Part shown: positions 1 through 41,883 of the stretch, piece after piece
Layout of the letters: each line of letters starts with the position of its first letter
How positions within the stretch are numbered: position 1 is the stretch's first letter
Virus record (IMG/VR): IMGVR_UViG_3300007640_000012
Coordinates: 1-41,883 of that record
Source of the DNA: a virus
Reading direction: 5' to 3' (one strand)
Length of the DNA stretch: 41,883 nucleotides
The notes under the pieces: model-generated
What the model was told of the DNA's origin: nothing
Databases searched by the model: none
What the model saw: the letters and a program-made list of their open reading frames with translations, nothing else
Translations under genes and position numbers: made by a program

Positions 1-123
1 ATGGTGCGCCTCAACAACCGTGAGACAATGGTTGTTCGTGGCGGCGGTGCCTGTACCATGCTGTCGAAACGGGCAGCGGAACTCTGCCGGTACCACCCCA
101 GGATCACCTCGCTCCCCATGGGA
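1..123. repeat. Terminal overlap, left copy (circular closure)
   Basis: The first 123 bases are repeated exactly as the last 123 (41761-41883). The glycosyltransferase gene that begins near 41332 continues in frame through this overlap to its stop at 289-291. The simplest reading is a circular or circularly permuted genome whose assembly overlaps itself; a short physical terminal repeat would look the same but would be unlikely to fall inside a gene. Confidence 0.95.
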
Positions 124-291
124 CAGATGTGGCAGGGTGAGGACCGGACGTTCGCCCTATGCGCCGAAGTACACGGGCTAAAGCAGATTGCTGTTTCTAG
201 CCCACGCATTATTCACCTCTATAGCCCTGCGATGCGGACGCATGACATGATCCGCTTGGGGCTAAGGATGGCAGGATACCGTGAGGATTGA
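1..291 (+). CDS. Glycosyltransferase-like protein, C-terminal part (gene starts at 41332)
   Basis: This is the 3' part of a gene cut by the artificial start of the window. Joined to 41332-41760 it gives a 239-residue protein. The part seen here contains a GED triplet (MWQGEDRTFA), the place where many GT-A fold glycosyltransferases carry a catalytic or nucleotide-sugar-binding acidic residue. The ATG at position 1 is an internal methionine, not a start. The next gene begins with a GTG inside this one (281), so the two are translationally coupled. The substrate is unknown; phage DNA or a virion protein are possibilities, by inference only. Confidence 0.75.
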   Translation: MVRLNNRETMVVRGGGACTMLSKRAAELCRYHPRITSLPMGQMWQGEDRTFALCAEVHGLKQIAVSSPRIIHLYSPAMRTHDMIRLGLRMAGYRED

Positions 292-493
292 CGAGGTTCT
301 TCAGGACGCCGAACTGACGCTGGCCGCGAAGGCTGTATACATACTCGTTCTGCGCCACCCCGGTAAGGGGTCTACGTTTGAGGAGCTAAAGACGGCTTGC
401 GCCGACCACCCAAACGACCTAAACACAGCGCTCAACATTCTCAGGCAGCGCGGATATGTTACACGCATGAACGACAGGTACTTCCATGCCTAA
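281..493 (+). CDS. Small winged-helix-like DNA-binding protein
   Basis: A 70-residue protein starting at GTG 281, which overlaps the end of the glycosyltransferase by 11 bases. The order LTLAAKAVYILVLRHP, then STFEELKTACADH, then LNTALNILRQRGYVTR looks like the helix-turn-helix and wing of a small winged-helix domain of the kind found at the N-terminus of phage replication initiators. It overlaps the next gene (486), which carries a second HTH, so the two may act together at the replication origin or in early regulation. The DNA-binding role is inferred from fold-like pattern only. Confidence 0.55.
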   Translation: MRIDEVLQDAELTLAAKAVYILVLRHPGKGSTFEELKTACADHPNDLNTALNILRQRGYVTRMNDRYFHA

Positions 494-1340
494 GCCATTC
501 AACGGGAGACGGGAGGACCTAAGTGACCTCCATGCGTGGAAGATGGTCCCGCTGTCGGTCATCAACGACACCAACCTCAGCCCCATCGCGCTCGCCCTGT
601 TCGTGTGGCTCTTCACAAGACCGGAGGGGTGGGACTACAGCATCAGCGGCACATCAGAGGCGCGTGGATGGTCAAGAAATACCGTACAAAAATATTTGTC
701 AGAGCTTTCTGAGGCAGGATATCTGAACATCCGAAAAGACGAAAAATCCAGTAAATTTGCCTACGTTTGGTCGTTTAACCCCTACCCAAATGGGGTGACA
801 AGATCCACCGACACCCAGATTTTGGGTAGCGATAACGTGAGCACCCCAGGCGACTTCGACACCGATCCTGACACCGAAGCCGACACCGACGCCAAGGATC
901 TTGACGTTTTAGCTGCTCAAGATTTGAGCACAAATATAGAAGAGAATACTCTAGCTAGTTTTACTACCTCTCTAGCTACAACGAAAACCCCTAGTACCCC
1001 TACGCCGCAGCCAGCAACGTCACAGCGCGAGGTGCCGGTTCCGCCACCCTACCGGCGGAAGCCATCCACCACGATCCCGGCTGACTGGGAGCCGGACGAA
1101 CGCCACACCTACCGGGCAGCGGAGTTCGGACTGAACCTGCGGCTAGAAGCGGAGAAGTTCGTGAACTACTTCGAATCCACCGGGAAGCGGAAACGGGACT
1201 GGCCGCGAACGTTTCACAACTGGCTCATCAGGGCGCATGAGTACAAGCACCCCCTCCCCAGTCGCGTAATACCCCAAAAATTGGGCGGCGGAGGTGGTGG
1301 GGCAGGAAATGGGTATCGAGCATTCACCCACGATGACTGA
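486..1340 (+). CDS. Phage replication initiator / helicase-loader-like protein
   Basis: A 284-residue protein in three parts. Residues about 30-95 form a helix-turn-helix (LSPIALALFVWLF, GTSEARGWSRNTVQKYLSEL, AGYLNIRK), as in HTH_36-type replication proteins. Residues about 100-190 are a low-complexity Asp/Thr/Ser/Pro linker. Residues about 195-255 (IPADWEPDERH ... FVNYFESTGKRKRDWPRTFHNWLIRA) resemble the C-terminal DnaT-like domain that often ends phage initiators and helicase loaders. A glycine-rich tail follows. The DnaB-like helicase two genes downstream is its likely partner. The product resembles initiators of phages that use the host polymerase, which fits the absence of a phage DNA polymerase here. 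Confidence 0.7.
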   Translation: MPKPFNGRREDLSDLHAWKMVPLSVINDTNLSPIALALFVWLFTRPEGWDYSISGTSEARGWSRNTVQKYLSELSEAGYLNIRKDEKSSKFAYVWSFNPYPNGVTRSTDTQILGSDNVSTPGDFDTDPDTEADTDAKDLDVLAAQDLSTNIEENTLASFTTSLATTKTPSTPTPQPATSQREVPVPPPYRRKPSTTIPADWEPDERHTYRAAEFGLNLRLEAEKFVNYFESTGKRKRDWPRTFHNWLIRAHEYKHPLPSRVIPQKLGGGGGGAGNGYRAFTHDD

Positions 1341-1471
1341 GGCCAGGGTTTAGAGGGGACTAATAGGCCTCAGAACGCACGAGGAGGTACAAGGAGGTAT
1401 CCTGACTAGGGTAGCATCATCCGCGAAGGTTTTAGGGGCCGTTTCTATGCTTTTTAGCGAAGGGTGGTATC
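1341..1471 (+). promoter_or_regulatory. Gene spacer with two orphan Shine-Dalgarno sequences
   Basis: This 131-base gap holds two near-perfect ribosome-binding sequences back to back at 1381-1400 (GAGGAGGTAC and AAGGAGGTAT), but no ATG, GTG or TTG follows at usable distance in an open frame. A CTG-initiated frame of about 25 codons starting near 1402 would run into the start of the next gene. The gap may be a remnant of a lost gene start or an unusual leader. Confidence 0.3.
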
Positions 1472-1882
1472 GTGGCTAGTTTGGCATCACGGGCGAGGGT
1501 CTTGAGGGACAGGGGTCTGCGGGTTTCGATGGCAGAAGATCGCGAGCCGATTGCGGCTGGTCGCAGGGGTCACATCTGGGTGTACGGTGAGGGGGAGTTG
1601 GGTTGCGTGTTTCTCCCGCAATATCGCCAGATCGGGGATGTTGACCAGCGTTGGTCTTGGGTCAAGAAGAGGCTTCCGTCCGGTTGTCGCATCACGCAGG
1701 ATGGAGACGTTGAGGGCGTATTCGTCTTCGGGGTGGACAACGAGGAGGCGCTTGCGTATGCTGTGAAGGCCATCCAGCACCGCAAGAAGCGCACATTGTC
1801 GGACGAGGAGCGGGAGCGGCTGGCAACACAAGCGAAAAAGAACTTTAAGTTGGGGGGACAGGATGACAACGGATCGGATTGA
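1472..1882 (+). CDS. Conserved-looking phage protein of unknown function
   Basis: A 136-residue protein starting at GTG 1472, with a G-rich ribosome site (AGGGTGG) about six bases upstream. The body is mixed alpha/beta (RGHIWVYGEGELGCVFLP, SGCRITQDGDVEGVFVFG) and the C-terminus is a charged helix (HRKKRTLSDEERERLATQAKK). There is no signal peptide, membrane segment or recognisable catalytic motif. It lies between the replication initiator and the helicase and overlaps the helicase gene by 20 bases, so it probably belongs to the replication operon. I do not recognise the family. Confidence 0.6.
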   Translation: MASLASRARVLRDRGLRVSMAEDREPIAAGRRGHIWVYGEGELGCVFLPQYRQIGDVDQRWSWVKKRLPSGCRITQDGDVEGVFVFGVDNEEALAYAVKAIQHRKKRTLSDEERERLATQAKKNFKLGGQDDNGSD

Positions 1883-2783
1883 GGTATACACGGAGAAGGC
1901 GGCGGCGATTGTCGATGTGCGGATGCGGCAACCCGTCCACACGGTGCCGACCGGACTGCCGGACATCGACAAGGCGTTCCGGCTGTGGGGTGACCGGAAG
2001 GGGATCCCCCGTGGGAGCTACGTCATCATTGGCGGTGCAAGCTCTGCTGGTAAGACGCGATTCGGGCTCTGGCTGATGAAGAATGCGGTGGCCGCTGGGG
2101 AGTCGGCGGAACTGATCTCCATGGAGATGCCGCAAGACGAACTTCTGATCGCTCAGATGCAGGGGATCGGGGGCCTGGAGTACAACGATTGGCTACCGTC
2201 GCAATGGACGGAGGGCCATGGGGACCGCCTTATGACCGCTGTTGGGCAGCGCCGTGCGTCATCGGGTGCCACCCTCAACCTTTGCTCTCTGGTGGGGCGC
2301 TCGCAGCTAGGCAACGTCATGGATGCGCTGGAGGAGGGCCGGGCGAACGGCTGCACGTTCTTCGTTGTAGACCACCTCCAGCTTGTTAAAATGGACCGGG
2401 TGCGGGATATGCTGGACCGGGTGGAGATCGTCAGCGAGACGCTGCGTGAGTGGGCCTTCTCCAACCGTGTCACCGTGGTTGGGCTGTCTCAGCTAAAGCG
2501 GTCTGCGTCGGAGAATTACTTCCAGACACCCAGCATCCACGATCTCTGGGGCGGAACGTCGATGGAGAGCAACGCCAGCATCATCCTGATGCTTGACCAC
2601 ACTCGCTTGGAGTGGGACGAGCAGCGCAACCACATCCTGCGCTACTGGCTGATGCTGGGGAAGAGCCGGATCGGTCCCGACAAGTTTGGGGTGCCCGTGG
2701 AGGTGGACTTCGCCAAGAACACCTACCGCCAGATGATGCAGGACGAGGAATACAACTTCCCTCGTCGGAGGGATTCGAAATGA
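1863..2783 (+). CDS. DnaB-like replicative helicase (RecA-fold ATPase), short form
   Basis: A 306-residue ATPase that should unwind DNA at the phage fork or load onto it. Walker A is GGASSAGKT (residues 57-65), the EMP element follows at 88-90, Walker B is FFVVDHLQL (about 166-174, Asp170), and GLSQLKR (207-213) matches the DnaB C-terminal sensor. The entry TGLPDIDKAFRLWGDRKGIPRG is the usual beginning of the DnaB C-terminal domain. The protein is shorter than full DnaB (about 450 residues) because it lacks the N-terminal domain that contacts primase. No primase gene was recognised, so it probably works with host primase and polymerase. Confidence 0.85.
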   Translation: MTTDRIEVYTEKAAAIVDVRMRQPVHTVPTGLPDIDKAFRLWGDRKGIPRGSYVIIGGASSAGKTRFGLWLMKNAVAAGESAELISMEMPQDELLIAQMQGIGGLEYNDWLPSQWTEGHGDRLMTAVGQRRASSGATLNLCSLVGRSQLGNVMDALEEGRANGCTFFVVDHLQLVKMDRVRDMLDRVEIVSETLREWAFSNRVTVVGLSQLKRSASENYFQTPSIHDLWGGTSMESNASIILMLDHTRLEWDEQRNHILRYWLMLGKSRIGPDKFGVPVEVDFAKNTYRQMMQDEEYNFPRRRDSK

Positions 2784-3007
2784 CTGGAGAGATCGGGATG
2801 TCGCCAATGCATGATGCCGTCCGCTACTTGGCCGACCGCATTCGAGCGGAGTCATTGGAAAGACAGGCGAGTGCCGCTCTGGACGCTGGGGATCTTGTGG
2901 CATACCGCAGACTGTCGTTTGAGTCGGCACAGTTGGCGAACAATGCTGAGACACTCCGCAAGGACACCATCCTGCGAGCCAGGAAACAAGAGATTGAGGG
3001 GAGATAA
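2780..3007 (+). CDS. Small helical protein of unknown function
   Basis: A 75-residue protein whose ATG overlaps the helicase stop (ATGA at 2780-2783). It is rich in Ala, Arg and Glu and looks largely alpha-helical (AVRYLADRIRAESLERQASAAL). Its stop overlaps the start of the next gene by one base. The tight spacing puts it firmly in the replication operon. It shows no motif I can identify. Confidence 0.6.
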   Translation: MTGEIGMSPMHDAVRYLADRIRAESLERQASAALDAGDLVAYRRLSFESAQLANNAETLRKDTILRARKQEIEGR

Positions 3008-3579
3008 TGCCACGCAAGGGGACCACGAAGGTCCGAACCTGTAGCCGCTGTTACGAGGCGGCACCAAAGGCCCAATTCACGGGCGACAATAAGCGGTGCA
3101 ACAAGTGCGTGGACGAAAAGTCTCGCCAGCTTCGCCCGTCCAGTTGTCTACGGAAGCACCATGAGGAGATGCTGGCGAAGAAGCCAGAAGGGTGTCCGGT
3201 AGAGTTTGCGGCGAGGAAACGCGAACTGGACGTTAATATCCTGTGGGAGATGGTTATGGCTCACAAGGACGTCTGCGTTCACCTAGAGCGCCACAAAGGT
3301 AGTTTCAATGGTAAAACGCCTGAGCAGATTGCCATTGACCATTTCGGTGACCCAGACAGGACCGTAGAGTTTTTGGAGGCGTCGGCAAAGAAGGCGCTGG
3401 CCAGGGGTAACGTAGACCGTTTTGAGTCGTTGATGGCGGAAGCGGTGGAGAAAAAGGACGTTGACAAGGATGAGCTTAACCGCAAGATTGTGACTTATAT
3501 GTCCGCAAGCGTAGACGCAGCAACGTGGATGGGATGGTTCTACCCGTACTCAAAGCGACACAAACTGGAGGTGGACTGA
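3007..3579 (+). CDS. Zinc-ribbon-bearing protein of unknown function
   Basis: A 190-residue protein. An N-terminal four-cysteine knuckle (Cys12, Cys15, Cys31, Cys34) probably binds zinc. The rest is charged and helical (AARKRELDVNILWEMVMAHKDVC, then EFLEASAKKALARGNVDRFESL). The cysteine knuckle and basic N-terminus suggest nucleic-acid binding, but this is inference. Its last 13 codons lie inside a 66-bp direct repeat (3541-3606) that reappears at 4476-4541, where it forms the 3' end of a broken terminase gene. Confidence 0.65.
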   Translation: MPRKGTTKVRTCSRCYEAAPKAQFTGDNKRCNKCVDEKSRQLRPSSCLRKHHEEMLAKKPEGCPVEFAARKRELDVNILWEMVMAHKDVCVHLERHKGSFNGKTPEQIAIDHFGDPDRTVEFLEASAKKALARGNVDRFESLMAEAVEKKDVDKDELNRKIVTYMSASVDAATWMGWFYPYSKRHKLEVD

Positions 3580-3606
3580 GATGTTAGTGATGGTGTTCTG
3601 GGAGGA
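3541..3606. repeat. 66-bp direct repeat, left copy
   Basis: This stretch is identical to 4476-4541. It covers the last 13 codons of the zinc-ribbon gene, its stop, and the first codons of a following gene (ATGTTAGTGATGGTG). Beyond the identical block the copies still resemble each other: one base differs (C here, T in the right copy), three match, and CTTCAG occurs in both but is displaced by a two-base indel. That decay argues for an old duplication rather than a simple assembly artefact. Confidence 0.9.
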
Positions 3607-3631
3607 CGCGCTTCAGGAGCTGGGCGCATGA
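3581..3631 (+). pseudogene. Truncated 5' copy of the gene at 4516
   Basis: The frame begins with the same nine codons (MLVMVFWED) as the 77-residue gene at 4516, then diverges to ALQELGA and stops at 3629-3631, overlapping the methyltransferase ATG at 3628. Only 16 codons remain. It is a remnant of the duplication that brackets the methyltransferase cassette, and it may now serve only to couple ribosomes to the methyltransferase start. Confidence 0.7.
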
Positions 3632-4263
3632 CACCCTACTATGAAGACGATTTCGTGACGATCTACCACGGGGACTGTCGGGATGTACTGCCGATCGTGT
3701 CGCCCGTGGACTTAATCGTTACGGACCCGCCCTATGGTGTTGGTTACGACTATGGAGACGGGACGGACGATTCGCCGGAGCGCCATTGGCCGTGGATGCT
3801 AGATACGCTGGAGATTATGCGGGCGGCGTCACCGCAAGTCGTGTTCACCCATCGGCAGGAAGCGCTATTTCGGTTGCCGAGGCCAGACAAGGTGTGCGTG
3901 TGGCACAAGCCTTTTGCTCTCGGCTACGCTATCCGTGGCTGGATGGCGCATTGGGAGCCGATCTTCGTGTACGGCGCTGATGTGACACTACGGAATAACG
4001 CCGGAAAGAAGGCCGCAAGCAATGACGCCTTTTCGTTCTCCACCATACCAAACAGGCACGGACACCCGGCAGAGAAACCGCTTGAGTTCATGCAAGCGTT
4101 GATTGGCGTATTTTCCGGCAACGTATGTGACCCGTTCATGGGGTCTGGCACCACCCTCGTTGCCGCCAAGAACCTGGGCCGCAAGGCCATTGGCATCGAG
4201 ATCGAGGAGCGGTACTGCGAGATCGCGGCGAAGCGGTGCTCGCAGGAGGTGTTGCGGCTCTAA
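3628..4263 (+). CDS. DNA N6-adenine / N4-cytosine methyltransferase
   Basis: A 211-residue SAM-dependent DNA methyltransferase. The catalytic DPPY tetrad (residues 33-36) comes before the SAM-binding DPFMGSGT block (168-175), the order of beta-class enzymes (Pfam N6_N4_Mtase). HPAEKPLEF (146-154) and KAIGIEIEERYCEIA (186-200) are further family motifs. The target-recognition segment between them is short, as in many orphan phage enzymes. No cognate nuclease is nearby, so the likely role is protection from host restriction. The gene lies between the two 66-bp direct repeats and probably arrived with the terminase fragment that follows. Confidence 0.9.
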   Translation: MTPYYEDDFVTIYHGDCRDVLPIVSPVDLIVTDPPYGVGYDYGDGTDDSPERHWPWMLDTLEIMRAASPQVVFTHRQEALFRLPRPDKVCVWHKPFALGYAIRGWMAHWEPIFVYGADVTLRNNAGKKAASNDAFSFSTIPNRHGHPAEKPLEFMQALIGVFSGNVCDPFMGSGTTLVAAKNLGRKAIGIEIEERYCEIAAKRCSQEVLRL

Positions 4264-4514
4264 TGGACGCCTCCTTCCTAGCGGATGTCCGGAAGATCCT
4301 AGAGACGCTCAAGCGGCCGCCCATTTTGTCCGTATCGGAATGGGCCGACACCCACCGCCAGCTCTCCCGAGAGGCGTCTGCCGAGCCGGGGCGCTGGCAG
4401 ACGGAGCGAACCCCGTACCTCCGTGAGCCGATGGACTGCCTGACGGATCGGCGGGTGGAGACCGTGACGCTCATGTACCCGTACTCAAAGCGACACAAAC
4501 TGGAGGTGGACTGA
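4263..4514 (+). pseudogene. Broken GpA-type terminase large subunit, N-terminal fragment
   Basis: This 83-codon frame begins like the large terminase of the lambda GpA family: SVSEWADTHRQLSREASAEP, then GRWQTERTPYLREPMDCL and RRVETVTLM are the typical residues before the Walker A. At base 4475 the frame leaves the family and enters the 66-bp repeat, ending in YPYSKRHKLEVD, the tail of the zinc-ribbon protein at 3007. The ATPase and nuclease domains are missing. The phage has an intact terminase of a different type at 34162-35568, so this is a foreign remnant. Its ATG overlaps the methyltransferase stop, suggesting the two arrived together. Confidence 0.8.
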
Positions 4515-4541
4515 GATGTTAGTGATGGTGTTCTGGGAGGA
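4476..4541. repeat. 66-bp direct repeat, right copy
   Basis: Identical to 3541-3606. Here the first part supplies an accidental C-terminus to the terminase fragment and the second part is the true start of the gene at 4516. Recombination between the two copies would remove 935 bp and restore the simple order of zinc-ribbon gene followed by the gene at 4516. Confidence 0.9.
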
Positions 4542-4749
4542 TGCGTCCTTCAGTCTAGACGATGAAAGTCCGCCAGTTTATAACGCTTGCACGGTAGGGT
4601 TTCTCTTGGAGTCCACCAACGATTATATCACGGTGGCCGGCGAGGAGCTTGTGTCGGAGGACCACCAATTCAACCGATCCGTGACAACCATCCCGAAGCG
4701 CAGCGTGGTCAGGATCTGTGAACTCAAATACCCGTCAATAAATGCCTAG
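4516..4749 (+). CDS. Small conserved phage protein of unknown function
   Basis: A 77-residue protein (VFWEDASFSL ... CTVGFLLESTNDYITVAGEE ... RSVTTIPKRSVVRI). The alternating hydrophobic pattern suggests a small beta barrel. Similar short proteins with a TVGWLL-x-D/N-x-I-x-A core and an IPK element occur in many phages, often near replication or metabolism genes, but I know no established function. The start follows the repeat-borne GACTGAG, which serves as a weak ribosome site. The stop overlaps the start of the next gene. Confidence 0.65.
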   Translation: MLVMVFWEDASFSLDDESPPVYNACTVGFLLESTNDYITVAGEELVSEDHQFNRSVTTIPKRSVVRICELKYPSINA

Positions 4750-4921
4750 ATACGACCTCATTTGTCCCAATTGCAAGACCGTGGAAAAAGACGTTTTTGA
4801 ACCCATGGACTTTGAAGGTGATCGGCCATGCGATTGCGGGGAGCAAAAGAAGCGCATGATGTCGCTAACACAACCACCGCAGGGAGGAGACACTCCTCGC
4901 CACTCAGAGAGGGTGTGGTGA
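4742..4921 (+). CDS. FmdB-like zinc ribbon protein
   Basis: A 59-residue protein that starts at ATG 4742, inside the end of the previous gene, and ends in TGA 4919-4921. The opening MPRYDLICPNCKTVEK and the second knuckle RPCDCGE (Cys8, Cys11, Cys30, Cys32) match the FmdB/Cxxc_CXXC_SSSS family of small putative regulators. Serine-rich tails are usual in the family; here the tail is QPPQGGDTPRHSERVW. It may regulate transcription or simply bind zinc; the function is not known for phage members. Confidence 0.65.
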   Translation: MPRYDLICPNCKTVEKDVFEPMDFEGDRPCDCGEQKKRMMSLTQPPQGGDTPRHSERVW

Positions 4922-5229
4922 TGCCGACGATAACCAAGGCGTGGATTGTATTTTCCGCAGCCGTGCTGGTAAATGCATTTCTTGCCAGCCATATCCTGAC
5001 GTTCCTACTTGTGTCCGCCTTCGTGGTACTTGAGGGTAGTGCGGTAATGTCAAAAAAGTGGGGCAACACTTACAGCGAACACGTTTGGATGATCCCAGCC
5101 ACGGCAATTAGATGGACCGTTGGCGTGTGGCTGGCGCTACAGGTAATGCTACAGATCAACTGGGTTGTCGGGCTGCTGGTGATGGCGTGGCTTCCAGTAC
5201 ACTTTGTTTCAAAAAAATCCTGGCATTAA
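4921..5229 (+). CDS. Small integral membrane protein
   Basis: A 102-residue protein whose ATG overlaps the previous stop by one base. Hydrophobic segments at about residues 8-26, 27-42 and 72-94 (VGVWLALQVMLQINWVVGLL) predict two to four membrane helices, separated by a polar loop (MSKKWGNTYSEHVW). It has no recognisable family. Its place between a zinc ribbon and a glycosyltransferase does not settle its role. A holin is possible, but three segments with a polar loop are not diagnostic. Confidence 0.6.
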   Translation: MPTITKAWIVFSAAVLVNAFLASHILTFLLVSAFVVLEGSAVMSKKWGNTYSEHVWMIPATAIRWTVGVWLALQVMLQINWVVGLLVMAWLPVHFVSKKSWH

Positions 5230-5232
5230 AAC

Positions 5233-5943
5233 ATGAGTATTCTGGTTTGTACCCTCTGTCGAAACGAAATGGGCAGATACCTGCAACAAGTCGTTCCAAT
5301 TTGGCAAGAATTTGCGGACGATATTCTTGTTGTGGATGACCGTTCGACGGACGGCTCACGGGAATACATGATTGAGGAAAAGTGTCGGGTGTACGACAAC
5401 CTCTCAGAGCCGATGATGGGCGCGGAACACGACATTCGCCAGTATCTCTGGGACATCGCAACGCAATCCAAGCACGATATTTTGCTATGGCTAGATGCCG
5501 ATATGTACCCAGCCTGTAACCCCAAGGATGCGTTTAGGGAAGACGCAAATTCTTTCGCATTTAAGTACTACGATCTCTGGGGCGAGTGGGAGTACCGGGA
5601 CGATGTATGGTGGGACGCACACACAAGGCCCCGTGTATGGGCTATACGCAACCCAGGCCCCAACAGCCACAAGCTTCCAAGGGCAGCATGGCACTCAGGG
5701 CACATCCCCGACAGCGCAAAGATCCAGCCGCTTCAGGTGATGGATGACCGCTATTCTCTGTTGCATCTAGCTTACGCCACTCCAGAAGGGCGCAAGCGGC
5801 AGTTTGCAAAGTACGCCCTGCTGTATCAAGATAGTGCGTTGTCGCCAGCAGCCTGGGGTCACGCTTTAACGATCATGGACAAAGCAGCAAACACAGCGAT
5901 GCTGCCATTTGCCCCGGAGTACCATGTCGATCCTAATTCGTAA
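5233..5943 (+). CDS. GT2-type glycosyltransferase
   Basis: A 236-residue GT-A fold glycosyltransferase. The nucleotide-binding VVDDRSTDGS lies at residues 33-42 and the metal-binding DxD (WLDADMYP, Asp88 and Asp90) follows about 50 residues later. The C-terminal half carries HLAYATPEGRKRQFAKYA, common in this group. It should transfer a sugar from a nucleotide donor to an unknown acceptor, either modified phage DNA, a virion protein or the host surface. It is one of three glycosyltransferase-like genes in this genome. It overlaps the next gene by 20 bases. Confidence 0.85.
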   Translation: MSILVCTLCRNEMGRYLQQVVPIWQEFADDILVVDDRSTDGSREYMIEEKCRVYDNLSEPMMGAEHDIRQYLWDIATQSKHDILLWLDADMYPACNPKDAFREDANSFAFKYYDLWGEWEYRDDVWWDAHTRPRVWAIRNPGPNSHKLPRAAWHSGHIPDSAKIQPLQVMDDRYSLLHLAYATPEGRKRQFAKYALLYQDSALSPAAWGHALTIMDKAANTAMLPFAPEYHVDPNS

Positions 5944-6553
5944 TTGGCAGCTAGTGGGGTGGTTGCTTGCCATAAGTGGGGGGCTACTATACATTCACCA
6001 GCGGGACGCACGGCTACGAGCCGAAGGGGAGGCCAGGGTGTACGCCCAGAAAGCAGACTCGTTGACATCTGTTGCAGATTCCTTCAAAACGGCAGCAAGG
6101 AAGGCGGACGAAAGAGCCGATTCTGTTGCCGCAGCAGCCGATCTCGTTGTGATGCAAGCCGAAGAAGTAGTGGCCGAAATCGAAGCACGGGAAAATGCGG
6201 TGATGGAAGCTACGGACGCCACCGTAGACCTCTTGGCACACACCCTACCAGAGGGCTACGAATCTATCGTAGACTCTTTGCGAATAGACATTGAGATGGA
6301 GCGGCTACTTAACAATCAAATGTTGGAGCAGTTTTTACGGGTAATAGAAAGTAAGGATAATATCATTACCGCACAGTCCACTCAGATCTTAGCCAAGGAG
6401 CAGCAGATTTCTGCACTTGAACAAGCACTAGCGGCAAGGGTGTCAGCATCCACCGCCATGGAGAGATCGCAGACAGGGTTCTTGGAAAAAACTTTGTACG
6501 CCGTAGTAGGGGTAACAATTGGCTACACAATTTCACAACTTGGTGGGTTTTGA
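5924..6553 (+). CDS. Membrane-anchored coiled-coil protein (spanin-like)
   Basis: A 209-residue protein. ATG 5924 is preferred to an in-frame TTG 15 bases upstream because CCGGAG lies at good distance. One N-terminal membrane helix (about residues 10-25, VGWLLAISGGLLYI) is followed by a long alanine/glutamate-rich coiled coil (about 30-180) and a second hydrophobic segment near the C-terminus (TLYAVVGVTIGYTISQL). The N-terminal part looks like an inner-membrane spanin (Rz-like), but the C-terminal hydrophobic segment is not typical. A lysis role is therefore only a suggestion. Confidence 0.55.
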   Translation: MSILIRNWQLVGWLLAISGGLLYIHQRDARLRAEGEARVYAQKADSLTSVADSFKTAARKADERADSVAAAADLVVMQAEEVVAEIEARENAVMEATDATVDLLAHTLPEGYESIVDSLRIDIEMERLLNNQMLEQFLRVIESKDNIITAQSTQILAKEQQISALEQALAARVSASTAMERSQTGFLEKTLYAVVGVTIGYTISQLGGF

Positions 6554-6554
6554 A

Positions 6555-6908
6555 ATGAAACTTAGCACCCTGCAAATAGAGTGGGTTGACTGGGCCATGC
6601 AGCAATACGAAGGATCAACCGGCGGATGGGACAATGATGACGAGCTTGTTAACACGTTTATGCATTGCATCTGTGTTGTCATCGCAGCGGGGAAAAACCT
6701 AAAGAACAATGTAGATATTAAAAGTGCCACAAATGTGCTTGAATCATTCAAGAACCGTGAAAAAGAAATGGAAAACATGATGGATCAGGTTCTTCGGCAC
6801 AAAATGAATGAATCTTACGAGGCGATTTTGGAACACAACGATGGATTTGAGGAAATCAAAGACTCAATAAACCCGTTGGGGTTCGACACTAAAGTGTTGG
6901 GGGCGTGA
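6555..6908 (+). CDS. Acidic protein of unknown function
   Basis: A 117-residue protein starting at ATG 6555, one base after the previous stop. It is acidic and mostly helical (LNNREKEMENMMDQVL-like stretches, WDNDDELVNTFMHCICVVIAAGKNL) and has no known motif. The stop overlaps the start of the next gene by one base, so it belongs to the same transcript. Function is unknown. Confidence 0.55.
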   Translation: MKLSTLQIEWVDWAMQQYEGSTGGWDNDDELVNTFMHCICVVIAAGKNLKNNVDIKSATNVLESFKNREKEMENMMDQVLRHKMNESYEAILEHNDGFEEIKDSINPLGFDTKVLGA

Positions 6909-7300
6909 TGGCAAACGTTTGGCATTTACACCGGGACACGTTTTTGGATGACGGGGTACTGGGTAAGCTTGAGGGTGGCGGGGGTCTAGTCTTTGAGACT
7001 ATCGAAAACCCTGCCACCCTCATTGTTCCCGGCGAGTACCGCTGCGTCCGTGATTGGTACCATCGTGGCGACTACGAGGCGTTTGAGATCCTTGTGGAAG
7101 GCCGGAATAGGCTTCTTATTCACGCAGCTAACCGCGCCAGAGAACTAGAGGGGTGTATCGCCCCTGGCCATGAACGTAGCAAAATTAGCGGCGAAACCGC
7201 CGTGATCCATTCTAAAGCTGCGTTTGGCAAATTCATGAATGCTAATAATGACATTGACAAGTTTACGCTAGTTATTACACAAGCCAAGGAGGGGGAATGA
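6908..7300 (+). CDS. DUF5675 family protein
   Basis: A 130-residue protein. The start is ATG 6908, which overlaps the previous TGA; an in-frame GTG lies just before it. Family features are visible in order: GLVFETIENPATLIVPGEYRC, then YEAFEILVEGRNRLLIHAANRARELEGCIAPG, then a C-terminal SKAAFGKFM. The IHxAN...GCI core is characteristic of DUF5675, a small family common in phages near lysis or host-takeover genes. Its biochemical role is not established. Confidence 0.75.
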   Translation: MANVWHLHRDTFLDDGVLGKLEGGGGLVFETIENPATLIVPGEYRCVRDWYHRGDYEAFEILVEGRNRLLIHAANRARELEGCIAPGHERSKISGETAVIHSKAAFGKFMNANNDIDKFTLVITQAKEGE

Positions 7301-8232
7301 CATGGCTGCTACCGTCCTCTCCCTCTTTTCGGGCTACGGTGGGCTTGAACTCGGGCTCCACGCCGCCCTCGGAGATGCCCGAACTGTGGGCTACGTCGAG
7401 CGCGAAGCCTACGCCGCGGCCATCCTCTTGGCCCGGATGGAGGACGAGGCCTTGGAGCCAACTCCTGTTTGGTGCGGCGATGTCCACGAGTTGGACCCCA
7501 CCCCATTTCTCGGAGTGGATTGGGTCACCGGAGGCTTCCCATGCCAGCCGTTCAGCGTCGCAGGAAAGCGAGAGGGCCAAGAAGACGAGCGATGGCTGTG
7601 GGAGTCGGGTATCGTCCCACTCCTTCGGGCGATTCGACCGCAATGGTGTCTATTTGAGAACGTCCCTGGACTTGTTCGGCTTGGACTCGGACCCGTCCTC
7701 CGAGACTTGGCCGTCCTCGGGTACGATGTCGAGTGGGATCTGTTCAAGGCGAGCGACGTGGGAGCCTCCCACCGCAGGGAGCGCATCTTCATCCTCGGAA
7801 GGCTGGCCGACGCCGGATGCGAACTGCTGGCAGGGCGGGTTCGTGGGGGAGAGAGTGGACAAGAACGGGAGGGTGCGGCCACCAGGGAGAGACGGGCAGT
7901 TGCACAATGCGATCACACTCAACTGGCCGACGCCGGATGCGAACTGCTGGAAGGGGGGGACGAGTTCGGAGCCGAGGCCGAACGGGAGGATAGGGCGGGA
8001 CGGGGCATTGGACGACACCTGTTCGCTCCCGGCCCCGCTGATCTCGACGTGTGGGCCAGAGTGCTCACCGAAGCACCGCAGGTTGAACCCTCACTTTGTC
8101 GAGTGGCTGATGGGTCTGCCGGATGGCTGGAGTATCGCCAGGACCGGCTCCGTGCGCTCGGGAATGGCGTCGTACCGCTCCAAGCTGCGGTGGCTGTGCG
8201 AGTGCTTGCTGAACGGGCAGGGTGGGATCTGA
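7297..8232 (+). CDS. Candidate overprinted ORF across the cytosine methyltransferase gene
   Basis: An unbroken 311-codon frame covers the whole methyltransferase gene one reading frame away. Its ATG forms an ATGA overlap with the previous stop and lies 4 bases from the AAGGAGG at 7286-7292, which also serves the methyltransferase start at 7302. The translated sequence carries RTSLDLFG and SETWPSSGTM (about 121-146), WPTPDANCW twice (170-178 and 210-218), and NPHFVEWLMGLPDGW (264-278). I recall proteins with this ordered set in phages, often annotated as hypothetical or methyltransferase-related. It could be a genuine overprinted gene, the other half of an old frameshift, or a shadow frame that databases have over-annotated. 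Confidence 0.35.
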   Translation: MTWLLPSSPSFRATVGLNSGSTPPSEMPELWATSSAKPTPRPSSWPGWRTRPWSQLLFGAAMSTSWTPPHFSEWIGSPEASHASRSASQESERAKKTSDGCGSRVSSHSFGRFDRNGVYLRTSLDLFGLDSDPSSETWPSSGTMSSGICSRRATWEPPTAGSASSSSEGWPTPDANCWQGGFVGERVDKNGRVRPPGRDGQLHNAITLNWPTPDANCWKGGTSSEPRPNGRIGRDGALDDTCSLPAPLISTCGPECSPKHRRLNPHFVEWLMGLPDGWSIARTGSVRSGMASYRSKLRWLCECLLNGQGGI

Positions 8233-8237
8233 GATGA
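7302..8237 (+). CDS. DNA C5-cytosine methyltransferase
   Basis: A 311-residue C5-cytosine methyltransferase. Motif I is FSGYGG (residues 9-14), motif IV is GGFPCQPFS (77-85) with catalytic Cys81, motif VI is ENV (119-121), motif VIII is HRRERIFI (157-164), and motif X is DRLRALGNGVVP (281-292). It transfers a methyl group from SAM to cytosine in DNA, probably to escape host restriction. The region between motifs VIII and X holds two LADAGCELL repeats encoded by a 28-bp direct DNA repeat. The AAGGAGG at 7286-7292 lies 9 bases before the ATG. No partner restriction gene is present. Confidence 0.92.
   Translation: MAATVLSLFSGYGGLELGLHAALGDARTVGYVEREAYAAAILLARMEDEALEPTPVWCGDVHELDPTPFLGVDWVTGGFPCQPFSVAGKREGQEDERWLWESGIVPLLRAIRPQWCLFENVPGLVRLGLGPVLRDLAVLGYDVEWDLFKASDVGASHRRERIFILGRLADAGCELLAGRVRGGESGQEREGAATRERRAVAQCDHTQLADAGCELLEGGDEFGAEAEREDRAGRGIGRHLFAPGPADLDVWARVLTEAPQVEPSLCRVADGSAGWLEYRQDRLRALGNGVVPLQAAVAVRVLAERAGWDLR
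7803..7830. repeat. 28-bp direct repeat within the cytosine methyltransferase gene, copy 1
   Basis: CTGGCCGACGCCGGATGCGA plus eight more bases recurs exactly at 7923-7950, 120 bases (40 codons) downstream and therefore in the same frame. It encodes LADAGCELL in the methyltransferase frame and WPTPDANCW in the overlapping frame. Confidence 0.9.
7923..7950. repeat. 28-bp direct repeat within the cytosine methyltransferase gene, copy 2
   Basis: Exact second copy of 7803-7830. The in-frame spacing keeps both reading frames open, consistent with an internal duplication in the variable region of the enzyme. Confidence 0.9.
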
Positions 8238-8389
8238 TCCCCGACGAGGTGGTGGTCTACGTCCCCAGCCACGGGGAGATGACAGCTGGCCAACTGCGCT
8301 CGCTTGCGACCACATTCAAGACTGGCTATCACATTGTTCGGGGTCTGCTAGTTGCTGGGTTCACCATTGTTGTCACGGAAATTGACTAA
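8234..8389 (+). CDS. Very small protein of unknown function
   Basis: A 51-residue frame whose ATG overlaps the methyltransferase stop (ATGA at 8234-8237), the usual coupling in this operon. The sequence (VVVYVPSHGEMTAGQLRSLA, then GYHIVRGLLVAGFTIVVTEID) alternates strand-like and helix-like segments and contains no membrane-length run. It is too short for a confident family call. Confidence 0.5.
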   Translation: MIPDEVVVYVPSHGEMTAGQLRSLATTFKTGYHIVRGLLVAGFTIVVTEID

Positions 8390-8402
8390 AATGGCGTAAA
8401 AC

Positions 8403-8669
8403 ATGAATACTTATACAGTAGCAAGGGTCATGTACGCCTCAAACTGTCGCGTGACTACTATGAGATACAGGTTCTATCGCACACGGGAAGACGCAGACGA
8501 GCCTGGGTGGTGCATCGCGCACGACGATGACCAGACAACATGGCGATGCGAGGTGTGCAACTTTGTAAACGAATCACACCAAGATTTCTGCGGGTTCTGT
8601 GGGGCAAACCACGATGGCGACCTTCCGGCTGAATACGGCGTAAACCCAGAACAAGAAGAGGAAGAATGA
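8403..8669 (+). CDS. RanBP2-type zinc finger protein
   Basis: An 88-residue protein with a perfect RanBP2-type (RBZ) zinc-finger signature: Trp47, Cys49, Cys52, Asn56, Cys63, Cys66, with the spacing W-x-C-x2-C-x3-N-x6-C-x2-C. In eukaryotes this fold binds single-stranded RNA or ubiquitin; in phages its role is not established. The N-terminal part (VARVMYASNCRVTTMRYRFY) looks like a beta-sheet and the tail is acidic (NPEQEEEE). It lacks a clear Shine-Dalgarno sequence. Confidence 0.65.
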   Translation: MNTYTVARVMYASNCRVTTMRYRFYRTREDADEPGWCIAHDDDQTTWRCEVCNFVNESHQDFCGFCGANHDGDLPAEYGVNPEQEEEE

Positions 8670-8707
8670 TTCGCGAAGCTACTAAACAAGCTACTGAGGG
8701 GTAAAAT

Positions 8708-9832
8708 ATGGCCGGTGGGGCACCTTGGACCGAACAGGAAGCAAATTTCTGCGCTCGCCTCTGGGCGATGGGCCACACAAGTCAGGAAGTGTGGCAGAAA
8801 CATTCCGCTACCGGGCAGTTTCCAAAGAGAGCCTTTTCATCAATTGCCAAAGCACGGACATCGGTAACGCTAGTGCGGGACGCCGTGGAAAGGGCGGAAA
8901 ATGGGTACACGGTTCCGGAGCGTGTCGAACGTGCGCTGGGCGGCGAACACGAACCCGGTATCACCCTAGAGTGTGCGGAGAAGCCGCCAGCACTCTCAGT
9001 CGAGGCAATGTGGAAGAGGGCTGAGATCCAGACCCGCGCCATGGCTGAGTGGCATCAGGAGAGACACTTTGCAACGATCCGTTTCAAGACTGACCACCCC
9101 ATCGGCATCAGCTTCCTTGCTGACCAGCACATCTCGCAGGGTGGCCCCGTCCTTCTAGACCGGATGCGGCAGGATGCGGAGCTTATCCGCGACACTCCGG
9201 GACTGTATGCTATTCTGGGTGGCGACGGTGTGGACAACCACATCAAGCACCAGTCGGCCATGGTCAACTCTGAGTCGCGCCCCGGCAACGAGTGGAAGAT
9301 GTACGACCACTACCTAGGGATGTTTGGGCATAAGGTAGTGGGGGCCATCAGCGGCAACCACGACGACTGGACGCAGGACACCACGGGGCATGACGCCGTG
9401 TCTCAGTTGATGAAGCGCAACCGCATCTGGTTTGCGCCCGACTATTTCGTTCTGACGGTGGAGCTAGAAAACTCCGCTGGGCACGTTCAGCCATACGTTG
9501 TCAAGATTCGCCACCAGTACCGCTTCAACTCCACGATTAACGAGACGCACTCCGTCAAGCAGATGCTGCGGTTTGATGACCACGACTTCGATGTCGGGGT
9601 TCTCTGCCACAAGCATAAGTGGGCTTATGAAGAGTTCGAACACAACGGCATGGATCGAATCGCTCTTCGCCCTGGTTCGTATCAGGTGACGAGCGGCTAC
9701 AGCAGACGCTACGGGTACGGGCAATCTACGCCCACTTGCCCAACCGTGATTTTGTGGCCGAAGGAACGCAAGCTCCACGGCTTCAAGGATGTCCACCTAG
9801 CGGCAGACTACCTTCAGTGGGCTAGGCGTTAG
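8708..9832 (+). CDS. Calcineurin-like metallophosphoesterase with N-terminal helical domain
   Basis: A 374-residue protein. Residues 1-60 (WTEQEANFCARLWAMGHTSQEVW) resemble a Myb/HTH-like DNA-binding module. The phosphoesterase domain has ADQH (138-141), GGDGVDN (171-177), GNHDD (216-220) and a late HKHK motif, the metal ligands of this superfamily. It probably cleaves a phosphodiester in nucleic acid or nucleotide. It is the last gene of the rightward arm, and its 3' end overlaps the last gene of the leftward arm by 11 bases. Confidence 0.8.
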   Translation: MAGGAPWTEQEANFCARLWAMGHTSQEVWQKHSATGQFPKRAFSSIAKARTSVTLVRDAVERAENGYTVPERVERALGGEHEPGITLECAEKPPALSVEAMWKRAEIQTRAMAEWHQERHFATIRFKTDHPIGISFLADQHISQGGPVLLDRMRQDAELIRDTPGLYAILGGDGVDNHIKHQSAMVNSESRPGNEWKMYDHYLGMFGHKVVGAISGNHDDWTQDTTGHDAVSQLMKRNRIWFAPDYFVLTVELENSAGHVQPYVVKIRHQYRFNSTINETHSVKQMLRFDDHDFDVGVLCHKHKWAYEEFEHNGMDRIALRPGSYQVTSGYSRRYGYGQSTPTCPTVILWPKERKLHGFKDVHLAADYLQWARR

Positions 9833-9956
9833 CGACCGGCAAGCCAAGAAATGGCGTCGTAGGCTGGCTTGTACCTGCCAGCACCAGCACGATGACGATG
9901 ACAAGGAACTCAGGGAGCCCCCACGGCTTGCGGAATAGCGGTGTGCTCTCTTTCAT
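9822..9956 (-). CDS. Small single-span membrane protein, paralogue A
   Basis: A 44-residue leftward frame with a good ribosome site (TAGGAG before the ATG). The motif PLFRKPWGLPEFLVIVIV is shared with the 57-residue protein at 10878-11051 (PLFRKPWGWPELLVILVS). A basic, Trp-containing N-terminus precedes one hydrophobic helix. It is the last gene of the leftward arm and overlaps the 3' end of the phosphoesterase gene on the other strand. Holin or virion-associated roles are possible. Confidence 0.6.
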   Translation of the reverse strand: MKESTPLFRKPWGLPEFLVIVIVLVLAGTSQPTTPFLGLPVANA

Positions 9957-9961
9957 CGCTC

Positions 9962-10876
9962 CTATCTCCGAATCCCGTTGATTATTTCGTCAAGCAGCCC
10001 ACGGATAACTGGATCGTGGATAATTTCTCCTTTGTGGAGAGCCGTCCAGCCCTCCGCAATCGTCTCCGGGGTGTTCTTGGCGGCGTATTGACTTATCGAC
10101 ATCGCCCTAAGGTTGGCTTCATCAAGTGGGTCACGCGGGTAAAATGTGTATGCGTCACCACCAAGTATGTCCCTTCCGAACTCGCGTAGCCCTCCCGGCA
10201 TCCTGTCGTGCATGGCGTGTCCGATTTCATGCTGTGTCAGATCCCGAATGTTGTCAACGGCATATCCGCGCACACCTTCGTTCTCTAGCGTCCATTCGTT
10301 TGAGGCCATGTGCACATCGTTTGATCTTGCTACATCATCAACCCTACGCATGATTATACCGCCATCAGCGTACTCCCCTCGCGCCAGGCCGATCATGTCT
10401 CCGTACTGGCCATATTCCGGCACTACCCTGATGTACTCAAGTGGGTCAGCGTTGTATTTACCCAAAGACGACTCAAGCGCATCATACATCTCGCGCACCA
10501 TGTCATCGTTGGCTCCACCGAGGTGAACCTTCTTCGCAAACCTGCCCAGAAGAGATGTGTTCGGAATCCCCGGAATTACGCTCGCAAGAGACACAAGCCC
10601 CCACCCTGGATGGCCCGACATGAATTGCTGTGGCGCGTCCCATAAAGCGGCCTTGATGTCGCCAAGGATCGGCGTAAAGTCGATTGCCGTTGGTACAGCG
10701 GATGCGACACGCTTGCGGAACTCCTCTGGGTCTTCCAGCGGGCCACCGTAGGGCTGCGTGTTTGTATCCCTCGGCATCGGGACCACGGGCGCGGTCGAGC
10801 CCCTGCCCCACCAAGGTTTGTCTGGACCTTTTGCCCACCAGGGCTGTTCTGGGTCGCCACCGCCCAAGGAAATCAT
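9962..10876 (-). CDS. HExxH zincin-like protein with pre-toxin-like N-terminal region
   Basis: A 304-residue protein. A Pro/Trp-rich N-terminus (QPWWAKGPDKPWWGRG) leads to VPTAIDFTPILGDIKAALWD ... SVIPGIPN (61-106), which resembles the pre-effector region of polymorphic toxins and of large phage proteins. Residues 216-220 are HEIGH in LTQHEIGHAMHDRMP, the zinc-binding helix of zincin peptidases; Glu in PETIAEGW about 60 residues later could be the third ligand. It may be a virion-carried protease. No secretion signal is seen. The start at 10876 lies just after the stop of the paralogous small membrane gene. Confidence 0.65.
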   Translation of the reverse strand: MISLGGGDPEQPWWAKGPDKPWWGRGSTAPVVPMPRDTNTQPYGGPLEDPEEFRKRVASAVPTAIDFTPILGDIKAALWDAPQQFMSGHPGWGLVSLASVIPGIPNTSLLGRFAKKVHLGGANDDMVREMYDALESSLGKYNADPLEYIRVVPEYGQYGDMIGLARGEYADGGIIMRRVDDVARSNDVHMASNEWTLENEGVRGYAVDNIRDLTQHEIGHAMHDRMPGGLREFGRDILGGDAYTFYPRDPLDEANLRAMSISQYAAKNTPETIAEGWTALHKGEIIHDPVIRGLLDEIINGIRR

Positions 10877-10877
10877 C

Positions 10878-11051
10878 CTACCTCACAAGTAGATCTTTGA
10901 TGATGTCGCGCACGGCGTCGATGTAGCCGCCGAAGACCGGCAGCAGTTCGCGGTTCGGTGTCAAGAAGTCAATCAACACCAGCGACACAAGGATAACCAG
11001 CAATTCGGGCCAGCCCCAGGGTTTACGAAAAAGGGGAGACTGGTCCGCCAT
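10878..11051 (-). CDS. Small single-span membrane protein, paralogue B
   Basis: A 57-residue protein, start CAT at 11049-11051, which overlaps the stop of the gene upstream by one base. PLFRKPWGWPELLVILVSLV is nearly the same as in the 44-residue gene at 9822. The hydrophobic helix is followed by a polar C-terminus (FGGYIDAVRDIIKDLLVR). The two paralogues flank the HExxH gene, so they may act together with it, for instance in lysis or DNA entry. Confidence 0.65.
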   Translation of the reverse strand: MADQSPLFRKPWGWPELLVILVSLVLIDFLTPNRELLPVFGGYIDAVRDIIKDLLVR

Positions 11052-11362
11052 TAATCCTCCAGAACCTTGTCTAGCTTGTTTTCAATTCGGTCAAGGCGCT
11101 GCGAGAGCGCAGAGAACTCACGGATATGTACAAAGTTTGATGACTGCTGCATGAAGTCGTCCTGCGTAAACCGGCTTGTTTCGATGTAGTCCAGTCTGGC
11201 GTCATGGTTGATAATTGTGCGAGAGTTCTGCACGACTTCGACAGCCGTCCAAGATATAAATGACACCAAGATGCCTAGAAGGCCAAGCAGGGAGGCAATG
11301 AAGCCACCGGGAAGCTCGACATGGACGCTGGATCCCTCTCTGGTTGCCAGTTTCAAGTCCAT
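11051..11362 (-). CDS. Small membrane protein with C-terminal coiled coil
   Basis: A 103-residue protein. A short polar N-terminus (LKLATREGSSVHVELPGG) is followed by one membrane helix (FIASLLGLLGILVSFISWTA, about 21-40) and a helical C-terminus (FSALSQRLDRIENKLDKVL) with heptad spacing. Phage proteins of this layout include holin-associated and virion membrane proteins. Starts and stops on either side overlap by one base (TAATG), so translation is coupled. Confidence 0.6.
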   Translation of the reverse strand: MDLKLATREGSSVHVELPGGFIASLLGLLGILVSFISWTAVEVVQNSRTIINHDARLDYIETSRFTQDDFMQQSSNFVHIREFSALSQRLDRIENKLDKVLED

Positions 11363-13188
11363 TACCTTTGGCGCTTGCGCCCGTCGTTAAGGAGTCCCTT
11401 TGACCCAAGTTGCCCACCCACACTAGCCAAAAGCCCAGACTTAAATGCGTTGGCCCTTGCAATCTTTTCGGGTATTTCGCTGGCCTCTGTTAGAAGACCT
11501 TGAGCAGCAGTAGACTCCATGTTGAGGATATCAATCAACTCGTTGGCCAGCCGTCGCCCACCAGCACTACCGCCAAGGTTGGCCGTAATCATTGTCCGCG
11601 CAGACGCACCGAACATCTTGTTGAGCGAGTACGCAATTGCCGTCAGCCCCTGCGTGAACAATCCCTTCATTTCGTCGTAAGTGCGCCCAGTAATGGCACC
11701 AGAAGCGGTTTTTAAACCTTGTAGCCCCTCACTAGACACATCGTAAACCGTCTGTCCTTGGTTGATGAGTTTGTTGAAACCAGACGCAGCTTCATCACCA
11801 AAGTCACTTGCGATCCTTTGGCTAATCTTTGGCGCACGAAGCGCGTTTAGCACCTGACCGACCTCACCCTTATTGATTGCGTCATCAACGAGTTCTACGG
11901 TTTTGCCCAAGCGGTACAGGTCGTTTGCTTCTTCATATACCGGAGACGCCTTAATCATTGCATTACGAAGAGCCGTGTTGGCCTTTTGAAGCGGCAACGG
12001 TGCCGTTATATCCCCAGCAATGCGTCTCTGCGATTCCATGGCTTGTTCCCAGCTTGCAAACCTTGGCTGCTGCCAAACGCCGCCGATATCACGACCAATC
12101 TCAGTCGCTCTGTTCGGTAGCTGATAACCGCCAAGCCTTGCGCCCTGCCGTGACGCCATGCCGGTGCCAATCCCAGAGGTTTCGGTCAACCTCTCCACAC
12201 CCATGAGGGCGTCCAGTACGTTTTCCGGCACCTTATGTGGGTCCAGCGTTTTGTACAGCGTCTGGGCGGCCTCAACCCTGCCACCGGCCCTCGTACCCGG
12301 CAGCAAAGCGTCCGCAGCCGCTCCAAACCTAGCCGGAACACCACTTTGGCGGTTTTGAAGAAAAGACTCAACTGCCCGAAGCCGGGGGAGATCATCAACG
12401 GAAGATGTAGCCGATTTAAGGAGCCCACCGCCAACAATGGGGCCAAGCGTTTCCGCAAGAGTCATCCCCCCCACTGGCTCAAACGTCGTTGGTGTAACAC
12501 CAACTTCGTTGGCAAGAAAATCTGGGGCGTCAATACGACCCCTTGCGATATTCCGTTGCTTACCGATGTATTGTCCAAGGTACCCAAGGCCAACAAGCGG
12601 TGCGCCAAGGGCTAGGGCCGACGCCCCGCCACGCACGCCACCTCCCAGCCGCTGGCCAGGGTCTGCTGTGCCAGATCCGTAGCCAAACCCCTCCACACCG
12701 GCTAGACCCAGCGCGGTAGCGGTAGACCGCAGCCCAGAGGCGGCAGCAGGGATAGCGGCCCGTGTAAGCGCACCACCTCCCAAGCCCATTAAGGCCATTC
12801 CGGGCGCTTGCGCTGCTACCTTAACTGGCGTCGGAACAGCGGCGCGTTCTGCGGCAATCTGTTCGTGCGGGATGCCCCTTAGCTTTGCTTCCAACTCGTC
12901 TGCGTATCCAAACGTGACGGGCTGTGCCATCTCACGCACAACATCGCGTGTTGCACCACCAAGAGCGTCAAAGTAGCCCGGACCCGCAAACGCAGTCATT
13001 CCGGTAGCGCCGGGAATTCGCTGTGGGGGCGGCTCCTGCATAGATGCGACGGCCTGCCGATAGGATTCAGGCGTCATGTTGTGGGTTCGCAGAAACTCCA
13101 CGATGCGCTTGTTCTTGTCGCCGTCCTCGCCCTTTCCGTCTTTGATGGCGCGGATGGTTTCAATGATTTGCCTGATGTCAGGTTCCAT
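11362..13188 (-). CDS. Internal virion / DNA ejection-type protein
   Basis: A 608-residue protein. The N-terminal QPVTFGYADELEAKLRG (about residues 90-107) is typical of large phage proteins ejected with DNA. A long Gly/Ala-rich hydrophobic region (about 118-208) could insert in membranes. The rest is helical with repeated Ala/Gly segments and a basic tail (GRKRQR). It follows the other internal-protein candidates at 13222 and 14475, as expected for the ejection module of a podovirus. No transglycosylase motif was found. The identification rests on composition and position. Confidence 0.6.
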   Translation of the reverse strand: MEPDIRQIIETIRAIKDGKGEDGDKNKRIVEFLRTHNMTPESYRQAVASMQEPPPQRIPGATGMTAFAGPGYFDALGGATRDVVREMAQPVTFGYADELEAKLRGIPHEQIAAERAAVPTPVKVAAQAPGMALMGLGGGALTRAAIPAAASGLRSTATALGLAGVEGFGYGSGTADPGQRLGGGVRGGASALALGAPLVGLGYLGQYIGKQRNIARGRIDAPDFLANEVGVTPTTFEPVGGMTLAETLGPIVGGGLLKSATSSVDDLPRLRAVESFLQNRQSGVPARFGAAADALLPGTRAGGRVEAAQTLYKTLDPHKVPENVLDALMGVERLTETSGIGTGMASRQGARLGGYQLPNRATEIGRDIGGVWQQPRFASWEQAMESQRRIAGDITAPLPLQKANTALRNAMIKASPVYEEANDLYRLGKTVELVDDAINKGEVGQVLNALRAPKISQRIASDFGDEAASGFNKLINQGQTVYDVSSEGLQGLKTASGAITGRTYDEMKGLFTQGLTAIAYSLNKMFGASARTMITANLGGSAGGRRLANELIDILNMESTAAQGLLTEASEIPEKIARANAFKSGLLASVGGQLGSKGLLNDGRKRQR

Positions 13189-13221
13189 ATTGTTTAAGTG
13201 CCGGTGTCGTTTGTAAGGGCG

Positions 13222-14478
13222 TTATGTGGGGGGCGTCGGGAAGATGTCGTCCAGAGATCCAGTATCCACAACCGGGGTTTCAAAACCAGCGTTAATAGCC
13301 TCAAGGGCAGACCCGAAATCATTCTTCTCAACAAACTCGCGCCTAATCCTGTTCCACTCAGAGTCTCTACCGCCACCATTGAGGTAGTGCTGTTCGTACA
13401 ACTGTTGTAGCGCGACCTTACGCTGGTTGAGCAGGATAAGGGCCTCCACCATCAACTTGTTACCGTCCCTTGAGTTGCCAAGCCCCGGAACCATTGCCCG
13501 CAGGAACTTAAGTTCCCCCTCAGACAAAGAACCGGGCATACCGAAACCGCTTTCGGGGTTTCTGAAGTAGAGGGCAAGCTGTGATCCAAGGGAGTTGACC
13601 ATGTCGGCCACGCTAACCCCCTGCACATCGAACCCAAGCGCTTGCCCAAGCTTCTTAACTGCGTGTACGTATCCTCCACCAGACCCCTGATACACAGTTT
13701 CGTCTTGGAGCGCAGACTTGAGCATACCAAGCATATTCAACTGCTGGTCTGCGCCATCGGCCTCTCCGTCCAACTGCTCAAGGTACTTCTGTGACCTCTC
13801 CTCAACCGCGATCTGTCTTGGATCTTGCGCCCCCGATCCGGCCCTCGCCGCGCCCATGCGGAGTTCGCGGGCATAGTCTCGGATCTGGGCACGAACGTCC
13901 GGGGGCGCAGCGTAGTATTCCTCCAGAGTTGGCACGCCGAAGGCCCCCATCGCCTCGCGGACATAACTGCCGGGATCTGCATAATCCGGCCCCTCGACAC
14001 CCTGAAGGGCGGGGTTGTACGCGATCATGTTGCCTTCTGCGTCAACCTGCATGGCACCAACCGGAAGGATGCTTTTCTCGTTCCTTGCCTGGTACAGCGG
14101 AATGGCGATGCTCGGGGGGAGTCCGCGCAGGTCTTCTGGCAAGAACGAGTCCAACGCCCCCATCTGCCGCCGCTGTTCCAAGACTTCGCGGGTGGCGGGA
14201 AGCGACTGACCTAGAGCGCCAAAGAAGCTCCCAGCACCACCGGGGGCACTTGCAGCCATCATGCGGGAGCCAAAGTCAAGCAACCCCTTGCTGAGTTCGG
14301 ATCTATCCTGTGCCCCCAGCAGGGTGCTAAGAATGCCCTGAATCCGGCTCCCCATCGACTGGGGCTGCTGGATCTGCTGCTGAAGTTGTGGCCGCTGCTG
14401 AAGCACCGCCTGACCAATCTGTGGCAGCTTTCCGCCAACCATGCTTGAGATCTGGAAGGGGTATTTGGGGTTTATCAC
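13222..14478 (-). CDS. Putative internal virion structural protein
   Basis: A 418-residue protein with a Gln-rich N-terminal region (about 25-40), a helical middle (QDPRQIAVEERSQKYLEQL), and a C-terminal block where GFGMPGSLSEGELKFLRAMV and NSRDGNKLMVEALILLNQ resemble a conserved region of podovirus internal proteins. The start overlaps the stop of the preceding gene by four bases (ATGA). It belongs with its neighbours to the virion set, probably the ejection apparatus. The specific role is unknown. Confidence 0.55.
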   Translation of the reverse strand: MINPKYPFQISSMVGGKLPQIGQAVLQQRPQLQQQIQQPQSMGSRIQGILSTLLGAQDRSELSKGLLDFGSRMMAASAPGGAGSFFGALGQSLPATREVLEQRRQMGALDSFLPEDLRGLPPSIAIPLYQARNEKSILPVGAMQVDAEGNMIAYNPALQGVEGPDYADPGSYVREAMGAFGVPTLEEYYAAPPDVRAQIRDYARELRMGAARAGSGAQDPRQIAVEERSQKYLEQLDGEADGADQQLNMLGMLKSALQDETVYQGSGGGYVHAVKKLGQALGFDVQGVSVADMVNSLGSQLALYFRNPESGFGMPGSLSEGELKFLRAMVPGLGNSRDGNKLMVEALILLNQRKVALQQLYEQHYLNGGGRDSEWNRIRREFVEKNDFGSALEAINAGFETPVVDTGSLDDIFPTPPT

Positions 14479-15224
14479 TGTGACCTCCCCAGATAAGCAC
14501 CACCCAGCGTGCCGGCTAGGCCAACAAGTCCGCCAAGCGTACTACCATTTTCCGTTTGCGTCTGCACGGTGTTACCCGGAACACGGCTCAATAGACCGCT
14601 TAAGAAATCGTAATACTGCATAGGGATCTGCCGTTCTGCAGCACCAAGGCCGGCAAGGTTGCCATATGCGCCGGCTTGCATCCCCAGCCCCTGATAGAGA
14701 TTGCGGCTGGCCTGATCAAAACCAGCGGACCTTAGCTGTGCGATAGCTCTCGCAGAACTGTCCAGATAGTTCCGGTAGTTCTCCGCTTCCAGCAGCGCGG
14801 CACGATCACCGCCAAAGGCACCGGCCTTGGTGGCGTACCCTGCGGCGTCAACGTTCGCCACTTGTCTGGCACGGTTGAGGTCCGCAAGAGTCGAGTCGAT
14901 AACTTCGCCGGTATATGGGTTCATGTACGCCCCAATATTCTGGCTAAAGTATCCGGGCGCATCGGTCATGGAACGGAACCCTTCACGCGCAAGCTGCTCG
15001 TCCTGCGTAAGCTCCGTGGAAATTGGCCCAACCCCGCCGCCGGGACCGCCGTATCCACCGCCAAGACCAAGCTTATTAACGGCGCTACCCAAAAAGCCAC
15101 CGTAATTGGGGGTGTAGGATTGTCCGCTGCCACCGTACCCAGATGCGGCATCGTAAAGTCCAAGTCCACGGCTGCGGAGCGCCGGATCGGCCTTTATTGT
15201 CTGTGAAGTGGTTGACTTGCCCAT
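14475..15224 (-). CDS. Conserved podovirus tail / virion protein
   Basis: A 249-residue protein. An upstream extension to 15398 is open, but ATG 15224 has a strong ribosome site (AAGGAGTT) at the right distance and fits the stop of the previous gene. The N-terminus is glycine-rich. The core IGAYMNPYTGEVIDSTLADLNRARQ ... AFGGDRAALLEAENYRN is a pattern I recognise from virion proteins of many small-tailed phages, where it is often annotated as tail or internal protein. The exact place in the virion is not known. Confidence 0.65.
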   Translation of the reverse strand: MGKSTTSQTIKADPALRSRGLGLYDAASGYGGSGQSYTPNYGGFLGSAVNKLGLGGGYGGPGGGVGPISTELTQDEQLAREGFRSMTDAPGYFSQNIGAYMNPYTGEVIDSTLADLNRARQVANVDAAGYATKAGAFGGDRAALLEAENYRNYLDSSARAIAQLRSAGFDQASRNLYQGLGMQAGAYGNLAGLGAAERQIPMQYYDFLSGLLSRVPGNTVQTQTENGSTLGGLVGLAGTLGGAYLGRSQ

Positions 15225-15556
15225 TATAACTCCTTGTGAAGCACGACAGCTTCTTCGTGGAAACCGTGAGGCGCGAGGATTCGCTTCCAGCCTCTTTGGC
15301 CTGTGACTTCCATAGTCAAACAGCCGTTGGCTTTTGCGTATTCCTCGCCTTCCTCTAGAAGGCTTAGGACACCCGTGAGATCGCCGCCAGCCAACCAAAC
15401 ATTAAAACTGCAATAGTTTGGGTGCTGTACAATCTGCGTAACGACATTGGCGTGTGAAGTCTTCAGACGACGGGCAAAGTCCACCTCGTAGTCCTCAACC
15501 TCAAGACGGTGCTTCTCAAACGGGGCACCATCCACACGTTCGTCCATTCTGCTCAT
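15224..15556 (-). CDS. GNAT-like acetyltransferase, paralogue A
   Basis: A 110-residue protein. The C-terminal half (NVWLAGGDLTGVLSLLEEGE, NGCLTMEVTGQRGW, ILAPHGFHEEAVVLHKEL) fits the acetyl-CoA-binding half of a small GNAT enzyme, with GQRGW in the place of the pyrophosphate-binding loop. A close paralogue lies at 18337-18690. The two bracket the tail-fibre gene, so acetylation of fibre protein or of host surface sugars is possible. The GNAT call is by pattern and is moderately secure. Confidence 0.6.
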   Translation of the reverse strand: MSRMDERVDGAPFEKHRLEVEDYEVDFARRLKTSHANVVTQIVQHPNYCSFNVWLAGGDLTGVLSLLEEGEEYAKANGCLTMEVTGQRGWKRILAPHGFHEEAVVLHKEL

Positions 15557-15864
15557 AGAAACTCACCAATCAGTACGCCGACAATCAGGCCAACGCTGTA
15601 GACAATGGGACCAAGCATATCCCCCACCCGGTCAGCCCGAGGTGAGACACCCCACTGGTTCGGCGTGTCGTAAGATCCGTGTGCGACATGGAACCGCTTG
15701 TCCATGTGTTCGCGCCAGACGAAGTACAACGTCGCCAGCACCGATGCCGCCAGTGCCCCGTAGCGGCCTCCAGAAAGGCCGACGAGCGACGCAAGCACCA
15801 CCACCGCCGTGTGCCCGATCCACGAATGCCACGGCGTCGGAAAACGCGCCTTAAGCCACATCAC
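15553..15864 (-). CDS. Small multi-span membrane protein (holin candidate)
   Basis: A 103-residue protein with hydrophobic segments at about residues 17-32 (IGHTAVVVLASLVGLSG), 34-47 and 84-102 (LGPIVYSVGLIVGVLIGEFL). A polar region (REHMDKRFHVAHGSYDT, then RADRVGDMLG) separates them. Phage membrane proteins with a D-R-x-G-D element before the last span are common next to tail genes; some are annotated as holins. Its start overlaps the stop of the gene before it. Confidence 0.5.
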   Translation of the reverse strand: MMWLKARFPTPWHSWIGHTAVVVLASLVGLSGGRYGALAASVLATLYFVWREHMDKRFHVAHGSYDTPNQWGVSPRADRVGDMLGPIVYSVGLIVGVLIGEFL

Positions 15865-16211
15865 GGTGTTTCTTCCTCTACAGGCTCTCCAGATTCCTCG
15901 CCCAGGAAGGCGTGCGGTGGGATGTCGGTGTTTAGCACTGTGACTCCGGTAGGTAGGTCTACCATCTTGCAGCGCACATATGCGCCTTCAGCGTCGAGGT
16001 ACTCCGCTTCAAGGATGTAGTCCTCCAAACCCGCGAGGTGGCCGCGCTTGTAACGGGAGGAGCCGGAGCCGATGCTTTGACCACCCGCATCCGGGTTGTC
16101 CCGTGCGAGGTCGTAGATGAGGTCGCCGTCCGCGAGTGTGGCGACATAGATGCCGCCAGCCTCTTCCATACCCCGCCGGGCGTTTGCGTTCACGCGCAAA
16201 AGTAGAGCCAT
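15861..16211 (-). CDS. Protein of unknown function in the fibre locus
   Basis: A 116-residue protein (MALLLRVNANARRGMEEAGG ... DGDLIYDLARDNPDAGG ... GAYVRCKMVDLPTGVTVLN ... acidic tail). It looks beta-rich with an acidic C-terminus. It sits between the main tail fibre and a membrane protein, with four-base overlap downstream. No known domain was recognised; a small virion or chaperone role is possible. Confidence 0.5.
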   Translation of the reverse strand: MALLLRVNANARRGMEEAGGIYVATLADGDLIYDLARDNPDAGGQSIGSGSSRYKRGHLAGLEDYILEAEYLDAEGAYVRCKMVDLPTGVTVLNTDIPPHAFLGEESGEPVEEETP

Positions 16212-16214
16212 CTT

Positions 16215-18035
16215 TTACACTCCTGCTATGCCGCGCATTTGGGTTAGTGTGCGGATGCCTTTGGCAATGGTGAATCCACGGAACGCAACACCATCCTTAG
16301 GGTCGTTACCATTGGTGCCCAGGTAGAGGCGCTGCCCGCTTGGGCGAGTCACGATGCCGCCGCTTGGAACTGCGCCTGTGGAGGACGCAACCTCTGTACC
16401 GCCATTGACCGTAACGTAAGCCTGTATGGAACCATCCGCGTTCATCACGACACGAAGCTCCACGATATCTGTGGAGGTGTGTGTGGCGGAAGAATTGGAA
16501 GTGGAAACCGCTGTGCCGTTGTCGTATTGTGCCCCGATTCTTCCATCGCCAAAATTGAGAATCGCATAGAGACGCGGGTCAGAATCGCGGGTGCCGTCCC
16601 CGATCTGAAAGATACGGCCAGCTGTATCAAGTTCCTCTTGAAACTTTGCGTACACCGTCATCTCTTGGAATGGTGTCGGGTAGTCGTAGTACAGCGTATC
16701 CACCGCCCGCGTCGCCGTAGACGCCACCGTTGGGATGTAGCTAGACGGGGAGGCACCTGCTTCAAGCTGGGCTCCCCAGATGTAGGCGAAATTCGAGCCG
16801 TCCACCGTGACGTTTCCAGCCCCCAATTGCACAATGAAACTACCGTCCACATCCGTCACGGTCGTAAACGTGATTGAGCACCTATACCAGCCGTTGCCGA
16901 ACGCTTCGATCCGGGAGGTAAGTGCGCTACCCTTGGTCCCAAGGGTGCCGTTGGTCAGATTGAACGCAGCCTGCTGGTTCGCTGGGTCTGTGAAGCCCGC
17001 AATTCCCAGGCGAATGGAGTCGGAGTCTGTGCCACCTCCATACTTGGCAAAGCACGAGAAGGTGTAGGCTGTGCCAGCAGATAGGCTCGCAGGGGTGTAC
17101 GAGGCGTAGACGGAGTTGGATCCACCCGATGCGTCGTCTCGAATCTCATCGGCTGTGGTCGTGCCGGCTGGTGCAGCGATGGCGTTCGCGGTCAGGTCTA
17201 CCCTGGTCTTCGTCCACGCCGCGTTGTCGAACTGCTGCGAATATGTCAGCAGGTTCGTCCGCTGCTCCTCCAGTAGCGTAGTCCGCTCGCGCAGACCTGT
17301 GACGGGGTTAAGCGCGTAGTGTGAGTCGCGCAGGACGTCGGAGCCGGGGTTTGCACCCGTGGCTTGGTAGTCGGTGAGGGTGGAGCCGCGTTCGAGCTGT
17401 GCGCCCCAGATAAACACAGAGTCGCCCACATCGGAGTTGCGGGTGTTGTCGGCGTTTGCTGGTGAGAAATCAATCCGATCTGATGCACCGAGCGTAGACG
17501 CTGTACCAGAGATGGAGCATCTGTACCAGCCGTTGCCCGCCGCAGAAATAGCAGCGGTCAGTCCGGTACCGACCGTTCCAACAGTTCCAGTGGCAAGATC
17601 GAACGACGCCCACGGCCCACCGCTAACGGCATTATCTCGAATGTAGAACCAGTTCGTCGTGTCCTGTTTGGCATAGATGCTGAACGTCCACTCCGCAAGG
17701 GATGAGCGCGTAGACAGAAGGTAGGTGTAGCTGATGGTGGCGAGAGTTTCGGCATTATCAGCGGTTGCTGTACCGTCTGGTGCCGTAGTAGCGTTTGCCG
17801 TGATGGTTGTGGTGGTCTTCGTCCATGGCGTCCCGCTAAAGTCCTCCGAGTTTGCGGCAATGTTGCGGTTCGTGTACTGCACCACCCCATCAGCATCGAC
17901 ATAGGTAGCAGAAGAGGAACGGGTAAACGTGTAGCCCCCGGTCCCAGGCTTGTACCTGAACAGCGGACGCTCGCCGCCCATCACAGCGGTCATGTCCGCA
18001 GGACCGAAATTGAACAGCCCGCCGAGAATAGACAT
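16215..18035 (-). CDS. Tail fibre with two repeated carbohydrate-binding-like modules and LamG-like C-terminus
   Basis: A 606-residue protein. RPLFRYKPGTGGYTFTRSSS near the N-terminus is typical of phage fibres. Two related modules follow, about residues 57-230 and 255-440, each with an N-terminal SEDF/YSQQFDNAAWTKT-type start, a GNGWYRCSI core and an FIWGAQLE or YIWGAQLE end. The C-terminal part (about 445-606) looks like a concanavalin/LamG jelly roll (FQEMTVYAKFQEE ... RLYLGTNG). This layout indicates host-surface recognition. The GNAT-like paralogues lie on either side. Confidence 0.75.
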   Translation of the reverse strand: MSILGGLFNFGPADMTAVMGGERPLFRYKPGTGGYTFTRSSSATYVDADGVVQYTNRNIAANSEDFSGTPWTKTTTTITANATTAPDGTATADNAETLATISYTYLLSTRSSLAEWTFSIYAKQDTTNWFYIRDNAVSGGPWASFDLATGTVGTVGTGLTAAISAAGNGWYRCSISGTASTLGASDRIDFSPANADNTRNSDVGDSVFIWGAQLERGSTLTDYQATGANPGSDVLRDSHYALNPVTGLRERTTLLEEQRTNLLTYSQQFDNAAWTKTRVDLTANAIAAPAGTTTADEIRDDASGGSNSVYASYTPASLSAGTAYTFSCFAKYGGGTDSDSIRLGIAGFTDPANQQAAFNLTNGTLGTKGSALTSRIEAFGNGWYRCSITFTTVTDVDGSFIVQLGAGNVTVDGSNFAYIWGAQLEAGASPSSYIPTVASTATRAVDTLYYDYPTPFQEMTVYAKFQEELDTAGRIFQIGDGTRDSDPRLYAILNFGDGRIGAQYDNGTAVSTSNSSATHTSTDIVELRVVMNADGSIQAYVTVNGGTEVASSTGAVPSGGIVTRPSGQRLYLGTNGNDPKDGVAFRGFTIAKGIRTLTQMRGIAGV

Positions 18036-18328
18036 CAGTCAGAATACAGAACGTGGAAGAGAAGGTCGCTCGCCGTCCCGATCACTGTGAACTCGTTCAG
18101 GTTAGCACACGGCTGGATCGGCATGACATCACCCGCCGCCAGGGGATAGCTCGTCGTGGCAGCAGCAGTGTCCTTGAAATTTACATAGCAGGTGCCAGCG
18201 TTTGCCGGGTCGGCCTTAAAAATCACAGCTTTGCCAGAAACCGTCGCCAACGAAGCGCTTGTAGCAGTCACCGTGGTGACACCGATCTGCTTGATGCTAA
18301 AACTGTTGTCGAAAACCGTACTCATCAT
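18035..18328 (-). CDS. Small beta-rich virion protein
   Basis: A 97-residue protein with Thr/Ala-rich beta pattern (VTTVTATSASLATVSGKAVIF, CYVNFKDTAAATTSYPLAAGD). Two ATGs are adjacent (18328 and 18325); the second lies about seven bases after GGAG and may be the true start. Its stop overlaps the fibre start. It could decorate the capsid or fibre. Function is inferred from location and composition. Confidence 0.5.
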   Translation of the reverse strand: MMSTVFDNSFSIKQIGVTTVTATSASLATVSGKAVIFKADPANAGTCYVNFKDTAAATTSYPLAAGDVMPIQPCANLNEFTVIGTASDLLFHVLYSD

Positions 18329-18336
18329 TATCTCCG

Positions 18337-18690
18337 TTAGAGATCCTTGCTCAAAACAACTGCACGCTCTACGAAACCGTAAGGAGCAAGAACCTTCTTC
18401 CAGCCCCTACGGCCAGTCACTTCAATTACGGAACAACCATGATCTGTCGCCCAAACCTCCGCATCTTTTAGGAGGCTAATGATTTCGTGCAGATCACCAC
18501 CCGCCAACCAGATGTTTAGGGCGCGATAGGTTTCGTGATCTGCCACCTGGGTGACGACAGTGGCGTTTTCGGTTTCCCAGAGTTGGGCGTGACCGCTTAA
18601 GACCTCACTTAAGACGTTTTCAATGTCGTGAGAGTTACCGCTTTTAGTCAATGCACCTTGAAGGTCAGCTAGCCGTTTATCAGAGATCAT
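18337..18690 (-). CDS. GNAT-like acetyltransferase, paralogue B
   Basis: A 117-residue protein whose C-terminal 75 residues match the protein at 15224-15556: NIWLAGGDLHEIISLLKDAE, HGCSVIEVTGRRGWKKVLAPYGF and ERAVVLSKDL. The N-terminal 40 residues are unrelated between the two. The GRRGW loop fits GNAT pyrophosphate binding. Two divergent copies in one fibre locus suggest two different substrates. Confidence 0.6.
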   Translation of the reverse strand: MISDKRLADLQGALTKSGNSHDIENVLSEVLSGHAQLWETENATVVTQVADHETYRALNIWLAGGDLHEIISLLKDAEVWATDHGCSVIEVTGRRGWKKVLAPYGFVERAVVLSKDL

Positions 18691-19052
18691 GGCGCTGTAT
18701 TATCACCAAACTCGTAAACGTATAGCCGGTGAATAGATTCAAATGTGTGTGATGCGTCTGTTGATTGTTTTACAATAACGTAATAAACATCGTCTTCGTC
18801 TTGTTCGCCTGTTGTAGCTGCGCCAAACGTCCACACAGACTTGGTTCCAGATGTGGTTTGATTGCTAATGTTTAATTCGCTTGACGCATCGGTAGCGGTT
18901 TGGCCCGTAATCTTTACAACGGTAACGGTTGGGTTTCCGCTTAATACCTCACCAGTATCCAGTTGTCGCGACCAGTCCAACGTATAATTGCGCGTTTCGG
19001 CTCGACGCTTTTCGTAAAACTGGTCTTCTGCCTGACGGTTACCTCTAGACAT
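18687..19052 (-). CDS. Small fibre-associated protein with Ig/Fn3-like pattern
   Basis: A 121-residue protein. A basic, charged N-terminal helix (RQAEDQFYEKRRAETRNYTLDW) leads to a beta-rich region (VTVVKITGQTATDASSELNI, TSGTKSVWTFGAATTGEQ, VYYVIVKQSTDASHTFESIHRLYVYEF). Proteins of this type recur in phage tail loci, with a DWS element, a tryptophan, and a final strand. It is probably a virion accessory protein. Its start overlaps the stop of the 784-residue fibre. Confidence 0.55.
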   Translation of the reverse strand: MSRGNRQAEDQFYEKRRAETRNYTLDWSRQLDTGEVLSGNPTVTVVKITGQTATDASSELNISNQTTSGTKSVWTFGAATTGEQDEDDVYYVIVKQSTDASHTFESIHRLYVYEFGDNTAP

Positions 19053-21406
19053 TATGTTGTTCCTCGCCGGTTTGCGGTTCTTGCTGCAACTAGGTGGTTC
19101 GCACTTTGCACCACTACTCTCTCGTTGGCAATCCGTTCATCTCGTGGAGAGATTGAATCAACTACACCAGAGTTTACAATAAATGGCTCAACGCCAACCA
19201 AGAACAAATCGGCTGACAGCGGAGTCGCAATGTATTTAAACGATACAGACGGTCTATAATCAACACCGGAAACCAGGGACAGAGTAGCTGTAGTTGGATA
19301 GGCATAGGCGTTTCCGCCAAGCAATGTTGTTGGGGCGTAGCCAACAAACGTTAGGGTTGCGGTATACGGTACAATGGCTACGCTATCGTTGGCCGTAATT
19401 GACGGGGCGTAGCCCGTGACAACAAGGCTTGCCGTAAACGGAATGACGGCAACGTTGGTGGTCGCAGTAACATTGGGGGCGTAGCCAGTAGCCGTAAGTG
19501 TTGCCGCGCTAGTAGCAAGCAACACGTTATCAGACACCGCCGTAGACGGGGCGTAGCCAATTGCCGTCAAATAAGCGGCAGATGGCGTTACGGTTGCGTT
19601 TGTAGTGGCGTCTACCGTTGGGGCGTAGCCCGTTAGGGTAAGAAGACCACCGTATGGCTGAACCGTCGTAGTAGTGACGGTTGCCGCAACCCACTCCACC
19701 GCTCCAATCTGGACACGGCGCTCATCGGTTTCACCTACGCCATCACCAGTTGTGACGCAGTAACACTCAACACCAGATCCATCAATACTTGCAAGTACCG
19801 ATGCATTCCAATCAAACGTGGCGACAAAGCCGGTAGTGCTTGAAATAATTCCTGTGGACCCAGCAGCAAGGTCTGAGCCGCCACCCGTCTCACGGACGGA
19901 AATCTTTAGCGTAGGGTCACCACCACCAGAAGCAGGTGTGTCGGTGTTGTCCACCTTTCGCACATAGACCCGAAACTGCTGTAGCCCAGCACCAGTACGC
20001 AGATTTGCGGACGGCGTTGGGAAAGACACGCGCAAAGTGCCGTTTTGCGCCGTGGTAGTCAGCCACAATCCGTCTGGATTGTCCGGGTCATCATCAATGT
20101 CCGTGTACGCACCCGTTGATCCAGTTTGCGAAATAATCGCATCCGGGTATAGCGACTCATAACCGCTAGAGTACGATACAACGGAGTTGTACGCCGTAAT
20201 TGATAGAGTAGCAAAAGACGGCGTAAGCCATACGTTGGCGCTTGCCGTTGCCGTAGGTGCGTAACCCGTAGCCGCCAGAAAAGCGGTAGACGGTGTTACG
20301 CCAACAGAAGCGGTTGTGTTTACGGTGGGCGCATACGCCGTAAGTGTCAGAGATGCGTTTCCGGCACCAAGAGAAACGTTTGCTCCAACAACAACAGATG
20401 GGGCGTAGCCCGTAACCAACAGGCTGGCTTCTGCGGAGGTCAGGACAACAGAAGACCCGATGTCCGTGCTGATGTCTACCGTAGGCGCATAGCTGGATAG
20501 CGTCAGGTTTGCAACTTGCGGGGATAGCGTGATGTTGTTGTCAAAAACAACTTGTGGTGCGTAACCCACAACCGTAAGCAATGCGCTTGACGGTTCCGCA
20601 AATGCATTAGACGCCGGGGCCGGGATAACAGACGCAACAGTCGGGGTGTACCCTGTAAGCGCTAGTGAAGCCGTAGACGGCGTAACAATTTCATTAGTGT
20701 TTGCGCCAATACTTGGTGCAAACGCCGTAATAACCAAAGACGCAGCAAGCGCAATTAGCGATACACCACCAGCACCATCGCTGACGCTGGGCGCATACCC
20801 CGTGGCCGTTATCGTCGCAGAATTAGGTTCCGCAAACGTGTTTGTGGCCGGGGGATTAATATCAACAGAACCACTAGGCGCATACCCTGTAGCGGTAAGT
20901 GTCGCCGTAGAGGTAGATAGATTTACGCCAGCTTGGTAATTGTCATTCCACTCAATTGCGCCAACTTCAAGCGAGGCGCGGTTGCTGGGACTTCCGCCCC
21001 CCGTAGAACCCGTGACGCGGCACTCCACATCCACGCCAGAAATCGCAGAAAGCGACGATGCATTCCAAGTACCAGACAGTACCGTTCCTGTAGTGGAGGA
21101 TACCGTCTGCCCACTAACTAGCGTGGCTACCGCAGAACCGTTTTCATACAATTCAATTGTACAAGACGGGTCTGTGGAGTGGTTGGTTTTGCGGACGAGT
21201 ACACGAAACTCTTGCAACCCCGCGCCTGTGTTCAGATCACCGGACGGGCTACCAAAAGAAACGCGAACTTCCGTGTTGTTGTTGTTTCCGGGCGCAGTTA
21301 GCCAAGAGCCATCCGGTGAATCAGGATCGTCCTGAATCGCCGTAACAGCCCCCGACAGATTTGTTGCTGTAAGGATTGCATCAGGTGCAAGCCGTTCAGT
21401 TGCCAT
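19052..21406 (-). CDS. GYAP-repeat tail fibre with a duplicated module
   Basis: A 784-residue protein of four blocks. Residues about 1-155 form a beta-rich module (LAPDAILTATNLSG, DDPDSPDGSWLT, TGAGLQEFRVLVRK, IEWN). Residues about 163-410 hold ten repeats of about 22-35 residues, each with a core like ATLTATGYAPSV. Residues about 418-573 are a second copy of the first module (YPDAIISQTGSTG, DDDPDNPDGLWLT, TGAGLQQFRVYVRK, AVEW). Residues about 581-743 hold seven more repeats, the last two decayed. A basic tail ends it. It is probably a long fibre shaft with two heads or joints. A single repeat also occurs in the gene at 22497. Confidence 0.75.
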   Translation of the reverse strand: MATERLAPDAILTATNLSGAVTAIQDDPDSPDGSWLTAPGNNNNTEVRVSFGSPSGDLNTGAGLQEFRVLVRKTNHSTDPSCTIELYENGSAVATLVSGQTVSSTTGTVLSGTWNASSLSAISGVDVECRVTGSTGGGSPSNRASLEVGAIEWNDNYQAGVNLSTSTATLTATGYAPSGSVDINPPATNTFAEPNSATITATGYAPSVSDGAGGVSLIALAASLVITAFAPSIGANTNEIVTPSTASLALTGYTPTVASVIPAPASNAFAEPSSALLTVVGYAPQVVFDNNITLSPQVANLTLSSYAPTVDISTDIGSSVVLTSAEASLLVTGYAPSVVVGANVSLGAGNASLTLTAYAPTVNTTASVGVTPSTAFLAATGYAPTATASANVWLTPSFATLSITAYNSVVSYSSGYESLYPDAIISQTGSTGAYTDIDDDPDNPDGLWLTTTAQNGTLRVSFPTPSANLRTGAGLQQFRVYVRKVDNTDTPASGGGDPTLKISVRETGGGSDLAAGSTGIISSTTGFVATFDWNASVLASIDGSGVECYCVTTGDGVGETDERRVQIGAVEWVAATVTTTTVQPYGGLLTLTGYAPTVDATTNATVTPSAAYLTAIGYAPSTAVSDNVLLATSAATLTATGYAPNVTATTNVAVIPFTASLVVTGYAPSITANDSVAIVPYTATLTFVGYAPTTLLGGNAYAYPTTATLSLVSGVDYRPSVSFKYIATPLSADLFLVGVEPFIVNSGVVDSISPRDERIANERVVVQSANHLVAARTANRRGTT
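19178..19666 (-). repeat. GYAP repeat tract 2 (seven units)
   Basis: Coding repeat tract for residues 581-743 of the fibre. Five units keep GYAP (for example LLTLTGYAPTV, ATLTATGYAPNV, ASLVVTGYAPSI) and the last two are decayed (ATLSLVSGVDYRPSV, ADLFLVGVEPFI). The tract follows the second copy of the N-terminal module, so module plus repeats seems to have been duplicated as a block. Confidence 0.8.
20177..20920 (-). repeat. GYAP repeat tract 1 (ten units)
   Basis: Coding repeat tract for residues 163-410 of the fibre. Ten units carry the pattern A-[TS]-L-x-x-[TS]-[GA]-[YF]-[AT]-P (the last unit, ATLSITAYNSVV, has lost the proline). At DNA level the plus strand shows the recurring GGGGCGTAGCC or GGCGCATA block. 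Unit length varies from about 22 to 35 codons, so the tract arose by old duplications and has diverged. Confidence 0.8.
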
Positions 21407-21423
21407 CTATGCGCCCCGTCAGG

Positions 21424-22497
21424 TTAGCGGCGGAAAACATCGCCAGTCGCAAGACTGAGCGTGAAACCCGTTCCTACGGTCTGTGCTGATCCCAGATCAA
21501 CAACACACAGCAACGGATCGGCAGGAGAAGTCGGGGTATCGTCATACACCACGATGTAGCGCCCACTCACAGACCCACTCCACGACGGAGAGCCCGTAAT
21601 GCTCACTTTCGTCATCCCGCTGTCCGCAGACGTCGCCAACGTTACCGCTGAGTCAGTCCCGACAATGTCCGTCGCAAGATCTGCCCGCACAGAGTTTGTT
21701 AGGTCTAACGTGTGGCCGGTAGCCAGCAAAGCTGCCTTAAACGTGTGCCCAAACTGGATTGTGTTAGCGTCAATGTAGCCGGGAGCGGAGGTGTAGAGCA
21801 TCCATGTATCCGTCAGGGTGCCACCACCACCTGCGGAAGCCTCGGCCACGGCCCACGCAATCATGACCTTGTCGTTCGCGTTGGAAGTCGCGACAACCTC
21901 CGCCACTACGTTTGCGGAGCCGGTCGCGTCACCGGCACTCGTTGTGCTGGTGCTGGCGTTTGCGTCGTACCACTCGGTCACGCCCGACCATGTATAGGTC
22001 GGCGTTGACGCGCCGTTGATCAGGGCCGCACCGACGTAGCTGGTAGAGGCGTTGGTCAGGGTAGCCGTCAGCGTGTCCGTGGTCGTGGCGTCGGAGTCGT
22101 ACTGGACATCCTCCAGCGCCCCCTGGTCGGCCCCGTTCAAGACCCACGCGACAATGCCCCCACCGCCAGCGGAAAAGCCCTCAGACCCCGTCACCGTAAT
22201 TGTGTAAGTGCCGGTGGGGATGGAATCCGCTAGGTTGGCCGTCCACAACTGGCCCAGCACATCGGGTCCACCAACGCGAGGCGGCGATCCGTTGCCGCCA
22301 ACCGCCGATAGGGTCGTCTCGTAGCTGCCGCCGCTGTCAAATACTACGGAGCTAAAAGTCAAGCTTGTGTTCTCGACGCCGCAGAAAACGATGATTTTTG
22401 ACGAGCTTGTGACCGCCGTCGTCGTAACGTCAACCGTCTGCGTGGCGTCCGATGTGGTAACAAGAGCGACGTTGCGTACATTAAGCGAAATAGCCAT
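21424..22497 (-). CDS. Fibre / virion protein with W-YT-HTFK C-terminal domain
   Basis: A 357-residue protein. Residues about 1-225 are beta-rich (SLNVRNVALVTTSDATQTVD ... GTYTITVTGSEGFSAGGGGI). Residues about 230-357 (DTWMLYTSAPGYIDANTIQ, FGHTFKAALLAT, RYIVVYDDTP, PLLCVVDLG) match the N-terminal domain of the 22497 gene and the whole of the 23702 gene. That domain is familiar from phage head or tail decorations and fibre-base proteins. The gene starts right at the stop of the one before. Confidence 0.65.
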   Translation of the reverse strand: MAISLNVRNVALVTTSDATQTVDVTTTAVTSSSKIIVFCGVENTSLTFSSVVFDSGGSYETTLSAVGGNGSPPRVGGPDVLGQLWTANLADSIPTGTYTITVTGSEGFSAGGGGIVAWVLNGADQGALEDVQYDSDATTTDTLTATLTNASTSYVGAALINGASTPTYTWSGVTEWYDANASTSTTSAGDATGSANVVAEVVATSNANDKVMIAWAVAEASAGGGGTLTDTWMLYTSAPGYIDANTIQFGHTFKAALLATGHTLDLTNSVRADLATDIVGTDSAVTLATSADSGMTKVSITGSPSWSGSVSGRYIVVYDDTPTSPADPLLCVVDLGSAQTVGTGFTLSLATGDVFRR

Positions 22498-30751: not shown

Positions 30752-31734
30752 TACCGTCTAGCTCCTAGTGGCTTAATGTTTCCGAAGAAGTCGGCAGCAT
30801 CCTTAGCCTTTACCGGCCCCTTGAGGGCCTTTTCGGCTTGCTGCTCACGTTTGGTTTTGGTTTGCATACCAGGGCCAGCCTTGGCGGTCTTTGGACCTTT
30901 TCGCTGAACTAGATTTGGCTTCTGCTTTTGCAGTTCGTTGTAGCGCCACGCATCTCTCAGGACTTTTACCGCCAGCGGGTCATACAGGTTTTCGAGAGCT
31001 TCCTGTGAAAACCCGACATCCAGCGCGAACTGATAGACCGCCTTCGCCTCACGCCCTGCGACTTCTTCGTTACCCCAATCGGGGATCAACTCAGGAAGTT
31101 TGGCCTTTGCCAACTGCATCTGCCGTTCCATTTCCACCGCCTGAATCCGCTCAACCTCACTACGCTGTGCGTAAACAGCTTGCAGTTGCTTCTGCTGCTG
31201 CTCAAAAACAGCCCGTGCCTGATTGTACTCCTGCGGACTAAGCTGACGGCTAAGTTCAGCCCAATTGGGCTCCTGATAGCCAGAAGCAAGATAGGACTCT
31301 ACCTCTTGCAGCCTTGCGTGGAGAGCCTGTGCCATTTCCAAGTTCTGTCGCCGTTCGGCTTCAAACTGGGCTGACCGCTCTTCCAATTGCTTGCGCTGCT
31401 CGGCAACTGCCTGTGTCTTGCGCCTATAGTCGGCATCACGGCTGTAACCATGAAGCAGTTCGTTCAGCGTAACCTCAATCTCTTCACCCTGAACCGTTAC
31501 AAGGAAAATTTCTGAGGTGTCAGAATCATCTGCTTCATACTCTACTTGGCCCTGATCTTCCAACTCTACCGCACTTTCCGCAAACTGCGGATCTTCTGCG
31601 GGTGCCGGCTCTTGTGCCGGTTCAGCCACCTTGGGGCGCTCCCTAGTGTCGCCAACGACGGGGACCTGACCAAAGATGGACGCGCTTTCGCGCTGGGTTG
31701 CCGCTACGATCCCATTAGGGTTGTCGATTGGCAT
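30751..31734 (-). CDS. Capsid scaffolding protein
   Basis: A 327-residue acidic protein. The N-terminal third is Glu/Pro/Ala-rich, followed by VTVQGEEIEVTLNELLHGYSRDADYRRKTQ (about 79-108), a motif common to scaffolds of this capsid type, then a long coiled coil (about 105-215) and a basic C-terminus (KRKGPKTAKAGPG-like, TKTKREQQAEKAL) that should contact capsid protein. It lies directly before the major capsid gene, as expected. Confidence 0.8.
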   Translation of the reverse strand: MPIDNPNGIVAATQRESASIFGQVPVVGDTRERPKVAEPAQEPAPAEDPQFAESAVELEDQGQVEYEADDSDTSEIFLVTVQGEEIEVTLNELLHGYSRDADYRRKTQAVAEQRKQLEERSAQFEAERRQNLEMAQALHARLQEVESYLASGYQEPNWAELSRQLSPQEYNQARAVFEQQQKQLQAVYAQRSEVERIQAVEMERQMQLAKAKLPELIPDWGNEEVAGREAKAVYQFALDVGFSQEALENLYDPLAVKVLRDAWRYNELQKQKPNLVQRKGPKTAKAGPGMQTKTKREQQAEKALKGPVKAKDAADFFGNIKPLGARR

Positions 31735-31739
31735 AACTA

Positions 31740-31985
31740 TTAACCTCTCCTGTTTAGTTTATCCATGGCTCTTTGCCGAACAGCATCGCTATTAGCAGCA
31801 GAAGTTAGCCGGGATTTTAGGCGGCGAATCAACCGTTGTTCGCACCATAGATCGTCTCTTTCCGCCGACGACGTAGCGGTACTCCATTCCATAGAAATTT
31901 CTTTAAATACTTCTTCACAAATGTGTTCAAAAAATTCGTTGTCTAATAGCTCTCTTGCGCGTTCACAATGTTCGTTACTAAGCAC
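31740..31985 (-). CDS. Small helical protein between portal and scaffold
   Basis: An 81-residue helical protein (CERARELLDNEFFEHICEEVFKEISMEW ... AERDDLWCEQRLIRRLKSRL). Proteins of this size and pattern often lie between portal and scaffold in short-tailed phages, with no assigned role. It overlaps the portal gene end by eight bases. Confidence 0.6.
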   Translation of the reverse strand: MLSNEHCERARELLDNEFFEHICEEVFKEISMEWSTATSSAERDDLWCEQRLIRRLKSRLTSAANSDAVRQRAMDKLNRRG

Positions 31986-33975
31986 TAGTAGCCTTTCTTG
32001 CCTTGTCGATTTCTAGCTTTTCCCAATCAACATTGAGTTCAGCGGCCCTCAGAGCAAACTCAAGGGCGGTCCTGTCTCGCTCACGGTCATCCTTGAGCGC
32101 CTCAATCTGAGCCTTTAGGGCGAGATCCTCGCGCTTCATCTGGATCTCAGCCATAATCATCTCTCGCTGCGCCTGTGCCAGCAACTCTTCCGCAGACGGC
32201 TCGTCGTTGGGCGGCAATTGGAAGTCCGGCGGGATCGGGTTCCAGAAGCTGGACACATCCTTGAAGCCACTAAGCTCCATAATCTTTGCTTGCGTGTGCC
32301 GGATCTGCCCAAGCGTAACTAGCGGGTTGCTGGGTCCAAGCATCTGCATTGCCGCAACCTGTGCCTGTAGCGTCTCGCGCAGAACCATAAGCTTCTGGTC
32401 CTCCAGGCCGCTGCCCAGCGCCACATTGACACTAGCGTCCATCTGGGCGTCCCACAGGCGAGGATCAATTGGCACCCACGTTCCGCGCAGCCGGACCATG
32501 CGCTCTGCGTCTTGATGCTGGATGACAAGGTGCAGCAGGACGCGCATAAGCCGCTTCATGCCAGTTTCGGCAAGATTACGGGCCATGACCTCAAGCGTCA
32601 GCTTGGAGCCACGCTCAATTGCGGCCACGGCGGATGCGGTCATGCTCTGAAGCGCACCAGCGTCAAGGCCAGACGACTGGGCAGAGATCCCGGTGCGCTG
32701 CTCCTTGATGCGGTCAAACATATCCAGCACCGGCATCGCCTCACGCCCCACAAACGGCTGGGTGTACGGCATCACCATTCCAGGGGCATCCATGCGGATA
32801 ATCCCGCCGGTTTCGTTGTTTAGCGCATCCTCAAGGTTCACATGGCCGTCTACAACACCCATGCGGGGGTTAACAGACTGCGCCAGCGAGTCCAGCATAC
32901 TCCGCATGATCTCAGAATTGATGCGCTGGAGGTCCTTGGTGCGATCCGCCAGATCGTGTCCAACGAAGGTGTGCGGCTCCGGGTCAATGTGAAAGTCCGC
33001 AAACGGACGGATGTCCCACGGATCATTTGCCACCACTTCGTGGGCATCGCCAATGCAGCAGACGCGACGAAGCTCGTCAATGCCATCACCGTCGTAGTCG
33101 GCGTAAACATACGATTCGATGTAGAGGACACGCTCCCTATCACGCGATCCGCCCGAATCTCTGATCTCAAAACGGTTGCGCTCATGGCGCTCATTGTTCC
33201 ATGTAAGATCGTCGGCTTTCGTGATGTGGGAGCGTACCAATTCCGGATCGTACCCCATCGCAATCAACTGAGATGGCGTTTTCATGCAACGATGCGCCAC
33301 AAACTGGGCATCATCCAGCCCTCTTGCGTCCCTAGAGATCAAAAACTCCTCTGGAGGCAGCACTTCAACACAGATCCTGTCGCCAGAAGTGCGTCTACGC
33401 ACCTCAACGTCGAATTCCATGCCAATTTCGTCGCCTTCCAGCGCAATAATCTCTACATTCGGGTCTTGCTGTAGCGTCTGGACGGCCAAAAGGTTCAGTT
33501 TCGTGAACTGATGGGTGGTCACGGACGTAGAATCGTCAAAAAACGCCTTGACAATGCCAACTTTCTTTGTCAAAGCGTCCTTGAAGGCACCCCAAAGGAT
33601 GCGATAGCCCGGATTATCCTGCATCAGGACGTAATTGGCGTAATCCGTGGCCTGTTCCGCCATCTGGACATCTTCCTCAGTCCTTGGCACAAACTCTACA
33701 ACCCGCTCAGAGCCCGCAAACACGCGCATCAGCGAGGGCATCGCCTGTTGCACCGTGTCGCGCAGCGTAGTCATAACTACCTGAGAGCGACCTTCTTCTT
33801 CATTGCCAAATTTGTCGCCACGATAGTAGCGGGTGGCCTCCCTACGGTGACTCGCTAACTGCGAATCAGCGTAGTTGACCGCATCGTCAATGTAGGACTC
33901 AACCAGCTTACTGAGTTCCGCTGGTTCCATTCCTACGCCAGACGCATCCTCAACCTCATCAATGATAGAAGCCAT
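31978..33975 (-). CDS. Portal protein (P22-like)
   Basis: A 665-residue protein. Features are REATRYYRGDKFGNEEEGRS, VVMTTLRDTVQQAMPSLMRV, FKDALTKKVGIVKAFFDDS, YADYDGDGIDELRRVCCIGD, RTKDLQRINSEIMRSMLDSL, and a C-terminal coiled coil (AEIQMKREDLALKAQIEAL). These match the portal of P22-like and SU10-like phages, which forms the dodecameric DNA gate. Its transcription probably starts at the promoter 34009-34037, giving a short leader. Confidence 0.85.
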   Translation of the reverse strand: MASIIDEVEDASGVGMEPAELSKLVESYIDDAVNYADSQLASHRREATRYYRGDKFGNEEEGRSQVVMTTLRDTVQQAMPSLMRVFAGSERVVEFVPRTEEDVQMAEQATDYANYVLMQDNPGYRILWGAFKDALTKKVGIVKAFFDDSTSVTTHQFTKLNLLAVQTLQQDPNVEIIALEGDEIGMEFDVEVRRRTSGDRICVEVLPPEEFLISRDARGLDDAQFVAHRCMKTPSQLIAMGYDPELVRSHITKADDLTWNNERHERNRFEIRDSGGSRDRERVLYIESYVYADYDGDGIDELRRVCCIGDAHEVVANDPWDIRPFADFHIDPEPHTFVGHDLADRTKDLQRINSEIMRSMLDSLAQSVNPRMGVVDGHVNLEDALNNETGGIIRMDAPGMVMPYTQPFVGREAMPVLDMFDRIKEQRTGISAQSSGLDAGALQSMTASAVAAIERGSKLTLEVMARNLAETGMKRLMRVLLHLVIQHQDAERMVRLRGTWVPIDPRLWDAQMDASVNVALGSGLEDQKLMVLRETLQAQVAAMQMLGPSNPLVTLGQIRHTQAKIMELSGFKDVSSFWNPIPPDFQLPPNDEPSAEELLAQAQREMIMAEIQMKREDLALKAQIEALKDDRERDRTALEFALRAAELNVDWEKLEIDKARKATSA

Positions 33976-34008
33976 TATGCCCCATTATTCGTGGTTACAC
34001 ACCCACAA

Positions 34009-34037
34009 ATAGTAGACTTGACTAAACCTATGGTCAA
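34009..34037 (-). promoter_or_regulatory. Sigma70-like promoter of the structural operon
   Basis: On the leftward strand TTGACC (34037-34032) and TACTAT (34014-34009) are separated by exactly 17 bases. Expected start of transcription is near 34002, about 27 bases before the portal ATG. It sits six bases after the tail of the terL terminator, so terL and the virion operon are separate transcription units. Confidence 0.7.
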
Positions 34038-34043
34038 TGATAC

Positions 34044-34082
34044 AAAAAGCCCCGCCAACCGGGGGAGGACGGCTGACGGGGC
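34044..34082 (-). terminator. Strong intrinsic terminator after terL
   Basis: On the leftward strand the RNA folds as GCCCCGTCAGCC, 10-base loop, GGTTGGCGGGGC (12 pairs, two of them G-U), followed at once by TTTTTG. Plus-strand arms are 34049-34060 and 34071-34082. The plus strand lacks a T-run, so it acts leftward only. It ends transcription from terL. Confidence 0.85.
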
Positions 34083-34118
34083 GGCGCAGGAGAAAAAGGG
34101 GGGGGGCTCCGCGCTAGG

Positions 34119-34145
34119 AGCGTTGTGGGGGAGATGCACAACGCT
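34119..34145. repeat. 8-bp inverted repeat between terL and its terminator
   Basis: AGCGTTGT (34119-34126) and ACAACGCT (34138-34145) flank an 11-base purine-rich spacer. No T-run follows on either strand. It lies 17 bases beyond the terL stop. It could be a protein-binding site or an RNA stem protecting the 3' end of the terL message. Confidence 0.45.
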
Positions 34146-34161
34146 ACAAACGGAATATATG

Positions 34162-35568
34162 CTAAACCAATCTTGGGATCAAGCGCCTTACGGGCTTGCG
34201 CCAATCAAACTTTTCGCTACCACTCAGGCGAGCAGCCGTTGAAGCAAACGTAAGCGCCAACGCATCTGCGCGATCCGGGGAGTCGGCACCCCTCTTTTTC
34301 ATGCCCTGCTTGCTTTCAAGCCTAATCTTGCCGCGATCCGTGTACTCAAAACGCACCGAAACCAACTCCTCCATCAATTCCTTGTCGTTTGGTAGCCGCA
34401 CATCGCGCTGTTCAAGCCACGCCTTCATGTTGTACCACAACTCAGACCGCAGATTCAAATGCTGTCCTTTGAGTGAAGGCGATTCAGATACATTGATGCC
34501 ACGCACAGGTAGACCAAGACTACGAAGACGATCCACAACACCAGCGCCAACACCGATAACATCGACCAAAATCTCACTAGGGCGGTACGGACCCAGCGCA
34601 GCCTCATATTCCGCCTCCACCAGACCCGCAAGCTGCATCGTGTCCAAAGAACGCCACGTTTGAATGTTGCCCAGCAAGACATTTCCTTTCCTTTTCGCCA
34701 GCGCAGACGAGTCAGAACCAAACCGCGCAACATCCAACCCCCACACAACCGGCGCATCCGCAATTTCGTCCACATCACGCCCAATTGCGGCCTCAACCAA
34801 CGACACCGGAATCACCGTGTTCGACTCGCCCCTGGGAAACTCGCCCAAAACGTGGATGCGGTACGGGTCCGAATCATCCCCATACTTGCGCTTCATGCGC
34901 CCAATCCATGATTCGCTCACCCGCGAGCATTGTTCACTGCTCACATGGAACGTCTTCCACGAATCCGCCTCCACCGTGTGCGACTCGTAAAAGAAACCAC
35001 TTGTGCGGTTTGGGTTACCCGTCAAAAACAAGCACGTTTTACCACGATTGCCGGCTAGTGAACCACTCAACGACTCAAACAACGCATCATCTACCGCCGC
35101 AGCCTCGTCCACCAACACCAATACGTTTGGAGCATTCATCCCCTGCATTGACTCAGGACTGTCCTTACGCGCCGTCTTGATCGTAATAAAGTTCTCAAAC
35201 GGCTGGCGAGGATCAAACTTAAACTCAAAACGCTCCGCCTTGATCGTCCAACAATCACGCAACTCCTGCGGCAACGTGTTTACCCACTTCTTGAACTCAG
35301 GGATGTACGCATCCTCCAACTGCCCACTACTAGGCGCAGTCACCAACACCCTGGCATCACGATGCACCATCAAAAACCACATCGACAACCACGCCAGCAC
35401 CGTCGTCTTCCCCACCTGACGCCCAGACCTAATCGTGATCTGCGTCTCACCGTCCGCCACCGCTTGCATTACCTCAGACTGCCAGCTATCAGGGTCTTCC
35501 TCCAACAACGCCCTTACAAACAACACCGGCTCGCGCCTTAGACGCCCCACCATTTCCTCTAGCTGCAT
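34162..35568 (-). CDS. terL: Terminase large subunit
   Basis: A 468-residue packaging ATPase-nuclease. The ATPase has Walker A SGRQVGKT (residues 48-55), Walker B VLVLVDEA (149-156) and LFLTGNPNR as coupling motif. The RNase H-like nuclease shows WGLDVARFGSDSSA, EILVDVIGVGAGVVDRL and SPDRADALALTFA with its acidic residues. It pumps DNA through the portal and cuts the concatemer. It differs in type from the GpA remnant at 4263. It is followed by its own terminator. A promoter candidate lies at 35703-35730. Confidence 0.9.
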   Translation of the reverse strand: MQLEEMVGRLRREPVLFVRALLEEDPDSWQSEVMQAVADGETQITIRSGRQVGKTTVLAWLSMWFLMVHRDARVLVTAPSSGQLEDAYIPEFKKWVNTLPQELRDCWTIKAERFEFKFDPRQPFENFITIKTARKDSPESMQGMNAPNVLVLVDEAAAVDDALFESLSGSLAGNRGKTCLFLTGNPNRTSGFFYESHTVEADSWKTFHVSSEQCSRVSESWIGRMKRKYGDDSDPYRIHVLGEFPRGESNTVIPVSLVEAAIGRDVDEIADAPVVWGLDVARFGSDSSALAKRKGNVLLGNIQTWRSLDTMQLAGLVEAEYEAALGPYRPSEILVDVIGVGAGVVDRLRSLGLPVRGINVSESPSLKGQHLNLRSELWYNMKAWLEQRDVRLPNDKELMEELVSVRFEYTDRGKIRLESKQGMKKRGADSPDRADALALTFASTAARLSGSEKFDWRKPVRRLIPRLV

Positions 35569-35702
35569 CGTTCTAATTTCTCCCGTCTAAAAAACACCGC
35601 GCAAATACTTACCAAAATGACATCCGCCCACCGGTGAAATACCAAGCCAACTTTTAAACCGTTCTAATTTTTAAAAATTGGGGCGCACATTCATTACAGT
35701 AA

Positions 35703-35730
35703 ATGATGGGGGGGGTACCAGTATAGTCAA
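35703..35730 (-). promoter_or_regulatory. Candidate promoter for terL
   Basis: On the leftward strand TTGACT (35730-35725) is followed after 16 bases by CATCAT (35708-35703), a weak -10 box. The spacer contains eight consecutive C. An alternative -10, TATACT, overlaps the TTGACT. Transcription would start near 35696 and give a leader of about 130 bases containing a 14-bp AT-rich palindrome. Confidence 0.35.
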
Positions 35731-35831
35731 ACTATGGCCTAATTGCTAGGCTTTTGCGCGCACCGTCTTTCTGTGTGTGGACTAGCCCGGCAAAGCGCAC
35801 CCCCTGTTATTTAAGGGGGGGCTCCCGGCAT

Positions 35832-35890
35832 CTTCGGCTTTTCTTCGGCTTTTCTCTGGTTTTTCTTCGGGCCTTCGGGTTTTGTTCGGG
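35832..35890. repeat. CTTCGG tandem repeat tract
   Basis: Imperfect 11-bp units stand in tandem: CTTCGGCTTTT (35832-35842), CTTCGGCTTTT (35843-35853), CTCTGGTTTTT (35854-35864), CTTCGGGC, CTTCGGGTTTTG and TTCGGG. The first two are identical. The repeated pyrimidine run could be a binding site or a set of weak termination or pause sites for rightward transcription. Confidence 0.7.
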
Positions 35891-36267
35891 TGTCTGGCGA
35901 ACCGCCCAGGAGGCGCGCAAACGGCCCCAGGAGCCCCAAGGACGCCGAACCCCTATATATATGGCCCCGCGCCGTCCGTGAGGCTTTGATGGGCGTTTCC
36001 GTGCGTGTAGAGGGCGTTCTGGGCGGTCGGTGGGGCTAGCTATGCAACCAAGCGGCTAGGCAGCAAGACTCCGCACCCCCTATCTGTCTTTCTAATATCT
36101 ATCCCTGCTCTCTCCCCCCTTGGGTGTATCGTGGCCCCCCGTTGAGGCGTGGGCGCAGCTAGCTGGCGTGCCTGTTCCCCCGTGCGCGGAGCGTGGTCAG
36201 CTTGTGGGCAAGCGAGGGGGGCGAGCCCGTAGGACCCGCCCCCGTTCCGCGTTTTGTGGCGGTCCCC

Positions 36268-36477
36268 CTATTCCCAAGAATAGAAAACTTTGCCCACGTC
36301 CCTTTCCCCGGCCCCGTTGACCACGGCGAAAACGTAGGATGGGCCGGAATACGCCCCCACCACAATCTCGATGGTCCACGGGCCAGCAATCCACCCCCTC
36401 CCCTCAGTCCAGATTTCCGGGACCGTTTCCCCCTTCCGGGGTATAAGCGGCGTTTCCGTCCCCCTGATTTTCTTCAC
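36268..36477 (-). CDS. Small protein of unknown function
   Basis: A 69-residue protein starting at GTG 36477, which overlaps the XRE stop (GTGA). It looks beta-rich (PEIWTEGRGWIAGPWTIEIV, GPSYVFAVVNGAGERDVGKV). AAGGGGGG lies four bases before the start, the G-tract ribosome site used throughout this cluster. No family is recognised. Confidence 0.5.
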   Translation of the reverse strand: MKKIRGTETPLIPRKGETVPEIWTEGRGWIAGPWTIEIVVGAYSGPSYVFAVVNGAGERDVGKVFYSWE

Positions 36478-36674
36478 GGATCCCCCCTTAGTTTCTTTCC
36501 GAGCGTTTCTAGCGCTAGCCCCAACATATCCGGGGGTGGGTGATTCCCCGTTTCCCACAAAGAGACCGTTTTCCGGGTCACCCCTAGATGTTCTGCGAGT
36601 TCTTCCTGGGTGACGCAATGATATCTGCGCCATCCCCGGATAAAGCGGGCCATCCCTTCTTCAAATGAAAGCAT
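36474..36674 (-). CDS. XRE-family transcriptional regulator
   Basis: A 66-residue protein. Residues 21-43 (VTQEELAEHLGVTRKTVSLW plus ETG) form a Cro/CI-type helix-turn-helix, with a helical start (FEEGMARFIRGWRRYH). Such small proteins bind palindromic operators as dimers. The paired operators at 38070-38095 and 38864-38890 are candidate targets. GGGGG lies eight bases before the ATG. Confidence 0.8.
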   Translation of the reverse strand: MLSFEEGMARFIRGWRRYHCVTQEELAEHLGVTRKTVSLWETGNHPPPDMLGLALETLGKKLRGDP

Positions 36675-36677
36675 TTT

Positions 36678-37370
36678 TCAGCCCCCGACTACGAAACCGG
36701 AAGTGTCACCCTTTGCCTCACCCTTCGCGGTCAACCCGACAATGCAACCCTTAGGGTCCAGGAACCTGAGGTCCGTATCGTCCCCGGACACTACGGGTAG
36801 CCCACGGTATGTCTCGGGAAGGTCGCCAGCAAAAACAACCGCAACGTTCAACCCACGGCGCACCACCCCCGCAAGTCTGTTTTCGTTGGATTCACTACGG
36901 GAAAATGTAAGATGATAGTTTGCGGGTATGTTCCTGCGGTTCGGAAGCTTTGTGTAGTCGTAAAAGGTGAGGTGCGGGAAAGCTTCCATAACGTTGGGGA
37001 ACCTTTCTCCGTCCCTGGTGCAGGGGATGGTTTCCCACCTAATGTCTGAGGTTCCGTTCAAGCGGAAGACCGGAACCATACCCCCCCGGTTAGCCTTGCG
37101 CTCTGCCGACTCGATATCCCCCACAAGCTCCCCCATGAAACCGGCCCGGTCCTCAAAAAGCTTCCGAGTCTTCCGTACCCTTGCGTCCTGGACGGGATTG
37201 AACCGTCCCCGGCCAGCGGTATTCAAGCAAGCGGAGAGGCAACCCTTAGAAGCGCCGGGGCAAACCTGGAAACCTGAAAGCTTGCCAGGGGCAAGATGTA
37301 GAATAAACGTCAGATACCCTTGCGCCTCACCCTTGCGGGTTTTCGTGTTCGAAACGGATAAAAGCTTCAT
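36678..37370 (-). CDS. GP88-like phage protein
   Basis: A 230-residue protein matching the Gene product 88 family (Pfam GP88): CPGASKGCLSACLNTAGRGRF, RVRKTRKLFEDRAGFMGEL, FRLNGTSDIRWE, FYDYTKLPNRRNIPANYHLTFSRSESNE, NVAVVFAGDLP, LRFLDPKGCIVGLTAKGEAKGDTSGFVV. The cysteines in the first motif may bind a metal or Fe-S cluster. The function is not known. It starts after a seven-G tract four bases before ATG. Confidence 0.8.
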   Translation of the reverse strand: MKLLSVSNTKTRKGEAQGYLTFILHLAPGKLSGFQVCPGASKGCLSACLNTAGRGRFNPVQDARVRKTRKLFEDRAGFMGELVGDIESAERKANRGGMVPVFRLNGTSDIRWETIPCTRDGERFPNVMEAFPHLTFYDYTKLPNRRNIPANYHLTFSRSESNENRLAGVVRRGLNVAVVFAGDLPETYRGLPVVSGDDTDLRFLDPKGCIVGLTAKGEAKGDTSGFVVGG

Positions 37371-37380
37371 TGTGCCCCCC

Positions 37381-37587
37381 CTATGAAAGGATTTTTACAA
37401 CCCTACCACCTTCGACCCTCACCCTGGCGTACCAGCGGTGTGGTTCCGGATAGTGTGGACCTTCAATCGTGGTGGTGCCGGTGTCTGGCGCGGGAATCAG
37501 GCCCGGGCTGAAAACATAGACTTCCCGGCCTGATGAAACCGCTTCGCGGAAAGCTTTCTTTGTCTTGAAGTTTGGCGAAACGTACAT
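37381..37587 (-). CDS. Small protein of unknown function
   Basis: A 68-residue protein (MYVSPNFKTKKAFREAVSSG, REVYVFSPGLIPAPDTGTTT, HRWYARVRVEGGRVVKIL). It is basic and strand-rich. Eight G lie only one base before the ATG, in the arrangement TAGGGGGGGGT-ATGTAC shared with the two neighbouring small genes. No family is recognised. Confidence 0.55.
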   Translation of the reverse strand: MYVSPNFKTKKAFREAVSSGREVYVFSPGLIPAPDTGTTTIEGPHYPEPHRWYARVRVEGGRVVKILS

Positions 37588-37595
37588 ACCCCCCC

Positions 37596-37700
37596 CTACC
37601 GTTGAAGGCTAGTGAACGAAAGCGCCAGCGCCAGAAAAACCCACACCCCCACCAGCGCCCCCGCAAGAATCTCCCCGGAAAGCTCAACCCCTAGGTACAT
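37596..37700 (-). CDS. Tiny membrane protein
   Basis: A 34-residue frame with one hydrophobic helix (EILAGALVGVWVFLALALSF). ATG 37700 follows TAGGGGGGACC. The next gene starts eight bases after its stop. Its start codons ATGTAC are shared with two neighbours. The size is small, but the ribosome site and membrane helix support a real gene. Confidence 0.5.
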   Translation of the reverse strand: MYLGVELSGEILAGALVGVWVFLALALSFTSLQR

Positions 37701-37728
37701 GGTCCCCCCTACAGAATGAAGACAACAA

Positions 37729-37854
37729 CTAAAGAACGAAAAAAAACACGGCTAGAGCCCAAATCGCGAGCACCATCCCTAGGGATGCTGCCCCCATGGC
37801 TAGGATCGCACGGGCCTCGACGAGCACGTTGGCGGGAAGTGGGCGTCGTATCAT
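37729..37854 (-). CDS. Tiny membrane protein
   Basis: A 41-residue frame starting at ATG 37854, which overlaps the stop of the gene before it (TTATGA). A basic N-terminus (MIRRPLPANVLVEARAIL) leads to one membrane helix (GAASLGMVLAIWALAVFFFVL). The coupling to the previous gene is the main support. Confidence 0.5.
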   Translation of the reverse strand: MIRRPLPANVLVEARAILAMGAASLGMVLAIWALAVFFFVL

Positions 37855-37979
37855 AACTCGGCCTCCTCGGCGGTATGCGCAACCCATTCCCCCTGCACCT
37901 CTGCGGACCAGCGGCTGGCCTCACGCGCCGTCGCTGGCCTGTCGCAGGAGTGCCCCCAAATTACGGTCCAAACGTACAT
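37851..37979 (-). CDS. Very small protein of unknown function
   Basis: A 42-residue frame starting at ATG 37979 after GAGGAGGGGGGATT, the strongest ribosome site in the cluster. The sequence (MYVWTVIWGHSCDRPATARE, EVQGEWVAHTAEEAEL) is soluble and tryptophan-rich. It is the first gene of the leftward small-gene cluster downstream of the operator at 38070-38095. Confidence 0.5.
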   Translation of the reverse strand: MYVWTVIWGHSCDRPATAREASRWSAEVQGEWVAHTAEEAEL

Positions 37980-38069
37980 AATCCCCCCTCCTCTAAAGGT
38001 GGTGATGAACTTGCTCCAAGGTACGGTAAAAAATTGGGCACGCAACCCCTTTGGCGGGGGCCGGGGAAT

Positions 38070-38094
38070 ATCGTTACAATTTAGGCCAGCCTAA
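38070..38094 (-). promoter_or_regulatory. Operator-promoter element, left copy
   Basis: On the leftward strand TTAGGctggCCTAAATTGTAACGAT. The inverted repeat TTAGG...CCTAA is followed by TGTAACGAT. The same arrangement occurs rightward at 38866-38890 (20 of 25 bases agree). TGT-AACGAT could be an extended -10 with the inverted repeat over the spacer. It would drive the small-gene cluster from 37979 leftward. Confidence 0.55.
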
Positions 38095-38209
38095 GGGAAG
38101 TTTTTGGGCAGACAAGCGGTAGGCGGCGGGCGATCTTTGCCCCATGTTTAGAGACCCCCGACACCAAATACGCCAGGGCCGGCGCGGTGCGTCCGGCAAG
38201 GTGTCTCGA

Positions 38210-38236
38210 CGTTTAAACGAAACTAGAATCCTAGTT
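38210..38236. repeat. Two palindromes beyond terS
   Basis: CGTTTAAACG (38210-38219) is a perfect 10-bp palindrome, followed by AACTAG-AATC-CTAGTT (38221-38236), an inverted repeat with six-base arms. Together with the iterons at 38303-38359 they mark a structured non-coding stretch of about 280 bp (38095-38371) between the left operator and the terS stop. Confidence 0.55.
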
Positions 38237-38302
38237 CTATGGACTGGCGAACCCAGAGCATGGCCGATCCGCATGGAATGGATCGAACCGACACGAAGAG
38301 GG

Positions 38303-38359
38303 GATTCTCTGGCGTAACCGGGACCGATTCTCTGGTGTAACCCGATTCTCTGGTGTAAC
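38303..38359 (+). repeat. Three 16-bp iterons next to terS
   Basis: GATTCTCTGGCGTAAC (38303-38318), GATTCTCTGGTGTAAC (38326-38341) and GATTCTCTGGTGTAAC (38344-38359) stand in the same direction, 23 and 18 bases apart. They end 12 bases beyond the terS stop. Clustered direct repeats beside terS resemble the sites bound by small terminase subunits (cosB/pac) or by replication initiators. The identity of the ligand is inference. Confidence 0.75.
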
Positions 38360-38371
38360 GGACCCCAATCC

Positions 38372-38851
38372 CTAGTCTTCGATCTCGTACTCCGCGTCTT
38401 CTGCCGGTGCGGGCAACCGCTCCTGATGCTCCGCTGCGGTGATCGCGCGCAGAATCGCCTGACCCAGCGTTGACACCACCGCATCCACGCCGCCACCGTA
38501 CTCCTCACGGTTGTTGACACCAGCCCGCCATTTGAGCGTCTCCACCTGTAGTTTTTTCGCTTGCCAGTCCTCCTGCGTGGCGTGCATCGCGATGTGTACA
38601 GCCTCATCGGCGTCCATATCCCCGCGCAGCTTGCGTAGCCTACGCCACGCCTGTTTGGCGTCTGGGTCGCGGTCCAGCCACCCGTAGAGGGCAGACACGC
38701 CGACAGTCTGATTTTCCTGGGCCGGCTCCCAGAGCGAGGAGACCAAGGCCCGCACGGTGCCATGCTCAAGGTACAAGCGAAAAACCTCCTCCACGCCCAT
38801 GTCCTCTAGCTGTGCAATCCGCGCCTCGTAGATTCTTCTGCCCCCAGCCAT
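38372..38851 (-). CDS. terS: Terminase small subunit
   Basis: A 159-residue protein. The N-terminal helix-turn-helix (IAQLEDMGVEEVFRLYLEHG, VGVSALYGWLDRDPDAKQAW) and the middle MDADEAVHIAMHATQED followed by KKLQVETLKWRAGVNNREEYGGG are typical of small terminase subunits, which bind the packaging site and oligomerise. The tail is acidic. GGAGGTCGC precedes the ATG. TerL lies about 2.8 kb away, an unusual distance. Iterons lie just beyond its stop. Confidence 0.75.
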   Translation of the reverse strand: MAGGRRIYEARIAQLEDMGVEEVFRLYLEHGTVRALVSSLWEPAQENQTVGVSALYGWLDRDPDAKQAWRRLRKLRGDMDADEAVHIAMHATQEDWQAKKLQVETLKWRAGVNNREEYGGGVDAVVSTLGQAILRAITAAEHQERLPAPAEDAEYEIED

Positions 38852-38861
38852 GCGACCTCCG

Positions 38862-38890
38862 TTGTTTAGGTGTGCCTAAACTGTAACAAT
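38862..38890 (+). promoter_or_regulatory. Operator-promoter element, right copy
   Basis: GTTTAGG-TGTG-CCTAAAC (38864-38881) is an 18-base inverted repeat with seven-base arms, followed by TGTAACAAT (38882-38890). A possible promoter is TTGTTT (38862-38867), 17-base spacer, AACAAT (38885-38890) with an extended TGT. The inverted repeat then fills the spacer, the classic place for a repressor. It would fire rightward, upstream of the stronger promoter at 38925. It also lies just before terS on the other strand. Confidence 0.55.
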
Positions 38891-38924
38891 GTTCCCGCGC
38901 ATGGAAAATAGGCTGACAAGGGTG

Positions 38925-38953
38925 TTGACGGCCCATTTGCACATCGCTAGAAT
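38925..38953 (+). promoter_or_regulatory. Sigma70-like early promoter of the rightward arm
   Basis: TTGACG (38925-38930) and TAGAAT (38948-38953) are spaced by 17 bases, five of six matches to consensus in each box. Transcription should start near 38960, about 60 bases before the first gene (39020). It is the most convincing rightward promoter in the divergent region. Confidence 0.75.
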
Positions 38954-39019
38954 AAGTGTGTAACGCCGGTTGCATAGCACGGCGCTTGATTGTAAATTTT
39001 ATCACCAAGGGGAGGCCAC

Positions 39020-39235
39020 ATGAACGGACACGAAGTGCTGGACTATTTTGCCGACAAGCGGGACGAGAGCCGTGACATCGCGCTCCAGCGCCTCTGGGAC
39101 GCTCGCAAGCTCCTGTGCGAGGCGGCAGACGCTTCGCTGTGGGCTCATGTACCCGGACTCCACGGGGGCATCAACGAGGCGGTTGAGGCAATCACGCAAC
39201 TGAGGATCCTGATCCACACTAGAGAGGCGAAGTAA
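39020..39235 (+). CDS. First early gene, unknown function
   Basis: A 71-residue protein with AAGGGGAGG before the ATG. It appears helical and charged (HEVLDYFADKRDESRDIALQ, RLWDARKLLCEAADASL, INEAVEAITQLRILIHT). It is the first gene after the early promoter, a position often used for host-takeover proteins, but no motif supports a specific role. Confidence 0.6.
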   Translation: MNGHEVLDYFADKRDESRDIALQRLWDARKLLCEAADASLWAHVPGLHGGINEAVEAITQLRILIHTREAK

Positions 39236-39236
39236 G

Positions 39237-39428
39237 ATGAGACGCGACGAGGAGAGAGAGATTGCGGTTGATTGCCCTTCTTGCGAGGCACGGATCGACG
39301 TTCTGTTCTCTTGGGAGGAGGGTGTGATTGACTGGGACGGTTGTCCCTGCTCGCTCAATGGATTCATCGACGAAGAGCGGTGGGTGGAGCGGCTGGGCGA
39401 ACTGGCCGCAGAACGGTTTGACGACTAA
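39237..39428 (+). CDS. Small putative zinc-binding protein
   Basis: A 63-residue protein with Cys13, Cys16, Cys36 and Cys38 (VDCPSCEAR, GCPCSL), a possible zinc ribbon, in an acidic sequence (FSWEEGVIDWDG, ERWVERLGELAAERFDD). It starts one base after the preceding stop. It may act as a small regulator or protein-binding factor. Confidence 0.6.
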   Translation: MRRDEEREIAVDCPSCEARIDVLFSWEEGVIDWDGCPCSLNGFIDEERWVERLGELAAERFDD

Positions 39429-39441
39429 CGGAGACTTGACT

Positions 39442-39627
39442 GTGACAAAACGAGAAGCAATCGAAGCCGCCGCAGCTTGGGGGATTAGCGGCGCACAACT
39501 CGCAGCCGCATGGGGGCACACACGGCAATGGCTGTATGTAGCGAGGAAGACGCCGCTCCCCAAAGTGTACGAGCTAGCACTACCCGAAACCATCAACCAA
39601 CTCAGCAAGGGGGTAAAAACGTGGTGA
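39442..39627 (+). CDS. Small HTH DNA-binding protein (Cro-like)
   Basis: A 61-residue protein starting at GTG 39442, eight bases after GGAG. TKREAIEAAAAWGISGAQLA and AAWGHTRQWLYVARKTPLPK fit a helix-turn-helix in which AAWGHTRQWLY is the recognition helix. Upstream starts are open but lie in the previous gene. It is a second candidate, besides the XRE protein at 36474, for binding the paired operators. Confidence 0.6.
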   Translation: MTKREAIEAAAAWGISGAQLAAAWGHTRQWLYVARKTPLPKVYELALPETINQLSKGVKTW

Positions 39628-40205
39628 CTTTTACGGGATCCAACGGCCAGCGCATCAAGAACATTTCTTACAAAAACTTTTGGTACCACACGAAGGACGC
39701 TCCACTTCTGGTCCGCTGGGGAAAGACGGGCGACGGGCAGTACGGGCCCTTCGCCGGCTTCGAGGTCCACGGAGACACAAGCGGTGAGTATATGTTCAAG
39801 CCGGCGAAAGATGCACCACCCAGCGAGGAGTGGTGGCCGGCAATGGAGTCTCAGATCAAGGCAACCAAGGGCGGCTGGGTCCTCGCCACGGCAACTTTTG
39901 TGGGGGAGCATCCATCCCTAGTGCTGGAGGACGAGGAGGGGCTGGTCTTCCCGGCGGAGACGGTACAGGCGGCTGTGAGGGAGCTTGACCTCGCGCCCAT
40001 TAACGACGCGGCTAGACGTATTGTGTCGCAGCCCACCGTCGCACAGGCGAGCGGGACGCCGCTCCAGGCGGATCAGGATCTTATGCTCCGGTGCGCTATC
40101 ATCGCTGGTGGTGTCGTGGACGCATTCTCAGACAACCTGGGTAGGCCGATGACCGAGCACGACAGGACCATCGCGATTTCTCTTTTCATCCAGAACCACC
40201 GCTAA
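39621..40205 (+). CDS. Protein of unknown function
   Basis: A 194-residue protein. GTG 39621 or GTG 39624 follows AGGGGG by 7 or 10 bases; the second overlaps the previous stop. The sequence is beta-rich with aromatics (RIKNISYKNFWYHTKDAPLL, YGPFAGFEVHGDTSGEYMF, EEWWPAMESQIKATKGGWVL) and ends in a helix (DRTIAISLFIQNHR). A DNA-binding or nucleotide-related role is possible by place in the operon, but no family is recognised. Confidence 0.55.
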   Translation: MVTFTGSNGQRIKNISYKNFWYHTKDAPLLVRWGKTGDGQYGPFAGFEVHGDTSGEYMFKPAKDAPPSEEWWPAMESQIKATKGGWVLATATFVGEHPSLVLEDEEGLVFPAETVQAAVRELDLAPINDAARRIVSQPTVAQASGTPLQADQDLMLRCAIIAGGVVDAFSDNLGRPMTEHDRTIAISLFIQNHR

Positions 40206-40528
40206 TGAAGAGAGGCAAGCCGCTCCGCAAGTTTAACCCCAAACGGAAAAAGAAGTTATGGGAGAGGCAGTTCGGATCTCAGGAGCGGCTTGACTGGCTC
40301 AAATCCCGGCCCTGCGTCTGCGGCAAGAAGGCTACAGACGCCCACCACGTTCGTAGTCGTGGGGCCGGGGGGAGTGCTGACGATATGGTACCACTGTGCA
40401 GGGAGTGCCACAATTTCATACACTTGAGAGGACCCAATGAGTACGAATCGCATTACGCAGTACGGCTACGTCAAGCCGCGACCCTGTACGCAAAGCAATG
40501 GGAGGAGAGCCGCAGAGTTACGGAGTGA
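40205..40528 (+). CDS. HNH endonuclease-like protein
   Basis: A 107-residue protein. A basic start (KRGKPLRKFNPKRKKKLWER) precedes the nuclease core: PCVCGKKATDAHHVRSRGAG (Cys37, Cys39, His47, His48) and VPLCRECHNFIHLRG (Cys65, Cys68, His73). AHHV is the first catalytic element and CHNFIH the last. Small HNH proteins of this kind act in phage recombination or packaging. It overlaps a small coiled-coil frame at 40437. Confidence 0.75.
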   Translation: MKRGKPLRKFNPKRKKKLWERQFGSQERLDWLKSRPCVCGKKATDAHHVRSRGAGGSADDMVPLCRECHNFIHLRGPNEYESHYAVRLRQAATLYAKQWEESRRVTE

Positions 40529-40607
40529 GATACTGACGCTGCGGGTAAATATCCGGTATCTGGAGCGTGAGCTAGATCGCCTTGAGGGGCGCACCGAAGA
40601 TGAGTGA
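40437..40607 (+). CDS. Small coiled-coil protein overlapping the HNH gene
   Basis: A 56-residue frame beginning at ATG 40437, five bases after GAGAGG, and ending at TGA 40605-40607. The first half overlaps the HNH gene by 92 bases in another frame. The second half has a heptad pattern (AAELRSEILTLRVNIRYLER, ELDRLEGRTEDE). The good ribosome site, the coiled coil outside the overlap and the eight-base overlap with the next start support it. Confidence 0.5.
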   Translation: MSTNRITQYGYVKPRPCTQSNGRRAAELRSEILTLRVNIRYLERELDRLEGRTEDE

Positions 40608-40818
40608 GGGGGCAATCGTGGCAACAGTCACCGTGTCTGCATCGGCCATCATGCTCGCAGTCGCAGTTCTGGTGGCACCGCCAACCGATCCCACCATCTT
40701 GGTCGAACACTCCCCCGTAGCGTCATGCCGTATGCTCACCGGGGACATCCAGTCGTGGGCACCGCAGGACTCAACGATGGTATACTACATCTGCCCAGAG
40801 GAGGGAAAGGGAAAATGA
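40600..40818 (+). CDS. Small membrane protein
   Basis: A 72-residue protein. ATG 40600 lies inside the end of the coiled-coil gene. One N-terminal hydrophobic helix (AIVATVTVSASAIMLAVAVL) is followed by a short periplasmic-type domain with two cysteines (VASCRMLTGDIQSW, MVYYICPEEG). The helix could be a signal anchor. Function unknown. Confidence 0.55.
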   Translation: MSEGAIVATVTVSASAIMLAVAVLVAPPTDPTILVEHSPVASCRMLTGDIQSWAPQDSTMVYYICPEEGKGK

Positions 40819-41009
40819 ACTACGTTGTGGTCTTTGGGCTTGGTGCCGTGGCAGGATATGCGCTTGGCAAGCACCTGACGCAAGCTAAGATGCAGGAGCA
40901 AATGAAAACCGCCGCAGACATCATCAACAACCTGGCTATGGCGAACCTCGCAACCCTGACCGCACAGGACCCGTTCGACAACCCCGACAACTGGGGGGAG
41001 AGGCTGTGA
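40815..41009 (+). CDS. Small membrane-tethered protein
   Basis: A 64-residue protein starting at ATG 40815 (ATGA overlap). A short glycine-rich hydrophobic segment (MNYVVVFGLGAVAGYALG) is followed by an amphipathic helix (QEQMKTAADIINNLAMANLA). Its end overlaps the nuclease start by four bases. No family is recognised. Confidence 0.5.
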   Translation: MNYVVVFGLGAVAGYALGKHLTQAKMQEQMKTAADIINNLAMANLATLTAQDPFDNPDNWGERL

Positions 41010-41353
41010 AGCCAGCTTCGGCCAAGGCCAAGGGGAGGCGCTTGCAACAGGCCGTGGCAAAAATGATTGCAGACGCATTCCCCGGCCTTGAGCCCGACGA
41101 TGTGCGATCCGCCATCATGGGCGAGACTGGCACCGACATCAAGCTCTCGCCAGCCGCTAGACGCCGCTTCCCATTTGCCGTAGAATGTAAAGCGCAGGAG
41201 CGTTTAGATCTGCGGGGTGCGTTTGATCAAGCCGCCAAGAACGCAGGGGAGCTAACGCCCATCGTGGTACACAAGCGAAACAGGGGAGAGATCCTCTGCA
41301 CACTGACTTTTGCAGACTTGCTGAGGGCACTATGCGACAGCCAACAATCCTAG
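41006..41353 (+). CDS. PDDEXK-type nuclease (Holliday-junction-resolvase-like)
   Basis: A 115-residue protein starting at GTG 41006 after GGGGGGAGAGG. The N-terminal helix (KGRRLQQAVAKMIADAFPGL) leads to MGETGTDIKLSP (Glu40, Asp44) and FAVECKAQERL (Glu60, Lys62), the active-site order E...D...ExK. A similar small nuclease is common in phage replication regions and is thought to process branched DNA. It overlaps the glycosyltransferase start. Confidence 0.7.
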   Translation: MKPASAKAKGRRLQQAVAKMIADAFPGLEPDDVRSAIMGETGTDIKLSPAARRRFPFAVECKAQERLDLRGAFDQAAKNAGELTPIVVHKRNRGEILCTLTFADLLRALCDSQQS

Positions 41354-41883
41354 CCGGGGGGCCAGTTCGGGAGGCTAAGGGCGAACTCTTTGACACATGG
41401 AGCAAGTGTATCCACGCCCAAGAGCGGGTGGAGATCGACCTAAGCTATGAGGTGGACAAGGGGTACACGCCGGGAGATATTCAGGACACACACATCTGGC
41501 GGCACGATGCCATTGAGAGGGTGGCGTATTCACGGCAGTCATTCTTGGACCGCTTCGTGGAGTCCGAATACGACAAGCTACTCTTTGTGGACGATGACCT
41601 CCTACTCTCTGTGGACACGGCAGCTACCCTGGTGCAGCAGATGCAGCTTCATAACGCAGACATTGCGTATGGCGTCTTCTGGACTGTGTGGCAGAATGGT
41701 AGCCCACCGCTACCACAAGTCTGGGACGAACATCCCTACGGATTCCGTGACCCGGAACTAATGGTGCGCCTCAACAACCGTGAGACAATGGTTGTTCGTG
41801 GCGGCGGTGCCTGTACCATGCTGTCGAAACGGGCAGCGGAACTCTGCCGGTACCACCCCAGGATCACCTCGCTCCCCATGGGA
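41332..41883 (+). CDS. Glycosyltransferase-like protein, N-terminal part (continues at 1-291)
   Basis: The 5' part of a 239-residue protein cut by the window end. ATG 41332 lies within the nuclease gene, after TGAGGG. The DDD of LLFVDDDLLLS (residues 87-89) matches the DxD of GT-A enzymes; SRQSFLDRFVESEYDKLLF is typical of phage glycosyltransferases of this group. The C-terminal GED lies in 1-291. It shares its layout with the protein at 28664. Bases 41761-41883 are the overlap copy of 1-123. Confidence 0.75.
   Translation, partial: MRQPTILAGGPVREAKGELFDTWSKCIHAQERVEIDLSYEVDKGYTPGDIQDTHIWRHDAIERVAYSRQSFLDRFVESEYDKLLFVDDDLLLSVDTAATLVQQMQLHNADIAYGVFWTVWQNGSPPLPQVWDEHPYGFRDPELMVRLNNRETMVVRGGGACTMLSKRAAELCRYHPRITSLPMG
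41761..41883. repeat. Terminal overlap, right copy (circular closure)
   Basis: Exact copy of bases 1-123. It lies inside the glycosyltransferase gene, which reads through without a break when the ends are joined. Counting it once gives a unit length of 41,760 bp. Confidence 0.95.

What the first reader, a model, noticed from the sequence alone, without database searches (positions are those of the whole stretch)
35569..36267. Gene-free, palindrome-rich 700 bp with a CTTCGG tandem tract
In a genome where genes overlap by a few bases, 700 bp without a credible gene stands out. It contains at least five short palindromes, an eight-G run, a TATATATA run and five or six 11-bp CTTCGG units. It could be an origin, a packaging site or a structured RNA.
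Basis: partly seen in the sequence, partly recalled or inferred. Interest (0 to 1): 0.55.

Follow-up and report, generated by a model that had tools for sequence, protein, structure and literature searches.

The report
Conserved phage DNA-packaging cut signal
The gene-free 700 bases carry a short C-run/spacer/G-run DNA signal, shared by many related and mostly uncultured phages beside their DNA-packaging genes, that most likely marks where the phage's DNA is cut when a genome is packed into the virus head.

Summary
The gap is real: 35569-36267 (699 bp) holds no credible gene and lies directly upstream of TerL in a phage contig whose ends share 123 identical bases. Its core is not the CTTCGG tract but the element beside it: minus-strand C7-N10-G5 (35821-35800).

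Among 84 loci chosen by TerL alone, 66 carry the element upstream of TerL (54 strict, 12 looser, accepted by eye). TerS was located in 59 of those 66: 47 read TerS-element-TerL, 12 element-TerS-TerL.

The one cultured clade member found with annotated ends, Sinorhizobium phage phiM5, has the element once per 357-bp direct terminal repeat, 13 bases inside its right end, and nowhere else in 44,005 bp.

Best reading: a terminal-repeat packaging cut signal. Origin, structured RNA and intrinsic terminator are not supported, nor a hidden gene next to TerL. The window's own DNA ends were not measured; phiM5's rest on the deposited annotation. Novelty: new variant of a known kind.

The parts
35569..36267 (.). 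gene-free gap upstream of TerL; probably holds much or all of the terminal repeat (extent inferred)
   Evidence: the same place is gene-free in relative L004 (734 bp)
35800..35821 (-). core element C7-N10-G5: proposed terminal-repeat/packaging cut signal
   Evidence: phiM5 equivalent ends 13 nt before the annotated repeat end
35786..35799 (-). zone of the predicted right-end cut (INFERRED: phiM5 offset of 13 nt after the G-run puts it at about 35787/35786)
   Evidence: transfer from the phiM5 record; not measured in the window
35831..35889 (-). tandem CCGAA(GAAAA) boxes, read as CTTCGG on the + strand; possible terminase-binding iterons (inferred)
   Evidence: tandem also in L004. One or two CCGAA boxes precede the C-run in TerL-found L025, L108, L046 and L096; L113, L115, L117 have one too but were found by a pattern that includes it
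35569..35693 (-). conserved non-coding leader of TerL (114 of 125 nt identical to L004), with ribosome-binding-site-like GGGAG; probable leader/promoter area
   Evidence: weak sigma70-like match nearby at 35730-35703, 1 found vs 0.5 expected
35647..35681 (.). 12-bp inverted repeat (11-nt spacer) inside that leader, identical in L004
34162..35568 (-). terminase large subunit (TerL)
   Evidence: PHROG phrog_2 E=8.5e-46; tblastn
38372..38851 (-). terminase small subunit (TerS), 2.8 kb upstream of TerL
   Evidence: phrog_1482, E=3.6e-10 and 2e-8
36474..36674 (-). 66-aa helix-turn-helix regulator between TerS and the gap
   Evidence: PHROG transcriptional regulators, E=5.6e-8
36268..36477 (-). small ORF bordering the gap, function unknown
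36678..37370 (-). Gp88-like protein, cargo gene between TerS and TerL
   Evidence: PF17338 E=2.9e-48
31978..33975 (-). portal protein, next gene after TerL
   Evidence: phrog_1216 E=2.5e-150

Best explanation
The gap is the packaging/terminal-repeat region of a podovirus-type phage whose packaging and head genes resemble those of phiM5. The element C7-N10-G5 marks the place on replicated, concatemeric DNA where terminase makes the right end of the direct terminal repeat. SHOWN: the element is conserved, sits at the terminase genes in one orientation across much of the TerL clade, and in phiM5 lies 13 nt inside the annotated right end of the terminal repeat. INFERRED: terminase reads the element and cuts about 10-15 nt beyond the G-run (about 35787 here); the repeat extends upstream into the gap; the tandem CCGAA boxes help dock terminase. 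phiM5's TerS falls in a different PHROG while the core is constant, so the core may be read by TerL rather than TerS (inferred).
For: (1) TerL-selected set: 84 loci, 669,882 bp; 58 C5+N7-20G5+ hits versus 5 for the reversed order; 54 of 84 loci have a strict one upstream of TerL and 12 more a G4 version with family flanks. (2) TerS located in 59 of 66: 47 TerS-element-TerL, 12 element-TerS-TerL. (3) DNA-only scans of viral contigs. First: 9 of 10 contigs carry this TerL with the element upstream; three of the nine are the contigs the pattern came from, so 6 of 7 new ones. Second: of 120 stretches, 105 have TerL downstream on the same strand, 0 opposite, 15 none; 29 of the 120 contigs recur from the TerL search, leaving 76 of 91 new ones. 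(4) phiM5: 357-bp repeats annotated at 1-357 and 43648-44005, identical over 357 bp, overlapping a TerS-like ORF (phrog_2538, E=2.8e-6); its only C5..G5 element and only C or G run of 7 or more end 13 nt inside the right end, once per copy. phiM5 TerL is 54.2% and 55.5% identical to those of element-bearing L065 and L027. (5) Conservation outside the pattern, 44 non-redundant elements: A at -1 in 39, C at +1 in 36, G at +2 in 40. (6) Closest relatives keep it: L004, L025 with TerL 63% identical. Phage C72C1 (OQ984150) has one just upstream of TerL.
Against: Physical ends were not measured in the window or any uncultured relative. phiM5's ends rest on the deposited annotation; the primary paper is not held. 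Eighteen of 84 TerL-selected loci show no element: 13 with at least 700 bp upstream (including GenBank MW202879, MW202711, MW202496), 5 with less. Only 2 of 9 TerL relatives in bacterial assemblies show it (L280, L281); three of the nine have under 200 bp upstream. The window's own element departs from the commonest flanks: G at -1 (4 of 44) and T at +1 (6 of 44), though G at +2 fits. Contig ends were not tested systematically: G006 starts about 10 nt after the G-run, but L151, L226 and L223 end 36, 41 and 60 nt after it, and L257 starts 3 nt before the C-run. Repeats just 5' of the element are only modestly enriched, 39 of 71 versus 39% expected.
Confidence: 0.75

Rival explanations
1. A regulatory site of the late operon: promoter, leader RNA or terminator upstream of TerL.
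For: Same-strand gene order, a conserved TerL leader, a weak sigma70-like match. L046 and L054 have TTGACA and TATAAT hexamers just 5' of their element, though 20 nt apart, too wide for the consensus (counted by eye).
Against: 0 of 71 elements have T4 within 14 nt after the G-run and 3 of 71 have A4 before the C-run, so not an intrinsic terminator on either strand. No unusual fold in six elements. The element stays at the terminases while its place relative to TerS and TerL differs.
Confidence: 0.1
2. A cohesive-end (cos) site in this lineage instead of a terminal repeat: same signal class, different end product.
For: Location at the terminase genes suits cos as well; the two-fold C-run/G-run symmetry suits staggered nicks (inference).
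Against: The one clade member found with annotated ends has a 357-bp terminal repeat.
Confidence: 0.08
3. Replication origin with iterons.
For: Tandem 11-bp units and an AT-rich inverted repeat.
Against: GC-skew turns at about 39 kb and 9 kb, not here; the replication-initiation-like and DnaB-like genes lie at 486-2783; the element tracks the terminase genes.
Confidence: 0.04
4. Composition accident or assembly artefact.
For: G- and C-runs are common here: P=0.21 for a run of 8.
Against: Reversed-order control 5 versus 58; other contigs, L002 and L004, span it; DNA-only scans return TerL neighbours.
Confidence: 0.02

Closest known systems
Sinorhizobium phage phiM5 direct terminal repeat (MF074189.1)
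   Same: same TerL clade and TerL-portal-scaffold-MCP order; C-run/spacer/G-run element just upstream of TerL
   Different: phiM5 repeat is annotated and overlaps a TerS of another PHROG family; no CCGAA boxes; the window has several genes between TerS and the element
T7-type direct terminal repeat/concatemer junction (recalled, not tested by a call)
   Same: terminal repeat on concatemers and site-specific cutting near the right end (recalled)
   Different: no T7-like sequence was sought; T7's junction involves phage RNA-polymerase pausing (recalled)
Cobavirus terminal repeats (PMC6775973, passages seen)
   Same: terminal repeats of 159-173 bp, a related stretch lying in an ORF-free region of SIO1, with a conserved GC-rich part
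   Different: the conserved part is described at the 5' end of the repeat; relation to this element not tested
Herpesvirus pac1 motif (PMC10763189, passages seen)
   Same: short core flanked by homopolymer-rich arms near a terminase cut (32 bp of terminal sequence lie between motif and end in the virus described)
   Different: pac1 has C-rich arms on both sides; here one arm is C and the other G

Membership tests
phage direct-terminal-repeat packaging site (phiM5 type) | lies at the terminase genes, one orientation | tested here: met
   105 of 120 TerL same strand, 0 opposite, 15 none; TerS located in 59 of 66
phage direct-terminal-repeat packaging site (phiM5 type) | coincides with an end of the terminal repeat in a relative with annotated ends | tested here: met
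   phiM5: 13 nt inside the right end, once per repeat copy, nowhere else; one relative only
phage direct-terminal-repeat packaging site (phiM5 type) | the window's own genome has terminal repeats ending there | not testable with these tools
   no reads held; the 123-bp identity of contig ends lies elsewhere and equals an assembler word size (assembler settings recalled)
cos site | short single-stranded cohesive ends | not testable with these tools
   needs virion DNA ends
intrinsic terminator | GC-rich stem followed by a T tract | tested here: not met
   0 of 71; 0 sites in 35400-36400
structured RNA | Rfam match or unusual stability | tested here: not met
replication origin | GC-skew switch at the site | tested here: not met
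herpesvirus pac1 | C-rich arms on both sides of an A/T core | tested here: not met
   arms are C on one side and G on the other

The most novel reading that the evidence does not exclude
One short C-run/spacer/G-run signal, read by the large terminase itself rather than by the fast-changing small subunit, sets a physical genome end across a whole mostly uncultured phage clade, so that those ends can be read from sequence alone. It would be a phage counterpart, in logic, of the herpesvirus pac1 motif.
Probability: 0.35. Interest if true: 0.72.

Novelty: new variant of a known kind. Interest (0 to 1): 0.56.

Why it matters
Physical ends of phage genomes are usually lost in metagenomes. A sequence mark that predicts the end, and so the packaging mode, in many uncultured phages can be checked at once on existing read sets. 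How terminases choose the terminal-repeat cut is poorly understood outside a few models (recalled); a compact signal with tens of natural variants would make it testable. For this window it turns a puzzling blank into the likely packaging region.

Tried and rejected
Rfam and tRNA/tmRNA found nothing in the window; the terminator scan found none in 35400-36400. The gap itself has no blastn match in the phage collection. An 18-mer from the TerL leader hit two extra contigs, L022 and L023, with no homologue of the 13 window proteins tried; dropped as chance.

Contig starts 112-135 bp upstream of the C-run (L161, L080, L188, G033) first looked like physical left ends. Some short distances were artefacts of truncated stretches (L153, L166), and G033 closes by an exact 127-bp repeat, so I treat them as assembly breaks near the C-run and give them no weight. 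G041 carries the element twice, but its ends overlap at 97% over 2860 columns: strain overlap, not a terminal repeat. Hidden coding: rejected for the 125 bp next to TerL; the rest of the gap was tested only for ORF length. Outgroups phiEf11 and phiCD27 show no element in their first 900 bp, but those records begin at TerS, so nothing upstream of it was seen. Dropped before counts: six loci duplicating window or L004 contigs. The 12 looser elements were accepted by eye from family flanks; that loose pattern gives 21 hits versus 7 reversed in those 25 loci. The 71-element set was drawn before the last 40 stretches were examined.

Full report
What the window is. The window is one 41,883-base IMG/VR virus record. 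Its first and last 123 bases are identical, and contig L007 runs across that junction, so it is probably a circularly closed assembly of about 41,760 bases. It encodes a phage with TerL, portal, scaffold and a probable major capsid gene in order on the minus strand, close in kind to Sinorhizobium phage phiM5.

The observation. 35569-36267 is without a credible gene and is the largest gap in my hand gene list; my simple gene finder also left 37371-38371 empty, though short ORFs lie there. The tandem CTTCGG tract is beyond chance, but with four exact units rather than five or six. Palindromes and the G8 run are not surprising for the composition.

Anatomy, read along TerL (minus strand): TerS (38372-38851), cargo genes including a Gp88-like protein and a small HTH regulator, a small ORF, then the gap. 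In the gap come tandem CCGAA(GAAAA) boxes, the C7-N10-G5 element at 35821-35800, and a 125-bp leader, 114 of 125 identical to relative L004, running into TerL. L004 is 92.6% identical over TerL, portal and head genes. Upstream its genes differ, apart from an HTH protein (57% over 51 residues) and a short ORF of about 40 residues, yet it keeps the gap, boxes, element and leader. L025, TerL 63% identical, keeps box and element with a small HTH gene between element and TerL.

The element belongs to the TerL clade. A DNA-only scan with box and element returned ten contigs, nine with this TerL at 42-63% identity and the element upstream; three of the nine are the contigs the pattern was taken from, so 6 of 7 new ones. 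I then turned to contigs found by TerL only (with L004 and three GenBank records). In 84 loci a C-run/spacer/G-run occurs 58 times and the reversed order 5 times. Fifty-four loci have a strict element upstream of TerL; 12 more have a G4 version with family flanks, accepted by eye. Thirteen with at least 700 bases upstream and five with less show none. Flanks outside the pattern are conserved (A at -1 in 39 of 44 non-redundant elements, C at +1 in 36, G at +2 in 40); the window's element has the less common G at -1 and T at +1. Twenty-nine of the 120 contigs recur, which leaves 76 of 91 new contigs. TerS was located in 59 of 66 element loci: 47 TerS-element-TerL, 12 element-TerS-TerL. The element is in the largest or second largest called intergenic interval of its locus in 45 of 52 cases with both borders seen; three of 66 fall inside a predicted ORF.

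What it marks. phiM5, TerL 54.2% and 55.5% identical to element-bearing L065 and L027, is the one cultured member found with annotated ends: direct terminal repeats at 1-357 and 43648-44005, identical over 357 bases. The repeat overlaps a TerS-like ORF and ends just before TerL. Its only C5..G5 element, and only C or G run of seven or more in 44,005 bases, ends 13 bases before the right end of each copy. I therefore read the element as the right-end signal of the terminal repeat. One uncultured full-length contig (G006) starts about there; others break near the element but not at that point (L151, L226, L223, L257), so contig ends decide nothing. The original phiM5 paper is not held, so how its ends were found is unknown to me.

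What it is not. No T-tract follows it (0 of 71), six folds are ordinary, GC skew turns elsewhere, Rfam is silent, and the conserved leader encodes no shared peptide on the TerL strand.

Mechanism, as inferred. Terminase meets the concatemer at this region, perhaps first through the tandem boxes, engages the C-run/G-run, and cuts some 13 bases beyond the G-run, near 35787; the repeat extends upstream. The tandem boxes are lineage-specific, and repeats 5' of the element are only modestly enriched clade-wide (39 of 71 versus 39% expected), so their role is weakly supported. phiM5 TerS matches phrog_2538 while window, L065 and L027 TerS match phrog_1482 best, yet the core is shared; that hints that TerL reads the core.

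Known or new. Terminal-repeat packaging is well known; this clade-wide signal I did not find described. Basis: listings of searches (two returned nothing) and passages of PMC6775973, PMC10763189, PMC10386132, PMC10783043, PMC13299392, PMC10580990 and PMC10127595. The library holds only openly licensed papers, so this is weak evidence of novelty.

Noticed in passing
window 38300-38359: Just after the TerS stop codon there are two exact 18-bp direct repeats (TRF) and a third imperfect copy by eye; possibly a second binding site tied to TerS.
   Followed up: no
window about 37730-37855 (-) and L004 about 1180-1306 (+): A short ORF of about 40 residues matches between window and L004 (tblastx) and is missing from my gene list; it looks membrane-spanning by eye.
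   Followed up: no
window 36216-36243 and 29749-29776: Two reversed-order inverted repeats (G-run then C-run), one near the far end of the gap, one in the 366-bp gap after the major capsid gene.
   Followed up: no
L108 1705-1800: Tandem array of a short GAGGGATA-like unit in the gene-free stretch upstream of the element (by eye).
   Followed up: no
L109 2716-5148: TerL reading frame is about 1 kb longer than in relatives, with an intein-like insertion start in the ATPase region (intein reading recalled, not tested).
   Followed up: no
L109, between TerL and portal (about 5150-5280): Two copies of a promoter-like sequence containing a palindrome, an operator-like arrangement (by eye).
   Followed up: no
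L045, L046, L054, about 690 bases upstream of TerL: A recombinase-like gene (judged by eye; not scanned) sits between element and TerL; L046 and L054 have TTGACA and TATAAT hexamers 20 nt apart just 5' of the element.
   Followed up: no
L280 (Paraburkholderia oxyphila contig), -1369 to -39 relative to the TerL match: A cultured bacterium's contig carries a related TerL with a 1.3-kb stretch without called genes and a clear element at -717; likely prophage and a possible laboratory system.
   Followed up: partly
window 37600-39500: Few convincing gene calls besides TerS; the gene finder and ORF list disagree here.
   Followed up: no

Follow-up and report, generated by a model that had tools for sequence, protein, structure and literature searches.

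A short palindrome, TTTAGG-n4-CCTAAA, brackets the terminase small subunit gene (terS) of the virus studied here and recurs at a promoter-like site directly before the portal gene in two lineages of related viruses. The best reading of this distribution, to which we give a probability of about 0.5, is that a phage-encoded repressor acts through the palindrome on the leftward packaging units. The window, i.e., the whole stretch analysed (41,883 nucleotides), is an entire IMG/VR virus record; its last 123 bases repeat the first, so the record is circular as assembled. Replication genes and early genes are oriented rightward, from 39020 across the record origin to about 9.8 kb. The structural genes all have the opposite orientation: they begin with terS (38851), continue with a small-gene cluster, XRE (36474), terL and portal, and extend to about 9.96 kb. 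Judged by its terL, portal and SU10-type capsid protein, the virus is placed near the LUZ24/phiM5-like podoviruses, a lineage described in PMC10386132 (capsid protein 45% and terL 40% to phiM5). Nucleotide and terS searches of a phage collection gave no matches.

Table 1. Features of the window, ordered by position; ranks refer to 83,696 scored positions.
Feature	Position	Strand	Basis
TGTAAC copies in control DNA	33994, 38073, 38336, 38354, 38882, 38959		
Portal promoter (predicted), TTGACC-17-TACTAT	34009..34037	-	degenerate palindrome; perfect copy in the same place in L070/L119/L074/L094
XRE (HTH_3) protein, 66 aa, likeliest ligand candidate	36474..36674	-	Pfam HTH_3 E 5.6e-9
Leader segment of leftward operon, TTGGAGCAmGTTCAyCAC	38002..38019	-	conserved, window vs L004/L050
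Promoter-like site through O_L, TTGGCG-18-TACAAT, convergent to terS	38051..38080	+	rank 14; also found by an independent scanner
Left operator O_L (putative), TTAGG-CTGG-CCTAAA	38080..38094	-	exact matches; kept in L004
terS, terminase small subunit, Sf6 type	38372..38851	-	Pfam PF20901 E 8.5e-11; phrog_1482 E 2e-8
Right operator O_R (putative), TTTAGG-TGTG-CCTAAA	38865..38880	.	exact matches; identical in L003 and L004
Candidate extended -10 of leftward terS promoter, TG-T-TACAGT	38880..38888	-	rank 22; inferred
Early rightward promoter (predicted), TTGACG-17-TAGAAT	38925..38953	+	rank 1; hexamers kept in L003/L004
Early protein, 61 aa, alternative ligand candidate	39442..39627	+	Pfam HTH_23 E 0.038, below cut-off

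The two elements flanking terS

The original prediction described two 25-mers agreeing at 20 of 25 positions on either side of terS, and we recovered both with the sequences and orientations given there: the right element, TTAGGTGTGCCTAAACTGTAACAAT, at 38866-38890 (+) and the left element, TTAGGCTGGCCTAAATTGTAACGAT, at 38094-38070 (-). Their common pattern, TTAGGnnnnCCTAAAnTGTAAC (17 fixed positions), has exactly two matches in the 41.9-kb genome, namely these elements, against some 2e-6 chance matches per 42 kb by our estimate from base composition; the reversed pattern, used as a control, has no match in the genome. Because the palindrome alone, with up to two mismatches, stays at background level in the rest of the window (7 matches vs 6.0 expected), it is the exact pair that carries the signal. 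TGTAAC, the hexamer that follows the palindrome in the elements, occurs 13 times in the genome, and since non-coding control DNA of a few hundred bases accounts for 6 of these copies (Table 1), it is a recurrent control-region feature beyond the two elements.

O_R directly precedes the ribosome-binding site and start codon of terS, and O_L lies inside the leader of the leftward operon of small genes and XRE. The dyad (6+4+6, centre spacing 10 bp) has the form of XRE/Cro-type operators, i.e., perfect symmetry, half-sites spaced by one helical turn and a promoter nearby.

Conservation in close relatives was assessed mainly in L004 (terS 89% identical to the window), as the 99% identical relative L003/L020 adds little. 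The L004 left element is kept as TTAGGTAAGCCTAAATTGTAACAGTATTGTAACAG, 1.09 kb from the L004 right copy (vs 0.79 kb in the window), with the palindrome reading TTAGGTAAGCCTAAATTGTAAC between unalignable flanks. We found no alignment between the terS end and the left element, and beyond it the leader segment is the only alignable part. L003 and L004 carry the right element without any change, which is weaker evidence because both share an identical 600-bp block.

Other repeats were seen nearby. Directly after the terS stop codon, at 38301-38359, there are three direct repeats of GATTCTCTGGYGTAAC, and two related copies, TTCTCTGYGCAA, occupy the corresponding place in L004; these are possible packaging or replication iterons. 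A long non-coding stretch between XRE and terL (35620-36280) contains short direct repeats of TCTTCGGCTTTT at 35831-35889.

Recurrence of the palindrome in related viruses

We also scanned IMG/VR, without bias, for the palindrome by itself, TTTAGGCnnGCCTAAA. Of the 80 loci obtained (73 distinct sites), 4 are non-coding matches in two lineages of window relatives, L070/L119 and L074/L094 (portal 46%, terL 50-54% and capsid 55% vs the window virus). Among the 80 loci that a control palindrome of equal composition gave, none has a portal match and one has a weak terL match. The terL-portal gap is where the palindrome sits in each lineage, directly before the portal start codon. Specifically, it lies between the -35 and -10 of a strong promoter-like site in each case: inside TTGACA-18-TAAACT in L070/L119 and, twice in tandem, inside TTGACC-17-TAAACT in L074, and in L070 and L074 its right half supplies the -10. 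The homologous place in L050, a close relative, reads TTGACC-17-TAATAT around a palindrome with two mismatches, and the predicted portal promoter of the window holds a copy with four (TTTAGTCAAGTCTACT, 34026-34011). No perfect palindrome was found in 80 further portal relatives (878 kb), many of which are too short to span the terS-terL region. In one relative, L153 (portal 62%), the spacer of the TTGACA-18-TACAAT site before portal (2469-2500) holds another perfect palindrome, GTACCG-ATAG-CGGTAC; on this single case, the portal promoter-operator layout may persist with other half-sites.

Since the palindrome is kept in diverged L004 DNA and recurs in promoter-like sites of related viruses, while the control palindrome has no such relatives, we consider it very probable that these sequences are transcription operators, as the original prediction proposed, with binding predicted.

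Several further features of these lineages are worth recording. The distance from the -10 TAAACT to the portal ATG is exactly 7 bases in L070 (8612-8655) as well as in L074 (around 5690-5790 on the reverse strand); as this gap holds no ribosome-binding site, it suggests a leaderless portal mRNA in both lineages. The tandem duplication of the promoter-operator in L074 measures 52 bp, and the L074 terL frame (5789-8221) contains an in-frame insertion of ~340 aa in the Walker A region, after which terL homology resumes; by its sequence, the insertion looks like an intein.

An IMG/VR scan for the full element gave 24 matches (mostly one conserved coding gene plus singletons), which outside the kin are indistinguishable from chance. 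Three of these scan results are suggestive only: a match in L028 18 bp upstream of TTGACA-17-TACACT, 22-bp tandem copies in L024, and a match in L007. Nor is the palindrome generally linked to GTTACA, to which it is coupled in 1 of the 73 sites. A palindrome match in L067 was ruled out as an operator, being inside a coding frame, and so were other repeated palindromes in relatives (e.g., CCGTCA-n4-TGACGG, 20 loci), which are coding.

Promoter placement and candidate ligands

Promoters were ranked with a simple sigma-70 matrix on both strands (83,696 scored positions, scores used for ranking only; consensus frequencies from general knowledge). The top-ranked site, directly upstream of the first early gene, is likely to be the early promoter; in L003/L004 it reads TTGACA-17-TAGAAT with an unrelated 17-bp spacer. 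Around it, at 38920-39020, a single block holds 42 of the 70 differences between the window and L020 (13.6 kb, otherwise ~99.9% identical), with the promoter spacer and leader replaced and the -35 and -10 kept; this could represent a recombined allele or an assembly effect.

The original prediction took TGT-AACRAT for a possible extended -10 whose spacer is the palindrome, giving two outward-firing operator-promoters through which a single repressor could control both arms as in a lambda-type switch. Its orientation was correct, in that both boxes face outward and lie upstream of outward units (rightward early genes; leftward small-gene cluster), and the right copy is a weak match (TTGTTT-17-AACAAT with TG, rank 64). 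However, the left copy is at background (rank 1194), every copy (AACAAT or AACGAT) has A at -12 where an extended -10 (TGn; T at -12, A at -11, T at -7) has T, and the far better, conserved early promoter lies ~45 bp downstream of O_R. Moreover, searches of the genome with the Phage_integrase and Resolvase profiles found no tyrosine integrase or serine recombinase (other integration routes are possible), which leaves a lambda-type switch unsupported. Where lambda has shared operators over two divergent early promoters and a CI-like repressor with an oligomerisation domain, here O_R is at the terS start, O_L is by a different unit, and the one HTH_3 protein has 66 aa. We regard the outward reading as unlikely; the promoter placement had to be corrected, and a test would otherwise have aimed at the wrong site.

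Read on the opposite strand, the TGTAAC boxes rank far higher, at 22 (right) and 14 (left), and each palindrome is centred on the predicted start. The right-hand reading fits terS: with a candidate -35 of TTTCCA at 38907-38902, transcription is predicted to start near 38873, the O_R centre, and L004 has TG-T-TACAAT at the position of the candidate -10. Against a terS promoter at O_R, for which the evidence is the matrix match, stands a rival leftward candidate at 39001, TTCATG-17-(TG)TAAAAT (38982-39005, -; rank 3 in the window), which is kept in L003 and overlaps the ribosome-binding site of the first early gene. The left-hand transcript would run antisense to terS, with no assigned product, and the best leftward promoter that O_L could block is unconvincing (rank 372). 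With these readings, all placeable copies would relate to leftward packaging or late units (terS, the small-gene/XRE operon and portal). It is also conceivable, though very doubtful, that the left site makes the terS-antisense transcript and the right one terS mRNA, so that inward promoter-operators bracket terS and one repressor sets the dose of the packaging initiator, possibly by looping over 0.8-1.1 kb. If true, the terS-bracketing pair would form a switch dedicated to the timing of packaging, in a phage in which no lysogeny module was detected.

Both candidate regulators named originally were examined as ligands. XRE is a reasonable one: it is the only HTH_3 match in the genome (a bare domain with no further domain), and its close homologues were found only in the window group, L050 and L070/L119, i.e., lineages with the palindrome. 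None was found in the 80 other portal relatives (~17 of which reach far enough upstream) or in four complete genomes compared. This co-occurrence is why we favour XRE. Its recognition helix, however, differs in three lineages (TRKTVSLWE, TGNTVSNWE, HPQTISDRE) while the half-site does not change; the ligand may therefore be some other protein of phage or host, and we name XRE tentatively, at slightly under even odds. The 39442 protein does show the proposed helix-turn-helix likeness, in a weak match (Table 1); its L004 counterpart shares 95% identity with it, L070/L119 gave no homologue, and the AlphaFold model of the 39442 protein is too poor to use (pLDDT 62).

Taken together, the palindrome would be the operator of a phage-encoded helix-turn-helix repressor, and TTTAGGnnnnCCTAAA the sequence that a phage ligand would protect. 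O_R covers the predicted start of the leftward terS transcript, and a dimer bound there would deny RNA polymerase access to terS. From O_L, in the leader of the operon encoding XRE itself, the repressor would by feedback limit its own operon (autoregulation, if the repressor is XRE), and a third, degenerate copy lies in the predicted portal promoter. In the sister lineages, binding between the portal -35 and -10 would occlude the promoter. The early rightward genes would use their own strong promoter, O_R lying ~45 bp upstream of its -35. We infer repression, and any timing that it imposes on packaging, from the positions of these sites.

Alternative explanations

Each of the other explanations accounts for part of the evidence. 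A host regulator could be the ligand if unrelated phages of one host share the box, and a varying XRE helix facing a constant box would fit this, as would several box-bearing lineages coming from what is presumably one coastal region. The closest known match is a DtxR/IdeR-type iron regulator because TTAGGnnnnCCTAA, common to both, is similar to bases 1-14 of its 19-bp box; a Corynebacterium glutamicum DtxR site listed in PMC1382209 reads TAAGGCAAGCCTAAATTAG. However, the consensus box in that paper, TTAGGTTAGSCTAACCTAA, has its axis at position 10, whereas the phage sites are symmetric about n4 (18-bp GTTTAGGCTGGCCTAAAC in L070) and lack the second half-site, CCTAA, and so differ from the DtxR/IdeR box. 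Scans of 84,980 genomes also revealed no taxon in which copies of the promoter-operator form cluster, i.e., no host regulon (a first scan gave no matches and a second 14 scattered ones, near chance). A host regulator is, in our view, rather unlikely.

Control at the RNA level, with a 6-7 bp hairpin and 4-nt loop before the terS and kin portal start codons acting as a translational operator, is suggested by the stem GUUUAGG-CACA-CCUAAAC immediately before the terS ribosome-binding site and by its counterpart in L070/L074, which ends about 9-10 nt before the portal ATG. We think there is little chance of this, given folding energies not clearly better than those of shuffled sequences (z -0.9 to 0.35), a left copy that precedes no start codon, precise phasing of the kin palindrome with a consensus -35, and no Rfam match. 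Finally, the two copies could be inverted TerS-binding (pac) sites, since terS lies between them and P22/Sf6-like phages have their pac sites within or close to this gene. Yet the only palindrome in L070 is at the portal promoter, 6 kb from the terS-like frame (1645-2178), and better pac candidates exist in the three iterons that follow the terS stop codon, which makes a packaging signal highly improbable. The repressor-operator reading is the one we carry into the comparison below.

Comparison with known systems

If that reading holds, it provides a concrete putative operator, a candidate ligand and target promoters for an uncultivated group of LUZ24/phiM5-like podoviruses. It would be ordinary phage biology in a little-known group, and its value is that it can now be tested. 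It also suggests that packaging genes (terS, portal) stand under a single operator, which shifts from one promoter to another in the course of lineage divergence. Capsid protein, terL and portal tie the virus to the LUZ24/phiM5-like lineage, whose description in PMC10386132 contains no promoter or operator (promoter and repressor have 0 occurrences there); the perfect palindrome, moreover, is missing from the 80 other relatives. The nearest parallel is with operators of Cro/CI-type (XRE, HTH_3) proteins placed in promoter spacers, as lambda OR1 is at PR: here, too, there is a palindrome of 14-18 bp, in the kin it lies between -35 and -10, and the leftward operon of the window encodes a small HTH_3 protein. 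Unlike the lambda system, the window virus has no integrase that we found, its candidate repressor has no C-terminal domain and its ligand is putative; and rather than serving two early promoters, the operators are attached to terS and portal, i.e., to packaging and late genes.
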